Shown: positions 1-64,000 of the stretch, piece by piece
Layout of the letters: each line of letters opens with the position of its first letter
Numbering within the stretch: the first letter of the stretch is position 1
NCBI RefSeq assembly: GCF_008638345.1
Contig: NZ_VTVA01000002.1
Location: 310,001 to 374,000, forward strand
Length of the DNA stretch: 64,000 bases
Origin: Pseudomonas saliphila
GTDB lineage: Bacteria > Pseudomonadota > Gammaproteobacteria > Pseudomonadales > Pseudomonadaceae
Reading direction: 5' to 3'
The notes under the pieces: generated by a model
The model's input: only the letters and a program-made list of their open reading frames with translations
Databases searched by the model: none
What the model was told of the DNA's origin: nothing
Translations under genes and position numbers: made by a program

Positions 1-108
1 TTCTGTCCGCGCAAGGTCGAGGCAGAGGGGCGAAAGCTGATCATCAACCGGATCGGACGTGTGCGCTTGGAGCGTGCAGTGATAGATGCGCGGTATTGCA
101 CCAGCTGA
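1..108 (+). CDS. possible 3' end of an unidentified plus-strand gene
   Basis: The first frame is open from the window edge to a TGA at 106-108 and encodes 35 residues rich in Arg, Lys and Glu. I do not recognise the protein. It would be convergent with argJ, which stops 50 bp further on. A chance open frame of this length is quite possible in GC-rich DNA, so the call is weak; the sequence left of the window would settle it. Confidence 0.2.
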   Translation, partial: FCPRKVEAEGRKLIINRIGRVRLERAVIDARYCTS

Positions 109-158
109 CAGCAAACGAACATGCAGCGAGGCCCTCGTCTGAGAGCCCCGGTTGGCGT

Positions 159-1376
159 TCAGGTACGGTATTCGGCGTTGATGCGTACATACTCATGCGA
201 CAGGTCGGTGGTCCACAGGGTTTCGCTGACATCTCCCCGGCCCAGTTCGATGCGTATGGTGATTTCAGCCTGAGCCATCACCTTGGCGCCCTGTTCTTCA
301 CGATATTCTTCTGCGCGCCCGCCGTTGCGGGTGATGCAGATATCGTCCAGATAGACATCAATCCTTTCCACATCCAGATCCGGCACGCCAGCGCGCCCCA
401 CCGCAGCAAGAATACGCCCCCAGTTCGGATCGGACGCGAACAAGGCGGTCTTGATCAACGGTGAATGGGCTACTGCGTATCCGACATCCAGACACTCATC
501 GCGATTGCCGCCACCGTTGACCTGAACCGTAACGAACTTGGTCGCGCCCTCACCGTCCCGGACAATCGCCTGGGCCAGTTCCAGCATGATGGATTTGATC
601 GCCTCGGCCAGCACTTGATACTCCGCACCGGCGGTATCGCTGATGGACGACATCGCGGCCTGCCCTGTCGCGATCAACATGCAGCAATCGTTGGTCGAGG
701 TATCGCCATCAATGGTGATTCGGTTGAACGATAGATCAGCGGCTTCGCGCAGCAGGCTTTGCAGTACTGGTCGTGTGATTTTGGCGTCGGTGGCTACGTA
801 CGCAAGCATGGTCGCCATGTTGGGCTTGATCATCCCCGCACCCTTGGAGATACCGGTGATGGTGACGGTTTGCCCGGCAAGCTGCAGTTGCCTGCTTGCG
901 CCCTTGGGCAGGGTGTCGGTGGTCATGATGCCCGAGGCGGCCGCGGCCCAGTTATCCGGGCTCAGATCCTCCAGGGCAGCCGGCAGCGCGCTAATTACCT
1001 TGTCTGCCGGTAACAGTTCACCAATCACCCCGGTGCTGAAGGGCAACACCTGCTCTGGAGCAACCTTCACCAACTCGGCCAAAGCCTCACAGGTCTGCTG
1101 CGCGGCCTGCATGCCAGGTTTGCCCGTTCCGGCATTGGCATTGCCGGTGTTGACCAGCAGATAGCGTGGCGCGGACTGCAGGCGCTGCTTGGCCAGCGTA
1201 ACGGGGGCGGCGCAGAAGGCATTGGTGGTGAACACTCCGGCGATCGTCGAGCCTTCGACTGCTTCCATTACCACTACGTCTTTGCGGCCGGGCTTTTTAA
1301 TGCCTGCCGAGGCGATACCAAGACGAAAACCAGGGACCGGATGAAGGGTCGGGAGCGGGCCGAGTCCGACTGCCAT
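159..1376 (-). CDS. argJ: Bifunctional glutamate N-acetyltransferase / ornithine acetyltransferase ArgJ
   Basis: ArgJ transfers the acetyl group of N-acetylornithine to glutamate (cyclic arginine pathway) and can also make N-acetylglutamate from acetyl-CoA. The 405 residues match the Pseudomonas ArgJ length. The self-cleavage motif KPNMATML is at about 184-191, giving the new N-terminal nucleophile Thr189 of the beta chain; the oxyanion region NTGNANA is at 76-82. The start is the ATG at 1376, giving an N-terminus [10 protein letters not shown] with GGAG about 7 bp upstream; a TTG five codons earlier is less likely. The gene lies downstream of secA, separated by a 333 bp gap with paired hairpins, so it may have its own promoter. 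The cytoplasmic enzyme is a heterotetramer of alpha and beta chains in known members. Confidence 0.97.
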
Positions 1377-1580
1377 GGGGTGTATCTCCAAGTGGGATGC
1401 AAAGCAGGGATGATACAGCTGAGCGGGTTGTGGCGCATAGAGCGGGTGGTGGATTGTCGCTTGTTAGGGCTTGCTTGGTGGGTATTCTGCGGGGAGTCGT
1501 GCTTGCGGAGATTACCGTTGAGACTGCACGTCAGATGGAGGGCTGGGTTCCATCCCGGCCAAAGTGGCTGCCGGGGACAT

Positions 1581-1608
1581 TGCTGGTCGAGATGGAACTC
1601 GACCTTCC
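1581..1608. repeat. Stem-loop repeat, copy 1
   Basis: A 7-bp inverted repeat, ggtcgag (1585-1591) and ctcgacc (1598-1604), encloses a 6-nt loop. The flanks tgct and ttcc are also shared with copy 2 at 1653-1680, which differs only in the loop. Confidence 0.7.
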
Positions 1609-1624
1609 ATCGTTTGGCTTCATT

Positions 1625-1687
1625 ATGCCCGGGGGTGCGTGCTGGGAACTCTGCTGGTCGAGATTAAACTCGACCTTCCCAGGGCAT
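1625..1687. repeat. Stem-loop repeat, copy 2, inside a larger interrupted palindrome
   Basis: The inner stem ggtcgag/ctcgacc (1656-1662, 1669-1675) is nested in ctgggaa/ttcccag (1642-1648, 1676-1682). An alternative outer pairing, atgccc/gggcat (1625-1630, 1682-1687), competes with the latter for one base. The nested pairing suggests an RNA or cruciform structure, perhaps a secA 3' end without a U tract. Confidence 0.6.
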
Positions 1688-1709
1688 GCAGCGACTTAGA
1701 CGGATCGGT

Positions 1710-4445
<2,736 letters not shown>

Positions 4446-4518
4446 AGTCGACTTCGATATCCGTTTGATGGTTGGCGGGTCCAAATCAATCCGACTTGGC
4501 CGTTGCCGGGGATCTGGC

Positions 4519-4547
4519 ATTCTACTCTGAATCCGACGAGACAATAA
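4519..4547 (-). promoter_or_regulatory. Candidate sigma-70 promoter for secA
   Basis: Minus strand: -35 TTATTG (4542-4547), 17-bp spacer, -10 TAGAAT (4519-4524), about 75 bp upstream of the secA ATG. The -10 is good and the -35 mediocre. Predicted by eye only. Confidence 0.4.
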
Positions 4548-4637
4548 ACTGCGGGGACTTCGGCTCCAGCATCCTGCGAATTGGCAGCTGCAACATCGCT
4601 ATGCAGCCTACCACGATCAACAAACAGGTAGCGGAAG

Positions 4638-4684
4638 GAGCGCAGGTTTTGCGCGCTACACGCGGGCCCGTCTAGTGGGCCCGC
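4638..4684. terminator. Hairpin downstream of the M23 peptidase gene, next to a REP-like fragment
   Basis: A perfect 8-bp stem gcgggccc/gggcccgc (4662-4669, 4677-4684) with a 7-nt loop lies 38 bp after the peptidase stop codon. No U tract follows on the minus strand. Directly beyond it is GTGTAGCGCGC, then AAAACCTGCGCT, a diverged relative of the hairpin repeats at 52154 and 52265. Confidence 0.5.
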
Positions 4685-4722
4685 TGCAAGCAGGTATTGC
4701 GGGGATCGACAGGCGCTCAGCG

Positions 4723-5643
4723 TTACTTGAGCGCAATATGACGCGCCGGATTAACAGCTCGACCGTTGCTGTAAATTTCAAGATGCAGATGCGGGCCGGT
4801 AGAGCGCCCGGTTGAGCCGACCAGGGCAATGACTTCGCCCTTCTTGACCAGATCACCCTTCACCACTTCAAGTTTGTGCGCATGGGCGTATCGGCTCTTC
4901 AGACCACTGCCGTGGGTGACCTCGACCATATTGCCATAGGCGCCGTTGCGCCCGGAGAAAGTCACGACGCCAGCACCGACTGCATGGATGGGCGTGCCGC
5001 GGGGTGCGGCGAAATCGAGACCGGAGTGATGCGACATGTGACCGCTGATAGGGTCGGTACGCCGACCGAAGCCGGAGGAGATATAGCCTTCCTGCACTGG
5101 CATGAAATCGAGCAACGCATTGGCATCGGTCTCGCGGTTCAGTACCAGCTCCTCGAGCAGTCGCAGCTGCTGGGTACGATTGTCGATGCGTTCAGCCAGC
5201 TGATCAATGACCGACTGCACATCGGGGCCTTCGTATCGCATGCTGTCCTTGCGCAACTCCGGACCACCCATGCCAGGGTCTGTATTGAAATCGAACTCAC
5301 CGTCGGACATGTCGACCAACTCGGTCAGCCGCTCACCCAAGGCATCCAGACGGGTAAGCCGCGTCTGCAAGCGGCCCAGCTGCTGGGTCATCCGTTCGAG
5401 CTGTGCCTGAGATTCCTCGGATGAGGTGTCTGCCTGATATTCTTCCAGGGTGTCGCGCCACAACTGATCGTAGTCGGCCACCTGGGCGGAAAGAGGAGTT
5501 CTGGCGTCGATCGCTTGCCAGGTCAATACGGCTGCAGCGGCGGGCATTGCCAGGATGATCAACGCTGCAAGGATCACCCAGGGAGTGCTTAAAGTGAGCG
5601 CCCTGGCGGAGCCGTGGCGGTCAGTAAGTATAATAATGTTCAC
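4723..5643 (-). CDS. Membrane-anchored M23 family metallopeptidase (LytM domain)
   Basis: This is a predicted murein endopeptidase or amidase activator. The 306 residues have a short cytoplasmic N-terminus, one transmembrane segment at about 22-45, a coiled-coil-like Gln/Leu/Arg-rich stretch at about 85-175, and a C-terminal LytM domain from about 190. The zinc and catalytic motifs are complete: HSGLD, YAHAHK and GPHLHLE. They suggest an active enzyme, unlike degenerate EnvC/NlpD activators. The GTG start at 5643 has GGGGA 7 bp upstream and gives MNIIILTDRHG; a TTG six codons earlier is the alternative. The gene diverges from dciA, as for the peptidase next to secA in P. aeruginosa. The cleaved bond cannot be inferred. 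Confidence 0.9.
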   Translation of the reverse strand: MNIIILTDRHGSARALTLSTPWVILAALIILAMPAAAAVLTWQAIDARTPLSAQVADYDQLWRDTLEEYQADTSSEESQAQLERMTQQLGRLQTRLTRLDALGERLTELVDMSDGEFDFNTDPGMGGPELRKDSMRYEGPDVQSVIDQLAERIDNRTQQLRLLEELVLNRETDANALLDFMPVQEGYISSGFGRRTDPISGHMSHHSGLDFAAPRGTPIHAVGAGVVTFSGRNGAYGNMVEVTHGSGLKSRYAHAHKLEVVKGDLVKKGEVIALVGSTGRSTGPHLHLEIYSNGRAVNPARHIALK

Positions 5644-5720
5644 GTCATGATCCCCAAACAACTGGCTTCGCCATTCTGATAGGATGCCGGTTGCTCAATA
5701 ACTCCGGTTCGCACTCTCTC

Positions 5721-6173
5721 ATGGCCTTTACTCCGCTGGATGCTCGCCAACCTGGTGACTTGATACGCACCCATTCGACCCTCAAGGGCCTTTTCGCAAA
5801 GGCTCGAGCAGTTGAGCGCCTGCAGATACTGCTGGAAACGGTCATGGAACCGGCTGCGCGTGAGCATTGCCGTGTCGCATCCTTGCGTGATGGTGTTCTC
5901 CGGCTGGTGGTCACGGACAGCCATTGGGCGACCCGCATGCGCTACCAGCAAAAACGCCTGGTACGCCAGTTACAGGCGTACACAGAGTTCGCAACCTTAA
6001 CGAAAATACATTGTAAGGTTCAACCGCCATTGGTCAAAAAAGCACCACCAGTTCGCAAAATGAGGCATTCACAAGTCGCTGCCGCCAGCCTGCGTGAAAC
6101 AGCGGTCCAGATTGAAGACCCCTCTCTCAAAGCGGCGCTTGAGCGGCTGGCGAAGCACCACGAAGGCAACTGA
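5721..6173 (+). CDS. dciA: DciA-type replicative helicase loader/operator (DUF721)
   Basis: DciA proteins assist loading of the replicative helicase DnaB in bacteria that lack DnaC. The 150 residues show the DUF721 pattern at about 15-95 (LLETVMEPAAREHC, followed by LRLVVTDSHWATRMRY) and a basic, poorly ordered tail ending in a short helical segment. It is the only plus-strand gene in the first 25 kb, diverging from the M23 gene and convergent with lpxC, the same arrangement as in P. aeruginosa. The start is uncertain: ATG 5721 gives MAFTPLDARQPG, but a TTG at 5691 has AGGA 6 bp upstream and would add ten residues. Confidence 0.85.
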   Translation: MAFTPLDARQPGDLIRTHSTLKGLFAKARAVERLQILLETVMEPAAREHCRVASLRDGVLRLVVTDSHWATRMRYQQKRLVRQLQAYTEFATLTKIHCKVQPPLVKKAPPVRKMRHSQVAAASLRETAVQIEDPSLKAALERLAKHHEGN

Positions 6174-6255
6174 CCGGGCATTTGCTCTCAGCTGTCTGAG
6201 CAGGCGAGGTGCGTTTAGTTCAACCTTATGTGAGTCAGTTACCAATCAGTACGGC

Positions 6256-6281
6256 AAAAAAAACGGCCACCGAAGTGACCG
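6256..6281 (-). terminator. Rho-independent terminator of lpxC (end of the dcw cluster)
   Basis: On the minus strand a 7-bp stem CGGTCAC/GTGGCCG (one G-U pair) is capped by a UUCG tetraloop and followed by eight U (6256-6263). It lies 20 bp past the lpxC stop and is a textbook intrinsic terminator. Confidence 0.92.
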
Positions 6282-6301
6282 CAGAAACGAAACGAAACGG
6301 T

Positions 6302-7213
6302 TTAGACCGCAGCCGCCGGGCGCATAAAGGAGATGGGCGCTGTACCGGCGTCTTCGAAAGTCACTATTTCCCACGCATCCTTGGTAGCAAGCAGAGAACG
6401 AAGCAGCTTGTTATTCAGGGCATGTCCAGATTTGAATCCTCGGAACTCACCAATCAGGCTTTTGCCCAGTAGATACAGATCGCCAATGGCGTCCAGTATC
6501 TTGTGTTTTACGAACTCGTCCTCATAGCGCAGGCCGTCTTCATTCAACACTCGGTATTCATCCACCACGATGGCGTTATCCACGCTGCCACCGAGCGCCA
6601 GATTCTGTGAACGCAGATATTCAATGTCGCGCATGAACCCGAAGGTCCGCGCACGGCTGACTTCCTTTACAAAGGAAGTACTGGAGAAATCCACGCTGGC
6701 GAATTGGCTGCGACCGCGAAATACCGGATGATCGAAGTCGATGCCGAATGCCACTTTGAATCCCTCGAAGGGAACAAAGGTGGCTGTCTTGCCATCTTCT
6801 TCCACCGTCACTTCACGCTTGATGCGGATGAACTGCTTCGCCGCGTCCTGCTCCTCGATCCCTGCCGATTGAATCAGAAATACGAATGGGCCGGCGCTAC
6901 CGTCCATGATCGGCACTTCCGGTGCGCTGAGTTCAACGTAAGCGTTGTCGATGCCCAGGCCCGCCATGGCGGACAGCAGATGCTCGACCGTGTCGACCTT
7001 GGCACCATCCTTTATCAGGGTGGTGGACATGGTGGTCTCACCTACGAACTCGGCACGCGCGGGAATCTCGACCACAGGGTCGAGATCCACTCGGCAGAAC
7101 AAAATTCCGGTATCCACTGGCGCGGGTTTCAGCGTGAGATACACCTTCTCACCCGAATGCAGACCAACACCAGTGGCCCGGATGATGTTCTTCAGTGTGC
7201 GTTGCTTAATCAT
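6302..7213 (-). CDS. lpxC: UDP-3-O-acyl-N-acetylglucosamine deacetylase LpxC
   Basis: LpxC catalyses the first committed step of lipid A synthesis, a zinc-dependent deacetylation in the cytoplasm. The 303 residues equal the P. aeruginosa length. Zinc ligands are His78 (VEHLL), His237 and Asp241 ([10 protein letters not shown]), and the catalytic His264 lies in SGHALNN. It is the last gene of the dcw cluster, 115 bp after ftsZ, with its own putative promoter (7261-7288) and a strong terminator. In enterobacteria the amount of LpxC is set by FtsH proteolysis through the C-terminus; whether this tail (MRPAAAV) is a degron here cannot be told. Confidence 0.98.
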
Positions 7214-7260
7214 GTACGGGTTCCGCTTAGTTGCGAATAGTTTTCAACAAGTCGGCGTGC

Positions 7261-7288
7261 ATCATAGCAAAACACGCCATTGTTGAAT
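7261..7288 (-). promoter_or_regulatory. Candidate promoter for lpxC
   Basis: Minus strand: -35 ATTCAA (7283-7288), 16-bp spacer, -10 TATGAT (7261-7266), about 48 bp upstream of lpxC in the ftsZ-lpxC gap. Predicted by eye. Confidence 0.4.
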
Positions 7289-7328
7289 ACTGATCAGACC
7301 TATACGAGCGATTGACAGAGTCTATCCC

Positions 7329-8498
7329 TCAGTCTGCCTGCCTGCGCAAGAACGCAGGAATATCCAGATAATCCAGATCTTCCGCCGGCTGGCTCAGACG
7401 CGCGGCCGCAGCGTTGCCGCCTACAGTCGGGTTGCGCATGACGGTAGGACGATCAAGTTCATTATAGTTAGGCGTGGAGCCTTCAGCATGACGGTGGCGC
7501 GGAGCAGGCGTGTTATCTACGACCTTGACCGGCTTCTCGATGCGCGGACCCAGACCTGTTGCCACGACAGTCACACGCAGTTCATCGCGCAGCTCAGGAT
7601 CAATGACGGTACCTACGACCACTGTAGCCGTCTCTGAGGCGAACTCTTCGACAGTGCTACCAACTTCAGAGAACTCACCGAGCGACAGATCCGGGCCAGC
7701 AGTGATGTTGACCAGAATGCCGCGTGCGCCCATCAGGTTGACGTCTTCCAGCAGCGGACTGCGGATAGCCGCTTCAGCTGCTTCGCGTGCACGATTCGGC
7801 CCGCTTGCATGACCGGTGCCCATCATCGCCATGCCCATCTCGCTCATGACGGTCTTCACGTCAGCGAAGTCGACGTTGATCATACCTGGACGCATGATGA
7901 GGTCAGCGATGCCCTGTACGGCGCCGAGCAGCACGTCATTTGCCTTGCTGAAAGCAGCCAGCAGACTGGCGTCTTTACCCAGTACGGTGAGCAGCTTCTC
8001 GTTGGGAATGGTGATCAACGAGTCAACATGCAGGCTCAGCTCGCGGATGCCCTCTTCGGCAATCTGCATGCGTTTGCGGCCTTCGAACGGGAAGGGTTTG
8101 GTTACTACCGCAACCGTCAGAATGCCCATTTCACGGGCCACTTCTGCAACGATCGGCGCAGCACCAGTACCTGTGCCGCCGCCCATGCCAGCAGTGATGA
8201 AGACCATATCCGCGCCCTGCAGCACCTCAGCAATGCGCTCACGGTCTTCGATGGCGGCTTCACGACCGATCAAAGGATTGGCGCCAGCGCCCAGTCCCTT
8301 GGTGACTTCGGAGCCCAGTTGCAGAACGGTACGCGCGCTGATGTTTTTCAACGCCTGCGCATCGGTGTTGGCGCAGATAAAGTCCACGCCTTCGACGTTG
8401 TTGATGACCATGTGCTGGAGCGCATTACCACCGCCGCCACCGACACCCACTACTTTTATGACTGCGTTTTGAGGAACGTTATCAATTAATTCAAACAT
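7329..8498 (-). CDS. ftsZ: Cell division GTPase FtsZ
   Basis: FtsZ is the tubulin-like GTPase that polymerises into the Z ring and recruits the divisome. The 389 residues include the glycine-rich loop VGVGGGGGNA (17-26), tubulin signature GGGTGTG (106-112), a disordered linker from about 320, and the conserved C-terminal peptide DYLDIPAFLRRQAD that binds FtsA and ZipA. A strong AGGAGA ribosome site precedes the ATG. It follows ftsA by 60 bp and precedes lpxC. Confidence 0.99.
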   Translation of the reverse strand: MFELIDNVPQNAVIKVVGVGGGGGNALQHMVINNVEGVDFICANTDAQALKNISARTVLQLGSEVTKGLGAGANPLIGREAAIEDRERIAEVLQGADMVFITAGMGGGTGTGAAPIVAEVAREMGILTVAVVTKPFPFEGRKRMQIAEEGIRELSLHVDSLITIPNEKLLTVLGKDASLLAAFSKANDVLLGAVQGIADLIMRPGMINVDFADVKTVMSEMGMAMMGTGHASGPNRAREAAEAAIRSPLLEDVNLMGARGILVNITAGPDLSLGEFSEVGSTVEEFASETATVVVGTVIDPELRDELRVTVVATGLGPRIEKPVKVVDNTPAPRHRHAEGSTPNYNELDRPTVMRNPTVGGNAAAARLSQPAEDLDYLDIPAFLRRQAD

Positions 8499-8558
8499 GG
8501 TTCCATCTCCTGAGTTTTCAACTCGTTTCGTTATTTCGGCCCGCTCAAGCGGGTCTGT

Positions 8559-9788
8559 TTAAAAATTGCCCTGGAACCACTTCTTCATGCGTCCCAACGG
8601 CGATGTTTTGCCCTGCTCCGGGCTATTGCTACCTTGCTCGTGGTGCTTGATGCCGTAGTGCAACAAGCCGACCCCGGTTGAATAAATGGGGTTACGGACC
8701 ACATCAGTCAGTCCCTTGAATTCCTGTGGTACGCCAAGGCGTACCGGCATGTGGAATATCTCTTCTGCCAATTCCACGGCGCCTTCCATTTTTGCTGTCC
8801 CGCCGGTCAGAACGATGCCCGCGGGGACCATGTCTTCGAATCCTGAGCGTCGCAGTTCAGCCTGAATCAGGGTGAACAGCTCGTCGTAGCGGGGCTCGAC
8901 CACTTCGGCCAGGGCCTGGCGAGACAGGTCCCGTGGCGGCCGCTCGCCGACACTCGGTACCTTGATGGTCTCTTCCGGGCCGGCCAGTTTGGCCAGCGCA
9001 CACGCATAGCGGATTTTGATTTCTTCTGCGTACTGCGTGGGTGTACGCAGCGCCATCGCAATATCATTGGTGACCTGATCACCGGCAATCGGGATAACCG
9101 CCGTATGCCGGATTGCACCTTCGGTGAAGATGGCGATATCCGTGGTGCCACCGCCGATGTCGACCATGCAGACGCCCAGCTCCTTCTCGTCCTCGGTGAG
9201 CACGGCGTAGCTGGAGGCGAGCTGCTCGAGGATCACGTCCTCTACTTCCAGACCGCAGCGGCGGATGCACTTCTCGATGTTCTGCACTGCATTGAGCGCG
9301 CAGGTCACCAGATGCACCTTGGCTTCCAGGCGCACGCCGGACATGCCCAGCGGCTCGCGCACGCCTTCCTGGTTGTCGATCACGTATTCCTGCGGAAGAA
9401 TGTGCAAGACCTTCTGATCCGCCGGTATCGCGACCGCCTGGCCTGCATCCAGTACGCGCTCGATGTCGGCTTTGACCACTTCCCGGTCGCGGATGGCGAC
9501 GATGCCATGCGAGTTGAGGCTGCGAATGTGATTGCCAGCCAACCCCGCAAACACCGAATGAATCTGGCAGCCCGCCATCAGCTCCGCTTCTTCTATAGCG
9601 CGCTGGATCGACTGCACGGTGGATTCGATATTGACCACCACGCCCTTTTTCAGGCCTCGGGAGGGATGAGAGCCGATACCGACGATTTCTAGTTCGCCGT
9701 CCGCGCCAATCTCACCGACAAGTGCAACCACCTTGGAGGTGCCAATATCGAGCCCGACTATCATCCTGGTACCCTGCTTGCTAGCCAT
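8559..9788 (-). CDS. ftsA: Cell division protein FtsA
   Basis: FtsA is the actin-like ATPase that ties FtsZ filaments to the inner membrane. The 409 residues start MASKQGTRMIVGLDIGTSKV, with phosphate-1 motif DIGTSK, the SHS2/1C region near 80-170, phosphate-2 motif DIGGGTTD, and a C-terminal amphipathic helix (MKKWFQGNF) for membrane binding. The ATG at 9788 was chosen by family N-terminus; nine extra upstream codons overlap ftsQ. The gap from the ftsQ stop is 10 bp, so translation is probably linked. Confidence 0.98.
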   Translation of the reverse strand: MASKQGTRMIVGLDIGTSKVVALVGEIGADGELEIVGIGSHPSRGLKKGVVVNIESTVQSIQRAIEEAELMAGCQIHSVFAGLAGNHIRSLNSHGIVAIRDREVVKADIERVLDAGQAVAIPADQKVLHILPQEYVIDNQEGVREPLGMSGVRLEAKVHLVTCALNAVQNIEKCIRRCGLEVEDVILEQLASSYAVLTEDEKELGVCMVDIGGGTTDIAIFTEGAIRHTAVIPIAGDQVTNDIAMALRTPTQYAEEIKIRYACALAKLAGPEETIKVPSVGERPPRDLSRQALAEVVEPRYDELFTLIQAELRRSGFEDMVPAGIVLTGGTAKMEGAVELAEEIFHMPVRLGVPQEFKGLTDVVRNPIYSTGVGLLHYGIKHHEQGSNSPEQGKTSPLGRMKKWFQGNF

Positions 9789-9798
9789 AATCTTTCGG

Positions 9799-10665
9799 TT
9801 ACTCTCCCGTTTCATCTTGAGCAGCCGGCTCGTGCCAGGCTACTGCCATGCTGTTGCTGTAGCGCAGATCAACCCGCGCTATCTGATCCCGCCGCTCTGA
9901 CAACACGAGCTGGTCTATGGTCAGAAATCGCTTCATTTTTTCGACTACGTCTTCGCGTCCGAGCAGTATCTGGATGCCGTCACGGGTGGTCATGAACCAG
10001 CTGCCGCGCTCGCGTAGTTCCAGTTCCGCCACACCATGGCCGTAGGGCCGTAGCAGACGGTTGAACTGCTGATAATTCTGCATAACGCGGCGCTTGGCGC
10101 GTTCCGGCCCGGTGAGCCTCGGCAGCTCCTCGAAGCTGTCGATGTGCTCAGGCGAAAACGCTTCCCCTGCATTGTTCAACAGTGCGGTATCGCCCCATCG
10201 GGCAACCGGCAGTTGCTCATCCAGGTTGACCACCAATCGGTCAGGCCACACCCGCTTGACCGATGCCCCCGCGACCCACGACATGGCGTTCAGCTCGGCA
10301 CTCAGACCGTCGATATCAATGCCGAGAAAGCTCTCGTCCAGATAAGGCTGAATAACGTCCTGCACCGCATCACGGTCGATGTATTGCAGGTCGCCTTCAA
10401 CGCTGATGACGCTGATCGGTCGGTCAGCCTGGGGCATCAGCTGCGTGCCCAGCACGTACAAACCGCCCGCCAGCAACAGCAGCAATACCGGCCACATCAA
10501 TTGCTGGATGCGATCGCCCATGCCCTTGATCCTGGGCAGACGCAAACTCAGCAGCGACCAGTTACGGGGCGCCGGTGGCACCACGCGCACAGCGCCTCGG
10601 GCTGGCGACTGACGCCGCCCCGGAGACTTGCTTGCACGGTGATCACGCACCATCAACCCCAACAT
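9799..10665 (-). CDS. ftsQ: Cell division protein FtsQ
   Basis: FtsQ is the bitopic divisome protein that bridges early and late division proteins through FtsL and FtsB. The 288 residues have a basic cytoplasmic tail of about 50, one transmembrane helix (about 57-75), a POTRA domain opening with ISVISVEGDLQYID, and a beta domain to the end. It starts 10 bp after ddlB. A second ATG four codons in is possible. Cytoplasmic tail and periplasmic domain are both of normal length. Confidence 0.96.
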   Translation of the reverse strand: MLGLMVRDHRASKSPGRRQSPARGAVRVVPPAPRNWSLLSLRLPRIKGMGDRIQQLMWPVLLLLLAGGLYVLGTQLMPQADRPISVISVEGDLQYIDRDAVQDVIQPYLDESFLGIDIDGLSAELNAMSWVAGASVKRVWPDRLVVNLDEQLPVARWGDTALLNNAGEAFSPEHIDSFEELPRLTGPERAKRRVMQNYQQFNRLLRPYGHGVAELELRERGSWFMTTRDGIQILLGREDVVEKMKRFLTIDQLVLSERRDQIARVDLRYSNSMAVAWHEPAAQDETGE

Positions 10666-10675
10666 GATCGAGCCC

Positions 10676-13039
<2,364 letters not shown>

Positions 13040-13047
<8 letters not shown>

Positions 13048-14110
13048 GGGCGACCTCCAGGCAGGCGTTGATCACGTCGGCGGTGGCGTTGGGTGCGGCC
13101 TGGTTACGGGCATTGTCTGCCATCTGTTGCAAAATCTCCGGATTGGTAAAGAGGTATTTCAGGCGTTCAGCCAGTAATTCCTTGGTCAGCGTTGCCTGGG
13201 GCAGCAGCTCGGCCGCGCCATGGTCAGCCAGGAAGCGCGCATTCGCGCTCTGATGATCATCAATCGCGTGCGGCAGTGGCACCAACAGCGAGGGCCTGCC
13301 CGCCGCAGCAAGTTCGCAGACCGTCAGCGCGCCGGACCGGCACACCACCAGATCAGCCCAGGCGTAGGCCGCTGCCATATCAGCGATAAAGGGTTCGACC
13401 TTTGCCTCAACGCCAGCGTCCTTGTAGGTCTCGCTTGTGAGTTCAATGTGCAACTTGCCGCACTGATGCCAGATTTCCGGGCGTGTGGTTGCATCCAGCG
13501 TGCCCAGTGCCTCAGGCAACATGCGATTCAGCGGCAGCGCGCCGAGACTGCCGCCCAGGACCAGCAAACGCGGGCGGCGCTGGCCGTCCCAGCTCATAGC
13601 CGGTACCTGGAAAATCTCGTCACGTACCGGGTTACCGGTACTGCGGCGCTTGCTGTCATTAGCAAAACTGCCGGGGAAACCTTCGCAGCGGCGTGCGGCA
13701 ATGGTCGCCAGCAAGCGATTGGCGGTGCCCACCACTGCGTTCTGCTCGTGAATGATCAGCGGGATGCGCTTCATCCAGGCAGCCAATCCACCGGGACCGG
13801 TCACATAGCCACCGGCGCCCAGCACGAAAGCCGGCTGCACCGTACGAATCACCTGGAGTGACTGACGCAGCGCGCGAGTCAGACTCAGCGGCGCTTTCAA
13901 CAGGTCCGCCTTGCTCTTGCCGCGCAGGCCTTGGATATCGATGTAGTGAATCGGGAAGTCCGCCGCTGGCACCAGCTCACTTTCGATGCCCCTGCGGGTA
14001 CCCAGCCAATGCACGTCGTAGCCCTGGTCGCGTAACAAACGGGCGCACGCTAAAGCCGGGAACACGTGTCCTCCGGTACCGCCAGCCATGACCAGCACGC
14101 TATTTTTCAT
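13040..14110 (-). CDS. murG: Lipid II-forming GlcNAc transferase MurG
   Basis: MurG transfers GlcNAc from UDP-GlcNAc to lipid I on the inner face of the membrane, giving lipid II. The 356 residues carry the N-terminal glycine loop [10 protein letters not shown] (9-18), the second glycine-rich loop [10 protein letters not shown], and the sugar-nucleotide site LGGSLGA plus HAIDDHQ in the C-terminal GT-B domain. It overlaps ftsW by 11 bp and murC by 8 bp, so it lies inside a tightly coupled translational unit. Confidence 0.98.
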
Positions 14111-15278
14111 TGCCGGCCTCCCGTAACGCCTGACGGCGCTCCCAGTCGATCCGCAGCAACAGACCCAGACTGATACAGCACACCACCAACGAGCTGCCCC
14201 CGTAACTCAGGAAAGGCAGGGTCAAGCCCTTGGTCGGCAGCAGCCCGACATTCACGCCAACGTTAATCAGGATCTGGCCGCACCACATGATGGCCAGCCC
14301 GTAGGCGAGATAGGCAGAGAACAGCCGGCCGGCCCGTTCGGCCCACAGCCCTATATAAAGACTGCGGACCGCAACGAATACCAACAGACCAAAGGCAGCC
14401 AGCGCACCGATCAGGCCGAGCTCTTCGGCGAGCACGGCAAATACGAAGTCGGTGTGCGCCTCGGGCAGATAGAACTGCTTCTGCACACTGTTGCCCAGAC
14501 CCGTGCCCCACCAGCTGCCACGGCCGAAGGCGATCAGCGCCTGGGTCAACTGGTAACCGGTACCGAACGGATCGGTCCAGGGATCCAGAAAGCTGGTCAG
14601 ACGCTGCAGGCGGTAGGGTTCGAAAGCCACCAGCAGACCACCCAGCCCGCCCAGCGATCCGAACAACAGCAGGAAGCGGAATAGGCCAACGCCCCCGAGG
14701 AACAACATACCGGTCGCAGCGCCCATCAGTACCACGGTCGCGCCGAAATCCGGCTCGATAACCAGCAGCCAAGCCATCGGCCCGAGCACCATGAAGGGCT
14801 TGATAAAGCCGAACCACTTTTCCTTGACCTCTTTCTGGCGCTGCACCAGATACCCGGCCAGGAACACTACCGCGAACAGCTTGGCCAGCTCGGAGGGCTG
14901 GATATTGATTGGGCCAACCGCAATCCAGCGCCAGCTACCGTTAACCTCACGGCCGATACCCGGGATCAATACCGCGATGAGCAGCCCGAATCCGATAAAC
15001 AGCAACGGGAAGCGGAACTGCTGCCAGAGATTCACCGGTATCGACAGCACCACAATCAGCGCGCCGAGGCCGATCGCCAGATAGATCAGCTGCCGGATCA
15101 TATAGAACAGCGGGTTGCCCAGCTGACCGGCGGCGACTTCCATCGAGGACGACGTAACCATGACCACACCCAGACCCAGCAGGCACAGCGCGGCCACCAG
15201 AAGTGGCATGTCCATGTCGAAACGCCGTTCACCCAGGAGCGGTGCGGCGGAGCGCTGTAGCACATCAGTCAAGATCAT
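14100..15278 (-). CDS. ftsW: Septal peptidoglycan polymerase FtsW (SEDS)
   Basis: FtsW polymerises septal glycan strands together with FtsI. The 392 residues form about ten transmembrane helices. SEDS signatures are visible: SWRWIAVGPINIQPSELAKL region at 115-134 and the loop LPEAHTDFVFAVLAEE (271-286), with Asp277 at the position of the catalytic aspartate in the family. It overlaps murD by 14 bp and murG by 11 bp. Confidence 0.97.
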   Translation of the reverse strand: MILTDVLQRSAAPLLGERRFDMDMPLLVAALCLLGLGVVMVTSSSMEVAAGQLGNPLFYMIRQLIYLAIGLGALIVVLSIPVNLWQQFRFPLLFIGFGLLIAVLIPGIGREVNGSWRWIAVGPINIQPSELAKLFAVVFLAGYLVQRQKEVKEKWFGFIKPFMVLGPMAWLLVIEPDFGATVVLMGAATGMLFLGGVGLFRFLLLFGSLGGLGGLLVAFEPYRLQRLTSFLDPWTDPFGTGYQLTQALIAFGRGSWWGTGLGNSVQKQFYLPEAHTDFVFAVLAEELGLIGALAAFGLLVFVAVRSLYIGLWAERAGRLFSAYLAYGLAIMWCGQILINVGVNVGLLPTKGLTLPFLSYGGSSLVVCCISLGLLLRIDWERRQALREAGNEK

Positions 15279-16623
15279 GTGTCAGCCTCCCTACCGCTTC
15301 GGCGAACAGCCGTCCGCGCTCCTCGAAATTCTTGAACATGTCCAGACTGGCGCAGGCAGGCGACAGCAGCACTATGTCACCCGGCTGGGCCACATCGGCC
15401 GCCGCGGTGACGGCTTGCTCGATAGAGTCAACGCGGATGACCGGTACTGCATTGCCCAGCGCCTGGCCCAGCATGGAGGCATCGCGCCCGAGCAATACCG
15501 CTGCGCGACAATAGCGGCCGACCGGCTCACGCAACGGCGCGAAATCGGCGCCTTTGCCATCGCCGCCGGCGATCAACACCTGCTTTCCAGACAGATCCGC
15601 GCCGAAGCCGTTGATCGCGGCCAGTGCGGCGCCAACGTTGGTGGCCTTGGAGTCGTCGTAATAATCCACGTCAGCATGTTTGCCGACCCACTGGCAACGA
15701 TGCGGCAGCCCGGTGAAATCGCGCAGCGCCTGCAGCATCGCAGGGAAAGGCAGGCCAGCGGCGTGCCCGAGCGCCAGCGCAGCCAGTGCATTGGCCTGAT
15801 TATGCGCGCCGCGAATCTTCAACTCGGCAACCGGCATCAGTGCCTGGAATTCGAACGCCAGGCAGGTTTCGCCGTCCTCTTCGATCAGACCGAAGCCCTT
15901 GAAATCGGGGCGCGACAGACCGAAGGTCCACTGCGGCAGCTGATCGGCAACCAGGGGCCGCGAGAGCAAATCGTCCCGATTGATTACTACCTGACGTGCG
16001 CCATTGAAAATCCGGTGCTTGGCCTGATGGTAGGCCGCCAGATCGGCATAGCGATCCATGTGGTCTTCGCTGACATTCAGTACCGTCGCGACTTCCGCGT
16101 TGAGCCGTTCGGTGGTTTCCAGTTGAAAGCTGGAGAGCTCGAGTACGTATAAGGCAGCGTTGTGATCCAGCAGGTCCAAGGCCGGCGTACCGATATTGCC
16201 GCCCACTGCAACGCGGACGTTAGCCGCGCGCGCCATCTCACCAACCAGCGTGGTGACGGTACTCTTGGCGTTTGAGCCGGTGATCGCGACGATCGGCGCC
16301 TTGGCCTCGCGGGCGAACAGTTCTATGTCACCCACCAGCTTCACGCCAGCCTTGCGTGCCTGCTGCAACGCCGGCGTCGACAAGGCAATGCCCGGGCTGA
16401 CCACCAGCTCCGCGGCAGAACTGAGCACCTCCGCATCCAGCTCGCCGAGATACAGATCAGCCATGGGCGCAAAACGCTTTAGCTGATCCAGACCCGGCGG
16501 GTGCTGGCGGGTATCGGCCACGCCAAAAGGTAGACCACGGCCCGCCAGAAAACGGGCGACCGAGAGCCCGGTGCTGCCGAGCCCGACGATGATCCGTTTC
16601 TTGTCCGTGGTTATCAGTGACAC
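15265..16623 (-). CDS. murD: UDP-N-acetylmuramoyl-L-alanine--D-glutamate ligase MurD
   Basis: MurD adds D-Glu to the stem peptide. The 452 residues show the N-terminal VGLGSTGLS (13-21), P-loop GSNAKST (116-122; the Ala is normal for Pseudomonas MurD), LELSSFQLE, and the C-terminal LLSPACASLDMFKNFEERG. The start is a GTG at 16623, 10 bp past the mraY end in the reading order mraY-murD. Confidence 0.98.
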   Translation of the reverse strand: MSLITTDKKRIIVGLGSTGLSVARFLAGRGLPFGVADTRQHPPGLDQLKRFAPMADLYLGELDAEVLSSAAELVVSPGIALSTPALQQARKAGVKLVGDIELFAREAKAPIVAITGSNAKSTVTTLVGEMARAANVRVAVGGNIGTPALDLLDHNAALYVLELSSFQLETTERLNAEVATVLNVSEDHMDRYADLAAYHQAKHRIFNGARQVVINRDDLLSRPLVADQLPQWTFGLSRPDFKGFGLIEEDGETCLAFEFQALMPVAELKIRGAHNQANALAALALGHAAGLPFPAMLQALRDFTGLPHRCQWVGKHADVDYYDDSKATNVGAALAAINGFGADLSGKQVLIAGGDGKGADFAPLREPVGRYCRAAVLLGRDASMLGQALGNAVPVIRVDSIEQAVTAAADVAQPGDIVLLSPACASLDMFKNFEERGRLFAEAVGRLTHDLD

Positions 16624-16633
16624 AGTGTCTTCC

Positions 16634-17716
16634 TCAACGCAGCTTCAGAGTGGCCAGTCCGATCAACACCAGTACGACGGTGATGATCCAGAACCGCACG
16701 ATGACCCGGGGTTCGGGCCAGCCCTTCAATTCAAAATGGTGATGAATGGGCGCCATACGAAACACCCGTCTGCCGGTCAGCTTGAAGGAAGCGACCTGAA
16801 CGATGACCGAGAGTGTTTCGACGACGAAGATGCCGCCCATGATGAACAGTACGATTTCCTGGCGAACGATCACGGCGATCACGCCCAGCGCAGCGCCGAG
16901 TGCCAGCGCGCCCACGTCGCCCATGAATACCTGTGCGGGGTAGGTGTTGAACCAGAGAAACCCCAGCCCGGCGCCAATCAGCGCACCGCAGAAGATGATC
17001 AGCTCCCCCGCGCCCGGCACATGCGGGATCAGCAGGTACTCGGCGAAACGCACGTTACCCGAAAGGTAGGCAAAAATGCCGAGCGCACCGCCGACCATTA
17101 CCGTAGGCATGATCGCCAGGCCGTCGAGCCCGTCAGTCAGGTTGACCGCATTGCTCGAGCCAACGATGACGAAATAAGTCAGCACGATGAAGCCCATGCC
17201 CAGCTGAAACTCGACATGCTTGAAAAACGGCACGATCAAGGTCGTTTCGATCGGCGTCTTGGCGGTCATATAGAGCACCACCGCGGCAATCAGTCCGAAC
17301 ACAGACTGCCAGAGATACTTCCAGCGCGAAGGCAGGCCGCGCGAATTCTTTTCCACCACCTTGCGGTAATCATCTACCCAGCCAATCGCGCCGAACGCCA
17401 GCGTGACACCCAGCACCACCCATACATATACATTGCGTAGATCTGCCCAAAGCAGCGTAGCAATCGCAATAGCGACCAGAATCAGGGCGCCGCCCATGGT
17501 TGGCGTGCCGGCCTTGGACAGGTGGGACTGAGGACCATCATTGCGCACCGACTGACCGATCTGACGAAAGCTCAATGAGCGGATCATCCAGGGACCGAGG
17601 AACAAGGCCAGCGCAAGCGCAGTAAGCACACCAAGAATTGCCCGCAGCGACAAGTATTGGAATACCGAAAACCCGGTATGAAATTGCTGCAGATATTGGG
17701 CAAGTAAGAGCAGCAT
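16634..17716 (-). CDS. mraY: Phospho-MurNAc-pentapeptide translocase MraY
   Basis: MraY joins UDP-MurNAc-pentapeptide to undecaprenyl phosphate, giving lipid I. The 360 residues form ten transmembrane segments. Family signatures include [10 protein letters not shown], the DDYRK pair, [10 protein letters not shown] and the histidine motif [15 protein letters not shown]. It directly abuts the murF stop codon (zero gap). Length and motifs are standard. Confidence 0.98.
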
Positions 17717-19091
17717 CTAGTCGACCTTCCCGTCGTTGGTGTCATCCATAGTGGCTACCAGTCCTGCGACCACCTCCTCCATTCCCGCACTGCGCGAGCC
17801 CTTGACCAGCACCCATACGTCCGGGCCCAGCTGCGCTTTTACCGCCTCAACCAATTCGGACTTGTTGACGAACTGCTGTGCGCCTTCGCCAAAGCTGTTA
17901 GCTGCCAACGCAGATAGGCGGCCCACTGCATAGAGTCCGTCCAAACCTTGCTGGCGCGCGTGCTCACCAATTTCCTGGTGACAGTCGCTCTCCCACTCGC
18001 CGAGTTCGGCCATATCGCCAAGTACCAGCAGGCGACGCCCCGGGAAACAGGCGAGCAGATCAATCGCTGCCTTCACCGATGCGGGGCTGGCGTTATAGCT
18101 GTCATCGATGATGATGGAGCCCTGCAGACCCGGTCGGCTGGCGGCGCGGCCCGACATAGGCTGGACACTCTCGAGACCGCTACGGATGTATTCAAGCGGC
18201 ACATCCAGCGCCAGAGCGGCACCCGTTGCTGCCAACGCATTGGCAACGTTGTGCTGGCCCAGCAGATTCAGTTGAATATCGACTTCACCTTTAGGCGTAA
18301 CCAGCAAAAATCCCGGGCAACCGCGGCCGTCCAGCTTGATGGCCTCGGCGCGCACTTCGGCAGTCGGGTTGGTCAGACTGAACACGAAGCTCTTGCGCTT
18401 GCCCAGCAGCTGATACCAGTCTTCAAACCAGGGACTGTCGAGATTGATCACCGCCTTGCCCTTGCCACTCAATGCGCTGAAGATTTCGCTCTTGGCTTTG
18501 GCGATGTTGGCCAGGCTGCCGAAGCGCCCGATGTGTGCGTTGCCCGCATTGGTGAGCACGCTGACGGTGGGCTTGGCGATGTCCATGCTGTAGGCAATGT
18601 CGCCACGGGCGGCGGCGCCCATCTCGATCACCGCGTAACGGTGTTCGTTGGTCAGGCCGAGCAGCGTCATAGGCACGCCGATTTCGTTGTTCAGATTGCC
18701 CTGAGTGGCCAATACCGGGCCCAGCGGGCGGAGAATCGCAGCGACCATTTCCTTGACGGTGGTCTTGCCGCTGGAGCCGGTAATTGCCACCAACGGACCG
18801 GTGTACGCTGCACGGGCCAGGCCGGCTAACTGGCCCAGGGCACGCAGACTGTCGTGAACCAGCAGCTGCGGCAGTCGATCTTCAACCAGATATTCGACCA
18901 GCGCGCAGGTTGCGCCGCGCGCGCGGGCATCGGCCAAATGATCGTGTCCGTTGGTGCGTGTCCCCGCCAGAGCGACGAACAAGCCGCCGGGCTGGATAGC
19001 GCGGCTGTCGAAGGCGACGCTATCGAATTGAGCGTCAAGCCCCTTCAGGGTCGCAGCGAGAGGACCGACCAGATCGGACAGGCGCATGGCT

Positions 19092-19099
<8 letters not shown>
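17717..19099 (-). CDS. murF: UDP-MurNAc-tripeptide--D-Ala-D-Ala ligase MurF
   Basis: MurF adds D-Ala-D-Ala and completes the UDP-MurNAc-pentapeptide. The 460 residues include P-loop GSSGKT (108-113), the ATP-site motif TNAGNAHIGRFGS and the C-terminal DDSYNASP. The start at 19099 (MLEAMRLSDL) lies within the end of murE, overlapping by 8 bp. An upstream extension of 16 codons would run further into murE and has no family support. Confidence 0.97.
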
Positions 19100-22595
<3,496 letters not shown>

Positions 22596-22596
<1 letters not shown>

Positions 22597-23534
22597 CAGC
22601 GCTTCTCCGCGATCCGCAGCATCGCGCTGCGGGCACGTGGGTTACCCGCGACTTCCTCGGCCGAGGGCTTGATAGCCTTGCCGACCAGATTGATGCTGAT
22701 GGGGATATCAATCTCGCGGATGGGCAATCCACGGGGTATTGGCGCACCCTTGGCTTCGCGGCGCATGAAGTGCTTGACCAGACGATCTTCCAGCGAGTGG
22801 AAGCTGATCACGACCAGCCGACCGCCAGGCGCGAGCACGTCAAGCGCGGCCTTGAGGCCGTCAGCCAGGTCTTCCAGCTCACGATTGATAAAGATGCGGA
22901 TACCCTGAAAGGCGCGGGTGGCCGGATGCTTGTGTTTTTCCCAGGCTGGATTAGCAACCTTGATTACCTCGGCCAGATCAGCGGTGCGGGTAAACGGCTG
23001 CTCGGCGCGACGCATGACGATGGCCCGCGCCATGCGCCGGGAGAAGCGCTCCTCGCCGTATTCTTTCAATACCGTGGCAATGTCCGCTTCGTCGGCAGTG
23101 TTGATCCACTCCGCCGCGCTCTGACCCTGGGCGGGGTCCATGCGCATGTCGAGGGGACCGTCATTGAGAAAACTGAAGCCGCGTTCGGCGTCGTCAAGCT
23201 GAGGGGAGGACACACCCAGGTCCAGCAATACGCCATTGACCTGACCGTGCAAACCGCGCTGACGCAGCTCTTCCGCCATGTCCGCGAAGCTGCGGCGTAC
23301 AACGACAAAGCGGCCGTCATCGGCCGCCAGTTGGGTTCCGACCCGGATCGCCTCCGGGTCCTTGTCGAACCCGATGAGCCGACCCTCCTTCGAGAGTCTG
23401 GATAGAATGGCTCTACTATGGCCTCCGCGACCGAATGTACCGTCCACGTAAAGGCCGTCAGGCTGAACCGCCAGACCATTCAAGGCTTCATCGAGCAGAA
23501 CACTTATATGTTGAAACACAGGAGATTGGCTCAT
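22596..23534 (-). CDS. rsmH: 16S rRNA (cytosine1402-N4)-methyltransferase RsmH
   Basis: RsmH methylates N4 of C1402 in the ribosomal P site. RsmI, encoded 1.2 kb away at 24694-25548, 2'-O-methylates the same nucleotide. The 312 residues show [10 protein letters not shown] at the N-terminus, the SAM-binding [10 protein letters not shown] and the NQVF-like C-terminal block beginning [11 protein letters not shown]. It overlaps mraZ by 4 bp (ATGA) and ftsL by 1 bp. Confidence 0.98.
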
Positions 23535-23983
23535 AGGCTTAACGACTGCAGTTCAACCGGCAAATCGCCAGCATCCTGCACCTCAAGGTAGGCTTCAGTC
23601 GTCGCAGTCCACTCGTCGTCGCTCCACAATTCAAACTTGTTCAGCTGACCGACCAGCATCACCTTCTTATCGAGACCAGCGTGCTCGCGCAATAACGGCG
23701 GCACCACGAAACGGCCGTTGCCGTCCAGCTCGATCTCATTGGCATTACCGATCAGGAGCCGGTTCAGCCGCTTTACTGCAGGGTTCATATTGGGCGCCTT
23801 CTTTAACTGCTGTTCTACTAGTTCCCATTCCTGCAGCGGATAGATCCACAGGCAGCGCTCTTCCAGAGCAATCGTCGCAATCAGATGGCCACCACAGGAC
23901 TCGAGCAGCCGATCGCGATACCGAGCCGGCATGGCGAGGCGCCCTTTGGCGTCCAGATTGATGGCACTTGCTCCTCTAAACAC
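23531..23983 (-). CDS. mraZ: Transcriptional regulator MraZ
   Basis: MraZ is an AbrB-like DNA-binding protein that, in E. coli, represses its own dcw promoter. The 150 residues contain two SpoVT-AbrB half-domains with the paired [13 protein letters not shown] (about 11-23) and [13 protein letters not shown] (about 84-96) signatures. The start is a GTG at 23983, immediately preceded by an AGGAG-type ribosome site. It is the first dcw gene, and its own binding box lies just upstream at 24026-24050. Confidence 0.97.
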
Positions 23984-24025
23984 GCTCCTGCTACCCCCAC
24001 TGAATGGCTATCCTTGCCAATAAAT

Positions 24026-24050
24026 CCCACTTTCGTCCACATAACACCAC
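24026..24050 (-). promoter_or_regulatory. MraZ-binding box (three GTGG repeats, 10-bp period)
   Basis: On the minus strand GTGGT, GTGGA and GTGGG occur as direct repeats with exactly 5 bp between each, just downstream of the -10 at 24059. This is the arrangement known for MraZ operators, and it predicts autorepression of the whole dcw cluster. A further GTGGGGG lies about 25 bp downstream. The 190 bp between the promoter and rnpB show no gene. Confidence 0.8.
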
Positions 24051-24058
24051 TTCGGCAC

Positions 24059-24087
24059 ACTATAGGAACGCGCCAATAGACCGTCAA
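24059..24087 (-). promoter_or_regulatory. Sigma-70 promoter of the dcw cluster (Pmra)
   Basis: Minus strand: -35 TTGACG (24082-24087), 17-bp spacer, -10 TATAGT (24059-24064). This is five of six consensus in the -35, with correct spacing and position directly upstream of the MraZ box. Confidence 0.78.
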
Positions 24088-24278
24088 GTGAGCATTTCAC
24101 TAAAAAGCCTTTAATGACGAAGGGTTAGCAAAAAAGCGACGTAATACTGTGGTATACGGGGGCGTAGCGCTCAGACAAAATATTGACGTTTCAAGCAGAT
24201 ATATCTGGAAGTTAATGTGAACTGTTACCAGAGAATATTTTTTGCTGCAGGAGGGCATCACGCTAGGCGGGAAAAAAA

Positions 24279-24625
24279 TAAGAGTTGGCCTGTAAGCCGG
24301 GTTCTGTCTGGGACAGTCATTCCTCTACGACAGCCATCACTGACTGCCTCTAGCAACCTACCCGAACCCAGTGCGGGCCACACCGTTGGGTTCCTATTTG
24401 GTCTTGCTCCGAGCGGGGTTTACCTAGCCACAGACTGTTACCAGCTGCGCGGTGCGCTCTTACCGCACCATTTCAACCTTACCGGCGCTTGCGCGCTTAG
24501 GCGGTATATTTTCTGCTGCACTTTCCGTGGGCTCACGCCCCCCAGGTGTTACCTGGCACTCTGCCCTATGGAGCCCGGACTTTCCTCCCTACCGCAAGCG
24601 GTACGGCGACTGTCCAGCCAACTCT
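24279..24625 (-). ncRNA. rnpB: RNase P RNA (M1 RNA, bacterial type A)
   Basis: This is the catalytic RNA that matures tRNA 5' ends. On the minus strand the 5' end reads AGAGTTGGC (24625 downwards) and pairs perfectly with GCCAACTCT at the 3' end (to 24281), forming helix P1. The conserved core GAGGAAAGTCCGGGCTCCAT and the 3' block ACAGAACCCGGCTTACAGG are present. A T-rich run follows the 3' end (24271-24279) and should terminate transcription. Its position between rsmI and mraZ is as in other pseudomonads. Ends are estimated to within a few bases. Confidence 0.95.
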
Positions 24626-24633
24626 TGGGCGCA

Positions 24634-24662
24634 AGGTTAGCGAGCTTCATCGCGATGAGCAA
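24634..24662 (-). promoter_or_regulatory. Promoter of rnpB
   Basis: Minus strand: -35 TTGCTC (24657-24662), 17-bp spacer, -10 TAACCT (24634-24639), then a GC-rich TGCGCCC discriminator directly before the RNA 5' end. Spacing to the mature 5' end is 8 bp, consistent with a stable-RNA promoter. Confidence 0.6.
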
Positions 24663-24693
24663 GCACTCTCTTGTAACGCTCTATAACCGGGCT

Positions 24694-25548
24694 TCACAGC
24701 TTGCCGGCTTTCTCCAGCGCAACCTGATACAAACGGTTCTTCTTGACGCCAGTAAGCTGCGCAGCCAGCGCCGCCGCCTGCTTTACCGGCAGCTCGGCAA
24801 GCAGGATGTCGAGGACCCGTTCAGCCTCCGGATCCAGGCCTTCGCCCTCCGGCAGTACCGACATGCCTTCCACCACAAGCACGCATTCGCCCCGCTGCTG
24901 ATCCGCGTCGTTACGCACCCATTCAACCAGCTCAGATAGCGGCGCACCTTTAATGGTCTCGAAGGTTTTGGTCAGTTCCCGTGCGAGGACCACGTGCCGG
25001 TCAGCACCAAGCAGTTCAAACATATCCTCCAGACATTCCAGCAGGCGGTGCGGCGCCTCGTAGACCATCCAGGTTCTGGGCTCTACCGCCAGCGCCTGGA
25101 GACGCAGCCGCCGGCCATGCGCCTTTGCGGGCAAAAAGCCTTCAAAAGCGAATCGATCAGACGGCAAGCCGGCAGCGCTCAACGCGGCTATCAGCGCGCA
25201 AGGTCCCGGTATGGGGCAAACCTTGACGCCGGCTTCGCGCGCCTGACGCACCAGGTGATAGCCCGGGTCGGAAATCAATGGCGTCCCGGCGTCGGAGATC
25301 AGCGCCATGTCTTCGCCGCCAAGCATCCGCTCGATCAACCGCTGACTCTTGTCGCGTTCGTTATGATCGTGGCACGCAGTTGTAGGTGTGGTTACCCCGT
25401 AGTGCTGCAGCAGCCGGGCGCTGTGGCGAGTGTCTTCGGCAGCGATCAGTTGAACAGACCGCAGCACCTCCAACGCCCTTGGCGTGAGATCCTGCAGATT
25501 GCCGATGGGCGTGGCGACAACGAACAGGGTACCGGCGCTGGCAGACAT
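24694..25548 (-). CDS. rsmI: 16S rRNA (cytidine1402-2'-O)-methyltransferase RsmI
   Basis: RsmI makes the 2'-O-methyl group on C1402, complementing RsmH. The 284 residues belong to the tetrapyrrole-methylase fold: [21 protein letters not shown] at the N-terminus, [11 protein letters not shown] near 37-47, [12 protein letters not shown] near 83-94 and YEAPHR. The start at 25548 (MSASAG) has AGGT upstream and gives the normal length; longer readings add an unrelated stretch. It diverges from lpoA, and rnpB lies just downstream. Confidence 0.97.
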
Positions 25549-25702
25549 ATCATTACCTGGGAACGAGATTGGAGCCGGCATTGTACAGGACGTGAGCAGG
25601 TTCCAGCGAAGCGCATGGCGGTCGCACCGCCCCTTGGTTACAATGACTGCCTCACAGTTACGGAGCTTTGCCCCGCAAGGCTCACCGTGTAAGGATTGCC
25701 TG

Positions 25703-27528
25703 ATGCCCCGCATGAATCGCCTGTCGCTTACAGCCCTGGCCATTGCCGTAATGCTCGGGGGCTGCGCAACCCCACCACCCTCTCAACTGTCGGACCTTCC
25801 GCGCACACCGGACGCATCGGTGGACGAAATCCTGGAGGATGCCGAGCGGTATTCCGGGGCCGAAGCTTATCTGCTGCGCTTGTACGCAGCCCAGGCTGCC
25901 TGGAGCACTAACCAGCCAGAGCGGGTGCGCAGCATTCTCAGCCGAATCCCCCAGAGTGAACTGCCACCGGACCAACAGCTGCGCTTCGCGGAACTGCAAG
26001 CGCGTAGCGCATTGGCGCTGGGCCAACCGGAGGCTGCGCTGCTCGCACTGCGACACCCGTCAATGATTCATCTCGAGGCCCAACCCATTGAGGAGCAGTT
26101 AGCCATTCAGCAACTGCGCGCCGAGGCTTTTCAGGCCACTGGCGACCCGCTGAATTCTGCCCGCGAACGCACATTCATTGACGGCATGCTGCCGCAGGGC
26201 GAACGAGAAGCCAACCACCAGGCGATCTGGGAAGACCTCAATCGTGCGCCGCTGGAAGACATCCGGCAAGCAGCTGGCGAGGCAACCGGTGAATTCGCCG
26301 GCTGGCTGCAACTGGCGTTGATCAGTCGCGAACAAAGCAATCTGGATCTTCAGGTTCAGGCGGTAAACCAGTGGACAGAAACCTTCCCGGACCACCCGGC
26401 CGCCAAACTGATGCCCGAGTCGATCGCCCAGCTGCTCGAGTTACATGCCAACCGGCCGACGCATATCGCTCTGTTCCTACCCTTCGAAGGCCCGCTCGCC
26501 GGGGCCGCGCAAGCCCTGCGTGACGGCTTCATGGCCTCGCAGTATCAGGCACACAGCCAGGGTCTTGAGCAGCCGCGGATAAGCCTGTACGACAGCACGG
26601 CCTACGCCGACCCGATGGCGTTCTACCGCGATGCCGAGGCCGACGGCGTGCAGTGGGTGATAGGACCGCTGGAACGCGATCAGGTCAGTCGCCTGGCGAA
26701 CATGACCGACGTGCCATTGCCCACCCTTGCACTGAACTATACGGATAATCCGATCAGCTCCGATCAGACGCTGTTCCAGTTCGGGCTCGCCCCCGAAGAC
26801 GAGGCCCGCTCCGCCGCACAGCGCGCTTGGGACGACGGACATCGAAACATGGCGGTGCTGGCGGCTCAGACTGACTGGGGACAGCGCTCCTATGAGGCCT
26901 TCCGGGCGGAATGGGAAGCGCTGGGCGGCATCCTGGTTGGTCGCGACATAATCGATGAGCCCGCGACCATTTCCGGACAGATCGCCGACCTGCTTAATAT
27001 CCGCGAGAGCGAGCAGCGCGGCGCACGCATTCAGAGCGCACTGGGCAACAAGGTCGTCGTCCAGCCCACTCCCCGTCAGGATCTACACGCCTTGTTTCTT
27101 GCCGCCACACCGCAGCAGGCCCGGCAGATCAAACCGACCCTGGCCTTTCAGTACGCAGCCGATCTGCCGGTGTACGCCACCTCCCATGCCTATCAATTGG
27201 GCGTGGACTCCGCTGAGAACACTGATCTGGACGGCATACTGGTAGCCGAAATTCCCTGGCTGCTCACGCGCTCGGATGCCCTCTATGAATCCGTCAGCAA
27301 TAGCTGGCCTCAGGCGTCTGGTCCGATGGGGCGCTTATATGCAATGGGTGCCGACGCCCAACGACTGTTCAGTCGCCTGCCACAGCTGCAACGCTACGAA
27401 GAAGCCAGCGTCGAGGGCGCAACCGGGCGACTGTCGCTGGGTGCAGATGGTCGCATTCGCCGCAGCCTCAGCTGGGGCGTGATCACTGAAGGTCGCATTG
27501 TGCCGGTCGATGAGGCAATCAGCTCGCC

Positions 27529-27532
<4 letters not shown>
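25703..27532 (+). CDS. lpoA: Outer-membrane lipoprotein LpoA, activator of PBP1a
   Basis: LpoA reaches through the murein layer and stimulates PBP1a transpeptidase activity in known members. The 609 residues start with a lipoprotein signal peptide ending in the lipobox LGGC (Cys about 19), a helical TPR-like N-domain to about 255, and a periplasmic-binding-protein-like C-domain starting at [16 protein letters not shown]. The ATG at 25703 has AAGGA 7 bp upstream. It is the first gene of lpoA-yraN-diaA-dolP and overlaps yraN by 4 bp. Confidence 0.93.
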
Positions 27533-29079
<1,547 letters not shown>

Positions 29080-29125
29080 ACCGTGCGGGCCGACCGTCCT
29101 GCAGTTGGCCCGAACCATTCTGAAC

Positions 29126-29147
29126 CGAAGCAGCACTTGCTGCTTCG
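29126..29147. terminator. Hairpin between convergent dolP and sspB
   Basis: An 8-bp perfect stem cgaagcag/ctgcttcg with a 6-nt loop sits in the 79-bp convergent gap. It has no clear U tract on either side but is well placed as a shared terminator. Confidence 0.5.
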
Positions 29148-29157
29148 ATAGCTCTTG

Positions 29158-29571
29158 CTACTTCACAACCTTCAACGACGGACGTCCGGACGGTTTGGCC
29201 TCGGGCTTGGTGCCTTCAGCACCGCCCTTGTCGTCTTCCGGCGGCGGCGCAACCGGTTCTATCTCGAATACCATGCCCTGCCCGTTCTCACGCGCGTAGA
29301 TCGCCATGATCGCCTGCGCGGGCAACCAGACCTGCTGCGGACGGCCACCGAAACGGCCATCGAAACTGATCTTGTCGTTGTCCATTTCCAGATGCCGGAT
29401 AGCACTGGGAGACAGATTGAGAACGATCTGCCCGCCTTCGACGAAGCTGTCCGGCACAACAGTGTCCGGATACTCCGCGTTGACCAGCAAGTAGGGGGTG
29501 CACTGATTATCGAGAATCCACTCGTACAGCGCACGCACCAGATAGGGCCGGCTTGAGCTCATTTCAGCCAT
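29158..29571 (-). CDS. sspB: ClpXP protease specificity-enhancing factor SspB
   Basis: SspB tethers ssrA-tagged proteins to ClpXP. The 137 residues have the substrate-binding domain at about 5-108 (RPYLVRALYEWI, LNLSPSAIRHLEMDN, IYARENGQGM) and an acidic and proline-rich linker ending in the short C-terminal ClpX-docking motif GRPSLKVVK. The ATG at 29571 has AGGAGG 5 bp upstream; an ATG three codons later gives the MSSSRPYL start used in many relatives. It is in an operon with sspA, 28 bp upstream. Confidence 0.95.
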   Translation of the reverse strand: MAEMSSSRPYLVRALYEWILDNQCTPYLLVNAEYPDTVVPDSFVEGGQIVLNLSPSAIRHLEMDNDKISFDGRFGGRPQQVWLPAQAIMAIYARENGQGMVFEIEPVAPPPEDDKGGAEGTKPEAKPSGRPSLKVVK

Positions 29572-29599
29572 GCATGCCTCCTGAGAATAAGGTGAATGA

Positions 29600-30229
29600 C
29601 TACTGCATGTCCTTCTCGGCGGACGACAGACTTCCAATGAAACCATCGCGCTGAAAAATGCGGTCCATATAATCCTGCAAGGGCTTTGCCTGTTTAGGCA
29701 GTTCGATTCCCAGCATGGGCAAACGCCAGAGGATCGGCGCGATGCAGCAGTCAACCAGACTGAATTCGTCGCTCATGAAATAGGACATTTCAGCGAACAC
29801 CGGCGCAACACCGGTCAGACTTTCACGTAATTCCTTGCGCGCCTTGGTCGCCGCCGCAGCGGGCGTCCTTGGGTCGGCAATGGTATCGACCAGATTGCAC
29901 CAGTCGCGCTGTACCCGGTACATCAGCAACCGCGTATTGGCTCGCGCAACCGGATAGACCGGCAACAACGGCGGGTGCGGAAATCGCTCGTCCAGGTACT
30001 CCATCATGATGTTTGGCTCATAGAGCACCAGATCACGATCGAGCAATGTTGGAACAGTATTGTAGGGATTGTTTTCAATAAGCTCTTGAGGATGATCGCC
30101 TGACTCGACGTTGATCACATCGACGGTAACCCCTTTCTCTGCCAGAACAATGCGTACGCGGTGACAATAATGGTCCCGTGGATCTGAGAAAAAAGCCATC
30201 GACGAACGTTTGCTGGCGGTAACACCCAT
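29600..30229 (-). CDS. sspA: Stringent starvation protein A (SspA)
   Basis: SspA is an RNA-polymerase-associated regulator of stationary-phase and virulence genes with a glutathione-transferase fold. The 209 residues show an N-terminal thioredoxin-like domain ([35 protein letters not shown]) and a helical C-domain. The conserved [11 protein letters not shown] stretch distinguishes SspA from true transferases. It heads the sspA-sspB operon; a consensus -10 lies at 30332-30337. Confidence 0.96.
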
Positions 30230-30331
30230 ATATCAACCCTCATCCTTTGCGCATTGCGGTAGCAGCCTGCATGCGTAGCCACGGCCGCGCAGACCGGTGA
30301 AATTACCCCGGCCGCTATCAATTAGGCGTGC

Positions 30332-30337
30332 ATTATA
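30332..30337 (-). promoter_or_regulatory. -10 element for sspA
   Basis: A perfect TATAAT on the minus strand lies about 100 bp upstream of sspA, immediately after the petC terminator. The expected -35 position falls in the terminator stem (GGGGCG) and does not resemble the consensus, so an activator may be needed. Confidence 0.4.
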
Positions 30338-30341
30338 CCCC

Positions 30342-30373
30342 AGAAACAAGCGCGCGCCCCAAAGGGCGCGCGC
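30342..30373 (-). terminator. Terminator after petABC
   Basis: A perfect 10-bp GC-only stem (30350-30359 with 30364-30373) with a 4-nt loop, followed on the minus strand by TTGTTTCT. It lies 25 bp past the petC stop. Confidence 0.8.
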
Positions 30374-30397
30374 AATTGATCCGGTTAAAGCCGTGGA

Positions 30398-31177
30398 TCA
30401 GTGAACGTCTCTCCAGTACTCGCGTTTCAGCAGGTAAGCAAAGATGAACAGGAAGGCCAGATACAGCAGCACATAGATGCCGATGCGGTGGCGCTCCAGC
30501 TTGATCGGGTCAGCCGAGTAAGCAAGGAAGGCGACCAGATTACGTACTGTTTCGTCGAACTCCTCCTCGGACTGAGTACCCGTCTCAGGCACTACGGTCA
30601 GCACGTCACACTGCTCTTCCTGAACGGTGTCGCCAGTCAGCGTATCGCGCACGGGCTTACCGTCTTCCAACACCGGCATTGGCTTGCAACCGATAACCTG
30701 ATCACCCTGCAGCTCGGCAAGCACGTTAGGCATGCCCACGTTCGGGAACACCTTGTTGTTGGCGCCCAGCGGCCGCGTCGGATCTTCGTAGAAGGTGCGC
30801 ATGTAGGTGTACAGCCAATCCTCACCGCGCACGCGGGAAACCATGGTCAGATCCGGCGGAGCCGTACCGAACCATACTTTCGCGTCTACGGGGCGCATGC
30901 CGTTTTCCATGTGATCACCGATCAGCGCGCCGGTGAAGACCATGTTTTCAAGCATCAGCTCTTCCGGGATGCCCAGATCAGTAGCAACGCGTTCATAGCG
31001 CTGATACTGAGCAGAGTGACAACCCATGCAGTAGTTAACAAAAGTACGCGCGCCGTCCTGCAGCGAAGCCTTGTCGGTCAAGTCAATATTGGCCTCGTCC
31101 AGCTCGTACCCGCTGGCGGCACCCAGCGCAACGCAGGGCACCAGTGCAAATAACAGGGCAATTAGTCGATTTTTCAT
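30398..31177 (-). CDS. petC: Cytochrome c1 of the bc1 complex
   Basis: This is the membrane-anchored c-type cytochrome of complex III that passes electrons from the Rieske protein to soluble cytochrome c. The 259 residues have a signal peptide (about 1-20), heme motif CMGCH (50-54), the conserved segments TAPPDLT and GMPNV, and one C-terminal transmembrane helix (about 228-248) ending in basic residues. It starts on the petB stop (TAATG). Last gene of petABC. Confidence 0.97.
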   Translation of the reverse strand: MKNRLIALLFALVPCVALGAASGYELDEANIDLTDKASLQDGARTFVNYCMGCHSAQYQRYERVATDLGIPEELMLENMVFTGALIGDHMENGMRPVDAKVWFGTAPPDLTMVSRVRGEDWLYTYMRTFYEDPTRPLGANNKVFPNVGMPNVLAELQGDQVIGCKPMPVLEDGKPVRDTLTGDTVQEEQCDVLTVVPETGTQSEEEFDETVRNLVAFLAYSADPIKLERHRIGIYVLLYLAFLFIFAYLLKREYWRDVH

Positions 31178-32400
31178 TAGCCAGGGATCCTCTCCGGAAC
31201 GGCCTTAGTCTTCTCCATGCTGGTATAGAACGGCATGAGTATGAAGAAGGCGAAATACAGGACTGTACAAATCCGCGCGATCAGCGTCCGGGTCTCGTTA
31301 CCGGGAATCGCACCCAGAACACCCAGGATCACAAACACGACGCAGAAGATTGCCAGCCATAGCTTGCTCATCCAGCCTTTGTAGCGGATAGAGCGGACCG
31401 GACTGCGATCGAGCCAGGGTAGTACGAACAACATAGCGATCGACGCACCCATCGCCATGACACCCGGGAACGCGGAGCCACCAATTGCCGGTACGGCACG
31501 GAGAATCGCGTAGAACGGCGTGAAGTACCAGACCGGCGCAATATGGTCAGGCGTCTTCAACTGGTTGGCGACTTCGAAGTTCGGATGCTCAAGGAAGAAG
31601 CCGCCCATCTCCGGAAAGAAGAAGACGATGGTGCAGAACACGAACAGGAAGACCACCACGCCAACGATATCCTTGACGGTGTAGTAAGGGTGGAAGGGGA
31701 TGCCATCCAGCGGCTTGCCCGTTTCATCCTTCACCTTCTTGATATCGACACCCAGCGGGTTGTTGGAGCCCACCTCGTGCAGCGCGATAAGGTGCAACAC
31801 CACCAACCCCAGCAGCACTATCGGCAACGCAATAACGTGCAGTGCGAAGAAGCGGTTCAGCGTGATACCGGAAATCAGATAGTCACCACGCACCCACTGC
31901 GCCAGATCCGGACCGATGAACGGAATCGCCCCGAACAGGGAGATGATCACCTGGGCACCCCAATAGGACATCTGACCCCAGGGCAGCAGATAACCCATGA
32001 AGGCTTCAGCCATCAGCGCCAGGTAAATCAGCATACCGAACAACCATACGAGCTCGCGTGGCTTCTGATAGGAGCCGTACATGATGCCGCGAAGCATATG
32101 CAGGTAAACCACAGCGAAGAAGGCCGAAGCACCGGTAGAGTGCAGGTAGCGCAACAGCCAGCCATATTCCACATCACGCATGATGTATTCGATGGAGGCG
32201 AATGCACCGGCGGCAGAAGGCTCATAACTCATCGTCAGCCAGATGCCGGTCAGTATCTGGTTAACCAACACCAGCATTGCCAGCGAGCCGAAAAAGTAAA
32301 AGAAATTGAAGTTTTTGGGAGCGTAGTACTTGGTAAGGTGATTCTCGATCACCTCGTTGACCCCCATCCGCTCATTCACCCACGTCCAAAGCTTGCTCAT
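31177..32400 (-). CDS. petB: Cytochrome b of the bc1 complex
   Basis: This quinol-oxidising, di-heme membrane subunit has eight transmembrane helices in 407 residues. The Qo-site PDW(Y/F) region is replaced by the usual bacterial loop near helix ef, and heme-ligand histidines lie in helices B and D (for example LLRYLHSTGAS and FFALHVIALP). The gene starts on the petA stop and overlaps petC by one base, so the three subunits are translated as a unit. Length is typical of proteobacterial cytochrome b without fusion. Confidence 0.97.
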   Translation of the reverse strand: MSKLWTWVNERMGVNEVIENHLTKYYAPKNFNFFYFFGSLAMLVLVNQILTGIWLTMSYEPSAAGAFASIEYIMRDVEYGWLLRYLHSTGASAFFAVVYLHMLRGIMYGSYQKPRELVWLFGMLIYLALMAEAFMGYLLPWGQMSYWGAQVIISLFGAIPFIGPDLAQWVRGDYLISGITLNRFFALHVIALPIVLLGLVVLHLIALHEVGSNNPLGVDIKKVKDETGKPLDGIPFHPYYTVKDIVGVVVFLFVFCTIVFFFPEMGGFFLEHPNFEVANQLKTPDHIAPVWYFTPFYAILRAVPAIGGSAFPGVMAMGASIAMLFVLPWLDRSPVRSIRYKGWMSKLWLAIFCVVFVILGVLGAIPGNETRTLIARICTVLYFAFFILMPFYTSMEKTKAVPERIPG

Positions 32401-32993
32401 CAGGCTGTCTCCTCGTCCAGACCGATTACGATGATATCGTCGGTCTCATAGGAATGCGGGGGGACCGGGAGGTTCAACGGTGCCGGCTGGCCCCTATGTA
32501 CCCGACCGGACATATCGTAACGGGAGCTATGGCAGGGGCAGAAGTACCCGCCCTTCCAGTCCGACCCCATGTCAGCCGAAGCGACCTCAGGAATAAACAG
32601 CGGCGAGCAGCCGAGATGCGTACAGATGCCCATCACAATCAGTATTTCTGGTTTTATGGATCGGGTCACAGAATCAACGTATTCAGGCTGATCGGATGCC
32701 TCGGACTGGGGATCAGCGAGAACACCAGTGTTCTCCTCCAGAATCGTCAGCGCCTCAGGCGTTCGACGAGACACAAAGACCGGCTGACCCCGCCATTCGG
32801 CGACGATCTGCTGACCCGCCTCCAGCTTGCTGATATTCACCCTCACTGGCGCACCAGCCGCCTTGGCTCGGGCGCTTGGGAACCAGGACCCAACAAAGGG
32901 AACTGCTACCCCCACTACACCGGCGGCACCTACAACACTCGTGGCTGCCACCAGGAAGCGACGCCGGCCGTTATTAACGCCGTCATTACTCAT
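32400..32993 (-). CDS. petA: Rieske iron-sulfur subunit of the bc1 complex
   Basis: PetA carries the [2Fe-2S] cluster of complex III. The 197 residues begin with a twin-arginine signal anchor (GRRRFLVAATS, 9-19). Cluster ligands are Cys124 and His126 in CTHLGC and Cys152 and His155 in CPCHS, with Cys129 and Cys154 forming the usual disulfide. The ATG at 32993 (MSNDGVNNG) has GGGAG about 9 bp upstream. It is the first gene of petABC, with a candidate promoter at 33073-33101. Confidence 0.97.
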   Translation of the reverse strand: MSNDGVNNGRRRFLVAATSVVGAAGVVGVAVPFVGSWFPSARAKAAGAPVRVNISKLEAGQQIVAEWRGQPVFVSRRTPEALTILEENTGVLADPQSEASDQPEYVDSVTRSIKPEILIVMGICTHLGCSPLFIPEVASADMGSDWKGGYFCPCHSSRYDMSGRVHRGQPAPLNLPVPPHSYETDDIIVIGLDEETA

Positions 32994-33072
32994 CCAGTCG
33001 TCTCCCATCAGCTAAACAGGCCTTTTGACAAGGCTTTGAAGTTTTTTGTACTACTTGCACAAAATGAAACAG

Positions 33073-33101
33073 ATGGTAATGAAAAAGCCCTTTTTTGACA
33101 A
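33073..33101 (-). promoter_or_regulatory. Candidate promoter for petABC
   Basis: Minus strand: -35 TTGTCA (33096-33101), 17-bp spacer, -10 TACCAT (33073-33078). The sequence CTTGTCAAAA recurs about 70 bp downstream, next to the petA start region. Confidence 0.5.
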
Positions 33102-33210
33102 GGAGATATCCATCCCAACTCTAGTGCACAATCCATTGCCAGGGCGCGCCAATCGGGGCTTCAGCATTCAGCGCCCGGTGTGCGTGACACCATGTCGCAG
33201 ATACGACAAC

Positions 33211-33237
33211 GCCCGGCATCCTTTCGGGATACCGGGC
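33211..33237 (-). terminator. Terminator-like hairpin after rpsI
   Basis: An 11-bp stem with a single A-C mismatch (33211-33221 with 33227-33237) and a 5-nt loop, 23 bp after the rpsI stop. Only a weak U-containing tail follows (GTTGTCGTATCT). Confidence 0.65.
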
Positions 33238-33259
33238 GCTGTTGACACAAGCGTGGAAA

Positions 33260-33652
33260 TTAACGCTTGGAGTATTGTGGACGCTTACGTGCCTTACGCA
33301 GACCGACCTTCTTACGCTCGACCTCACGGGCATCGCGAGTCACATAACCAGCCTTGCGCAACTCACCACGCAGGGTCTCGTCATATTCCATCAGCGCACG
33401 GGTGATACCGTGGCGAATAGCGCCGGCCTGGCCGGAGCTGCCGCCGCCCTTGACGGTGACATAGATATCGAACTTCTCAGTGCTGTTAGTCAGCTCAAGC
33501 GGCTGACGAACAACCATCCGTGCAGTCTCGCGACCGAAGAAGTTTTCGATGGTGCGGCTGTTGATGGAGATATTTCCGTTGCCCGGACGCAGAAAGACCC
33601 GAGCTGTGGCAGTCTTACGACGGCCGGTACCGTAGTTTTGTGTTGCCGACAT
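33260..33652 (-). CDS. rpsI: 30S ribosomal protein S9
   Basis: S9 reaches the ribosomal P site with its C-terminal tail. The 130 residues have the N-terminal [19 protein letters not shown], the [15 protein letters not shown] motif, and the basic tail ending [11 protein letters not shown], whose final Arg contacts P-site tRNA in known ribosomes. It is co-transcribed with rplM, 11 bp upstream. Confidence 0.99.
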
Positions 33653-33663
33653 AATGAGATCCC

Positions 33664-34092
33664 TTAAATCTTGAGTTCTTGAGGCTGCTGAGCCGCATGC
33701 GGATGAGCTGCACCTTTGTACACTTTCATCTTGCGGTACATTGCACGACCCAAGGGGTTTTTCGGCAACATGCCTTTTACGGCAGACTCGATCACGCGCT
33801 CTGGAGCACGATTGATGAGCTTTTCAAAACTGATCGACTTGATACCACCGGGGAAACCGGAGTGACTGTAGTAGATCTTATCCTGAGCCTTCTTACCGGT
33901 CACATGCACCTTTTCGGCGTTAACGACAACGATGTAATCACCGGTATCGACGTGTGGGGTGTATTCGGGCTTGTGCTTGCCGCGCAGACGGGTGGCGATT
34001 TCAGTAGCCAGACGACCCAGGGTAAGACCACTGGCATCTACTACGTACCAATCACGTTTGACGGTTTCCGGTTTGGCGCTAAAGGTTTTCAT
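33664..34092 (-). CDS. rplM: 50S ribosomal protein L13
   Basis: L13 is an early-assembly 50S protein. The 142 residues contain [19 protein letters not shown] near the N-terminus, the [20 protein letters not shown] block and the ending [13 protein letters not shown]. It forms the standard rplM-rpsI operon with a good promoter at 34136-34164. A short palindrome, GCCTCTGAGGC, lies just ahead of the start codon; I cannot say whether it takes part in autogenous control. Confidence 0.99.
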
Positions 34093-34135
34093 TAATCCTA
34101 GCCTCAGAGGCCGCTCTAAATTTACAAGAGGGCGA

Positions 34136-34164
34136 ATCTTACAGAATGAAATGTGTTTTTACAA
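34136..34164 (-). promoter_or_regulatory. Promoter of rplM-rpsI
   Basis: Minus strand: -35 TTGTAA (34159-34164), 17-bp spacer, -10 TAAGAT (34136-34141), about 45 bp upstream of the rplM ATG. Confidence 0.6.
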
Positions 34165-34352
34165 GACAACAAAGCCTAGACAGACACTCAGTGGGGGCTC
34201 TGTGGGTCTGGTGGCATCTGCGCTGTAAACCACGACAGGCTAGGCATCCTGTCGAAAGTGGCGGGCATTATGCCAAGGGAGCTAAAAATTTCAACCTTTA
34301 TTTCCAGCCATGGTACTAATAATGGCTTTCGCCAGCAGCAGGAGACCTGTCC

Positions 34353-35393
34353 ATGCAATACCGCCCTCTCGGCCGCAGCCAGCTCAAAGTCAGTGCACTG
34401 TGTCTAGGAACCATGACTTGGGGTGAGCAAAACACTCAAGCCGAAGCCTTCGCACAAATCGACCGCGCCCGCGATGCTGGCGTGAACTTCATCGACACTG
34501 CCGAGATGTACCCCGTTCCGCCGCGCAACGAAACCTACACGACCACCGAGTCCATTATCGGCAACTATTTCCGCGAACGGGGCAATCGGGATAAATGGAT
34601 AGTCGCCAGCAAGATTGCCGGGCCGAACCGGGAAATGCGCCATATCCGCGACGGTGGAACACGCTTTAATCGGGAGCATATTACCGCCGCGCTGGATGCC
34701 AGCCTGCAACGTCTGCAGACCGACTATGTCGATCTGTATCAGCTGCACTGGCCAGACCGCAGCACCAATATGTTTGGCAATCTGGGTTACCGACATGATC
34801 TGGACGAGCAATTAACCCCAATCGAAGACACGCTGGAAGTGCTCGACGAGATGGTGAAAGCGGGAAAGATTCGCCATATCGGCCTGTCCAACGAGACCCC
34901 CTGGGGCGTCAGTCGCTTTCTGCATCTGGCGGAGACGCGTGGCTGGCCGCGCATCGTATCAATACAGAACCCCTATAACCTGCTCAATCGCAGCTACGAG
35001 GTGGGCCTGGCAGAAATGTCGATGCGCGAGCAGACAGGATTACTCGCCTATTCACCGCTGGCTTTCGGCACCCTCACCGGCAAGTATCTGAACGGATTGC
35101 GCCCGGACAAGGCCCGCATAACGCTATTCAGCCGGTTTACGCGCTACACCAACTCTGAAGCCCAGATCGCCTGTGCGCGCTATGTGCAGCTCGCACGTGA
35201 TCATGGAATGGATCCGGCGCAGATGGCACTGGCTTTTGTGACGCGTCAGCCCTTCGTGACCAGTAACATCATCGGCGCAACGAACATGGACCAGCTCAAC
35301 CGCAACCTCAGCAGCATCAACATGGGCCTGAGCGATGCAATTCTCGAAGCCATCGCAGCCATCCACCGCAGCCAGCCTAATCCTGCGCCATAG
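34353..35393 (+). CDS. tas: NADP(H)-dependent aldo/keto reductase, Tas-like
   Basis: A TIM-barrel oxidoreductase of 346 residues close to E. coli Tas. The catalytic tetrad is visible: Asp48 and Tyr53 (FIDTAEMY), Lys87 (ASKIAG) and His132 (YQLHWPDR). The long insertion NMFGNLGYRHDLDEQ after the histidine is typical of the Tas/YajO-like branch. GGAG lies about 8 bp before the ATG. It is monocistronic and convergent with zapE. The physiological substrate is unknown. Confidence 0.92.
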   Translation: MQYRPLGRSQLKVSALCLGTMTWGEQNTQAEAFAQIDRARDAGVNFIDTAEMYPVPPRNETYTTTESIIGNYFRERGNRDKWIVASKIAGPNREMRHIRDGGTRFNREHITAALDASLQRLQTDYVDLYQLHWPDRSTNMFGNLGYRHDLDEQLTPIEDTLEVLDEMVKAGKIRHIGLSNETPWGVSRFLHLAETRGWPRIVSIQNPYNLLNRSYEVGLAEMSMREQTGLLAYSPLAFGTLTGKYLNGLRPDKARITLFSRFTRYTNSEAQIACARYVQLARDHGMDPAQMALAFVTRQPFVTSNIIGATNMDQLNRNLSSINMGLSDAILEAIAAIHRSQPNPAP

Positions 35394-35417
35394 AAGCTGA
35401 CCACCGGCACTACTGAA

Positions 35418-35440
35418 GAGGCCGCCTTTCAGGCGGCCTC
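35418..35440. terminator. Bidirectional hairpin between tas and zapE
   Basis: A perfect 10-bp stem gaggccgcct/aggcggcctc with a 3-nt loop in the 52-bp convergent gap. There is no U tract on either strand. Confidence 0.6.
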
Positions 35441-35445
35441 ACCGG

Positions 35446-36537
35446 TTACGGCTTATGGGGGCGAGAAAGAAACTCATGAGACTGCATTTCCAGTAATCGA
35501 CTCAGGGTACGCTGGAACTCGAACTCCAACCGCCCTCCGGTGTACAGGTCTTTCAGCTCGACTTCCGAAGAAATGATCAGCTTCACGTTACGATCGTAGA
35601 ACTCGTCGACCATGTTAACGAAGCGTCTTGCCATATCGTCCTTGGATGTGCCCATCTGCTCTACATTGGCAATCAACACAGCATGGAAGATCTTGGCCAG
35701 CTCTATGTAATCGTTCTGGCTTCGCGGCCCATCACAGAGTTCACGAAACTCAAACCAACCGACATCTTCGCCTACCCTGACTGACTGCACGGATCGATTG
35801 TTGATGCTAAGAGTTTCGGCTTCGACAACATTGTCCATTTCCGGCACGAGGCTTTCAAAACTCCGGCGCAAACTGGCCTCCGCCTCAGCGTCCAACGGGC
35901 AATGGTACAGCTCGGCCTGCTCCAGGGCGCGCAGCCGGTAATCGACGCCACTGTCGACATTGACCACTTCCGTATGACTGTTCAACAAGGCGATGGCGGG
36001 CAGGAAACGCGCTCGCTGCAAACCATTCTTGTACAGTCCGTCAGGAACGATATTCGAGGTCGCTACCAGCGTAACGCCATTATGGAACAGCTCTTCCATA
36101 AGCGTGCCGAGGATCATCGCATCGGTGATATCCGACACGAAAAACTCATCAAAACAGATAACCCGCGCCTCATCTGCGAAACGCTTGGCGATCAATGAGA
36201 GAGGATTCTTTTCACCCTTGAGCTTATCCAGCTCCTGGTGAACACGCTGCATGAACCGGTGGAAGTGCGTGCGCATCTTGCGTTCAAAGGGCAGCGCATC
36301 GAAAAAGGTATCGACCAGATAGGTCTTGCCGCGCCCTACCCCACCCCAGAAATACAGGCCTTTTACCGGCTCCGGCTTCTTGCCCAGTAGCTTGCCGAGC
36401 AGACCTGGTCTGGCCGAGTCCTGCGCCACCAGCTCGTCAAACAACCGCTGCAAATGGCGAACGGCATTTGCCTGGGCAGGATCGTGAATGAAGTCCGGAC
36501 GCTTTAGGTCCGCCTGATAGCGTGCGAGAGGCGTCAT
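35446..36537 (-). CDS. zapE: Cell division ATPase ZapE (AFG1/YhcM family)
   Basis: ZapE is a Z-ring-associated P-loop ATPase related to mitochondrial AFG1. The 363 residues show Walker A GGVGRGKT (65-72), Walker B VICFDEFFV, sensor LVATSNIVPDGLY, and the C-terminal MVDEFYDRNVKLIISSEV. The start at 36537 (MTPLARYQADL) gives normal length; the longer reading overlaps the hydrolase gene upstream. The hydrolase ends 34 bp before it and could be co-transcribed. Confidence 0.95.
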   Translation of the reverse strand: MTPLARYQADLKRPDFIHDPAQANAVRHLQRLFDELVAQDSARPGLLGKLLGKKPEPVKGLYFWGGVGRGKTYLVDTFFDALPFERKMRTHFHRFMQRVHQELDKLKGEKNPLSLIAKRFADEARVICFDEFFVSDITDAMILGTLMEELFHNGVTLVATSNIVPDGLYKNGLQRARFLPAIALLNSHTEVVNVDSGVDYRLRALEQAELYHCPLDAEAEASLRRSFESLVPEMDNVVEAETLSINNRSVQSVRVGEDVGWFEFRELCDGPRSQNDYIELAKIFHAVLIANVEQMGTSKDDMARRFVNMVDEFYDRNVKLIISSEVELKDLYTGGRLEFEFQRTLSRLLEMQSHEFLSRPHKP

Positions 36538-36571
36538 GCTGGATACCACCGAAATACAGGGGGGCGATACT

Positions 36572-37222
36572 CTAACCGCCAACCCCCGAATTGGCAATCT
36601 GACCTAAGTAGCGCTCCACCGCTTCCTTCAGCTCAACCAGTCGACCATGAAAGAAGTGCCCAGTATCGGCAAAGCGTTGCACTGAAACACCCGGCTGGCC
36701 CTCCAGCAGACTGAATACAGCCCCGGATGCCACAACTTCGTCAGCCTCTCCCATCATGACCGCAGCAGCGCCGGGCAAGGGCATCAGATCGCTGAAGGGC
36801 AGCTTCTCTACCGAGGGGGCGACCAGCACCAGGCGCGCCGGCCAGGTGTCGAGGCGGCAGGCCGCTGCAGCAGCCACGTAGCCTCCAAAGGAGAACCCCA
36901 TCAGCCACAGCCTGTTCGCGCCGAGATTCGCGTGCGCCCAGGCGATCACCGCCAGGCAATCCTCTATTTCCCCGATACCGTCGGCATGTTCGCCAGCACT
37001 TTTCCCTACTCCGCGAAAATTGAAACGTATCGTGCTTGCGCCCTGATCCCTGGCGGCGCGCATCAGTGTATGCACGACCTTGTTCTGCATTGCACCACCG
37101 TGCAAGGGATGCGGATGACAGATGACTGCGACGCACTCTGCGCCCTCGACTCGGGTGACCAACATCTCAAGCGAGCCGGCAGGCCCTTCTATCAACTGCG
37201 ATTCTTCAGCTATACGGCTCAT
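36572..37222 (-). CDS. Alpha/beta hydrolase (COG2945-like)
   Basis: A cytoplasmic serine hydrolase of 216 residues. The likely triad is Ser111 in GFSFGG, Asp161 in GEADEVV and His189 in ADTGHFFHG; an HPHPLHGG motif at 36-43 is typical of this small-esterase group and probably shapes the oxyanion hole. The ATG at 37222 has GGAG about 9 bp upstream. It lies just upstream of zapE, as in P. aeruginosa. The substrate is not known. Confidence 0.9.
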   Translation of the reverse strand: MSRIAEESQLIEGPAGSLEMLVTRVEGAECVAVICHPHPLHGGAMQNKVVHTLMRAARDQGASTIRFNFRGVGKSAGEHADGIGEIEDCLAVIAWAHANLGANRLWLMGFSFGGYVAAAAACRLDTWPARLVLVAPSVEKLPFSDLMPLPGAAAVMMGEADEVVASGAVFSLLEGQPGVSVQRFADTGHFFHGRLVELKEAVERYLGQIANSGVGG

Positions 37223-37454
37223 GGCTCGCTCTCCGTGACTGTTCTGGATTAAATGGCGTCGCATGTGGGGAAGACTATCAGTCGGACCGGCTGGCAAACA
37301 CGCCAAAAGCGGCCTGAGCACACAACCACCTGCCTCCGTCGATCCGTCGCTCGCACGCAACCGCGCGTGACACAAAGATCAACAGAGCCTAGCCTTGTTC
37401 TGCAAATGCCGTTACCGTACCCACATGCAGTGATTGACTCAATGAGGAACCAAG

Positions 37455-37916
37455 GTGGAAGCAAACGAAAACCTCTGGATTGCAGTACTAATCGCCCTGG
37501 CTCTGGGCATTGTGATCGGTGTAGTCATCGCTCGCCTCGCCAAGCGTGTCGGCGGGACCGGCGGCACCGGCACACAGGCCCAGCTTGAGGGCCTGCAACT
37601 GCGGTTCGAGGAATATCAGCAGGAGGTCGCCAGCCATTTCAATACCACGGCGAGCCTGGTGTCAAAGCTCAACCGAAGCCATCAGGAGATGCAGGAGCAC
37701 CTGACTCAGGGTGCGGTAAACCTTGCTCCGGATGAAATGACTCGTCAGCGTCTGCTGGCCGCACTGGAAAGCAACTCCGACCCGATCCATAACAGCGGTC
37801 GCGAACGACCTGACTCGGTGTTCGACAGCTTTGAACCGCCACGCGACTATGCCCCCAAACTTGAAGACAGCCCAGGCACGCTGTCAGAAGAGTACGGCGT
37901 CAAGCGCAAGCGCTAA
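37455..37916 (+). CDS. zapG: ZapG/YhcB family membrane protein (DUF1043)
   Basis: A small inner-membrane protein linked to division and envelope synthesis in enterobacteria. The 153 residues have a short exterior N-terminus, one transmembrane helix (about 7-27), a cytoplasmic coiled coil (about 42-85) and a disordered acidic C-tail. The start is a GTG at 37455 with AGGAA 5 bp upstream. It is divergent from the hydrolase-zapE pair and directly precedes the lipid-transport operon. Confidence 0.9.
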   Translation: MEANENLWIAVLIALALGIVIGVVIARLAKRVGGTGGTGTQAQLEGLQLRFEEYQQEVASHFNTTASLVSKLNRSHQEMQEHLTQGAVNLAPDEMTRQRLLAALESNSDPIHNSGRERPDSVFDSFEPPRDYAPKLEDSPGTLSEEYGVKRKR

Positions 37917-37923
37917 TGTCTGT

Positions 37924-37944
37924 CCCTGCACGCTCAGTGCAGGG
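37924..37944 (+). terminator. Hairpin just after zapG
   Basis: A perfect 8-bp stem ccctgcac/gtgcaggg with a 5-nt loop begins 8 bp past the zapG stop, with no U tract. It argues that the permease gene starts downstream at 37967 rather than on the zapG stop. Confidence 0.5.
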
Positions 37945-37966
37945 CTCACCCTTCGGGAATTCTGGC

Positions 37967-39103
37967 ATGGCGGCGCTCCCCGATAATCCCTTTCTGACTC
38001 ATCGCTCCGGCGACCCCCTGCATCTGGTTATCTCAGGTGACTGGACGCTACAGCACTACGCAGAACTGCGCCGGTTGATTGAAGGTCGGGGCGGCGCCAG
38101 AGTCGCTCTCATGCAGGCCGACCTCGGTGGTCTTGGCGAACTGGATACCGCTGGTGGCCAGCTGCTGGCTGAACTGCTCGGCAGTGAGCTGCTCGAGACC
38201 GCCGCTGAACAACAGCCTGAGATACCCGAAGAACGTCGCATCCTGTTGCGGCGCATTGCTGAAAGCCTGGCCCCGGAGAGCGCGCACCCACCAACCGGTT
38301 ACGCCCTCGGCGATATGCTTGCGCGGGTCGGCCAGAGCATGCTGATGTTCTGGGAGCATCTGATCTCACTGCTTGGCTTCATCGGCCTGACGCTTGCTGG
38401 CATCGCCCGCAACCTCGTGCGACCGGGCAACTGGCGCATCACCGCCGTCGTGGCTCAGATTGAGCAGACAGCGCTTAACGCGGTACCGATAGTCGCATTG
38501 CTCAGCTTTATGGTGGGCGCGGTCATCGCCTTCCTCGGCGCCACTGTGCTGTCAGAATTCGGCGCCAGTATCTTTACTGTCGACCTGGTGGCCTTCTCCT
38601 TCCTGCGCGAGTTCGGTGTGTTGCTGACCGCCATTCTGATGGCCGGTCGCACAGCCAGCGCCTTTACCGCTCAGATCGGCTCGATGAAGGCCAACGAAGA
38701 GATCGACGCCATCCGCGCGCTGGGCCTGAATCCTCTTGAGCTTCTGGTTATCCCGCGGGTGCTTGCGTTGCTGGTTGCCATGCCGGCGCTGACTTTCATT
38801 GCCACGCTCGCCGGCCTGTTCGGCGGTGGCGTGGTCTGTGCTCTGGCGCTGGATATTTCACCCACCATGTTCATTGGCATCTTGCAGCAGAATGTCGACG
38901 CGCAGCATTTTGTGCTCGGCATGGCCAAGGCCCCGGTGTTCGCTTTCCTGATTGCCATCATCGGCTGTCTCGAGGGCTTCAAGGTCAGCGGCAGCGCCGA
39001 GTCAGTAGGCGAACACACCACCTCGGCGGTCGTGCAATGCATTTTCGTGGTGATACTGGTAGACGCCATGGCCGCCCTTTTCTACATGGAGATGGGCTGG
39101 TGA
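37967..39103 (+). CDS. MlaE-type lipid ABC transporter permease with N-terminal STAS-like domain
   Basis: This is the inner-membrane permease of an MCE transport complex. The 378 residues fuse an N-terminal domain of about 110 residues, resembling STAS/anti-sigma-antagonist folds (GDPLHLVISGDWTLQH), to a five-helix MlaE domain (about 115-378) carrying the coupling-helix stretch GSMKANEEIDAIRALG. In the Mla system the STAS protein MlaB is a separate subunit; here it seems fused. The ATG at 37967 has GGGAA about 8 bp upstream; an ATG on the zapG stop (37916) would add 17 residues across a hairpin. It overlaps the ATPase gene by 4 bp. Confidence 0.9.
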   Translation: MAALPDNPFLTHRSGDPLHLVISGDWTLQHYAELRRLIEGRGGARVALMQADLGGLGELDTAGGQLLAELLGSELLETAAEQQPEIPEERRILLRRIAESLAPESAHPPTGYALGDMLARVGQSMLMFWEHLISLLGFIGLTLAGIARNLVRPGNWRITAVVAQIEQTALNAVPIVALLSFMVGAVIAFLGATVLSEFGASIFTVDLVAFSFLREFGVLLTAILMAGRTASAFTAQIGSMKANEEIDAIRALGLNPLELLVIPRVLALLVAMPALTFIATLAGLFGGGVVCALALDISPTMFIGILQQNVDAQHFVLGMAKAPVFAFLIAIIGCLEGFKVSGSAESVGEHTTSAVVQCIFVVILVDAMAALFYMEMGW

Positions 39104-39903
39104 GCACCGAGCCGAACACACCACTGGTAGAGGTACGGGGGCTGCTCAACCGCTTCGGTAGCCAGGTCATACATGAGAACCTCGATCTGGATATTCGCCG
39201 CGGCGAAATCATCGGCGTGATCGGCGGCTCGGGCACCGGCAAGTCGGTGCTGTTACGCTCGATCATTGGTCTCAAGCGCCCGGACGCAGGGAGCGTCAAG
39301 GTATTCGGGCAGGATCTCACTCAGCTCGACGTTGACCAGCGCTCACGCATGGAACGGCGCTTTGGCGTGTTATTTCAACGCGGCGCGCTCTTCTCCTCTC
39401 TGACCGTCAGCGAAAACGTTGCCCTGCCGCTGATCGAACATGCCGGCCTGAGCCGCGAGGATGCCGAACACCTGGCCTGCATGAAACTGGCGCTCGCTGG
39501 CCTGCCATCCAACGCGGGCAGCAAATACCCGTCCGAGCTGTCAGGCGGTATGATAAAACGCGCCGCGCTGGCACGCGCCCTAGCGCTGGACCCGGACATC
39601 CTGTTTCTGGACGAGCCCACAGCGGGACTCGACCCCATCGGCGCCGCGGCCTTTGACCAATTGATCAAGACCCTGCGTGACGCGATGGGCCTCAGTGTGT
39701 TTCTGGTCACCCATGATCTGGACACGCTCTATGCGATCTGTGACCGGGTGGCGGTGCTATCGGAACGGCGCGTGCTGGTGGCCGATCAGCTGGACCGCGT
39801 CGCCGCTACTGACAATCCCTGGATTCAGGATTACTTTCATGGCCCCCGCGGTCGCTCCGCGGCAACCGCTGCCAGCCTGTCCCAGCAACCGGAGCAAGAT
39901 TGA
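39100..39903 (+). CDS. MlaF-type lipid ABC transporter ATPase
   Basis: The cytoplasmic ATPase of the MCE complex, 267 residues. Walker A GGSGTGKS (42-49), signature LSGGM, Walker B ILFLDEPTAGLDP and the switch VTHDLD are intact. The GTG start overlaps the permease stop (GTGA). The C-terminal tail of about 25 residues is Ala/Ser/Gln-rich, and its role is unknown. Confidence 0.94.
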   Translation: MSTEPNTPLVEVRGLLNRFGSQVIHENLDLDIRRGEIIGVIGGSGTGKSVLLRSIIGLKRPDAGSVKVFGQDLTQLDVDQRSRMERRFGVLFQRGALFSSLTVSENVALPLIEHAGLSREDAEHLACMKLALAGLPSNAGSKYPSELSGGMIKRAALARALALDPDILFLDEPTAGLDPIGAAAFDQLIKTLRDAMGLSVFLVTHDLDTLYAICDRVAVLSERRVLVADQLDRVAATDNPWIQDYFHGPRGRSAATAASLSQQPEQD

Positions 39904-40841
39904 TGGAAACCCGCGCACATCATGTATTGATCGGCCTCTTTACGCTGCTTGCTGCGGCTGCGGCCATTATCTTTGCCATCTGGTTAAGCAACGCCAGCTC
40001 TAGCCGCGACTACAACCAGTACGTCGTAGTGTTCAACGAGACGGTGACCGGACTCTCGACGGGCAGCGCAGTGCAATACAGTGGCATCCGCATCGGCGAC
40101 ATTACCCAGTTGCGCCTGGATCCCGAAGACCCGCGCAGAGTTCTGGCAAATATCCGCATAGAACCTGATGTGCCCATCAAGCAGGACACCAAGGCGCGCT
40201 TGCAACTTACCGGCATCACCGGCACCTCCGTGATTGAGTTGAGCCAGGGCACCCCCGAGAGCCCTCCATTACGTGCGCGCAATGGCGAGCCGCCTGTAAT
40301 TGTCGCATCGCCTTCACCCATCTCGACCCTGCTGGCCAACGGCGAAGATCTGATGACCAACATCAACCAGCTGGTTGCCAACGCACGCGATATTCTCTCC
40401 GAAGAAAACGTAGAACGTATCGGTAATACGCTGGCCTCAATCGAGCGCGCCACAGGTGCCATCGCCAATCAGGGCGGTGATCTCGAATCCTTACTGGCGG
40501 AGCTGACAAACGCCAGCACTCAGGCCACGCGCACGCTCGAGCAGACCGACAGACTGATGAACAACGCCAATACGCTGCTCACCGAACAGGGCAGCAGAAC
40601 CCTGGATGGCGCCGACCAGGCGCTAAGCTCGATTGCTCGCACCAGCGCCGTACTGGAAAGCATGCTAACCGACAATAGCGAGGCGTTTGCCAACGGCATG
40701 CGCGGACTTGGCCAACTGGAACCCGCAATCAGCGAGTTGCGTGGCAGCCTGTCGTCACTGCGCAACATCACCCGCCGACTCGAAGACAACCCTACCCGGT
40801 TCATTCTGGGTCGCGACTCGCTTGAGGAGTTCGAACCGTGA
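39903..40841 (+). CDS. MCE (MlaD-like) substrate-binding protein
   Basis: The 312 residues have an N-terminal transmembrane anchor (about 8-29), one MCE domain (about 40-120, VVFNETVTGLSTGSAVQYSG) and a long helical tail with repeated Asn/Thr/Leu heptads (about 140-300). Such tails form periplasmic tubes or needles in longer MCE proteins. The ATG overlaps the ATPase stop (TGATG). Single-MCE proteins with long helices suggest lipid passage across the periplasm; direction is not deducible. Confidence 0.92.
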   Translation: METRAHHVLIGLFTLLAAAAAIIFAIWLSNASSSRDYNQYVVVFNETVTGLSTGSAVQYSGIRIGDITQLRLDPEDPRRVLANIRIEPDVPIKQDTKARLQLTGITGTSVIELSQGTPESPPLRARNGEPPVIVASPSPISTLLANGEDLMTNINQLVANARDILSEENVERIGNTLASIERATGAIANQGGDLESLLAELTNASTQATRTLEQTDRLMNNANTLLTEQGSRTLDGADQALSSIARTSAVLESMLTDNSEAFANGMRGLGQLEPAISELRGSLSSLRNITRRLEDNPTRFILGRDSLEEFEP

Positions 40842-41470
40842 ACACGCTATCTCGCCTGCTTGGCACCAGCACGTTAATCGGCAGCCTGCTGTGGCTTAGC
40901 GCCTGCACCGTGCTGCCTGAATCCGACCCGGTGACTGTATTCGAGTTTCCCGCTCCCACAATGCAAGCAGCAGGCTCCAGTGAACGAATCGACGTATCGC
41001 TGCGGATCAATACCCCGCTGACCGGCTTTGCACTGGCCGGCCCACGTATTCTTGTCAACCCTGACGGCTACGAACTAAAAACCTACAAAGGGGCGCGCTG
41101 GACTGACCCCTCCCCCGTCCTGCTACGGGAATATATCGCCCAGTCGTTCAATCAGCACGGCGTCATCGCCAACGTCAGTACCGACGAGCATGGCTTGCAT
41201 GCCGACGTTCATTTGAGCAGCAATTTGCGCCGATTCCAGGTGGTCTACGCCGAGGGTGCTGAAGTAGTTATTGAGCTCGACGCACGCCTGGTCGAAGCAG
41301 GCAGTCTGCGGGTACTGGCGCACCATACATTCATTAGCCGACAACCACTGGAAGACGAGCAGTTGCCCGGCGTGGTCACCGCCTACGGCCAAGCCAGCGA
41401 AGCGCTGACTGCCGAACTGTTGCCTTGGACGCTGCAAGCCCTCCGCGATCGAATAATCAGCCAGCGATAG
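40838..41470 (+). CDS. ABC-type transport auxiliary lipoprotein (PqiC/DUF330-like)
   Basis: The 210 residues start with a lipoprotein signal ending in LSAC (Cys at about 23) and carry the ABC-auxiliary lipoprotein domain (RINTPLTGFALAGPRILV and ARWTDPSPVLLREYIAQSF). It is likely the outer-membrane partner of the MCE protein, as PqiC is for PqiB. The start is GTG 40838, overlapping the MCE gene (GTGA). It ends the four-gene operon. Confidence 0.9.
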   Translation: MNTLSRLLGTSTLIGSLLWLSACTVLPESDPVTVFEFPAPTMQAAGSSERIDVSLRINTPLTGFALAGPRILVNPDGYELKTYKGARWTDPSPVLLREYIAQSFNQHGVIANVSTDEHGLHADVHLSSNLRRFQVVYAEGAEVVIELDARLVEAGSLRVLAHHTFISRQPLEDEQLPGVVTAYGQASEALTAELLPWTLQALRDRIISQR

Positions 41471-41680
41471 TCAGTGGCTTCGTAGTCGACAGTCCGGTAG
41501 ATCATTCGCACCGAACATAGCAAGGGCGTAGAGTTCTGCCACACTCAATGTAGCTGTCATCGGCTGTCGCACTGATACGCAGGGTAGCCAGCTTATCCGA
41601 TCGAAGCGGGCCAGGCTCTCCGAGAGAGAGGCCGGACACACTTCACGGGTCATTGCAGCCAGGCGGGAGTGAATCCAGAG

Positions 41681-42316
41681 ATGGCATTAACCGAACCCTT
41701 CGAGCTCCATCACCAGCACTATGACGAGTGGTTCGTGCGTCACGCTGCTGCCTACCACTCGGAACTGCTGGCGGTGCGTGCACTTCTGCCCTGGCAGGGG
41801 TTGGGCCTCTCCATCGGCGTCGGAACCGGCCGTTTTGCCGCGCCAATGGGTATCGAAATCGGCATCGACCCCGCGCACGAAGTGCTTGGCTATGCGGCGC
41901 GACGCGGCATTAGCACCGTACAGGCAATAGCCAAGGCCCTGCCGTTTGCAGACAGCCACTTCCAACGTGTGCTATGCGTCACCACCCTCTGCTTTTTCGA
42001 CGACGCCAGCGCGGCCCTGCGCGAGGCGTATCGCGTGTTACAGCCGGGCGGCATCCTGGTGATCGGTTTTATCGATCGCACCAGCCAACTCGGTCAGCAT
42101 TATCTGGCTCACCAAGCGGAAAATGTGTTCTATCGCGATGCGCGGTTCTTCTCCGCCGCCGAAGTAAAACAGTTGCTTGAGGATACTGGCTTCATCGAGC
42201 CGCGCTGGGTGCAGACCCTGGCAAACATGCCGGAAGAAACAGCTGAGATCGAAGCGCTGCAAGCCGGTTACGGCAGCGGAGCCTTTGTGGTCGTCGGGGC
42301 ACAGCGACCGGACTGA
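41681..42316 (+). CDS. Class I SAM-dependent methyltransferase
   Basis: A predicted methyltransferase of 211 residues (215 from the alternative GTG at 41669). Motif I reads LSIGVGTGRFAAP, followed by the acidic GIDPA loop and the motif IV region CVTTLCFFDDAS; the ending SGAFVVVGAQRP is typical of Methyltransf_11-type proteins. The glycine motif begins IGVGTG instead of LGCGTG. Substrate unknown. The ZIP transporter gene follows 25 bp later and could share its transcript. Start uncertain. Confidence 0.85.
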   Translation: MALTEPFELHHQHYDEWFVRHAAAYHSELLAVRALLPWQGLGLSIGVGTGRFAAPMGIEIGIDPAHEVLGYAARRGISTVQAIAKALPFADSHFQRVLCVTTLCFFDDASAALREAYRVLQPGGILVIGFIDRTSQLGQHYLAHQAENVFYRDARFFSAAEVKQLLEDTGFIEPRWVQTLANMPEETAEIEALQAGYGSGAFVVVGAQRPD

Positions 42317-42341
42317 TGCCAGTCATGGTCCGGAGGTAACA

Positions 42342-43070
42342 ATGGACAGCAGCTTCTGGACGGCTTTTGGCGCTAGCGCTCTGGCGGCGCTGGTGACTGG
42401 CATCGGCATCTATACCATTCGCCGCTTCGAGGAATGGGGCCGCAGATACAGCATTTACTTCGTCTGCTTCGCTGCCGGTGTACTGATCTCGGTGTCCTTC
42501 CTGCACATCATTCCCAAGTCGTTCGAGCTGAGTCCCTTTGCCCCCGGCTACCTGCTCGCAGGGTTCGTGTTGATGCACATGTTCAACCGGTTCATCACCG
42601 CCTTTGTCTGCGAGCGGGGCACGCACCCGGCTTACGGCCTTGGCCTGGTGCCCATGATCGGTATCGGCTTTCATTCCTTCATCGACGGTTTCGTCTACTC
42701 CATCACGTTTTCCGTCAGCGTCTTCACCGGCGTGCTGACCGCCACCGGTATGGTGCTGCATGAATTCCCCGAAGGCATCATCACTTATCTATTGCTGTTG
42801 CGCGGCGGCTTCGGCGAAAGGAGCGCCTTACTGCTCGCCCTCATGGCGGCCTCACTATCCACTCCGTTGGGCATGCTTGTCTCCTGGCCTTTTATCAGCC
42901 GCATCGATGAGCCGCTGCTGGGCGTGATGCTGTCCCTTTCAGCGGGCGCACTGGTATACGTGGGTGCTACGCACCTCCTGCCACAGGCAGAAAAAGAGCA
43001 TGGCCGGTTCAGCCTGCTGGCGCTGATCTCAGGCGTTCTGGTGGCGGTGCTCATCGTCTCGTCCAAATAG
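42342..43070 (+). CDS. ZIP family divalent metal transporter
   Basis: A membrane protein of 242 residues with about seven or eight transmembrane helices. The two metal-site helices are visible: GFHSFIDGF (helix 4) and LHEFPEGI (helix 5), the HSxxDG and HExPEG signatures of ZIP zinc/iron importers. The short His-poor loop between helices 3 and 4 is unusual compared with eukaryotic ZIPs but common in bacteria. GGAGG lies 6 bp ahead of the ATG. No Zur box was recognised upstream. Confidence 0.9.
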   Translation: MDSSFWTAFGASALAALVTGIGIYTIRRFEEWGRRYSIYFVCFAAGVLISVSFLHIIPKSFELSPFAPGYLLAGFVLMHMFNRFITAFVCERGTHPAYGLGLVPMIGIGFHSFIDGFVYSITFSVSVFTGVLTATGMVLHEFPEGIITYLLLLRGGFGERSALLLALMAASLSTPLGMLVSWPFISRIDEPLLGVMLSLSAGALVYVGATHLLPQAEKEHGRFSLLALISGVLVAVLIVSSK

Positions 43071-43165
43071 CAGATAGCTCGGCCGACACCCTCCAGCCAG
43101 CCCTTGAAAGCATTGCCTCACTATTACCAGCGAACACCCAGACTGAAACACCCAGATGCCTGCAG

Positions 43166-43196
43166 AAACAAAAAACCCGGCTATTTGCCGGGTTTT
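43166..43196. terminator. Bidirectional terminator between the ZIP gene and guaA
   Basis: A perfect 10-bp stem aaaacccggc/gccgggtttt (43172-43181, 43187-43196) with a 5-nt loop. On the minus strand it is followed by TTTTTTGTTT, a strong terminator for guaBA; on the plus strand the tail is TTTT within the stem. Confidence 0.9.
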
Positions 43197-43238
43197 CGCA
43201 TTGCTACCTGATGCTGTCTGTCAGGCCCGGGCGCGTAT

Positions 43239-44816
43239 CTATTCCCACTCGATGGTCGCCGGTGGCTTGCTGGAGATATCGTAGGTAACGCGCGATACAC
43301 CGCTGATTTCATTGATGATGCGGTTGGATACCAGCTCCAGGAACTCGTAGGGCAGATGCGCCCAGCGCGCCGTCATGAAGTCGATGGTTTCCACTGCACG
43401 CAGTGCGATCACCCATTCATAACGACGGGCATCGCCAACCACGCCGACCGAACGCACGGGCAGGAAGACCGCAAAGGCCTGGCTGGTTTTCTGATAGAGA
43501 TCAGCCCGGCGCAGCTCTTCGATAAAGATATGATCGGCGCGACGCAGGATTTCCGCGTACTCCTTGCGTACCTCGGCCAGAATCCGCACGCCCAGACCCG
43601 GGCCTGGAAACGGATGGCGGTAAACCATATCGAAGGGTAACCCGAGCTCCAGACCGATCTTGCGCACCTCGTCCTTGAACAGTTCACGCAGCGGCTCAAC
43701 CAGATCAAACGCCATATCGTCCGGCAGACCACCGACATTATGGTGAGACTTGATCACATGGGCCTTGCCGGTCTTGGCGCCAGCGGACTCGATCACATCG
43801 GGATAGATGGTGCCCTGGGCCAGGAAGCGGATGCCTTCCAGCTTGGTTGCTTCCTGGTCAAAGACCTCGATGAAGCTGCGACCAATGATCTTGCGCTTCT
43901 CTTCCGGGTCGGTAACGCCCAGCAACCTGGACAGGAACATGTTCTCGGCGTCGACGCGAATCACCTTCACGCCCATGTTCTCGGCGAACATGGCCATGAC
44001 CTGATCGCCTTCGTGCAATCGCAGCAAGCCATTGTCGACGAATACGCAGGTCAGCTGATCACCGATCGCCTTATGCAGCAACGCAGCGACAACGGATGAA
44101 TCTACCCCGCCGGATAGCCCGAGCAGCACCTTGGCATCACCGACCTGAGCGCGGACGGTAGCGATGGCGTCATCAACAATGTTGGAGGGTGTCCACAGGG
44201 CTTCACAGCCACACAGCTCAAGCAGAAAGCGCGACATCAGACGCAAGCCCTGCTTGGTATGGGTTACTTCAGGGTGAAACTGCACGCCGTAGAAGTGCCG
44301 GTTCTCATCACCCATTGCAGCAATGGGGCAACTGGGCGTGCTGGCAATGATATGAAAGCCTTCAGGCAGGTCCATGACCTTGTCACCGTGGCTCATCCAG
44401 ACGTCAAGGCCGAAGACGCCATCGGCGTCAACGTGATCTTCGATACCGTCCAGCAGGGCACTCTTGCCCACGATGTCGACCCGCGCGTAGCCAAATTCCT
44501 GCTTGTCGGAACCCTTGACGCTGCCGCCCAGCTGCGCGGCCATGGTTTGCATGCCATAGCAGATACCCAGCACCGGCACACCCAACTCGTACACGACCTG
44601 TGGCGCGCGCGGCGAGCCTTCGTTCGGCACGGATTCCGGTCCGCCAGCCAGGATGATGCCCTTGGGTGCGTACGCACGAATGTCCGCTTCGTCCATATCC
44701 CAGGCGCGAATTTCGCAGTAGACCCCGATCTCGCGGACGCGGCGGGCGATCAACTGGGTGTACTGGGAGCCGAAATCGAGGATCAGGATCCGGTGCGCGT
44801 GAATATCGTGAATCAT
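43239..44816 (-). CDS. guaA: GMP synthase (glutamine-hydrolysing) GuaA
   Basis: GuaA aminates XMP to GMP using glutamine and ATP. The 525 residues have the amidotransferase domain with nucleophile Cys86 (GICYGMQ) and the His-Glu pair in QFHPEVTH, the ATP-pyrophosphatase P-loop LSGGVDSS, and the C-terminal dimerisation domain ending in PPATIEWE. It follows guaB by 155 bp on the same strand. AAGGA precedes the ATG. Confidence 0.98.
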
Positions 44817-44971
44817 GGGCTTTCCTTCGGAAAGAGCGTGTAGCTAAAAGCCGGAAGCCGGTAGCAGAGCCGAAGTAAGGTTTTCGTGCTCCGCTGCCCG
44901 CTCCCGGCACCTTGAATGCTGGAATATCAGCGACCCTGCCGCAGCCTTGACCGCGAGCAGGATCGGTCCGA

Positions 44972-46516
<1,545 letters not shown>

Positions 46517-46538
46517 TCAGCGGGACGATTTAATCCTG

Positions 46539-46567
46539 TTACCACCCACGGTGTTCCCGCGTTAAGA
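46539..46567 (+). promoter_or_regulatory. Candidate promoter for xseA, very close to the start codon
   Basis: -35 TTACCA (46539-46544), 17-bp spacer, -10 TTAAGA (46562-46567; TAAGAT is offset by one). The predicted start point falls at or next to the xseA ATG at 46575. Confidence 0.35.
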
Positions 46568-46574
46568 TGCACCG

Positions 46575-47957
46575 ATGAATGACAATGCCATATTCCAGCG
46601 CCTGAACACCGAGCGCGAAGTCCTGACCGTCAGCCAGCTCAACGCGCGCGCGCGCAGCCTGCTCGAGGAGGTATTCCCGCGCATCTGGGTTGAGGGCGAA
46701 CTGTCCAACCTGTCGCGGCCTTCATCCGGTCACATGTACTTCACCCTCAAGGACAGCAAAGCCCAGGTGCGCTGCGCCCTGTTCCGCCAGCATGCGGCCC
46801 GGGTCCGCGTGGACCTGCGCGACGGGTTGCTGATCCGCGCCCGCGGCCGGGTCAGTCTGTACGAAGGCCGAGGCGACTATCAGTTAATACTCGACAGTAT
46901 CGAGCCGGCCGGAGACGGCGCGTTACGCCAGGCATTCGAGGCGCTCAAGGCCAAGCTACAGGACGAGGGATTGTTCGATGCAGGCAGTAAACGTGCGTTG
47001 CCGACTCATCCACGGCGCATTGGCGTAATCACCTCACCCAGCGGGGCTGCCGTACGTGACATCATCAGCGTCTTTGGCCGCCGCGCCCCCTTTGTTGAGC
47101 TGGTTATCATACCGACACCGGTGCAGGGCCGGGACGCCGCACCGCAGATCGTCAAGGCCTTGCAGCTCGCAGACCGCAGCGGCTTTGATGCGCTAATCAT
47201 GGCCCGTGGCGGCGGCTCGCTGGAAGATCTCTGGCCGTTCAATGAGGAAACCGTCGCCCGCGCCCTGCATGCCTGTGTTACGCCAACCGTATGCGCGGTG
47301 GGCCATGAAACGGACGTGTCGATCAGTGACTTTGTCGCCGACGTGCGGACCCCTACCCCTTCCGCTGCCGCCGAGCTGCTGAGCCCCGATCAGCAAGCGA
47401 TGCTGTTGCAGCTCGAACGGGTGCAACGCCAACTGCGCCAAAGCATGCGCGCTCACCTCAGTCGCGAACAGGCCACCCTGGATAATCTGCGCAAGCGCCT
47501 GCGGCATCCCGGCGAGCGACTCGCGCAGCAGGCGCAGAAGCTGGATGATCTGGAGGTACGCTTACGCCGCGCCCAGATGCAGCAGCAGTTGCGCTTTACC
47601 CAACGGTTCGAGCGCTTGCAGAGCCGACTGCAGTCTCAGCACCCTGGGCAAATGCTCACCCTGTTACGCCAGCGCCTGGATCATCTGGATCAACGGCTGC
47701 CGCGGGCGATGCACCAATCTCTGGAATTTCGACGCCAGCAACTGGGCACACAGAGCCAGACTCTACACCTGGTCAGTCCACTGGCGACCCTGGGCCGCGG
47801 CTACAGTATCCTGCTCGACGAGCATGGCCGCGCGGTGCGTAGTCATATGGATGCGCAACCGGGCCAGCGTCTTGAAGCGCGCCTCAGTGACGGGCGTCTG
47901 GCCGTACGGGTGGAGGCAGACCTTGCCACACCCCACACTCTCTCCTTATTAGACTAA
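46575..47957 (+). CDS. xseA: Exodeoxyribonuclease VII large subunit XseA
   Basis: XseA is the catalytic subunit of the single-strand exonuclease ExoVII. The 460 residues have an N-terminal OB fold (about 16-110, WVEGELSNLSRPSSGHMYFTLKD), the catalytic domain with ARGGGSLEDLWPFNEE and GHETDVSISDFVAD, a long coiled coil (about 270-390) and a C-terminal segment ending PHTLSLLD. The ATG at 46575 matches the family start but has no clear Shine-Dalgarno. It diverges from guaB; the M23 gene follows after 2 bp. Confidence 0.96.
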   Translation: MNDNAIFQRLNTEREVLTVSQLNARARSLLEEVFPRIWVEGELSNLSRPSSGHMYFTLKDSKAQVRCALFRQHAARVRVDLRDGLLIRARGRVSLYEGRGDYQLILDSIEPAGDGALRQAFEALKAKLQDEGLFDAGSKRALPTHPRRIGVITSPSGAAVRDIISVFGRRAPFVELVIIPTPVQGRDAAPQIVKALQLADRSGFDALIMARGGGSLEDLWPFNEETVARALHACVTPTVCAVGHETDVSISDFVADVRTPTPSAAAELLSPDQQAMLLQLERVQRQLRQSMRAHLSREQATLDNLRKRLRHPGERLAQQAQKLDDLEVRLRRAQMQQQLRFTQRFERLQSRLQSQHPGQMLTLLRQRLDHLDQRLPRAMHQSLEFRRQQLGTQSQTLHLVSPLATLGRGYSILLDEHGRAVRSHMDAQPGQRLEARLSDGRLAVRVEADLATPHTLSLLD

Positions 47958-47959
47958 CC

Positions 47960-48790
47960 ATGATCCGCAAACTGACCATAGTGTGTTTATTGACTTGCCT
48001 GAGCCTCCCGGCACTGGCGGAAGGCTTCATCACGCGGCTACTGGATAAACCGGTACCAGGCGGTGTGGCAGTGATCGCTTTACCCGAGCAAGCAACCGCT
48101 CCCCGGGCCGAGTACCAGGGCAATCCGCTGCTCGTCGTTCGCGAGGATGGAGCACGCTGGATCGCCATCGCGGGCATACCGCTCAGCGCGTCCGCTGGAA
48201 CCGAGCATATCGTCCTGGCCAACGGCACCCGCGTGCCCTTTGAGGTCACAGGCCGAGAATATGAATCGCAGCACATCACGCTCAAGAACCAGCAGCAGGT
48301 AACGCCCGACGCCACACGGGTCAAGCGCATCCAGAGGGAACTGGCGGAACAGATCAGCGCCTACCAGACGTTCAGCCCAAGGCAACCGAGCAACCTGTTG
48401 TTCGACCGGCCGGTCGAGGGACGCCTTTCCAGCGCCTTCGGTCTGCGTCGCTTCTTCAACGGCGAAGAGCGCAACCCCCATTCGGGGCTGGATTTTGCCG
48501 CTGCTGCTGGCACGCAGATCAAAGCGCCAGCGGCCGGCAAGGTTATTCTGGTAGGCGACTATTTCTTCAACGGTAAAACCGTGTTTGTCGATCACGGCCA
48601 GGGCCTGATAAGCATGTTCTGCCATCTGTCGGCGTTTGATGTGAAGCTCGGCGATGAATTGGAACGCGGCGCAAAAGTCGGTAAGGTCGGCGCCACCGGT
48701 CGGGCCACGGGGCCGCATTTGCACTGGAATGTCAGTCTGAACAATGCCCGTGTTGACCCGGCGATATTCATCGGCGCTTTTACACCCTGA
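47960..48790 (+). CDS. Periplasmic M23 family metallopeptidase
   Basis: A secreted murein hydrolase candidate of 276 residues: Sec signal peptide cleaved after about residue 20 (LPALA), a beta-rich N-terminal domain (about 25-140) and a complete LytM domain with HSGLD, FCHLS and GPHLHW. It is almost contiguous with xseA (2-bp gap), probably one transcript. Unlike the anchored M23 protein near secA it has no membrane helix after the signal peptide. Confidence 0.92.
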   Translation: MIRKLTIVCLLTCLSLPALAEGFITRLLDKPVPGGVAVIALPEQATAPRAEYQGNPLLVVREDGARWIAIAGIPLSASAGTEHIVLANGTRVPFEVTGREYESQHITLKNQQQVTPDATRVKRIQRELAEQISAYQTFSPRQPSNLLFDRPVEGRLSSAFGLRRFFNGEERNPHSGLDFAAAAGTQIKAPAAGKVILVGDYFFNGKTVFVDHGQGLISMFCHLSAFDVKLGDELERGAKVGKVGATGRATGPHLHWNVSLNNARVDPAIFIGAFTP

Positions 48791-48856
48791 ACGCTATTCT
48801 CGTGTTGCCCGCATTCGCGCCGTGACACCATCGTATTTGAACCTGACGAGAGCATC

Positions 48857-50152
48857 ATGATCGACCTGTATAACAGCGCTCAGGAATGGCTGGAGCACTA
48901 CCCTCACCTGCACACGATGATAGCCCTCGCGCTATTGCTCCTGGCTGCATTCGTAGCCAACTGGATAGTCAAGAAGGTGTTGATCCGGGGACTGATTCGC
49001 CTGATAAGAGCGACCCCACTGGGCAGCGGTTCCTCCGAAGTGCGCCAGTCGCATGTCATTTCCCGGCTCGCCAATGTAGTGCCGGCCATCATCCTGTCGG
49101 TGGGTATCGGGGTCGTGCCGGGTATTCCGGAAGTCATGGTGATAGTGGTACGCAACGTCTGCAGCGCATTCATCATCCTCACCATCGCGCTGGCCATCAC
49201 CAACACCCTGACCCTGATCAACCGCATGTACGAGCGACGCCCCAAGGCGCATCTCAAGCCGATCAAGGGCTACGTGCAGATCGTCAACATCGTGATTTAC
49301 GCGCTCGCCACCATCCTGATGATCGCTACGCTGATCGACCGCTCGCCGCTGATCCTGCTCTCAGGCCTGGGCGCTATGGCCGCGGTGCTCATGTTGATCT
49401 TTCAGGACACCCTGTTGTCGCTGGTGGCCAGCGTGCAGATCAGCTCCAACGATATTCTGCGTGTAGGTGACTGGATCGAGATGCCAGCACTGAGCGCCGA
49501 CGGTGACGTAATCGATATTGCGCTGCACACAGTGAAGGTACAAAACTGGGACAAGACCATCACCACCATTCCTACCAAGCGGTTGATCACCGAGCCGTTC
49601 AAGAACTGGCGAGGCATGCAGGAGAGTGGCGGCCGGCGCATCAAGCGCAGCGTTATGCTGGACCAGCAAAGCGTGCACTTTCTGGACAGTGACGAAAGCG
49701 CCCACCTACGTCGCTTCCGCCTGCTCAAGGAGTACATGAGCGAGAAGCAGGAGGAGATTGAAGCCTGGAACCAGACATTAGAGGAGCAAGGCAAGGAGCC
49801 GGTCAATACGCGGCGCATTACCAACATCGGCACCTTCCGCGCCTATGTCGATCGCTATCTGCGCAGCCATCCCGGTATTCATCAGAACATGACACTGATG
49901 GTGCGCCAGATGAATCCGACGGCCGACGGCTTGCCGCTGGAGATTTACTGCTTCACCAATACCGTTTCCTGGGGCGCCTATGAAGGCATCCAGTCCGATA
50001 TCTTTGACCATCTGTTCGCGATACTGCCGGAATTCGGGCTGCGCGTGTACCAGCACCCAAGCGGCATGGATTTGCGCGATTTGCGCGAGACCTATACGTC
50101 CAAGACCGCCCAACAAGAATCCGAACCCGGCGTGACCTCCATCGGCACCTGA
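48857..50152 (+). CDS. YbdG-like small-conductance mechanosensitive channel (MscS family)
   Basis: The 431 residues have five or so transmembrane helices in the first 190, an MscS pore helix and beta domain (LGAMAAVLMLIFQDTLLSLVA; GDWIEMP), and a C-terminal cytoplasmic domain with the insertion RRITNIGTFRAYVDRYLRSHP characteristic of YbdG-type channels. E. coli YbdG responds to mild hyperosmotic stress. It is 66 bp after the M23 gene and ends at a hairpin. Confidence 0.93.
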   Translation: MIDLYNSAQEWLEHYPHLHTMIALALLLLAAFVANWIVKKVLIRGLIRLIRATPLGSGSSEVRQSHVISRLANVVPAIILSVGIGVVPGIPEVMVIVVRNVCSAFIILTIALAITNTLTLINRMYERRPKAHLKPIKGYVQIVNIVIYALATILMIATLIDRSPLILLSGLGAMAAVLMLIFQDTLLSLVASVQISSNDILRVGDWIEMPALSADGDVIDIALHTVKVQNWDKTITTIPTKRLITEPFKNWRGMQESGGRRIKRSVMLDQQSVHFLDSDESAHLRRFRLLKEYMSEKQEEIEAWNQTLEEQGKEPVNTRRITNIGTFRAYVDRYLRSHPGIHQNMTLMVRQMNPTADGLPLEIYCFTNTVSWGAYEGIQSDIFDHLFAILPEFGLRVYQHPSGMDLRDLRETYTSKTAQQESEPGVTSIGT

Positions 50153-50159
50153 ACTATCG

Positions 50160-50184
50160 GGCCTGATCAACCCAAGATCAGGCC
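50160..50184 (+). terminator. Hairpin after the mscS-family gene
   Basis: A perfect 9-bp stem ggcctgatc/gatcaggcc with a 7-nt loop, starting 7 bp after the stop codon. No U tract follows. Confidence 0.55.
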
Positions 50185-50373
50185 ATCGCCCGTCCGCGCT
50201 ATCCGCATAACGTTGCGCCGCATAAGTTGCTATATTATTGCGACAAAGCATATCGACGCGATGATTAATTGCTTTATTCAAGACATGCTTGCCATATATC
50301 GCTGCTCTCGGTAGTGTTTCAGCCATGCAAGCTCACACTAGCTCTAAACCATTACGCATAACCGCCTGCCTTC

Positions 50374-50411
50374 GTCTGGTCGGCTCGCGACTTCGAGCCT
50401 GACGACCAGAC
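50374..50411 (+). promoter_or_regulatory. Long hairpin in the leuA leader
   Basis: An outer 9-bp stem gtctggtcg/cgaccagac (50374-50382, 50403-50411) stacks on an inner 5-bp stem gctcg/cgagc (50383-50387, 50394-50398), separated by a 4-nt bulge that contains the TGA of a short upstream open frame. An attenuator-like function is possible but not proven, and no U tract follows directly. Confidence 0.45.
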
Positions 50412-50470
50412 TTACCCAGCGCACACTATTTTTCAGGCCCACAAGGCCAACCTAGAACAGGATTCACAAG

Positions 50471-52141
50471 ATGCCGATGATCAATAACCCCTCCAGCCGC
50501 TACCGCGCCTTTCCGACCCTGGACATCCCGGATCGTCAGTGGCCTTCGCAAACCATCACCCAGGCGCCTATCTGGCTGAGCTCGGATTTGCGCGACGGCA
50601 ATCAGTCACTCATCGAGCCAATGGACGCCGAGAAAAAGATGCGTTTTTTCAAGACGCTGGTGCAGGTCGGTATCAAGGAAATCGAGGTCGGCTTTCCGTC
50701 TGCCTCGCAAACCGATTTCGACTTCGTGCGCGAGCTGATCGAAGGCGGGCATATTCCTGACGATGTAACCATCCAGGTACTGACCCAGGCCCGCGAAGAC
50801 CTGATCACCCGGACCTTCGACTCGGTCAAGGGCGCCAAACGCGCGATCATCCACTACTACAACGCCACAGCGCCGAGCTTCCGGCGCATCGTCTTTAATC
50901 AGGATAAAGCGGGCGTGGTGGATATTGCCGTCAGCGCGGCGCAGATCATCACCCGAATTGCCGCCGAACGCCCGGAAACCCAGTGGCGCTTCGAGTACTC
51001 CCCGGAAGTGTTCAGCTCGACCGAAACCGATTTTGCGGTAGAAGTGTGCAACGCAGTGATCGGAGTCTTCCAGCCGACACCTGACAACAAGCTGATCCTC
51101 AACTTACCGGCCACCATCGAGGCCGCCACGCCGAACATCTACGCCGACCAGATCGAGTGGTTCGGCAGGCATATCGATCGGCGTGACAGCGTGCTGATCA
51201 GCCTGCACACCCACAATGATCGTGGAACCGGAGTCGCTGCTACAGAACTTGGCCTGATGGCCGGCGCAGACCGCGTCGAAGGCTGCCTGTTCGGCAATGG
51301 CGAGCGTACCGGCAACGTGGATCTGGTAACGGTGGCGCTGAACATGTATAGCCAGGGCGTGCATCCCGGATTGGACTTTTCCGACATCGACGCAGTGCGC
51401 AAGGTGGTCGAGGAATGCAATCAGTTACCGGTGCATCCACGCCATCCCTACGTGGGTGATCTGGTGCATACCGCCTTCTCTGGCTCGCATCAGGACGCGA
51501 TCCGCAAGGGCTTCGCCCAGCAGGATCCCAACGGCATCTGGGAGGTCCCTTATCTGCCTATCGATCCGGCGGATATTGGCCGTAGCTATGAAGCCGTGAT
51601 CCGCGTCAACAGCCAGTCCGGCAAGGGTGGCATCGCCTATCTGCTTGAGCAGGAATATGGCATCAGCCTGCCGCGCCGCATGCAAATCGAGTTCAGCCAG
51701 GTGGTGCAGCGCGAGACAGACCGCCTCGGGCTGGAAATGACCGCCAGGCAGATCTACCAGTTGCTTGATCAGGAATATCTGCAGGCCAGCACGCCGTACG
51801 CGTTGATCAGACATCGTCTGCAGGACGAGAACGGCACCAGCGCGGTGGATGTGGAAGTGCTCAACGAGGGTGACACGCAACACTGGCGAGGCCTGGGTAA
51901 AGGCCCCCTCGAGGCATTGGTAGCCGGACTGCCTGACCAGTTGGAGATCATGGATTACCACGAACACGCCATTGGCTCAGGTACGAATGCCAAGGCCGCT
52001 GCCTATGTGGAAATACGTCTGGATAACGGCCGGCCACTGCATGGTGTCGGCATCGATGAGAACCTGACCACAGCCAGCTTTCGCGCGTTGTTCAGTGCGC
52101 TGAACCGCGCACTGGGCGAGGCAGCCAGACTGGCCGCCTGA
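50471..52141 (+). CDS. leuA: 2-isopropylmalate synthase LeuA
   Basis: LeuA condenses acetyl-CoA with 2-ketoisovalerate, the first step of leucine synthesis. The 556 residues have a TIM barrel with [16 protein letters not shown] near 36-51, the metal-binding HTHNDRGTG, and the NGERTGNVD loop, then a C-terminal regulatory domain (about 425-550) where leucine feedback acts in the family. It is the longer actinobacterial-like class used by pseudomonads. AGGA lies about 9 bp before the ATG. Confidence 0.97.
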
Positions 52142-52153
52142 TGCGAGCCTAAA

Positions 52154-52177
52154 GGTGTAGCGCGCCTGCGCTACACC
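52154..52177. repeat. REP-like hairpin repeat, copy 1
   Basis: A perfect 10-bp inverted repeat ggtgtagcgc/gcgctacacc with loop gcct, 13 bp after leuA. The same sequence recurs in direct orientation at 52265-52288. Confidence 0.75.
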
Positions 52178-52204
52178 TGGCTTTCCGCTGCGGCAGGGCC
52201 CGTC

Positions 52205-52222
52205 GTTGAGCAGGCGCTCAAC
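52205..52222. terminator. Short hairpin between leuA and der
   Basis: A 7-bp perfect stem gttgagc/gctcaac with a 4-nt loop, lying between the two REP-like copies in the convergent leuA-der gap. There is no U tract. Confidence 0.4.
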
Positions 52223-52264
52223 AACCCCAGGAAACCCATTACGACGCACGCTACTTCCCCTTGA

Positions 52265-52288
52265 GGTGTAGCGCGCCTGCGCTACGCC
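52265..52288. repeat. REP-like hairpin repeat, copy 2
   Basis: Identical to copy 1 at 23 of 24 positions (one change in the right arm, still pairing as G-U). It ends 6 bp before the der stop on the opposite strand and may act as the der 3' hairpin. Confidence 0.75.
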
Positions 52289-52293
52289 GGGGG

Positions 52294-53736
52294 TTAGCGC
52301 TTGTCCTTGCGCTTCTTCTCGGCTTTCTTGTGGTGACTCATCAGGCGGCGTTTTTTGTTGACCTGGCGATCACTCAGCGAGTTCTTACGATCAGCAAAGG
52401 GGTTTTCACCGCCTTTGTATTCCACCCGGATCGGCGTGCCTGACAACTTCAACACTTTACGGAAGGTGTTTTCCAGGTATCGCGTGTAGGAACGCGGTAC
52501 GGAGTCAATCTGGTTACCGTGAATCACGATGATCGGTGGGTTGGATCCACCCAGGTGCGCATACCGCAGCTTGATCCGGCGACCGTGAACCAGCGGTGGC
52601 TGGTGCTCAGCCACAGCGGCTTCCAGAATTTCCGTCATGCGCTTGGTCGGAATCTTGGTCATGGCGCTTTCGTACGCCTTGTCGACCGACTTGTACAACA
52701 GCCCTACGCCGCTGCCATGCAAGGCCGAGATGAAATGCAGGTCGGCGAATTGAGTAAAGAGCAGCCGACGCTGAAGCTCGATCTTGACGAAGTCCTTCTC
52801 GCTCTCGTCCATCCCGTCCCATTTGTTGACCGCGACGACCAACGCACGTCCCGCCTCAAGCACGAAGCCGAGCAGGTGCAGGTCCTGATCAACAATCCCT
52901 TCGCGCGCATCCACCACGAAGATCACCACGTTGGCGTCTTCAATGGCCTGCAGAGCCTTGATCACCGAGAACTTCTCGACGGTCTCGAACACCTTGCCGC
53001 GACGCCGTACCCCGGCTGTATCAATCAGGGTGTAGGGCTTATCGTGTCGATGGTAGGGAATATAGATGGTGTCGCGGGTGGTTCCTGCCTGGTCGAACAC
53101 CACTACCCGGTCTTCACCCAGCATGCGATTGACCAGTGTCGACTTGCCGACGTTGGGGCGGCCGATAATCGCAATCTTGGTCCCTATCGGCTTGACGACG
53201 CGTGGCACGATCGGCTCGCCGTTTTCATCGAGCTCGGTACCGATAACGCCCTCATCACCGAACACCGCTTCCAGCATCGGGTTGATGTTGCGGTTATGCG
53301 CCGCAGCAATCGCAATAGGCGCGCCCAGGCCCAGGGACGAAAATTCCCCGACAATGGAGTCCTGTTGAGCGCCGTCCAGCTTGTTGGCAATCAGGAAGGT
53401 ATGCTTGTCCCGCTTGCGCAGGTGCTCGGCGATCATCTCGTCAGCGGCAGTTCGACCGGCCTGGGCATCCACCAGGAACAACACCGCATCGGCCTCTTCA
53501 ATGGCCAGCAATGACTGGCCCGCCATGATGGTATCGATGCCCTGCTCGTCACCGCTGATACCACCGGTGTCTACTACGATGAACTTCTTGCCTTGCCAGA
53601 CCGCTTCACCATACTGACGATCGCGGGTAAGCCCGGCCATATCAGCGACGATCGCGTCACGACTTTTGGTCAGACGGTTGAACAGGGTGGATTTTCCCAC
53701 GTTGGGACGCCCCACCAGAGCGATTACAGGAACCAT
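52294..53736 (-). CDS. der: Ribosome-biogenesis GTPase Der (EngA)
   Basis: Der is a double GTPase needed for 50S maturation. The 480 residues carry two G domains with G1 motifs GRPNVGKS at 9-16 and near 190, G3 DTGG and DTAG, G4 NKLD and NKWD, followed by a KH-like domain and a very basic tail ([11 protein letters not shown]). The start at 53736 ([11 protein letters not shown]) has GGAG 6 bp upstream. A strong terminator lies just upstream, between bamB and der. Confidence 0.98.
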
Positions 53737-53765
53737 GATTACTCCGCGCACGCCTGGCGTGCCGA

Positions 53766-53806
53766 CAAAAACAAAACGGCCGCTGCCCCCTAATGGGCAG
53801 CGGCCG
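53766..53806 (-). terminator. Strong intrinsic terminator between bamB and der
   Basis: On the minus strand a perfect 12-bp stem (53795-53806 with 53777-53788) and 6-nt loop are followed by TTTTGTTTTTG (53776 to 53766). Its U tract ends about 30 bp before the der start codon. Confidence 0.88.
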
Positions 53807-53829
53807 GGAAAGTATAACCTTTTTTACTA

Positions 53830-54975
53830 TCAGCGCAGTTTCAGCGCGACCAGATCACCGCTATTGCCATACACGTAAAGCGTATCGCCCTGGACAATCG
53901 GCGCTACCCGCACGCCTTTACGGTCAACGCGGATGCGTCCAACCAGACGGCCATCAGTCTGCGCCAACAAGTGCACATAGCCTTCGTAATCAGCGACTGC
54001 CACATAGCTGCTGAATGCGACAGGCGCCGTCAGCTTACGCCGCAGCAGATCCTCGTTACGCCACAACGAGCGCGCACGGTTGGCGTCGAATGCCTCGACC
54101 GCACCATCGGAATGGCTCAGATAGACGCTGCCGAAACCCGTACCCGGACCGCCGTAACTGGACGCGGGGGTCTGCCATAGCGGCTCGCCCGACTCAGCGT
54201 TCAGTGCGGCCAGGTTGCCCTGAAAGGCTGCAACGTACAGCGTGCTGTCATCCAATAGCAAATCACCGTCGATATCGACCATGCGTTCCAGCTCGGAACG
54301 GCCCTGCGGCTGCGCTATGCGCTGCTCCCAGATCGGCACGCCATTCTCGGCGGCCAGCGAAACGACCTTGCCACTGGCAAAACCGGCGTACACCTGCTGC
54401 AGGGTGACGATGGGCGTAGCATGCCCACGCACCGTCAGCACCGGCAGACTGGATTCATACAACCAGCGGCGCTGGCCATCAGAAATATCCAGCGCAACAA
54501 CGTTGTCATCCTGCGTCTGCACGACGACCACATCGCCGTTGGTTTGCGGCGGCGCGAGCACCTCGCTGCTGACTTCGGCACGCCACAATTCAGCACCATC
54601 GGACTCATCCAGAACGATTACTTCACCGTCCAGGGTGCCGACAAATACGCGCCCACCACCGGCACCGACCGCACCTGAGGTACGCTCATCGAGCTTGGTC
54701 TGCCACCGAACCGAGCCATCGTCGCGGTCCATTGCGATAACACGACCCTTGGCATCGGCGGCATACAGCGTCAGGCCATCAAGCGTTGGCTTTAGGTTGT
54801 TGTACAGCGCACCCTGGCCAGCACCGATGTTGCGCTTCCAGCTACGCTCCAGCTCAACTTCGGCGGTAAATTTTTCCAGCTCCGCAGGCGGAAGCTCTTT
54901 CTTGCCGGAACTGCCACAGCCGGCAACCATAATGGCTGCCACGCCTATGGCAAGGTATCGGGACATCAGCTTCAC
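53830..54975 (-). CDS. bamB: Outer-membrane assembly lipoprotein BamB
   Basis: BamB is the beta-propeller lipoprotein of the BAM complex that inserts outer-membrane proteins. The 381 residues have a lipoprotein signal with lipobox VAGC (Cys at about 20) and eight PQQ-like blades, visible as recurring LYAADAKGRVIAMD, VFVGTLDGEVIVLD and VYAGFASGKVVSL units. The GTG start overlaps the yfgM stop (TAGTG), with GGAGG 7 bp upstream; an ATG three codons later is the alternative. Confidence 0.96.
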   Translation of the reverse strand: MKLMSRYLAIGVAAIMVAGCGSSGKKELPPAELEKFTAEVELERSWKRNIGAGQGALYNNLKPTLDGLTLYAADAKGRVIAMDRDDGSVRWQTKLDERTSGAVGAGGGRVFVGTLDGEVIVLDESDGAELWRAEVSSEVLAPPQTNGDVVVVQTQDDNVVALDISDGQRRWLYESSLPVLTVRGHATPIVTLQQVYAGFASGKVVSLAAENGVPIWEQRIAQPQGRSELERMVDIDGDLLLDDSTLYVAAFQGNLAALNAESGEPLWQTPASSYGGPGTGFGSVYLSHSDGAVEAFDANRARSLWRNEDLLRRKLTAPVAFSSYVAVADYEGYVHLLAQTDGRLVGRIRVDRKGVRVAPIVQGDTLYVYGNSGDLVALKLR

Positions 54976-55622
54976 TAAACTTCCTCCGCCAGATCATCAA
55001 TTTTCAGCTGTAACTGCGGGCGGGCCTGCCGATCGGGAATTGCACGGAGCGCGGACAGATAAGCTTCGCGGGCTTCTTCGGTACGGCCAAGGCCCAGCAG
55101 CAGATCGCCGCGTATTTCTTCACGTCCGGCCAGCAACTGCCCGGACACTTCTGAGTCGAATAGTGCAAGCGCTTCTTCGGCCCGCTCCTGCTGGCCAAGT
55201 ACGCGCGCCAGTCGCTGTCTGGCGACTTCCTTAAGCGCTTCATCCTCAGCATTGTCGACCACTTCGTTCAGCAAGCGCTCGGCGGTGGCGAAGTCTTGCG
55301 CCTCAACTGCAAGCCGTGCCTGCATCAACGCCGCATAACGCGAATAGCGTGAATCGGGATACTCGTCACGCAACCGCTGCGCCAGCTCGGCGGCACGGGT
55401 GCGGGATTCCACGTTGTCCGGATCCTGCCCCAGCACTGATTCAAGCATGGTCTGGTACAACGCCGAGGCGTTGGCAGACTGAGTTTCCTTATAATCGGTC
55501 CAGGCGTTCCAACCAAACACGCCCGCTAGCGCGAGCACTACGCCAGTCAACAGCGGCATGCCATGCTGGCGCCACAGTTCCTTGATCCGTTCTACCTGTT
55601 CTTCTTCTGTCTGGTTAGTCAC
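54975..55622 (-). CDS. YfgM family membrane-anchored TPR protein
   Basis: An inner-membrane ancillary SecYEG/periplasmic chaperone partner in E. coli. The 215 residues have one transmembrane helix (about 22-42, GMPLLTGVVLALAGVFGWNAW) and a TPR-like helical domain. GTG start with AGGAG upstream. It lies between hisS and bamB, the conserved context of yfgM, and its stop overlaps the bamB start by one base. Confidence 0.93.
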   Translation of the reverse strand: MTNQTEEEQVERIKELWRQHGMPLLTGVVLALAGVFGWNAWTDYKETQSANASALYQTMLESVLGQDPDNVESRTRAAELAQRLRDEYPDSRYSRYAALMQARLAVEAQDFATAERLLNEVVDNAEDEALKEVARQRLARVLGQQERAEEALALFDSEVSGQLLAGREEIRGDLLLGLGRTEEAREAYLSALRAIPDRQARPQLQLKIDDLAEEV

Positions 55623-55661
55623 CCTACGCTCCTTCCCGAGTAATCAGCGCTGCCGTACTGC

Positions 55662-56939
55662 TCACAACAATTGTTTGAGTCGCGCCGGCAGATCCTGCCA
55701 GGCGATATTTTCCTGCTCGCTGCGATCACGCAAGGGTTTGAGGCCGATTTGCTGCGCAACGGTTTCGTCCTCACCCAGAATCAAGGCATACAGGGCGCCG
55801 GACTTGTCAGCCTTTTTGAACTGGCTCTTGAAACTGCCGCCGCCACAATGCACTACAAGGCGTAACCCGGGCAAGGCATCACGCAGCTGTTCTGCCAGCC
55901 GGAAGCCTGCAGTGGCTGCGGATTCGCCCAACATGACCATATAGACGTCGACCTGGCGTGCCAGCTCGTCGGGGATCTTGCCCAAAGTTTCGATCAGCAG
56001 CAACAGGCGCTCGATCCCCATGGCAAAACCGACCGCAGGCGCCGGCTTGCCGCCGAGCTGTTCAACCAGGCCGTCATACCGACCGCCGGCACATACCGTA
56101 CCTTGCGCGCCGAGCTTGTCAGTCACCCATTCGAATACCGTGAGGCCATAATAATCCAGTCCGCGGACCAGCCGTGGGTTGATGACATAGGGCACACCTG
56201 CCGCATCCAGCAGTGCCCGCAGGCCCGCAAAATGCTGCTGCGCTTCGTCGTTCAGATAATCGGCGAGCTTCGGCGCATCAACAAGCAACGCCTGCGTCTG
56301 CGGGTTCTTGCTATCGAGCACCCGCAGCGGGTTGGTCTCGAGCCGACGTTGGCTATCCTCGTCCAGCTGCTCGAACCGGGCTTGCAGATACTCGACCAGC
56401 GCCTCACGGTAGCGCGCGCGGTCTTCAGAACTGCCCAGACTGTTGAGCTCCAGAGTCACCGCTTCCGCCAGACCGAGTTTCTGCCAGAGCCGCCAGCTGA
56501 GAATGATCAGCTCGGCGTCGATGTCCGGACCGCTGAGGTTGAAGGTTTCCACTCCAATCTGGTGAAACTGGCGATAGCGGCCTTTCTGTGGGCGCTCATG
56601 GCGAAACATCGGGCCTGTGTACCAGACCTTGTGACTGACGCCGCCACCCAGCAGCCCATGTTCGAGCATCGCCCGAACGCAACCTGCAGTGCCTTCCGGA
56701 CGTAGCGTGAGCGAGTCACCGTTACGGTCGGCAAAGGTATACATTTCCTTCTCGACGATGTCAGTGACTTCGCCGATCGAGCGTTTGAACAACTCCGTCG
56801 GCTCTACAATCGGCAGACGGATCTGCTGGTAACCGTAGCCCGAGAGCAGGTCCGCCACGGTACGTTCAAAGTACTGCCACAGGGCGCTGTCGGCGGGCAG
56901 AATATCGTTCATGCCGCGCACGGCTTGCAGGGTCTTCAA
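55662..56939 (-). CDS. hisS: Histidyl-tRNA synthetase HisS
   Basis: A class II synthetase of 425 residues: RGMNDILP at the N-terminus, motif 2 region [21 protein letters not shown], the histidine-A motif [15 protein letters not shown], and motif 3 [12 protein letters not shown], followed by an anticodon-binding domain. The start appears to be a TTG at 56939 ([12 protein letters not shown]), which matches the family N-terminus and has AAGGA about 8 bp upstream; the next in-frame ATG would remove the conserved beginning. It is 15 bp after ispG. Confidence 0.96.
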
Positions 56940-56954
56940 AGCTTATTTCCTTAA

Positions 56955-58067
56955 TCAGCCGCGGATGATGGTATTGGCATCCAGTGCTTGTTTGGCGGCA
57001 ATTTTGTCACGAATCATCGATTCCAGACGGTCTACCAGACCTTCATTGACCAGTTTGGTGCTGGGGGAACCATCGACATAGACCAGATTGTTCGGCGAGC
57101 CACCGGTCAGCCCGATATCGGCTTCGCGCGCCTCGCCCGGGCCATTGACCACGCAACCGATCACCGCGACGTCCAGCGGGACCACAACGTCCTCAAGCCG
57201 GGCTTCGAGTTCGTTCATGGTCTTGACCACGTCGAAGTTCTGCCGCGAGCAACTCGGGCAGGCAATGAAATTGATACCCCGGGAACGCAAGCGCAGCGAC
57301 TTGAGGATATCGAATCCGACCTTGATTTCTTCAATCGGGTCCGCCGCAAGGGAGATGCGAATGGTGTCGCCAATCCCTTCAGCGAGCAGCATGCCGAGGC
57401 CTACCGCAGACTTCACCGTACCCGAGCGCAGGCCGCCGGCTTCGGTGATACCCAGATGCAGTGGCTGCTCGATCTGCTGCGCGAGCAGGCGGTAAGCACC
57501 CACCGCCATGAACACATCCGAGGCCTTGACGCTGACCTTGAAATCCTGAAAGTCCAACTTGTCGAGGAAGTCCACATTACGCAGCGCCGATTCAACCAGC
57601 GCTGCAGGGGTAGGTTCGCCGTATTTCTTCTGCAGGTCCTTTTCCAGCGAGCCGGCATTCACGCCGATACGGATCGGTATGCCGTTATGCCGCGCTGCAT
57701 CCACGACGGCGCGGACCCGGTCTTCCCGGCCGATATTGCCCGGATTGATACGCAGACAATCCACACCCAGGTCTGCCACCCGCAGCGCGATCTTGTAGTC
57801 AAAATGGATGTCGGCGACCAACGCAATCGAGACCTGCTTGCGAATCTCGCCAAAGGCCTCGGCCGCTTCCATGCTCGGCACCGAGACTCTGACGATATCC
57901 GCGCCGACGGCTTCAAGGCGACGAATCTGGTCGACCGTCGCTGCGACATCACAGGTTTCGGTGTTGGTCATGCTTTGCACTGAAATCGGCGCATCACCGC
58001 CAACCAGTACCGAGCCCACGCGAATCTGGCGCGAGACTCTGCGTTTGATAGGTGATTCTTGGTGCAT
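56955..58067 (-). CDS. ispG: 4-hydroxy-3-methylbut-2-enyl diphosphate synthase IspG (GcpE)
   Basis: IspG is a [4Fe-4S] enzyme of the MEP isoprenoid pathway. The 370 residues form a TIM barrel plus a reductase-like domain carrying the cluster ligands Cys270, Cys273 and Cys305 (CPSCSR and GCVVNGPGE), with Glu312 as the fourth-site residue. All ligands are intact, so this cell still supplies Fe-S clusters despite the missing isc genes nearby. It is 12 bp after rodZ. Confidence 0.98.
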
Positions 58068-58079
58068 GAGCGTTACCTC

Positions 58080-59012
58080 TTACTGGCCCAGCTTGAGCCG
58101 GACAACACCTGCTGGCCGGTAGGCCGCGGTATCCAGCTTGCTGCCTTGGTATTCGATGGCGGAGACGGCTTCGATGGCCCCGATGACGACCTCTATCGGA
58201 CCATCATGGTCAATATTCAGCGACTGCTCCGCCTGCATGAGTTGGGTATGTAAAGCCTTGCCTTCTGCGCTACTGACCTGGACCCAGCACGAATTGTTAA
58301 ATCGCATATGTAATCCGTTGGCTACCGTGCCTGACGATTCGGGTTCGGCCGTCGCCTCTGCCGCGGGCTCAGCCTCAGCTGCCTCAGCCACCGGCTGAAC
58401 CTCACTGGTTTCAGCCTCGATCGCGGATACCTGCAACAACGCCGGGATGGCAGGCTCGCTTGACGACACATCCTGACCTGCGGCGTGCCGCAGACCGGGC
58501 AAAGCGATGGGCGATGGCAGAGAGTCAATCAGCACTTCTTCAAACTGGCGCTCGTCCAGCTGCGATACCTCGACAGCCGCCTCGCGGTTCTCGTACCACC
58601 ATAGAAACACCGCCCCGGCGACCAGCAGCAAAATGATCAACGCCCCACGACGCAGCCACATCCGGTTGCTGCGTCCTGCGGTGTAGCGATCGGTCTTGTC
58701 GATGCCGTGCACGGCATGCTCGCGTTCCTGAATCCCCATATGCCGGTCGTACTCCAGTACCAGCGGATCGGCATCCAGATTCATTAGCCGAGCGTAGGCA
58801 CGTATGTAGCCGCGCCCAAAGGTTTCGCCAGGCAAGCGTTCGAACTGTCCCGATTCGATGTATTCCAGAATCTTTGGGGCCAGCCTCAGGCTGGTAGCGA
58901 CCTCCACTTCACTCAATCCGTGACGCAACCGCGCATCACGCAATACTGCCCCGGCATTCAGGGCTCCCTGCGAATACTGGCTACCAGTGGTGTCAAGCTC
59001 GCGGGAATTCAT
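58080..59012 (-). CDS. rodZ: Cytoskeletal protein RodZ
   Basis: RodZ links MreB filaments to the membrane elongation machinery. The 310 residues have an N-terminal helix-turn-helix (about 23-90, LRDARLRHGLSEVEVATSLRL), a basic juxtamembrane stretch, one transmembrane helix (about 120-138), an Ala/Glu/Pro-rich linker (about 170-230), and a C-terminal periplasmic DUF4115 domain. It starts on the pilF stop (1-bp overlap). The order pilF-rodZ-ispG-hisS is the usual pseudomonad one. Confidence 0.94.
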   Translation of the reverse strand: MNSRELDTTGSQYSQGALNAGAVLRDARLRHGLSEVEVATSLRLAPKILEYIESGQFERLPGETFGRGYIRAYARLMNLDADPLVLEYDRHMGIQEREHAVHGIDKTDRYTAGRSNRMWLRRGALIILLLVAGAVFLWWYENREAAVEVSQLDERQFEEVLIDSLPSPIALPGLRHAAGQDVSSSEPAIPALLQVSAIEAETSEVQPVAEAAEAEPAAEATAEPESSGTVANGLHMRFNNSCWVQVSSAEGKALHTQLMQAEQSLNIDHDGPIEVVIGAIEAVSAIEYQGSKLDTAAYRPAGVVRLKLGQ

Positions 59013-59767
59013 CAGGATTCAGACTCCTTGAGCGCTCTGGCCTCTGCGCTTGAGGGATACAGGCGACGCAACTGCAGCGCATAGCTGGCTGCGCGATTAT
59101 GATCTTCAAACCGCCGTGCCAGCTGCACACCTAGCCAAAGGCTAGCGGCATTCTGACCAGACAGTTGCTCGAATCGTCGGTAATAGTCCCAGGCCGGAAC
59201 GTAATTCTGCTTCTGAAATTCCAACCGGGCCAACTCCAGCATCGATCGCGGATGACGACTGTTAAGCCGCAATGCCCGTTCGAAACTGACCTTCGCCTGC
59301 TCGGTATTACCCATCATTCGGTGCGTCAGCCCAAGATTCTCGAACACTCGAGAGCGCTCACTGTATAGGGTATCAGTGGAGGCTTTTTCGAAATGCTCAA
59401 GGGCCTCGTCAAAACGCTCCTGACTCAGGAGAAAAGCCCCGTAATTATTCAGTATGCGCGGATCGTCACCCTCGACACGCAACGCCGAGCGGAAATGCTT
59501 CTCCGCCGAAGGGTATTCACCCTCCTGCTGGTACACCAGTGCCAGCGCCGTATGCGCCGAAGCCGAACTCGGATCCAGCTTCAAGGCTTCACTCAAGGGC
59601 GCCTTGGCCCTGTCGGTCTCGCCCTGCTGCATGTAACCCAGGCCGAGCTGAATATAGGCGTCACGCGCCGCTTGCGGATCGGCCGGCTTGCGACCCTGAT
59701 CCCCAGTGGTCACACAACCCGTCAATGCCAGACTCAATATCCATATTGCGACTACAGGCTTAAACAT
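59012..59767 (-). CDS. pilF: Type IV pilus pilotin PilF (PilW)
   Basis: PilF is an outer-membrane lipoprotein that carries and multimerises the PilQ secretin. The 251 residues have lipobox LTGC (Cys18) and six TPR repeats visible as recurring ALALVYQQEGEYPSAEKHF-type units. Its presence suggests that the host makes type IV pili; no other pil gene is in the window. rlmN lies 27 bp upstream. Confidence 0.95.
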   Translation of the reverse strand: MFKPVVAIWILSLALTGCVTTGDQGRKPADPQAARDAYIQLGLGYMQQGETDRAKAPLSEALKLDPSSASAHTALALVYQQEGEYPSAEKHFRSALRVEGDDPRILNNYGAFLLSQERFDEALEHFEKASTDTLYSERSRVFENLGLTHRMMGNTEQAKVSFERALRLNSRHPRSMLELARLEFQKQNYVPAWDYYRRFEQLSGQNAASLWLGVQLARRFEDHNRAASYALQLRRLYPSSAEARALKESES

Positions 59768-59794
59768 AATATTACCTTGCCGCGATTAGCGGTA

Positions 59795-60952
59795 TTAACG
59801 TCCTACGGCTGGTTGTTGCGGCTCTGGCTGCGTCTGCTCGTCAGCGGCAAGCTGGCGAACCGCAATATAACGGGCACTGCGTCGCGTCTTGTCAGCCACC
59901 TGGCCGACCAACTGGCCGCAGGCTGCATCGATATCCTCGCCCCGAGTGATACGCACTGTCACGTTATAACCCGCTTTGTACAGTATGTCCTGAAACCGGC
60001 GAATCACATTGTTGCTGGGACGCTCGTAGCCCGAGTGCGGGAACGGATTAAAGGGGATCAGGTTGATCTTGCACGGGGTATCGCGCAGCAGCTCGATCAT
60101 CTGTTCGGCGTGCTCAGGCTGGTCGTTCACATCCTTGAGCAGGGTGTATTCGATGGTCAACACCCGCTTCTCGCCGAGCCGGTTCATATAGTTATTGCAT
60201 GATTCCAGCAGCATCTTCAGCGGGTACTTCTTGTTCAGCGGCACCAGCTGACTACGCAATTCATCGTTGGGCGCATGCAGCGACAACGCCAGTGCGACAT
60301 CGGTAACCGTCGCCAGCTTATCGATCATGGGCACGACGCCTGAGGTAGACAGCGTCACCTTGCGCTTGGAGATGCCGTAACCCATGTCATCCATCATCAG
60401 GGTCATCGCGTCCACCACGTTGTCGAAGTTGAGCAGAGGCTCACCCATGCCCATCATCACTACGTTGGTGATCGCCCGGTCCGCGGTGGCCGGCACGCTA
60501 CCGAAGGACTTGTTGGCGACCCACACCTGGCCAATGATTTCGGCCACGGTCAGGTCGCTGTTGAAACCCTGCTTGCCTGTCGAGCAGAAGCTGCAGTCCA
60601 GTGCACAGCCAGCCTGGGATGACACACACAGGGTGCCGCGCCCGTTCTGCGGGATGTAGACGGTCTCAACACAACTACCGGACGCCACGCGCACAACCCA
60701 CTTGCGCGTGCCGTCCTTGGAAATATCTTCGCTGACCACTTCCGGGCCGCGAATCTCGGCAATGGCCTTGAGCTTTTCGCGCAGGGCCTTGCCGACATTG
60801 GTCATTTCATCAAAGCTGTCCACACCGCAGTGATGGATCCACTTCATGATCTGACCGGCACGAAAACGCTTTTCCCCGAGCTGTTCGAAGAAGGCTTCCA
60901 TTTTCGGCTGGGTCAGACCCAGCAGATTGATTTTGCCGTTTGCATCAGTCAT
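59795..60952 (-). CDS. rlmN: Dual-specificity 23S rRNA/tRNA adenine C2-methyltransferase RlmN
   Basis: A radical-SAM enzyme that methylates A2503 of 23S rRNA and A37 of some tRNAs. The 385 residues hold the [4Fe-4S] motif Cys116-x3-Cys120-x2-Cys123 and the C-terminal methylated cysteine in DAACGQL. The start [12 protein letters not shown] at 60952 matches family practice. It is 35 bp downstream of ndk. It is the second intact Fe-S enzyme next to the reduced isc locus. Confidence 0.97.
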
Positions 60953-60987
60953 GGCGTTCACATCACTTTGGTATGGAGAATTGCTGA

Positions 60988-61419
60988 TCAGCGAGTGCGC
61001 GAGCACAACTCGGTTTCAGCAAAGAAATAGCCGATTTCACGCGCCGCGGAGGTAGTGGAATCAGACCCGTGTACTGCGTTGGCATCAATGGATTCAGCGA
61101 AGTCAGCACGGATAGTGCCGGCATCAGCTTCCTTCGGATTGGTGGCGCCCATCAGCTCACGATTCTTGAGTACTGCGCCTTCGCCTTCCAGAACCTGAAC
61201 AACGACAGGGCCGGAGGTCATGAAGCCGACCAGATCCTTGAAGAAAGGACGCTCTTTATGTTCAGCGTAGAAGCCTTCGGCATCGGCCTGGGACAGCTGT
61301 ACCATTTTGGCAGCGATAACGCTCAGGTTCGCCTGCTCGAAGCGGCTAATGATCTGACCAATAACATTCTTGGCAACGGCATCGGGCTTGATAATGGACA
61401 GGGTGCGTTCAACGGCCAT
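60988..61419 (-). CDS. ndk: Nucleoside diphosphate kinase Ndk
   Basis: Ndk equalises NTP pools by phosphotransfer via a phospho-histidine. The 143 residues show [10 protein letters not shown] with Lys11, and the catalytic His117 in NAVHGSDS; the C-terminus FAETELCSR is typical. It has its own promoter (61479-61508). In P. aeruginosa iscX lies directly upstream; here iscS does. Confidence 0.99.
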
Positions 61420-61478
61420 GAAACTCTCCAGATAGATGGTTTAAGGATAGAGGATTACAAAGATTTGTTAACCCGCGG

Positions 61479-61508
61479 ATTATACGCAGGTTGCACGGAA
61501 ATACGTAA
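61479..61508 (-). promoter_or_regulatory. Promoter of ndk
   Basis: Minus strand: -35 TTACGT (61503-61508), 18-bp spacer, perfect -10 TATAAT (61479-61484), about 60 bp upstream of the ndk ATG, in the 130-bp gap after iscS. Confidence 0.6.
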
Positions 61509-61549
61509 CAGCAGCGGCGGCAGACTTATCGGGAAACAAATCCCCGAAC

Positions 61550-62704
61550 CTAGCCCGCCTGACGCAGACGCCCGACCACGTCACACAGCACCTCGGCTGC
61601 GCGCCGGGCTTCCTGTTCGGTGGTGAAACGCCCCAGCGACAATCGAATGGAGCTGTGCGCCAAAGCATCCGACAGTCCGATGCCGCGCAGCACATAGGAA
61701 GGTTCCACCGTCGCTGAGGTGCAGGCGGAGCCCGTCGACAATGCCAAATCCCGCAATGACAGCAGCAGGAGCTCACCGTCGACGTCGTCGAAGGCCAGGT
61801 TCAGGTTATGCGGAATGCGCTGCTCGGCGCTGCCATTCAGATGCACACCGGACAGCCCGCTGAGCCCGCCCATTAGAACATCACGCAATGTACTGATATG
61901 CCGGTGCTCGGCGTCAAGCACCGCACCGGCGATCGCGAAGGCCTCTCCCATCCCCACAATCTGGTGGGTCGGCAAGGTGCCAGAACGCATGCCGCGCTCA
62001 TGACCACCACCATGAACGATCGCCTGGGGGCGTACATCCAGCGTGCGGCGCACATACAATGCACCCACGCCTTTGGGGCCGTAACTCTTGTGGGCACTGA
62101 AGGACATCAGATCGACGGGCAGCGCCTTGAGATTGATCGGCAGCTTGCCAGTGGACTGCGCTGCATCAACGTGGAACAGCACGCCGCGCTCGCGCGCTAC
62201 GGCGCCCAGCGTCGCAATATCATTGATGGTGCCGATCTCATTATTCACGTGCATCAGCGTGACCAGCACTGTGTCGCTGCGGATCGCTTCCTGCAGCGTC
62301 TCGACCGAGATGATCCCGTCGGCGCCGGGCTCCAGATAACTGACGTCGAAGCCTTCGCGCTCCAGCTGCTTGCAGCTGTCGAGGACTGCCTTGTGTTCGA
62401 TGCGCGAGGTGACAATGTGCCCGCCTCGGTCGCGCAATGCGCGGGCGAGGCCCTTGATGGCCAGGTTATTGGATTCAGTCGCACCGGAGGTCCAGACGAT
62501 CTCGCGGGGGTCGGCGCCGACCAGATCGGCTACCTGGCGACGCCCGAGCTCGACCGCTTCCTCGGCCTGCCAGCCATAGATATGCGAGCGCGACGCCGGG
62601 TTGGCAAAATTGCCATCCATGGTCAGACACCCCATCATCTTTTCCGCCACGCGCGGGTCAACCGGGGTAGTCGCTGCATAGTCGAGATAAATAGGTAGCT
62701 TCAT
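61550..62704 (-). CDS. iscS: Cysteine desulfurase IscS, C-terminally shortened
   Basis: This PLP enzyme takes sulfur from cysteine for Fe-S clusters and thionucleosides. The 384 residues align with E. coli IscS from the first residue ([18 protein letters not shown]): PLP Lys206 in SAHKSYGP and the mobile-loop Cys328 in STGSACTSA sit at identical positions. It ends at RLRQAG, 20 residues short, lacking the C-terminal tail (LSPLWEMYK...SIEWAHH in E. coli) that is part of the IscU-docking region. GAGG lies 6 bp before the ATG; cysE stops 7 bp upstream. iscR, iscU, iscA, hscBA, fdx and iscX are all absent here. Confidence 0.95.
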
Positions 62705-62711
62705 GGAGACC

Positions 62712-63539
62712 TCAGCGCTGCGCCTGTTGCGGAGCCGGCTCGGCTGCAACGGCTTCATCCTCGGTGGAGGCTTCCTCCTTGAGCGCCTCGAAATCCTCGT
62801 CATTGAGCGTCGGCAAATCCTTGGCACAGTAATCACTGCCCAATTCCTTGAGCGCTTCACACACCCCTTCCAGCCGACCATCGACGGCATGCATATGATC
62901 CAGCATCTGACCGATCGCCTTGGCCACAGGATCCGGCATGTCGTTGGTCACGCCGTAGGCATCAAAGCCGAGCTTTTCCGCCATGGCTTTACGCTTGGCG
63001 CAGGTCGCATCAGCCTCGCTGAGCGGCTCCTTGAGAATGATACGCCCAGGGATACCCACAGCGGTTGCTCCGGCGGGTACCGCTTTGGTCACGACAGCAT
63101 TGGAGCCGATCTTGGCGCCCGCCCCCACAATGAAGGGGCCGAGGACCTTGGCACCTGCGCCCACCACAACACCGTCTTCCAGGGTCGGGTGCCGCTTGCC
63201 CTTGTTCCAGCTGGTGCCGCCCAGCGTGACGCCCTGATAAAGGGTGACGTCGTCGCCGATTTCCGCCGTCTCACCGATAACCACACCCATGCCGTGATCG
63301 ATGAAAAACCGTCTGCCGAGCTTCGCCCCCGGATGTATTTCGATACCCGTCGCCCAGCGTGCGAAGTTGGAGACCATGCGCGCCAATAGTTGCGCGTTTC
63401 TGACCCACAATGCGTGTGCCAGGCGGTGCAGCCAGATTGCATGCAACCCCGGATAGCAGAACAGCACCTCGAGCGTATTACGGGCGGCTGGGTCCCGGTG
63501 AAACACGCTGGCGATGTCTTCCTTCATACGCTTGAACAT
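62712..63539 (-). CDS. cysE: Serine O-acetyltransferase CysE
   Basis: CysE acetylates serine for cysteine synthesis, the substrate of IscS downstream. The 275 residues have an N-terminal helical domain ([19 protein letters not shown]), a left-handed beta-helix with hexapeptide repeats ([32 protein letters not shown]) and a variable acidic, Ala-rich tail of about 80 residues. The start at 63539 is the family start; an upstream GTG-type start would overlap trmJ. It sits between trmJ and iscS, with iscR missing. Confidence 0.96.
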
Positions 63540-63543
63540 TGGC

Positions 63544-64000
63544 TTAACGTCTCCGCTCACCGGACGCCTGTACGCCGATGGCTTTCTGGGTTTCAGTCAG
63601 GATACCGCGCAATATATTCATTTCCACCTGGTTTATTTGCACTCGGCCGTACAAGCGGCGCAGGCGCGGCATCAATTGACGGGGCTTCTCCGGATCGAGA
63701 AACCCGATTTCAACCAATACCTGCTCCAGGTGCGTGAAATAGCGCTCCAGTTCTTCAGCGGTAGCCGGAATCTCGTTCTGGCGGTTGGTGGTTTCCAGTT
63801 TGTGCATTTTAGTCGGCTGGCCCTGTCGCTGCAGGTAAGCCATGCGCAGCTCATAGGCCACCACCTGCACTGCCGCGCCCAGATTCAACGAGCTGAACTC
63901 AGGATTCGACGGGATGTGCACATGAAACTGGCAGCGCTGCAACTCCTCACTGGTCAGCCCCGAGTCCTCGCGACCGAACACCAGCGCAATCTCGGCGCTG
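63544..64000 (-). CDS. trmJ: tRNA (cytidine/uridine32-2'-O)-methyltransferase TrmJ, 5' end outside the window
   Basis: TrmJ 2'-O-methylates position 32 of several tRNAs. Only the last 151 residues are present. They begin within the SPOUT knot at [14 protein letters not shown], followed by [25 protein letters not shown], which forms the SAM-binding trefoil knot, then a C-terminal helical domain. It is the upstream neighbour of cysE (gap 4 bp) and probably in one operon with cysE and iscS. Confidence 0.95.

Follow-up and report, generated by a model that had tools for sequence, protein, structure and literature searches.

A lone, trimmed iscS at the former isc site of Pseudomonas saliphila and its genus, most likely kept as a sulfur donor

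The closest described counterparts of the locus presented here are the ISC operon of Pseudomonas and E. coli (iscRSUA-hscBA-fdx-iscX) and the SUF-only state reported for Halopseudomonas and P. phragmitis among 139 Pseudomonadales genomes (Lo Sciuto 2024, PMC11559095). The latter report also describes that SUF from E. coli sustains growth of ISC-deficient P. aeruginosa (PMC11559095). For E. coli IscS, the contacts with the scaffold IscU have been assigned to E309-A316, E347, the end of helix 11, and the C-terminal helix R379-K391, and a protein without residues 376-404 fails to bind IscU (Shi 2010, PMC2854127). As to the frataxin CyaY, every genome with cyaY was found to have iscU as well (Roche 2015, PMC4440780), and the E. 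coli protein reportedly binds SufS and reduces its activity (PMC11446229).

The window, i.e. the whole stretch of 64,000 nucleotides of Pseudomonas saliphila which was analysed, contains the following features around iscS. L009 is an intact isc operon used as reference, and L309 is a locus with the intact order in a relative from the Pseudomonas family.

63544..64000, minus strand: trmJ, 3' part, cut by the window end (tblastn to L009 TrmJ: 71% identity, E=4e-64)
62712..63539, minus strand: cysE, serine O-acetyltransferase, 275 aa (TIGR01172 258.3 bits, cut-off 210.65); its stop codon lies 7 bp before iscS
61550..62704, minus strand: iscS, group I cysteine desulfurase, 384 aa, ending ...VGRLRQAG, without the C-terminal tail (E. 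coli IscS residues 385-404) (NF010611; alignment to 1p3w)
61420..61549, minus strand: iscS-ndk gap of 130 bp, the site of iscU-iscA-hscB-hscA-fdx-iscX in relatives (no remnant by tblastn; intact order in L309)
60988..61419, minus strand: ndk, nucleoside-diphosphate kinase, 143 aa, downstream flank (NF001908 214.6 bits, cut-off 155)
59795..60952, minus strand: rlmN, downstream flank, start codon not settled (tblastn 66% identity over 59849-60952, E=5e-167)

Read on the minus strand the order is thus trmJ, cysE, iscS, ndk, rlmN, which is what the original prediction had stated, and both gaps it had given, 7 bp from cysE to iscS and 130 bp from iscS to ndk, are correct. It had further claimed that no other isc gene or remnant is left, and a tblastn comparison of the window with the isc proteins of L009 agrees: iscS was the sole isc match, no remnant was detected at the locus, and hscA, hscB, fdx, and iscX were found neither there nor elsewhere in the window. 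The remaining isc proteins yielded chance-level matches outside the gaps, the best being hscA with E=0.001 at 8745-9284; iscU reached E=0.10. The window protein scores 600.1 bits with NF010611 (cut-off 548) and 588.1 bits with TIGR02006, below the cut-off of 643.2, and its residues 1-382 align to residues 1-382 of the 404 amino acids of E. coli IscS (1p3w). Identity as DndA or NifS was considered and set aside, since these models score lower and below their cut-offs.

Close relatives, which the original prediction had named as a check, show that a lone iscS between cysE and ndk is the rule across the host genus (g1, 37 genomes sampled, own genome G000). An IscS-type gene occurs in 36 of the 37, the exception being a genome of 83% completeness (G016). 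In the 35 loci, including the window, which have cysE and iscS on one contig, the two genes are spaced by -1 to 26 bp; iscS and ndk are spaced by 97 to 181 bp in 34 of them, and in the remaining locus the contig stops behind iscS. Two members of the genus have loci of about 4.1 kb identical to those of the MAGs Pseudomonas sp. CSBr16_108 (G015) and HGW-Gammaproteobacteria-11 (G031). Misassembly is unlikely because the arrangement recurs, cysE-iscS being present in 34 other genomes of the genus with ndk behind in 33. The lone iscS is hence confirmed as a real feature.

The IscU/NifU N-terminal domain (PF01592) has no match in the own genome or in any of the 37 genomes of the host genus. Of the 398 genomes sampled from the family, 360 have it, spread over 18 of 19 genera, and the 38 without it are the 37 of the host genus and one other. 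SUF core proteins have the opposite distribution, occurring in 42 of the 398: 35 of 37 genomes within the host genus, where the two without a match are 75% and 79% complete, and 7 of 361 outside. The own genome carries an iscR-sufBCDSATE operon away from iscS (L083; tblastn), and the same order was read by tblastn in all 21 suf loci of the host genus that were inspected (L083 and 20 others). Its SufB passes its models and its SufS passes TIGR01979, SufA and SufE match below equivalog cut-offs, sufC was found by tblastn, and sufD by tblastn and PF01458. The IscR at the head of the operon scores 209.0 bits with TIGR02010 (cut-off 207.55). The best score of the own-genome SufS (L083:7570-8817) was obtained with the model for family 2A encapsulin cargo cysteine desulfurases, at 641.7 bits, which exceeds the SufS models and stays below that model's own cut-off of 800.

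As SUF core genes are present, a match to IscU is absent, and the rest of isc is gone around iscS at the ancestral site, the interpretation that another iron-sulfur system took over and that iscS stayed behind when the isc genes around it were deleted is supported. The genome search proposed with it found suf genes and iscR and gave no PF01592 match for iscU, on which ground the alternative of a relocated ISC was rejected, and the claim that the regulator was lost has to be withdrawn in view of the IscR heading the suf operon.

Some information on the origin of suf can be drawn from its neighbours. The nearest SufB outside the host genus belongs to a genome of the same family (G328, 93.5%), followed by one of family f6 (G041, 91.4%); the former also has an IscU match, and the latter, from another family, has an iscR-iscS-suf operon. 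The suf-linked IscR is 78% identical to its counterpart in G328 (L308) and 77% to that in G041 (L244), compared to 64-69% with the isc-linked IscR of Pseudomonas. IscR is therefore closer to L244 than to the isc-linked protein, which suggests that iscR and suf probably arrived together and that the original isc-linked iscR disappeared along with the other isc genes. Trees of IscR, of SufB, and of the flanks were calculated with FastTree only, and 69 of 149 forks of the IscR tree are open. Two other genomes of the family, G328 (L308) and G227 (L307), have a suf operon beside an IscU match; the operon of G328 is iscR-sufBCDSATE and is the closest to that of the host genus.

The C-terminal tail of IscS was counted if 10 or more of residues 384-404 were identical to the reference IscS of L009. 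By this measure it occurs in all 114 loci with iscU and in 2 of 127 without. Since L003 and L004 duplicate L109 and L110, counts were also made by distinct sequence, giving 113 of 113 and 2 of 125, and both exceptions are doubtful: in L293 the contig stops 85 bp behind iscS, and in L292 the operon is otherwise whole. The latter locus (genome G596) has lost iscU only and retains the tail, which may be a recent loss or an assembly error. No IscS locus of the host genus reached ten identities, and the window protein stops at residue 384. Decayed, nearly full-length tails were seen in the IscU-less L079, L250, L075, L296, L304, L227, and L232, with 6 of 21 identities to the reference in L227 and 8 in L232, as expected of recent losses. 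For L053, L054, L062, L075, and L079 the absence of iscU refers to the locus and not to the genome, and contigs stop 161 bp behind iscS in L054 and 64 bp in L091.

On a flank tree built from linked Ndk, TrmJ, and RlmN (186 rows), 17 changes of state were counted for iscU, and in all 13 supported independent pairs the tail goes with it (sign test p=0.00024). On an IscS tree with the tail left out there are 5 changes of state and 4 supported pairs. L292 and L293 were left out of this comparison of tail and iscU on the two trees, and an earlier IscS tree was made without L292, L293, L302, L290, and L232. The loss of the tail from IscS in IscU-less genomes is evolutionary evidence, read from protein sequences, that the C-terminal tail serves IscU.

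Beyond the tail, the contact residues taken from the available text of Shi 2010 (PMC2854127) were compared in an alignment of 114 loci with iscU, 35 of the host genus, and 86 other IscU-less loci, with L292, L293, L302, and L290 left out. The catalytic residues H104, K206, and C328 are conserved throughout, with 35 of 35 in host-genus loci. The IscU contacts E309, S312, and M315 are found in 114 of 114 rows with iscU and in none of the 35, where E347 is retained in 15; the other IscU-less rows retain E309 in 26, S312 in 33, M315 in 38, and E347 in 30 of 86. Likewise, R223 of the patch for CyaY and IscX is present in all 114 rows with iscU and in 0 of 35 of the host genus, which keep R225 in 25 and E227 in 18. 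The TusA contacts W45, E49, R55, R220, and R237 are conserved in 35 of 35, with glutamate at position 52 in all of them, and in 82, 56, 86, 81, and 80, respectively, of the 86 other IscU-less rows. As a yardstick, the 181 positions with at least 95% conservation in rows with IscU have a mean retention of 0.89 in the host genus and of 0.84 among the remaining IscU-less loci. The IscS of the host genus has thus lost several contacts for IscU and CyaY and kept the main ones for TusA, and a TusA-family gene occurs in 37 of its 37 genomes.

The division between the two sides is not a clean one, and the following points speak against the reading preferred below. G310, E311, L313, L380, and R381 of the IscU face are intact in 35 of 35 host-genus loci, and E309D and M315L are mild substitutions. 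Conversely, L333, placed close to TusA by a figure legend, is changed to valine in the host genus, and F89, mutation of which lowered ThiI binding in what was a mild mutant, is alanine in nearly all of its IscS proteins (both assignments from the accessible parts of Shi 2010, PMC2854127); each is at least 95% conserved in rows with IscU. On this same TusA/ThiI side, M239 is leucine in 10 of 35 and R116 differs in 7 of 35. R340 is retained in just 28 of the 86 other IscU-less rows.

PF01592 is absent from 142 of 293 sampled genomes of the order. Of these, 140 lie outside the host genus, the other two being G000 and one further genome. Among 80 of the 140 which were searched for IscS, 79 gave a match, 76 of them a strong one (E<=6.4e-114), and of the 72 good genomes 71 had a strong IscS; the four without it (G813, G850, G866, and G874) are 75, 79, 87, and 93% complete. 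Eighty-four IscU-less loci outside the host genus were read, 75 from the order, where the strong gene of G822 is split over contigs and was not included, and nine from the wider class. Their layouts are iscR-iscS-ndk (26 loci), lone iscS-ndk (9), iscR-iscS or iscS with ndk out of range (6), iscR-iscS leading in line into suf (23), iscR-iscS opposite an inverted suf operon (3), iscS-iscR-suf (1), a suf operon with iscS and ndk behind it (6), iscS-iscA retained (9), and the isc operon minus iscU only (1, L292). In 73 of them trmJ or ndk is in range and iscS therefore occupies the ancestral site; neither was seen in 11. The locus of Glaciecola sp. XM2 (L079), trmJ-cysE-iscS-ndk, resembles the window. 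In Marinomonas rhizomae (L062, 3222-11719) the order is iscR-sufBCDSATE-iscS-ndk, with suf placed between iscR and iscS within what was the isc site. In contrast to related Erwiniaceae, Pantoea anthophila LMG 2558 (L053) has trmJ-iscR-iscS-ndk with a tailless IscS of 386 amino acids and lacks iscU at the locus.

A lone iscS is the rule throughout the host genus and represents one of several results of a repeated dismantling of ISC in the order, in which iscS is nearly always retained. Retention is weaker in the wider class, where 53 of 56 IscU-less genomes have some IscS match and 29 one at E<1e-60, which speaks against the reading preferred below.

The reading preferred here, with a probability of about 0.8, is that IscS was kept as a sulfur donor for TusA and other acceptors after SUF had taken over. 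An iscR-sufBCDSATE cassette would have been acquired in the ancestor of the host genus and would have assumed iron-sulfur cluster assembly on its own. At the ancestral site between cysE and ndk, the isc operon would then have been deleted with the exception of iscS, whose product may have remained needed for feeding sulfur to acceptors besides IscU, namely TusA, for s2U34 of tRNA and the molybdenum cofactor, and probably ThiI. Without IscU, the protein would have shed the IscU-docking tail and several contacts for IscU and CyaY/IscX and would have retained its catalytic site and main TusA contacts. As judged from conserved residues and gene content, the most likely role of the lone IscS is to provide sulfur for TusA-dependent tRNA thiolation and related pathways.

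This history of trimming in place has to be weighed against the horizontal spread of a tailless, SUF-associated IscS lineage which took the place of the native isc operon between trmJ and ndk. On trees calculated after removal of the tail columns, most IscU-less IscS proteins do group together, with 5, 5, and 4 changes of state, and the 5 changes on the IscS tree versus 17 on the flank tree could mean transfer of tailless IscS. Family f16 as one clade is borderline (p-AU 0.0507), and suf follows iscS in line in 23 of the 84 loci. IscU-less rows tend to have long branches, however, and long branches attract each other, so that the grouping may be due either to attraction of fast-evolving sequences or to transfer of the tailless form. 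Placing the window's family as one clade costs 2.7 log units and is not rejected (p-AU 0.474), and the proteins of Glaciecola sp. XM2, Pantoea anthophila, and G894 fall among relatives which have IscU, so that in these cases IscS was trimmed in place. Horizontal spread is considered fairly unlikely.

A somewhat less probable alternative is that IscS still aids iron-sulfur assembly as an auxiliary of SUF, giving sulfur to SufE/SufBCD or to A-type carriers. It would be in line with the lone IscS of Mycobacterium tuberculosis, which reportedly contributes alongside SUF (PMC10848736), and with iscA directly behind iscS in 9 of the 84 loci; on the other hand, the suf operon encodes its own SufS and SufE, and it is the IscU tail which was lost and the main TusA contacts which were kept. 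That iscS is a dispensable relic about to be lost can hardly be correct: about half of the 56 IscU-less genomes of the wider class do have no close IscS-type gene, yet the catalytic residues and main TusA contacts are present in 35 of 35 host-genus loci and a strong IscS in 76 of 80 searched IscU-less genomes of the order, including 71 of 72 good ones.

The host genus breaks the co-occurrence rule for cyaY and iscU of PMC4440780. CyaY (PF01491) was found in 29 of 37 of its genomes and in 26 of 33 good ones, including the own genome, where cyaY lies at G000:C57:135316-135615 (L374) and its product scores 70.3 bits with TIGR03421 (cut-off 53.25). Because E. coli CyaY is reported to bind SufS, a role on SUF is a natural guess by analogy; the alternative is a slow loss of CyaY, in line with the eight genomes of the genus without a PF01491 match. 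Whether bacterial frataxin works on SUF (PMC11446229) becomes testable here. A wider proposal, put forward tentatively and with slightly less than an even chance of being right, is that ISC was dismantled many times in the order, that IscS each time lost the IscU-docking tail and had its IscU/frataxin face eroded with the main TusA contacts kept, and that CyaY of the host genus outlived IscU, moved to SUF, and acts on SufS. If true, this would be a replicated natural experiment dividing IscS into separable modules.

The takeover by SUF itself is already known. The SUF-only Halopseudomonas of PMC11559095 is very probably the host genus, because g1 is the sole IscU-less genus among the 19 sampled in the family, and the suf gene set is the same (SufABCDSET). 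The available text of that paper makes no mention, for Halopseudomonas, of a retained lone iscS, of its trimming, of a suf-linked IscR, or of CyaY, and among titles and beginnings of abstracts in the open-licence literature no report of a lone iscS, tail loss, or cyaY without iscU was found for the group. The retained, trimmed IscS, its recurrence, and a frataxin without IscU appear to be new. They show that iscS is the part of the isc operon which these bacteria keep after a SUF takeover, and suggest a direction for the SUF-only Halopseudomonas, with ISC lost in place.

Compared to the ISC operon of Pseudomonas and E. coli, the locus has an iscS of the same family, but the protein is devoid of the IscU-docking C-terminus; in family relatives with the complete operon (L309) the same site between cysE and ndk is occupied, and the window keeps iscS alone. 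The ISC-deficient P. aeruginosa growing on E. coli SUF (PMC11559095) comes close to an engineered counterpart of the host-genus state. In Mycobacterium tuberculosis ISC is also reduced to a single cysteine desulfurase beside SUF, although the lineage is distant and its iscS, unlike that of the window, is in an operon with trmU (PMC10848736). In the isc-suf operon of Alphaproteobacteria such as Rhodobacter, to the extent described in the sources available, IscR is likewise joined to suf genes, and the iscR-iscS-suf order of many relatives found here resembles it, whereas in the host genus iscS stands alone and iscR-suf is located elsewhere.
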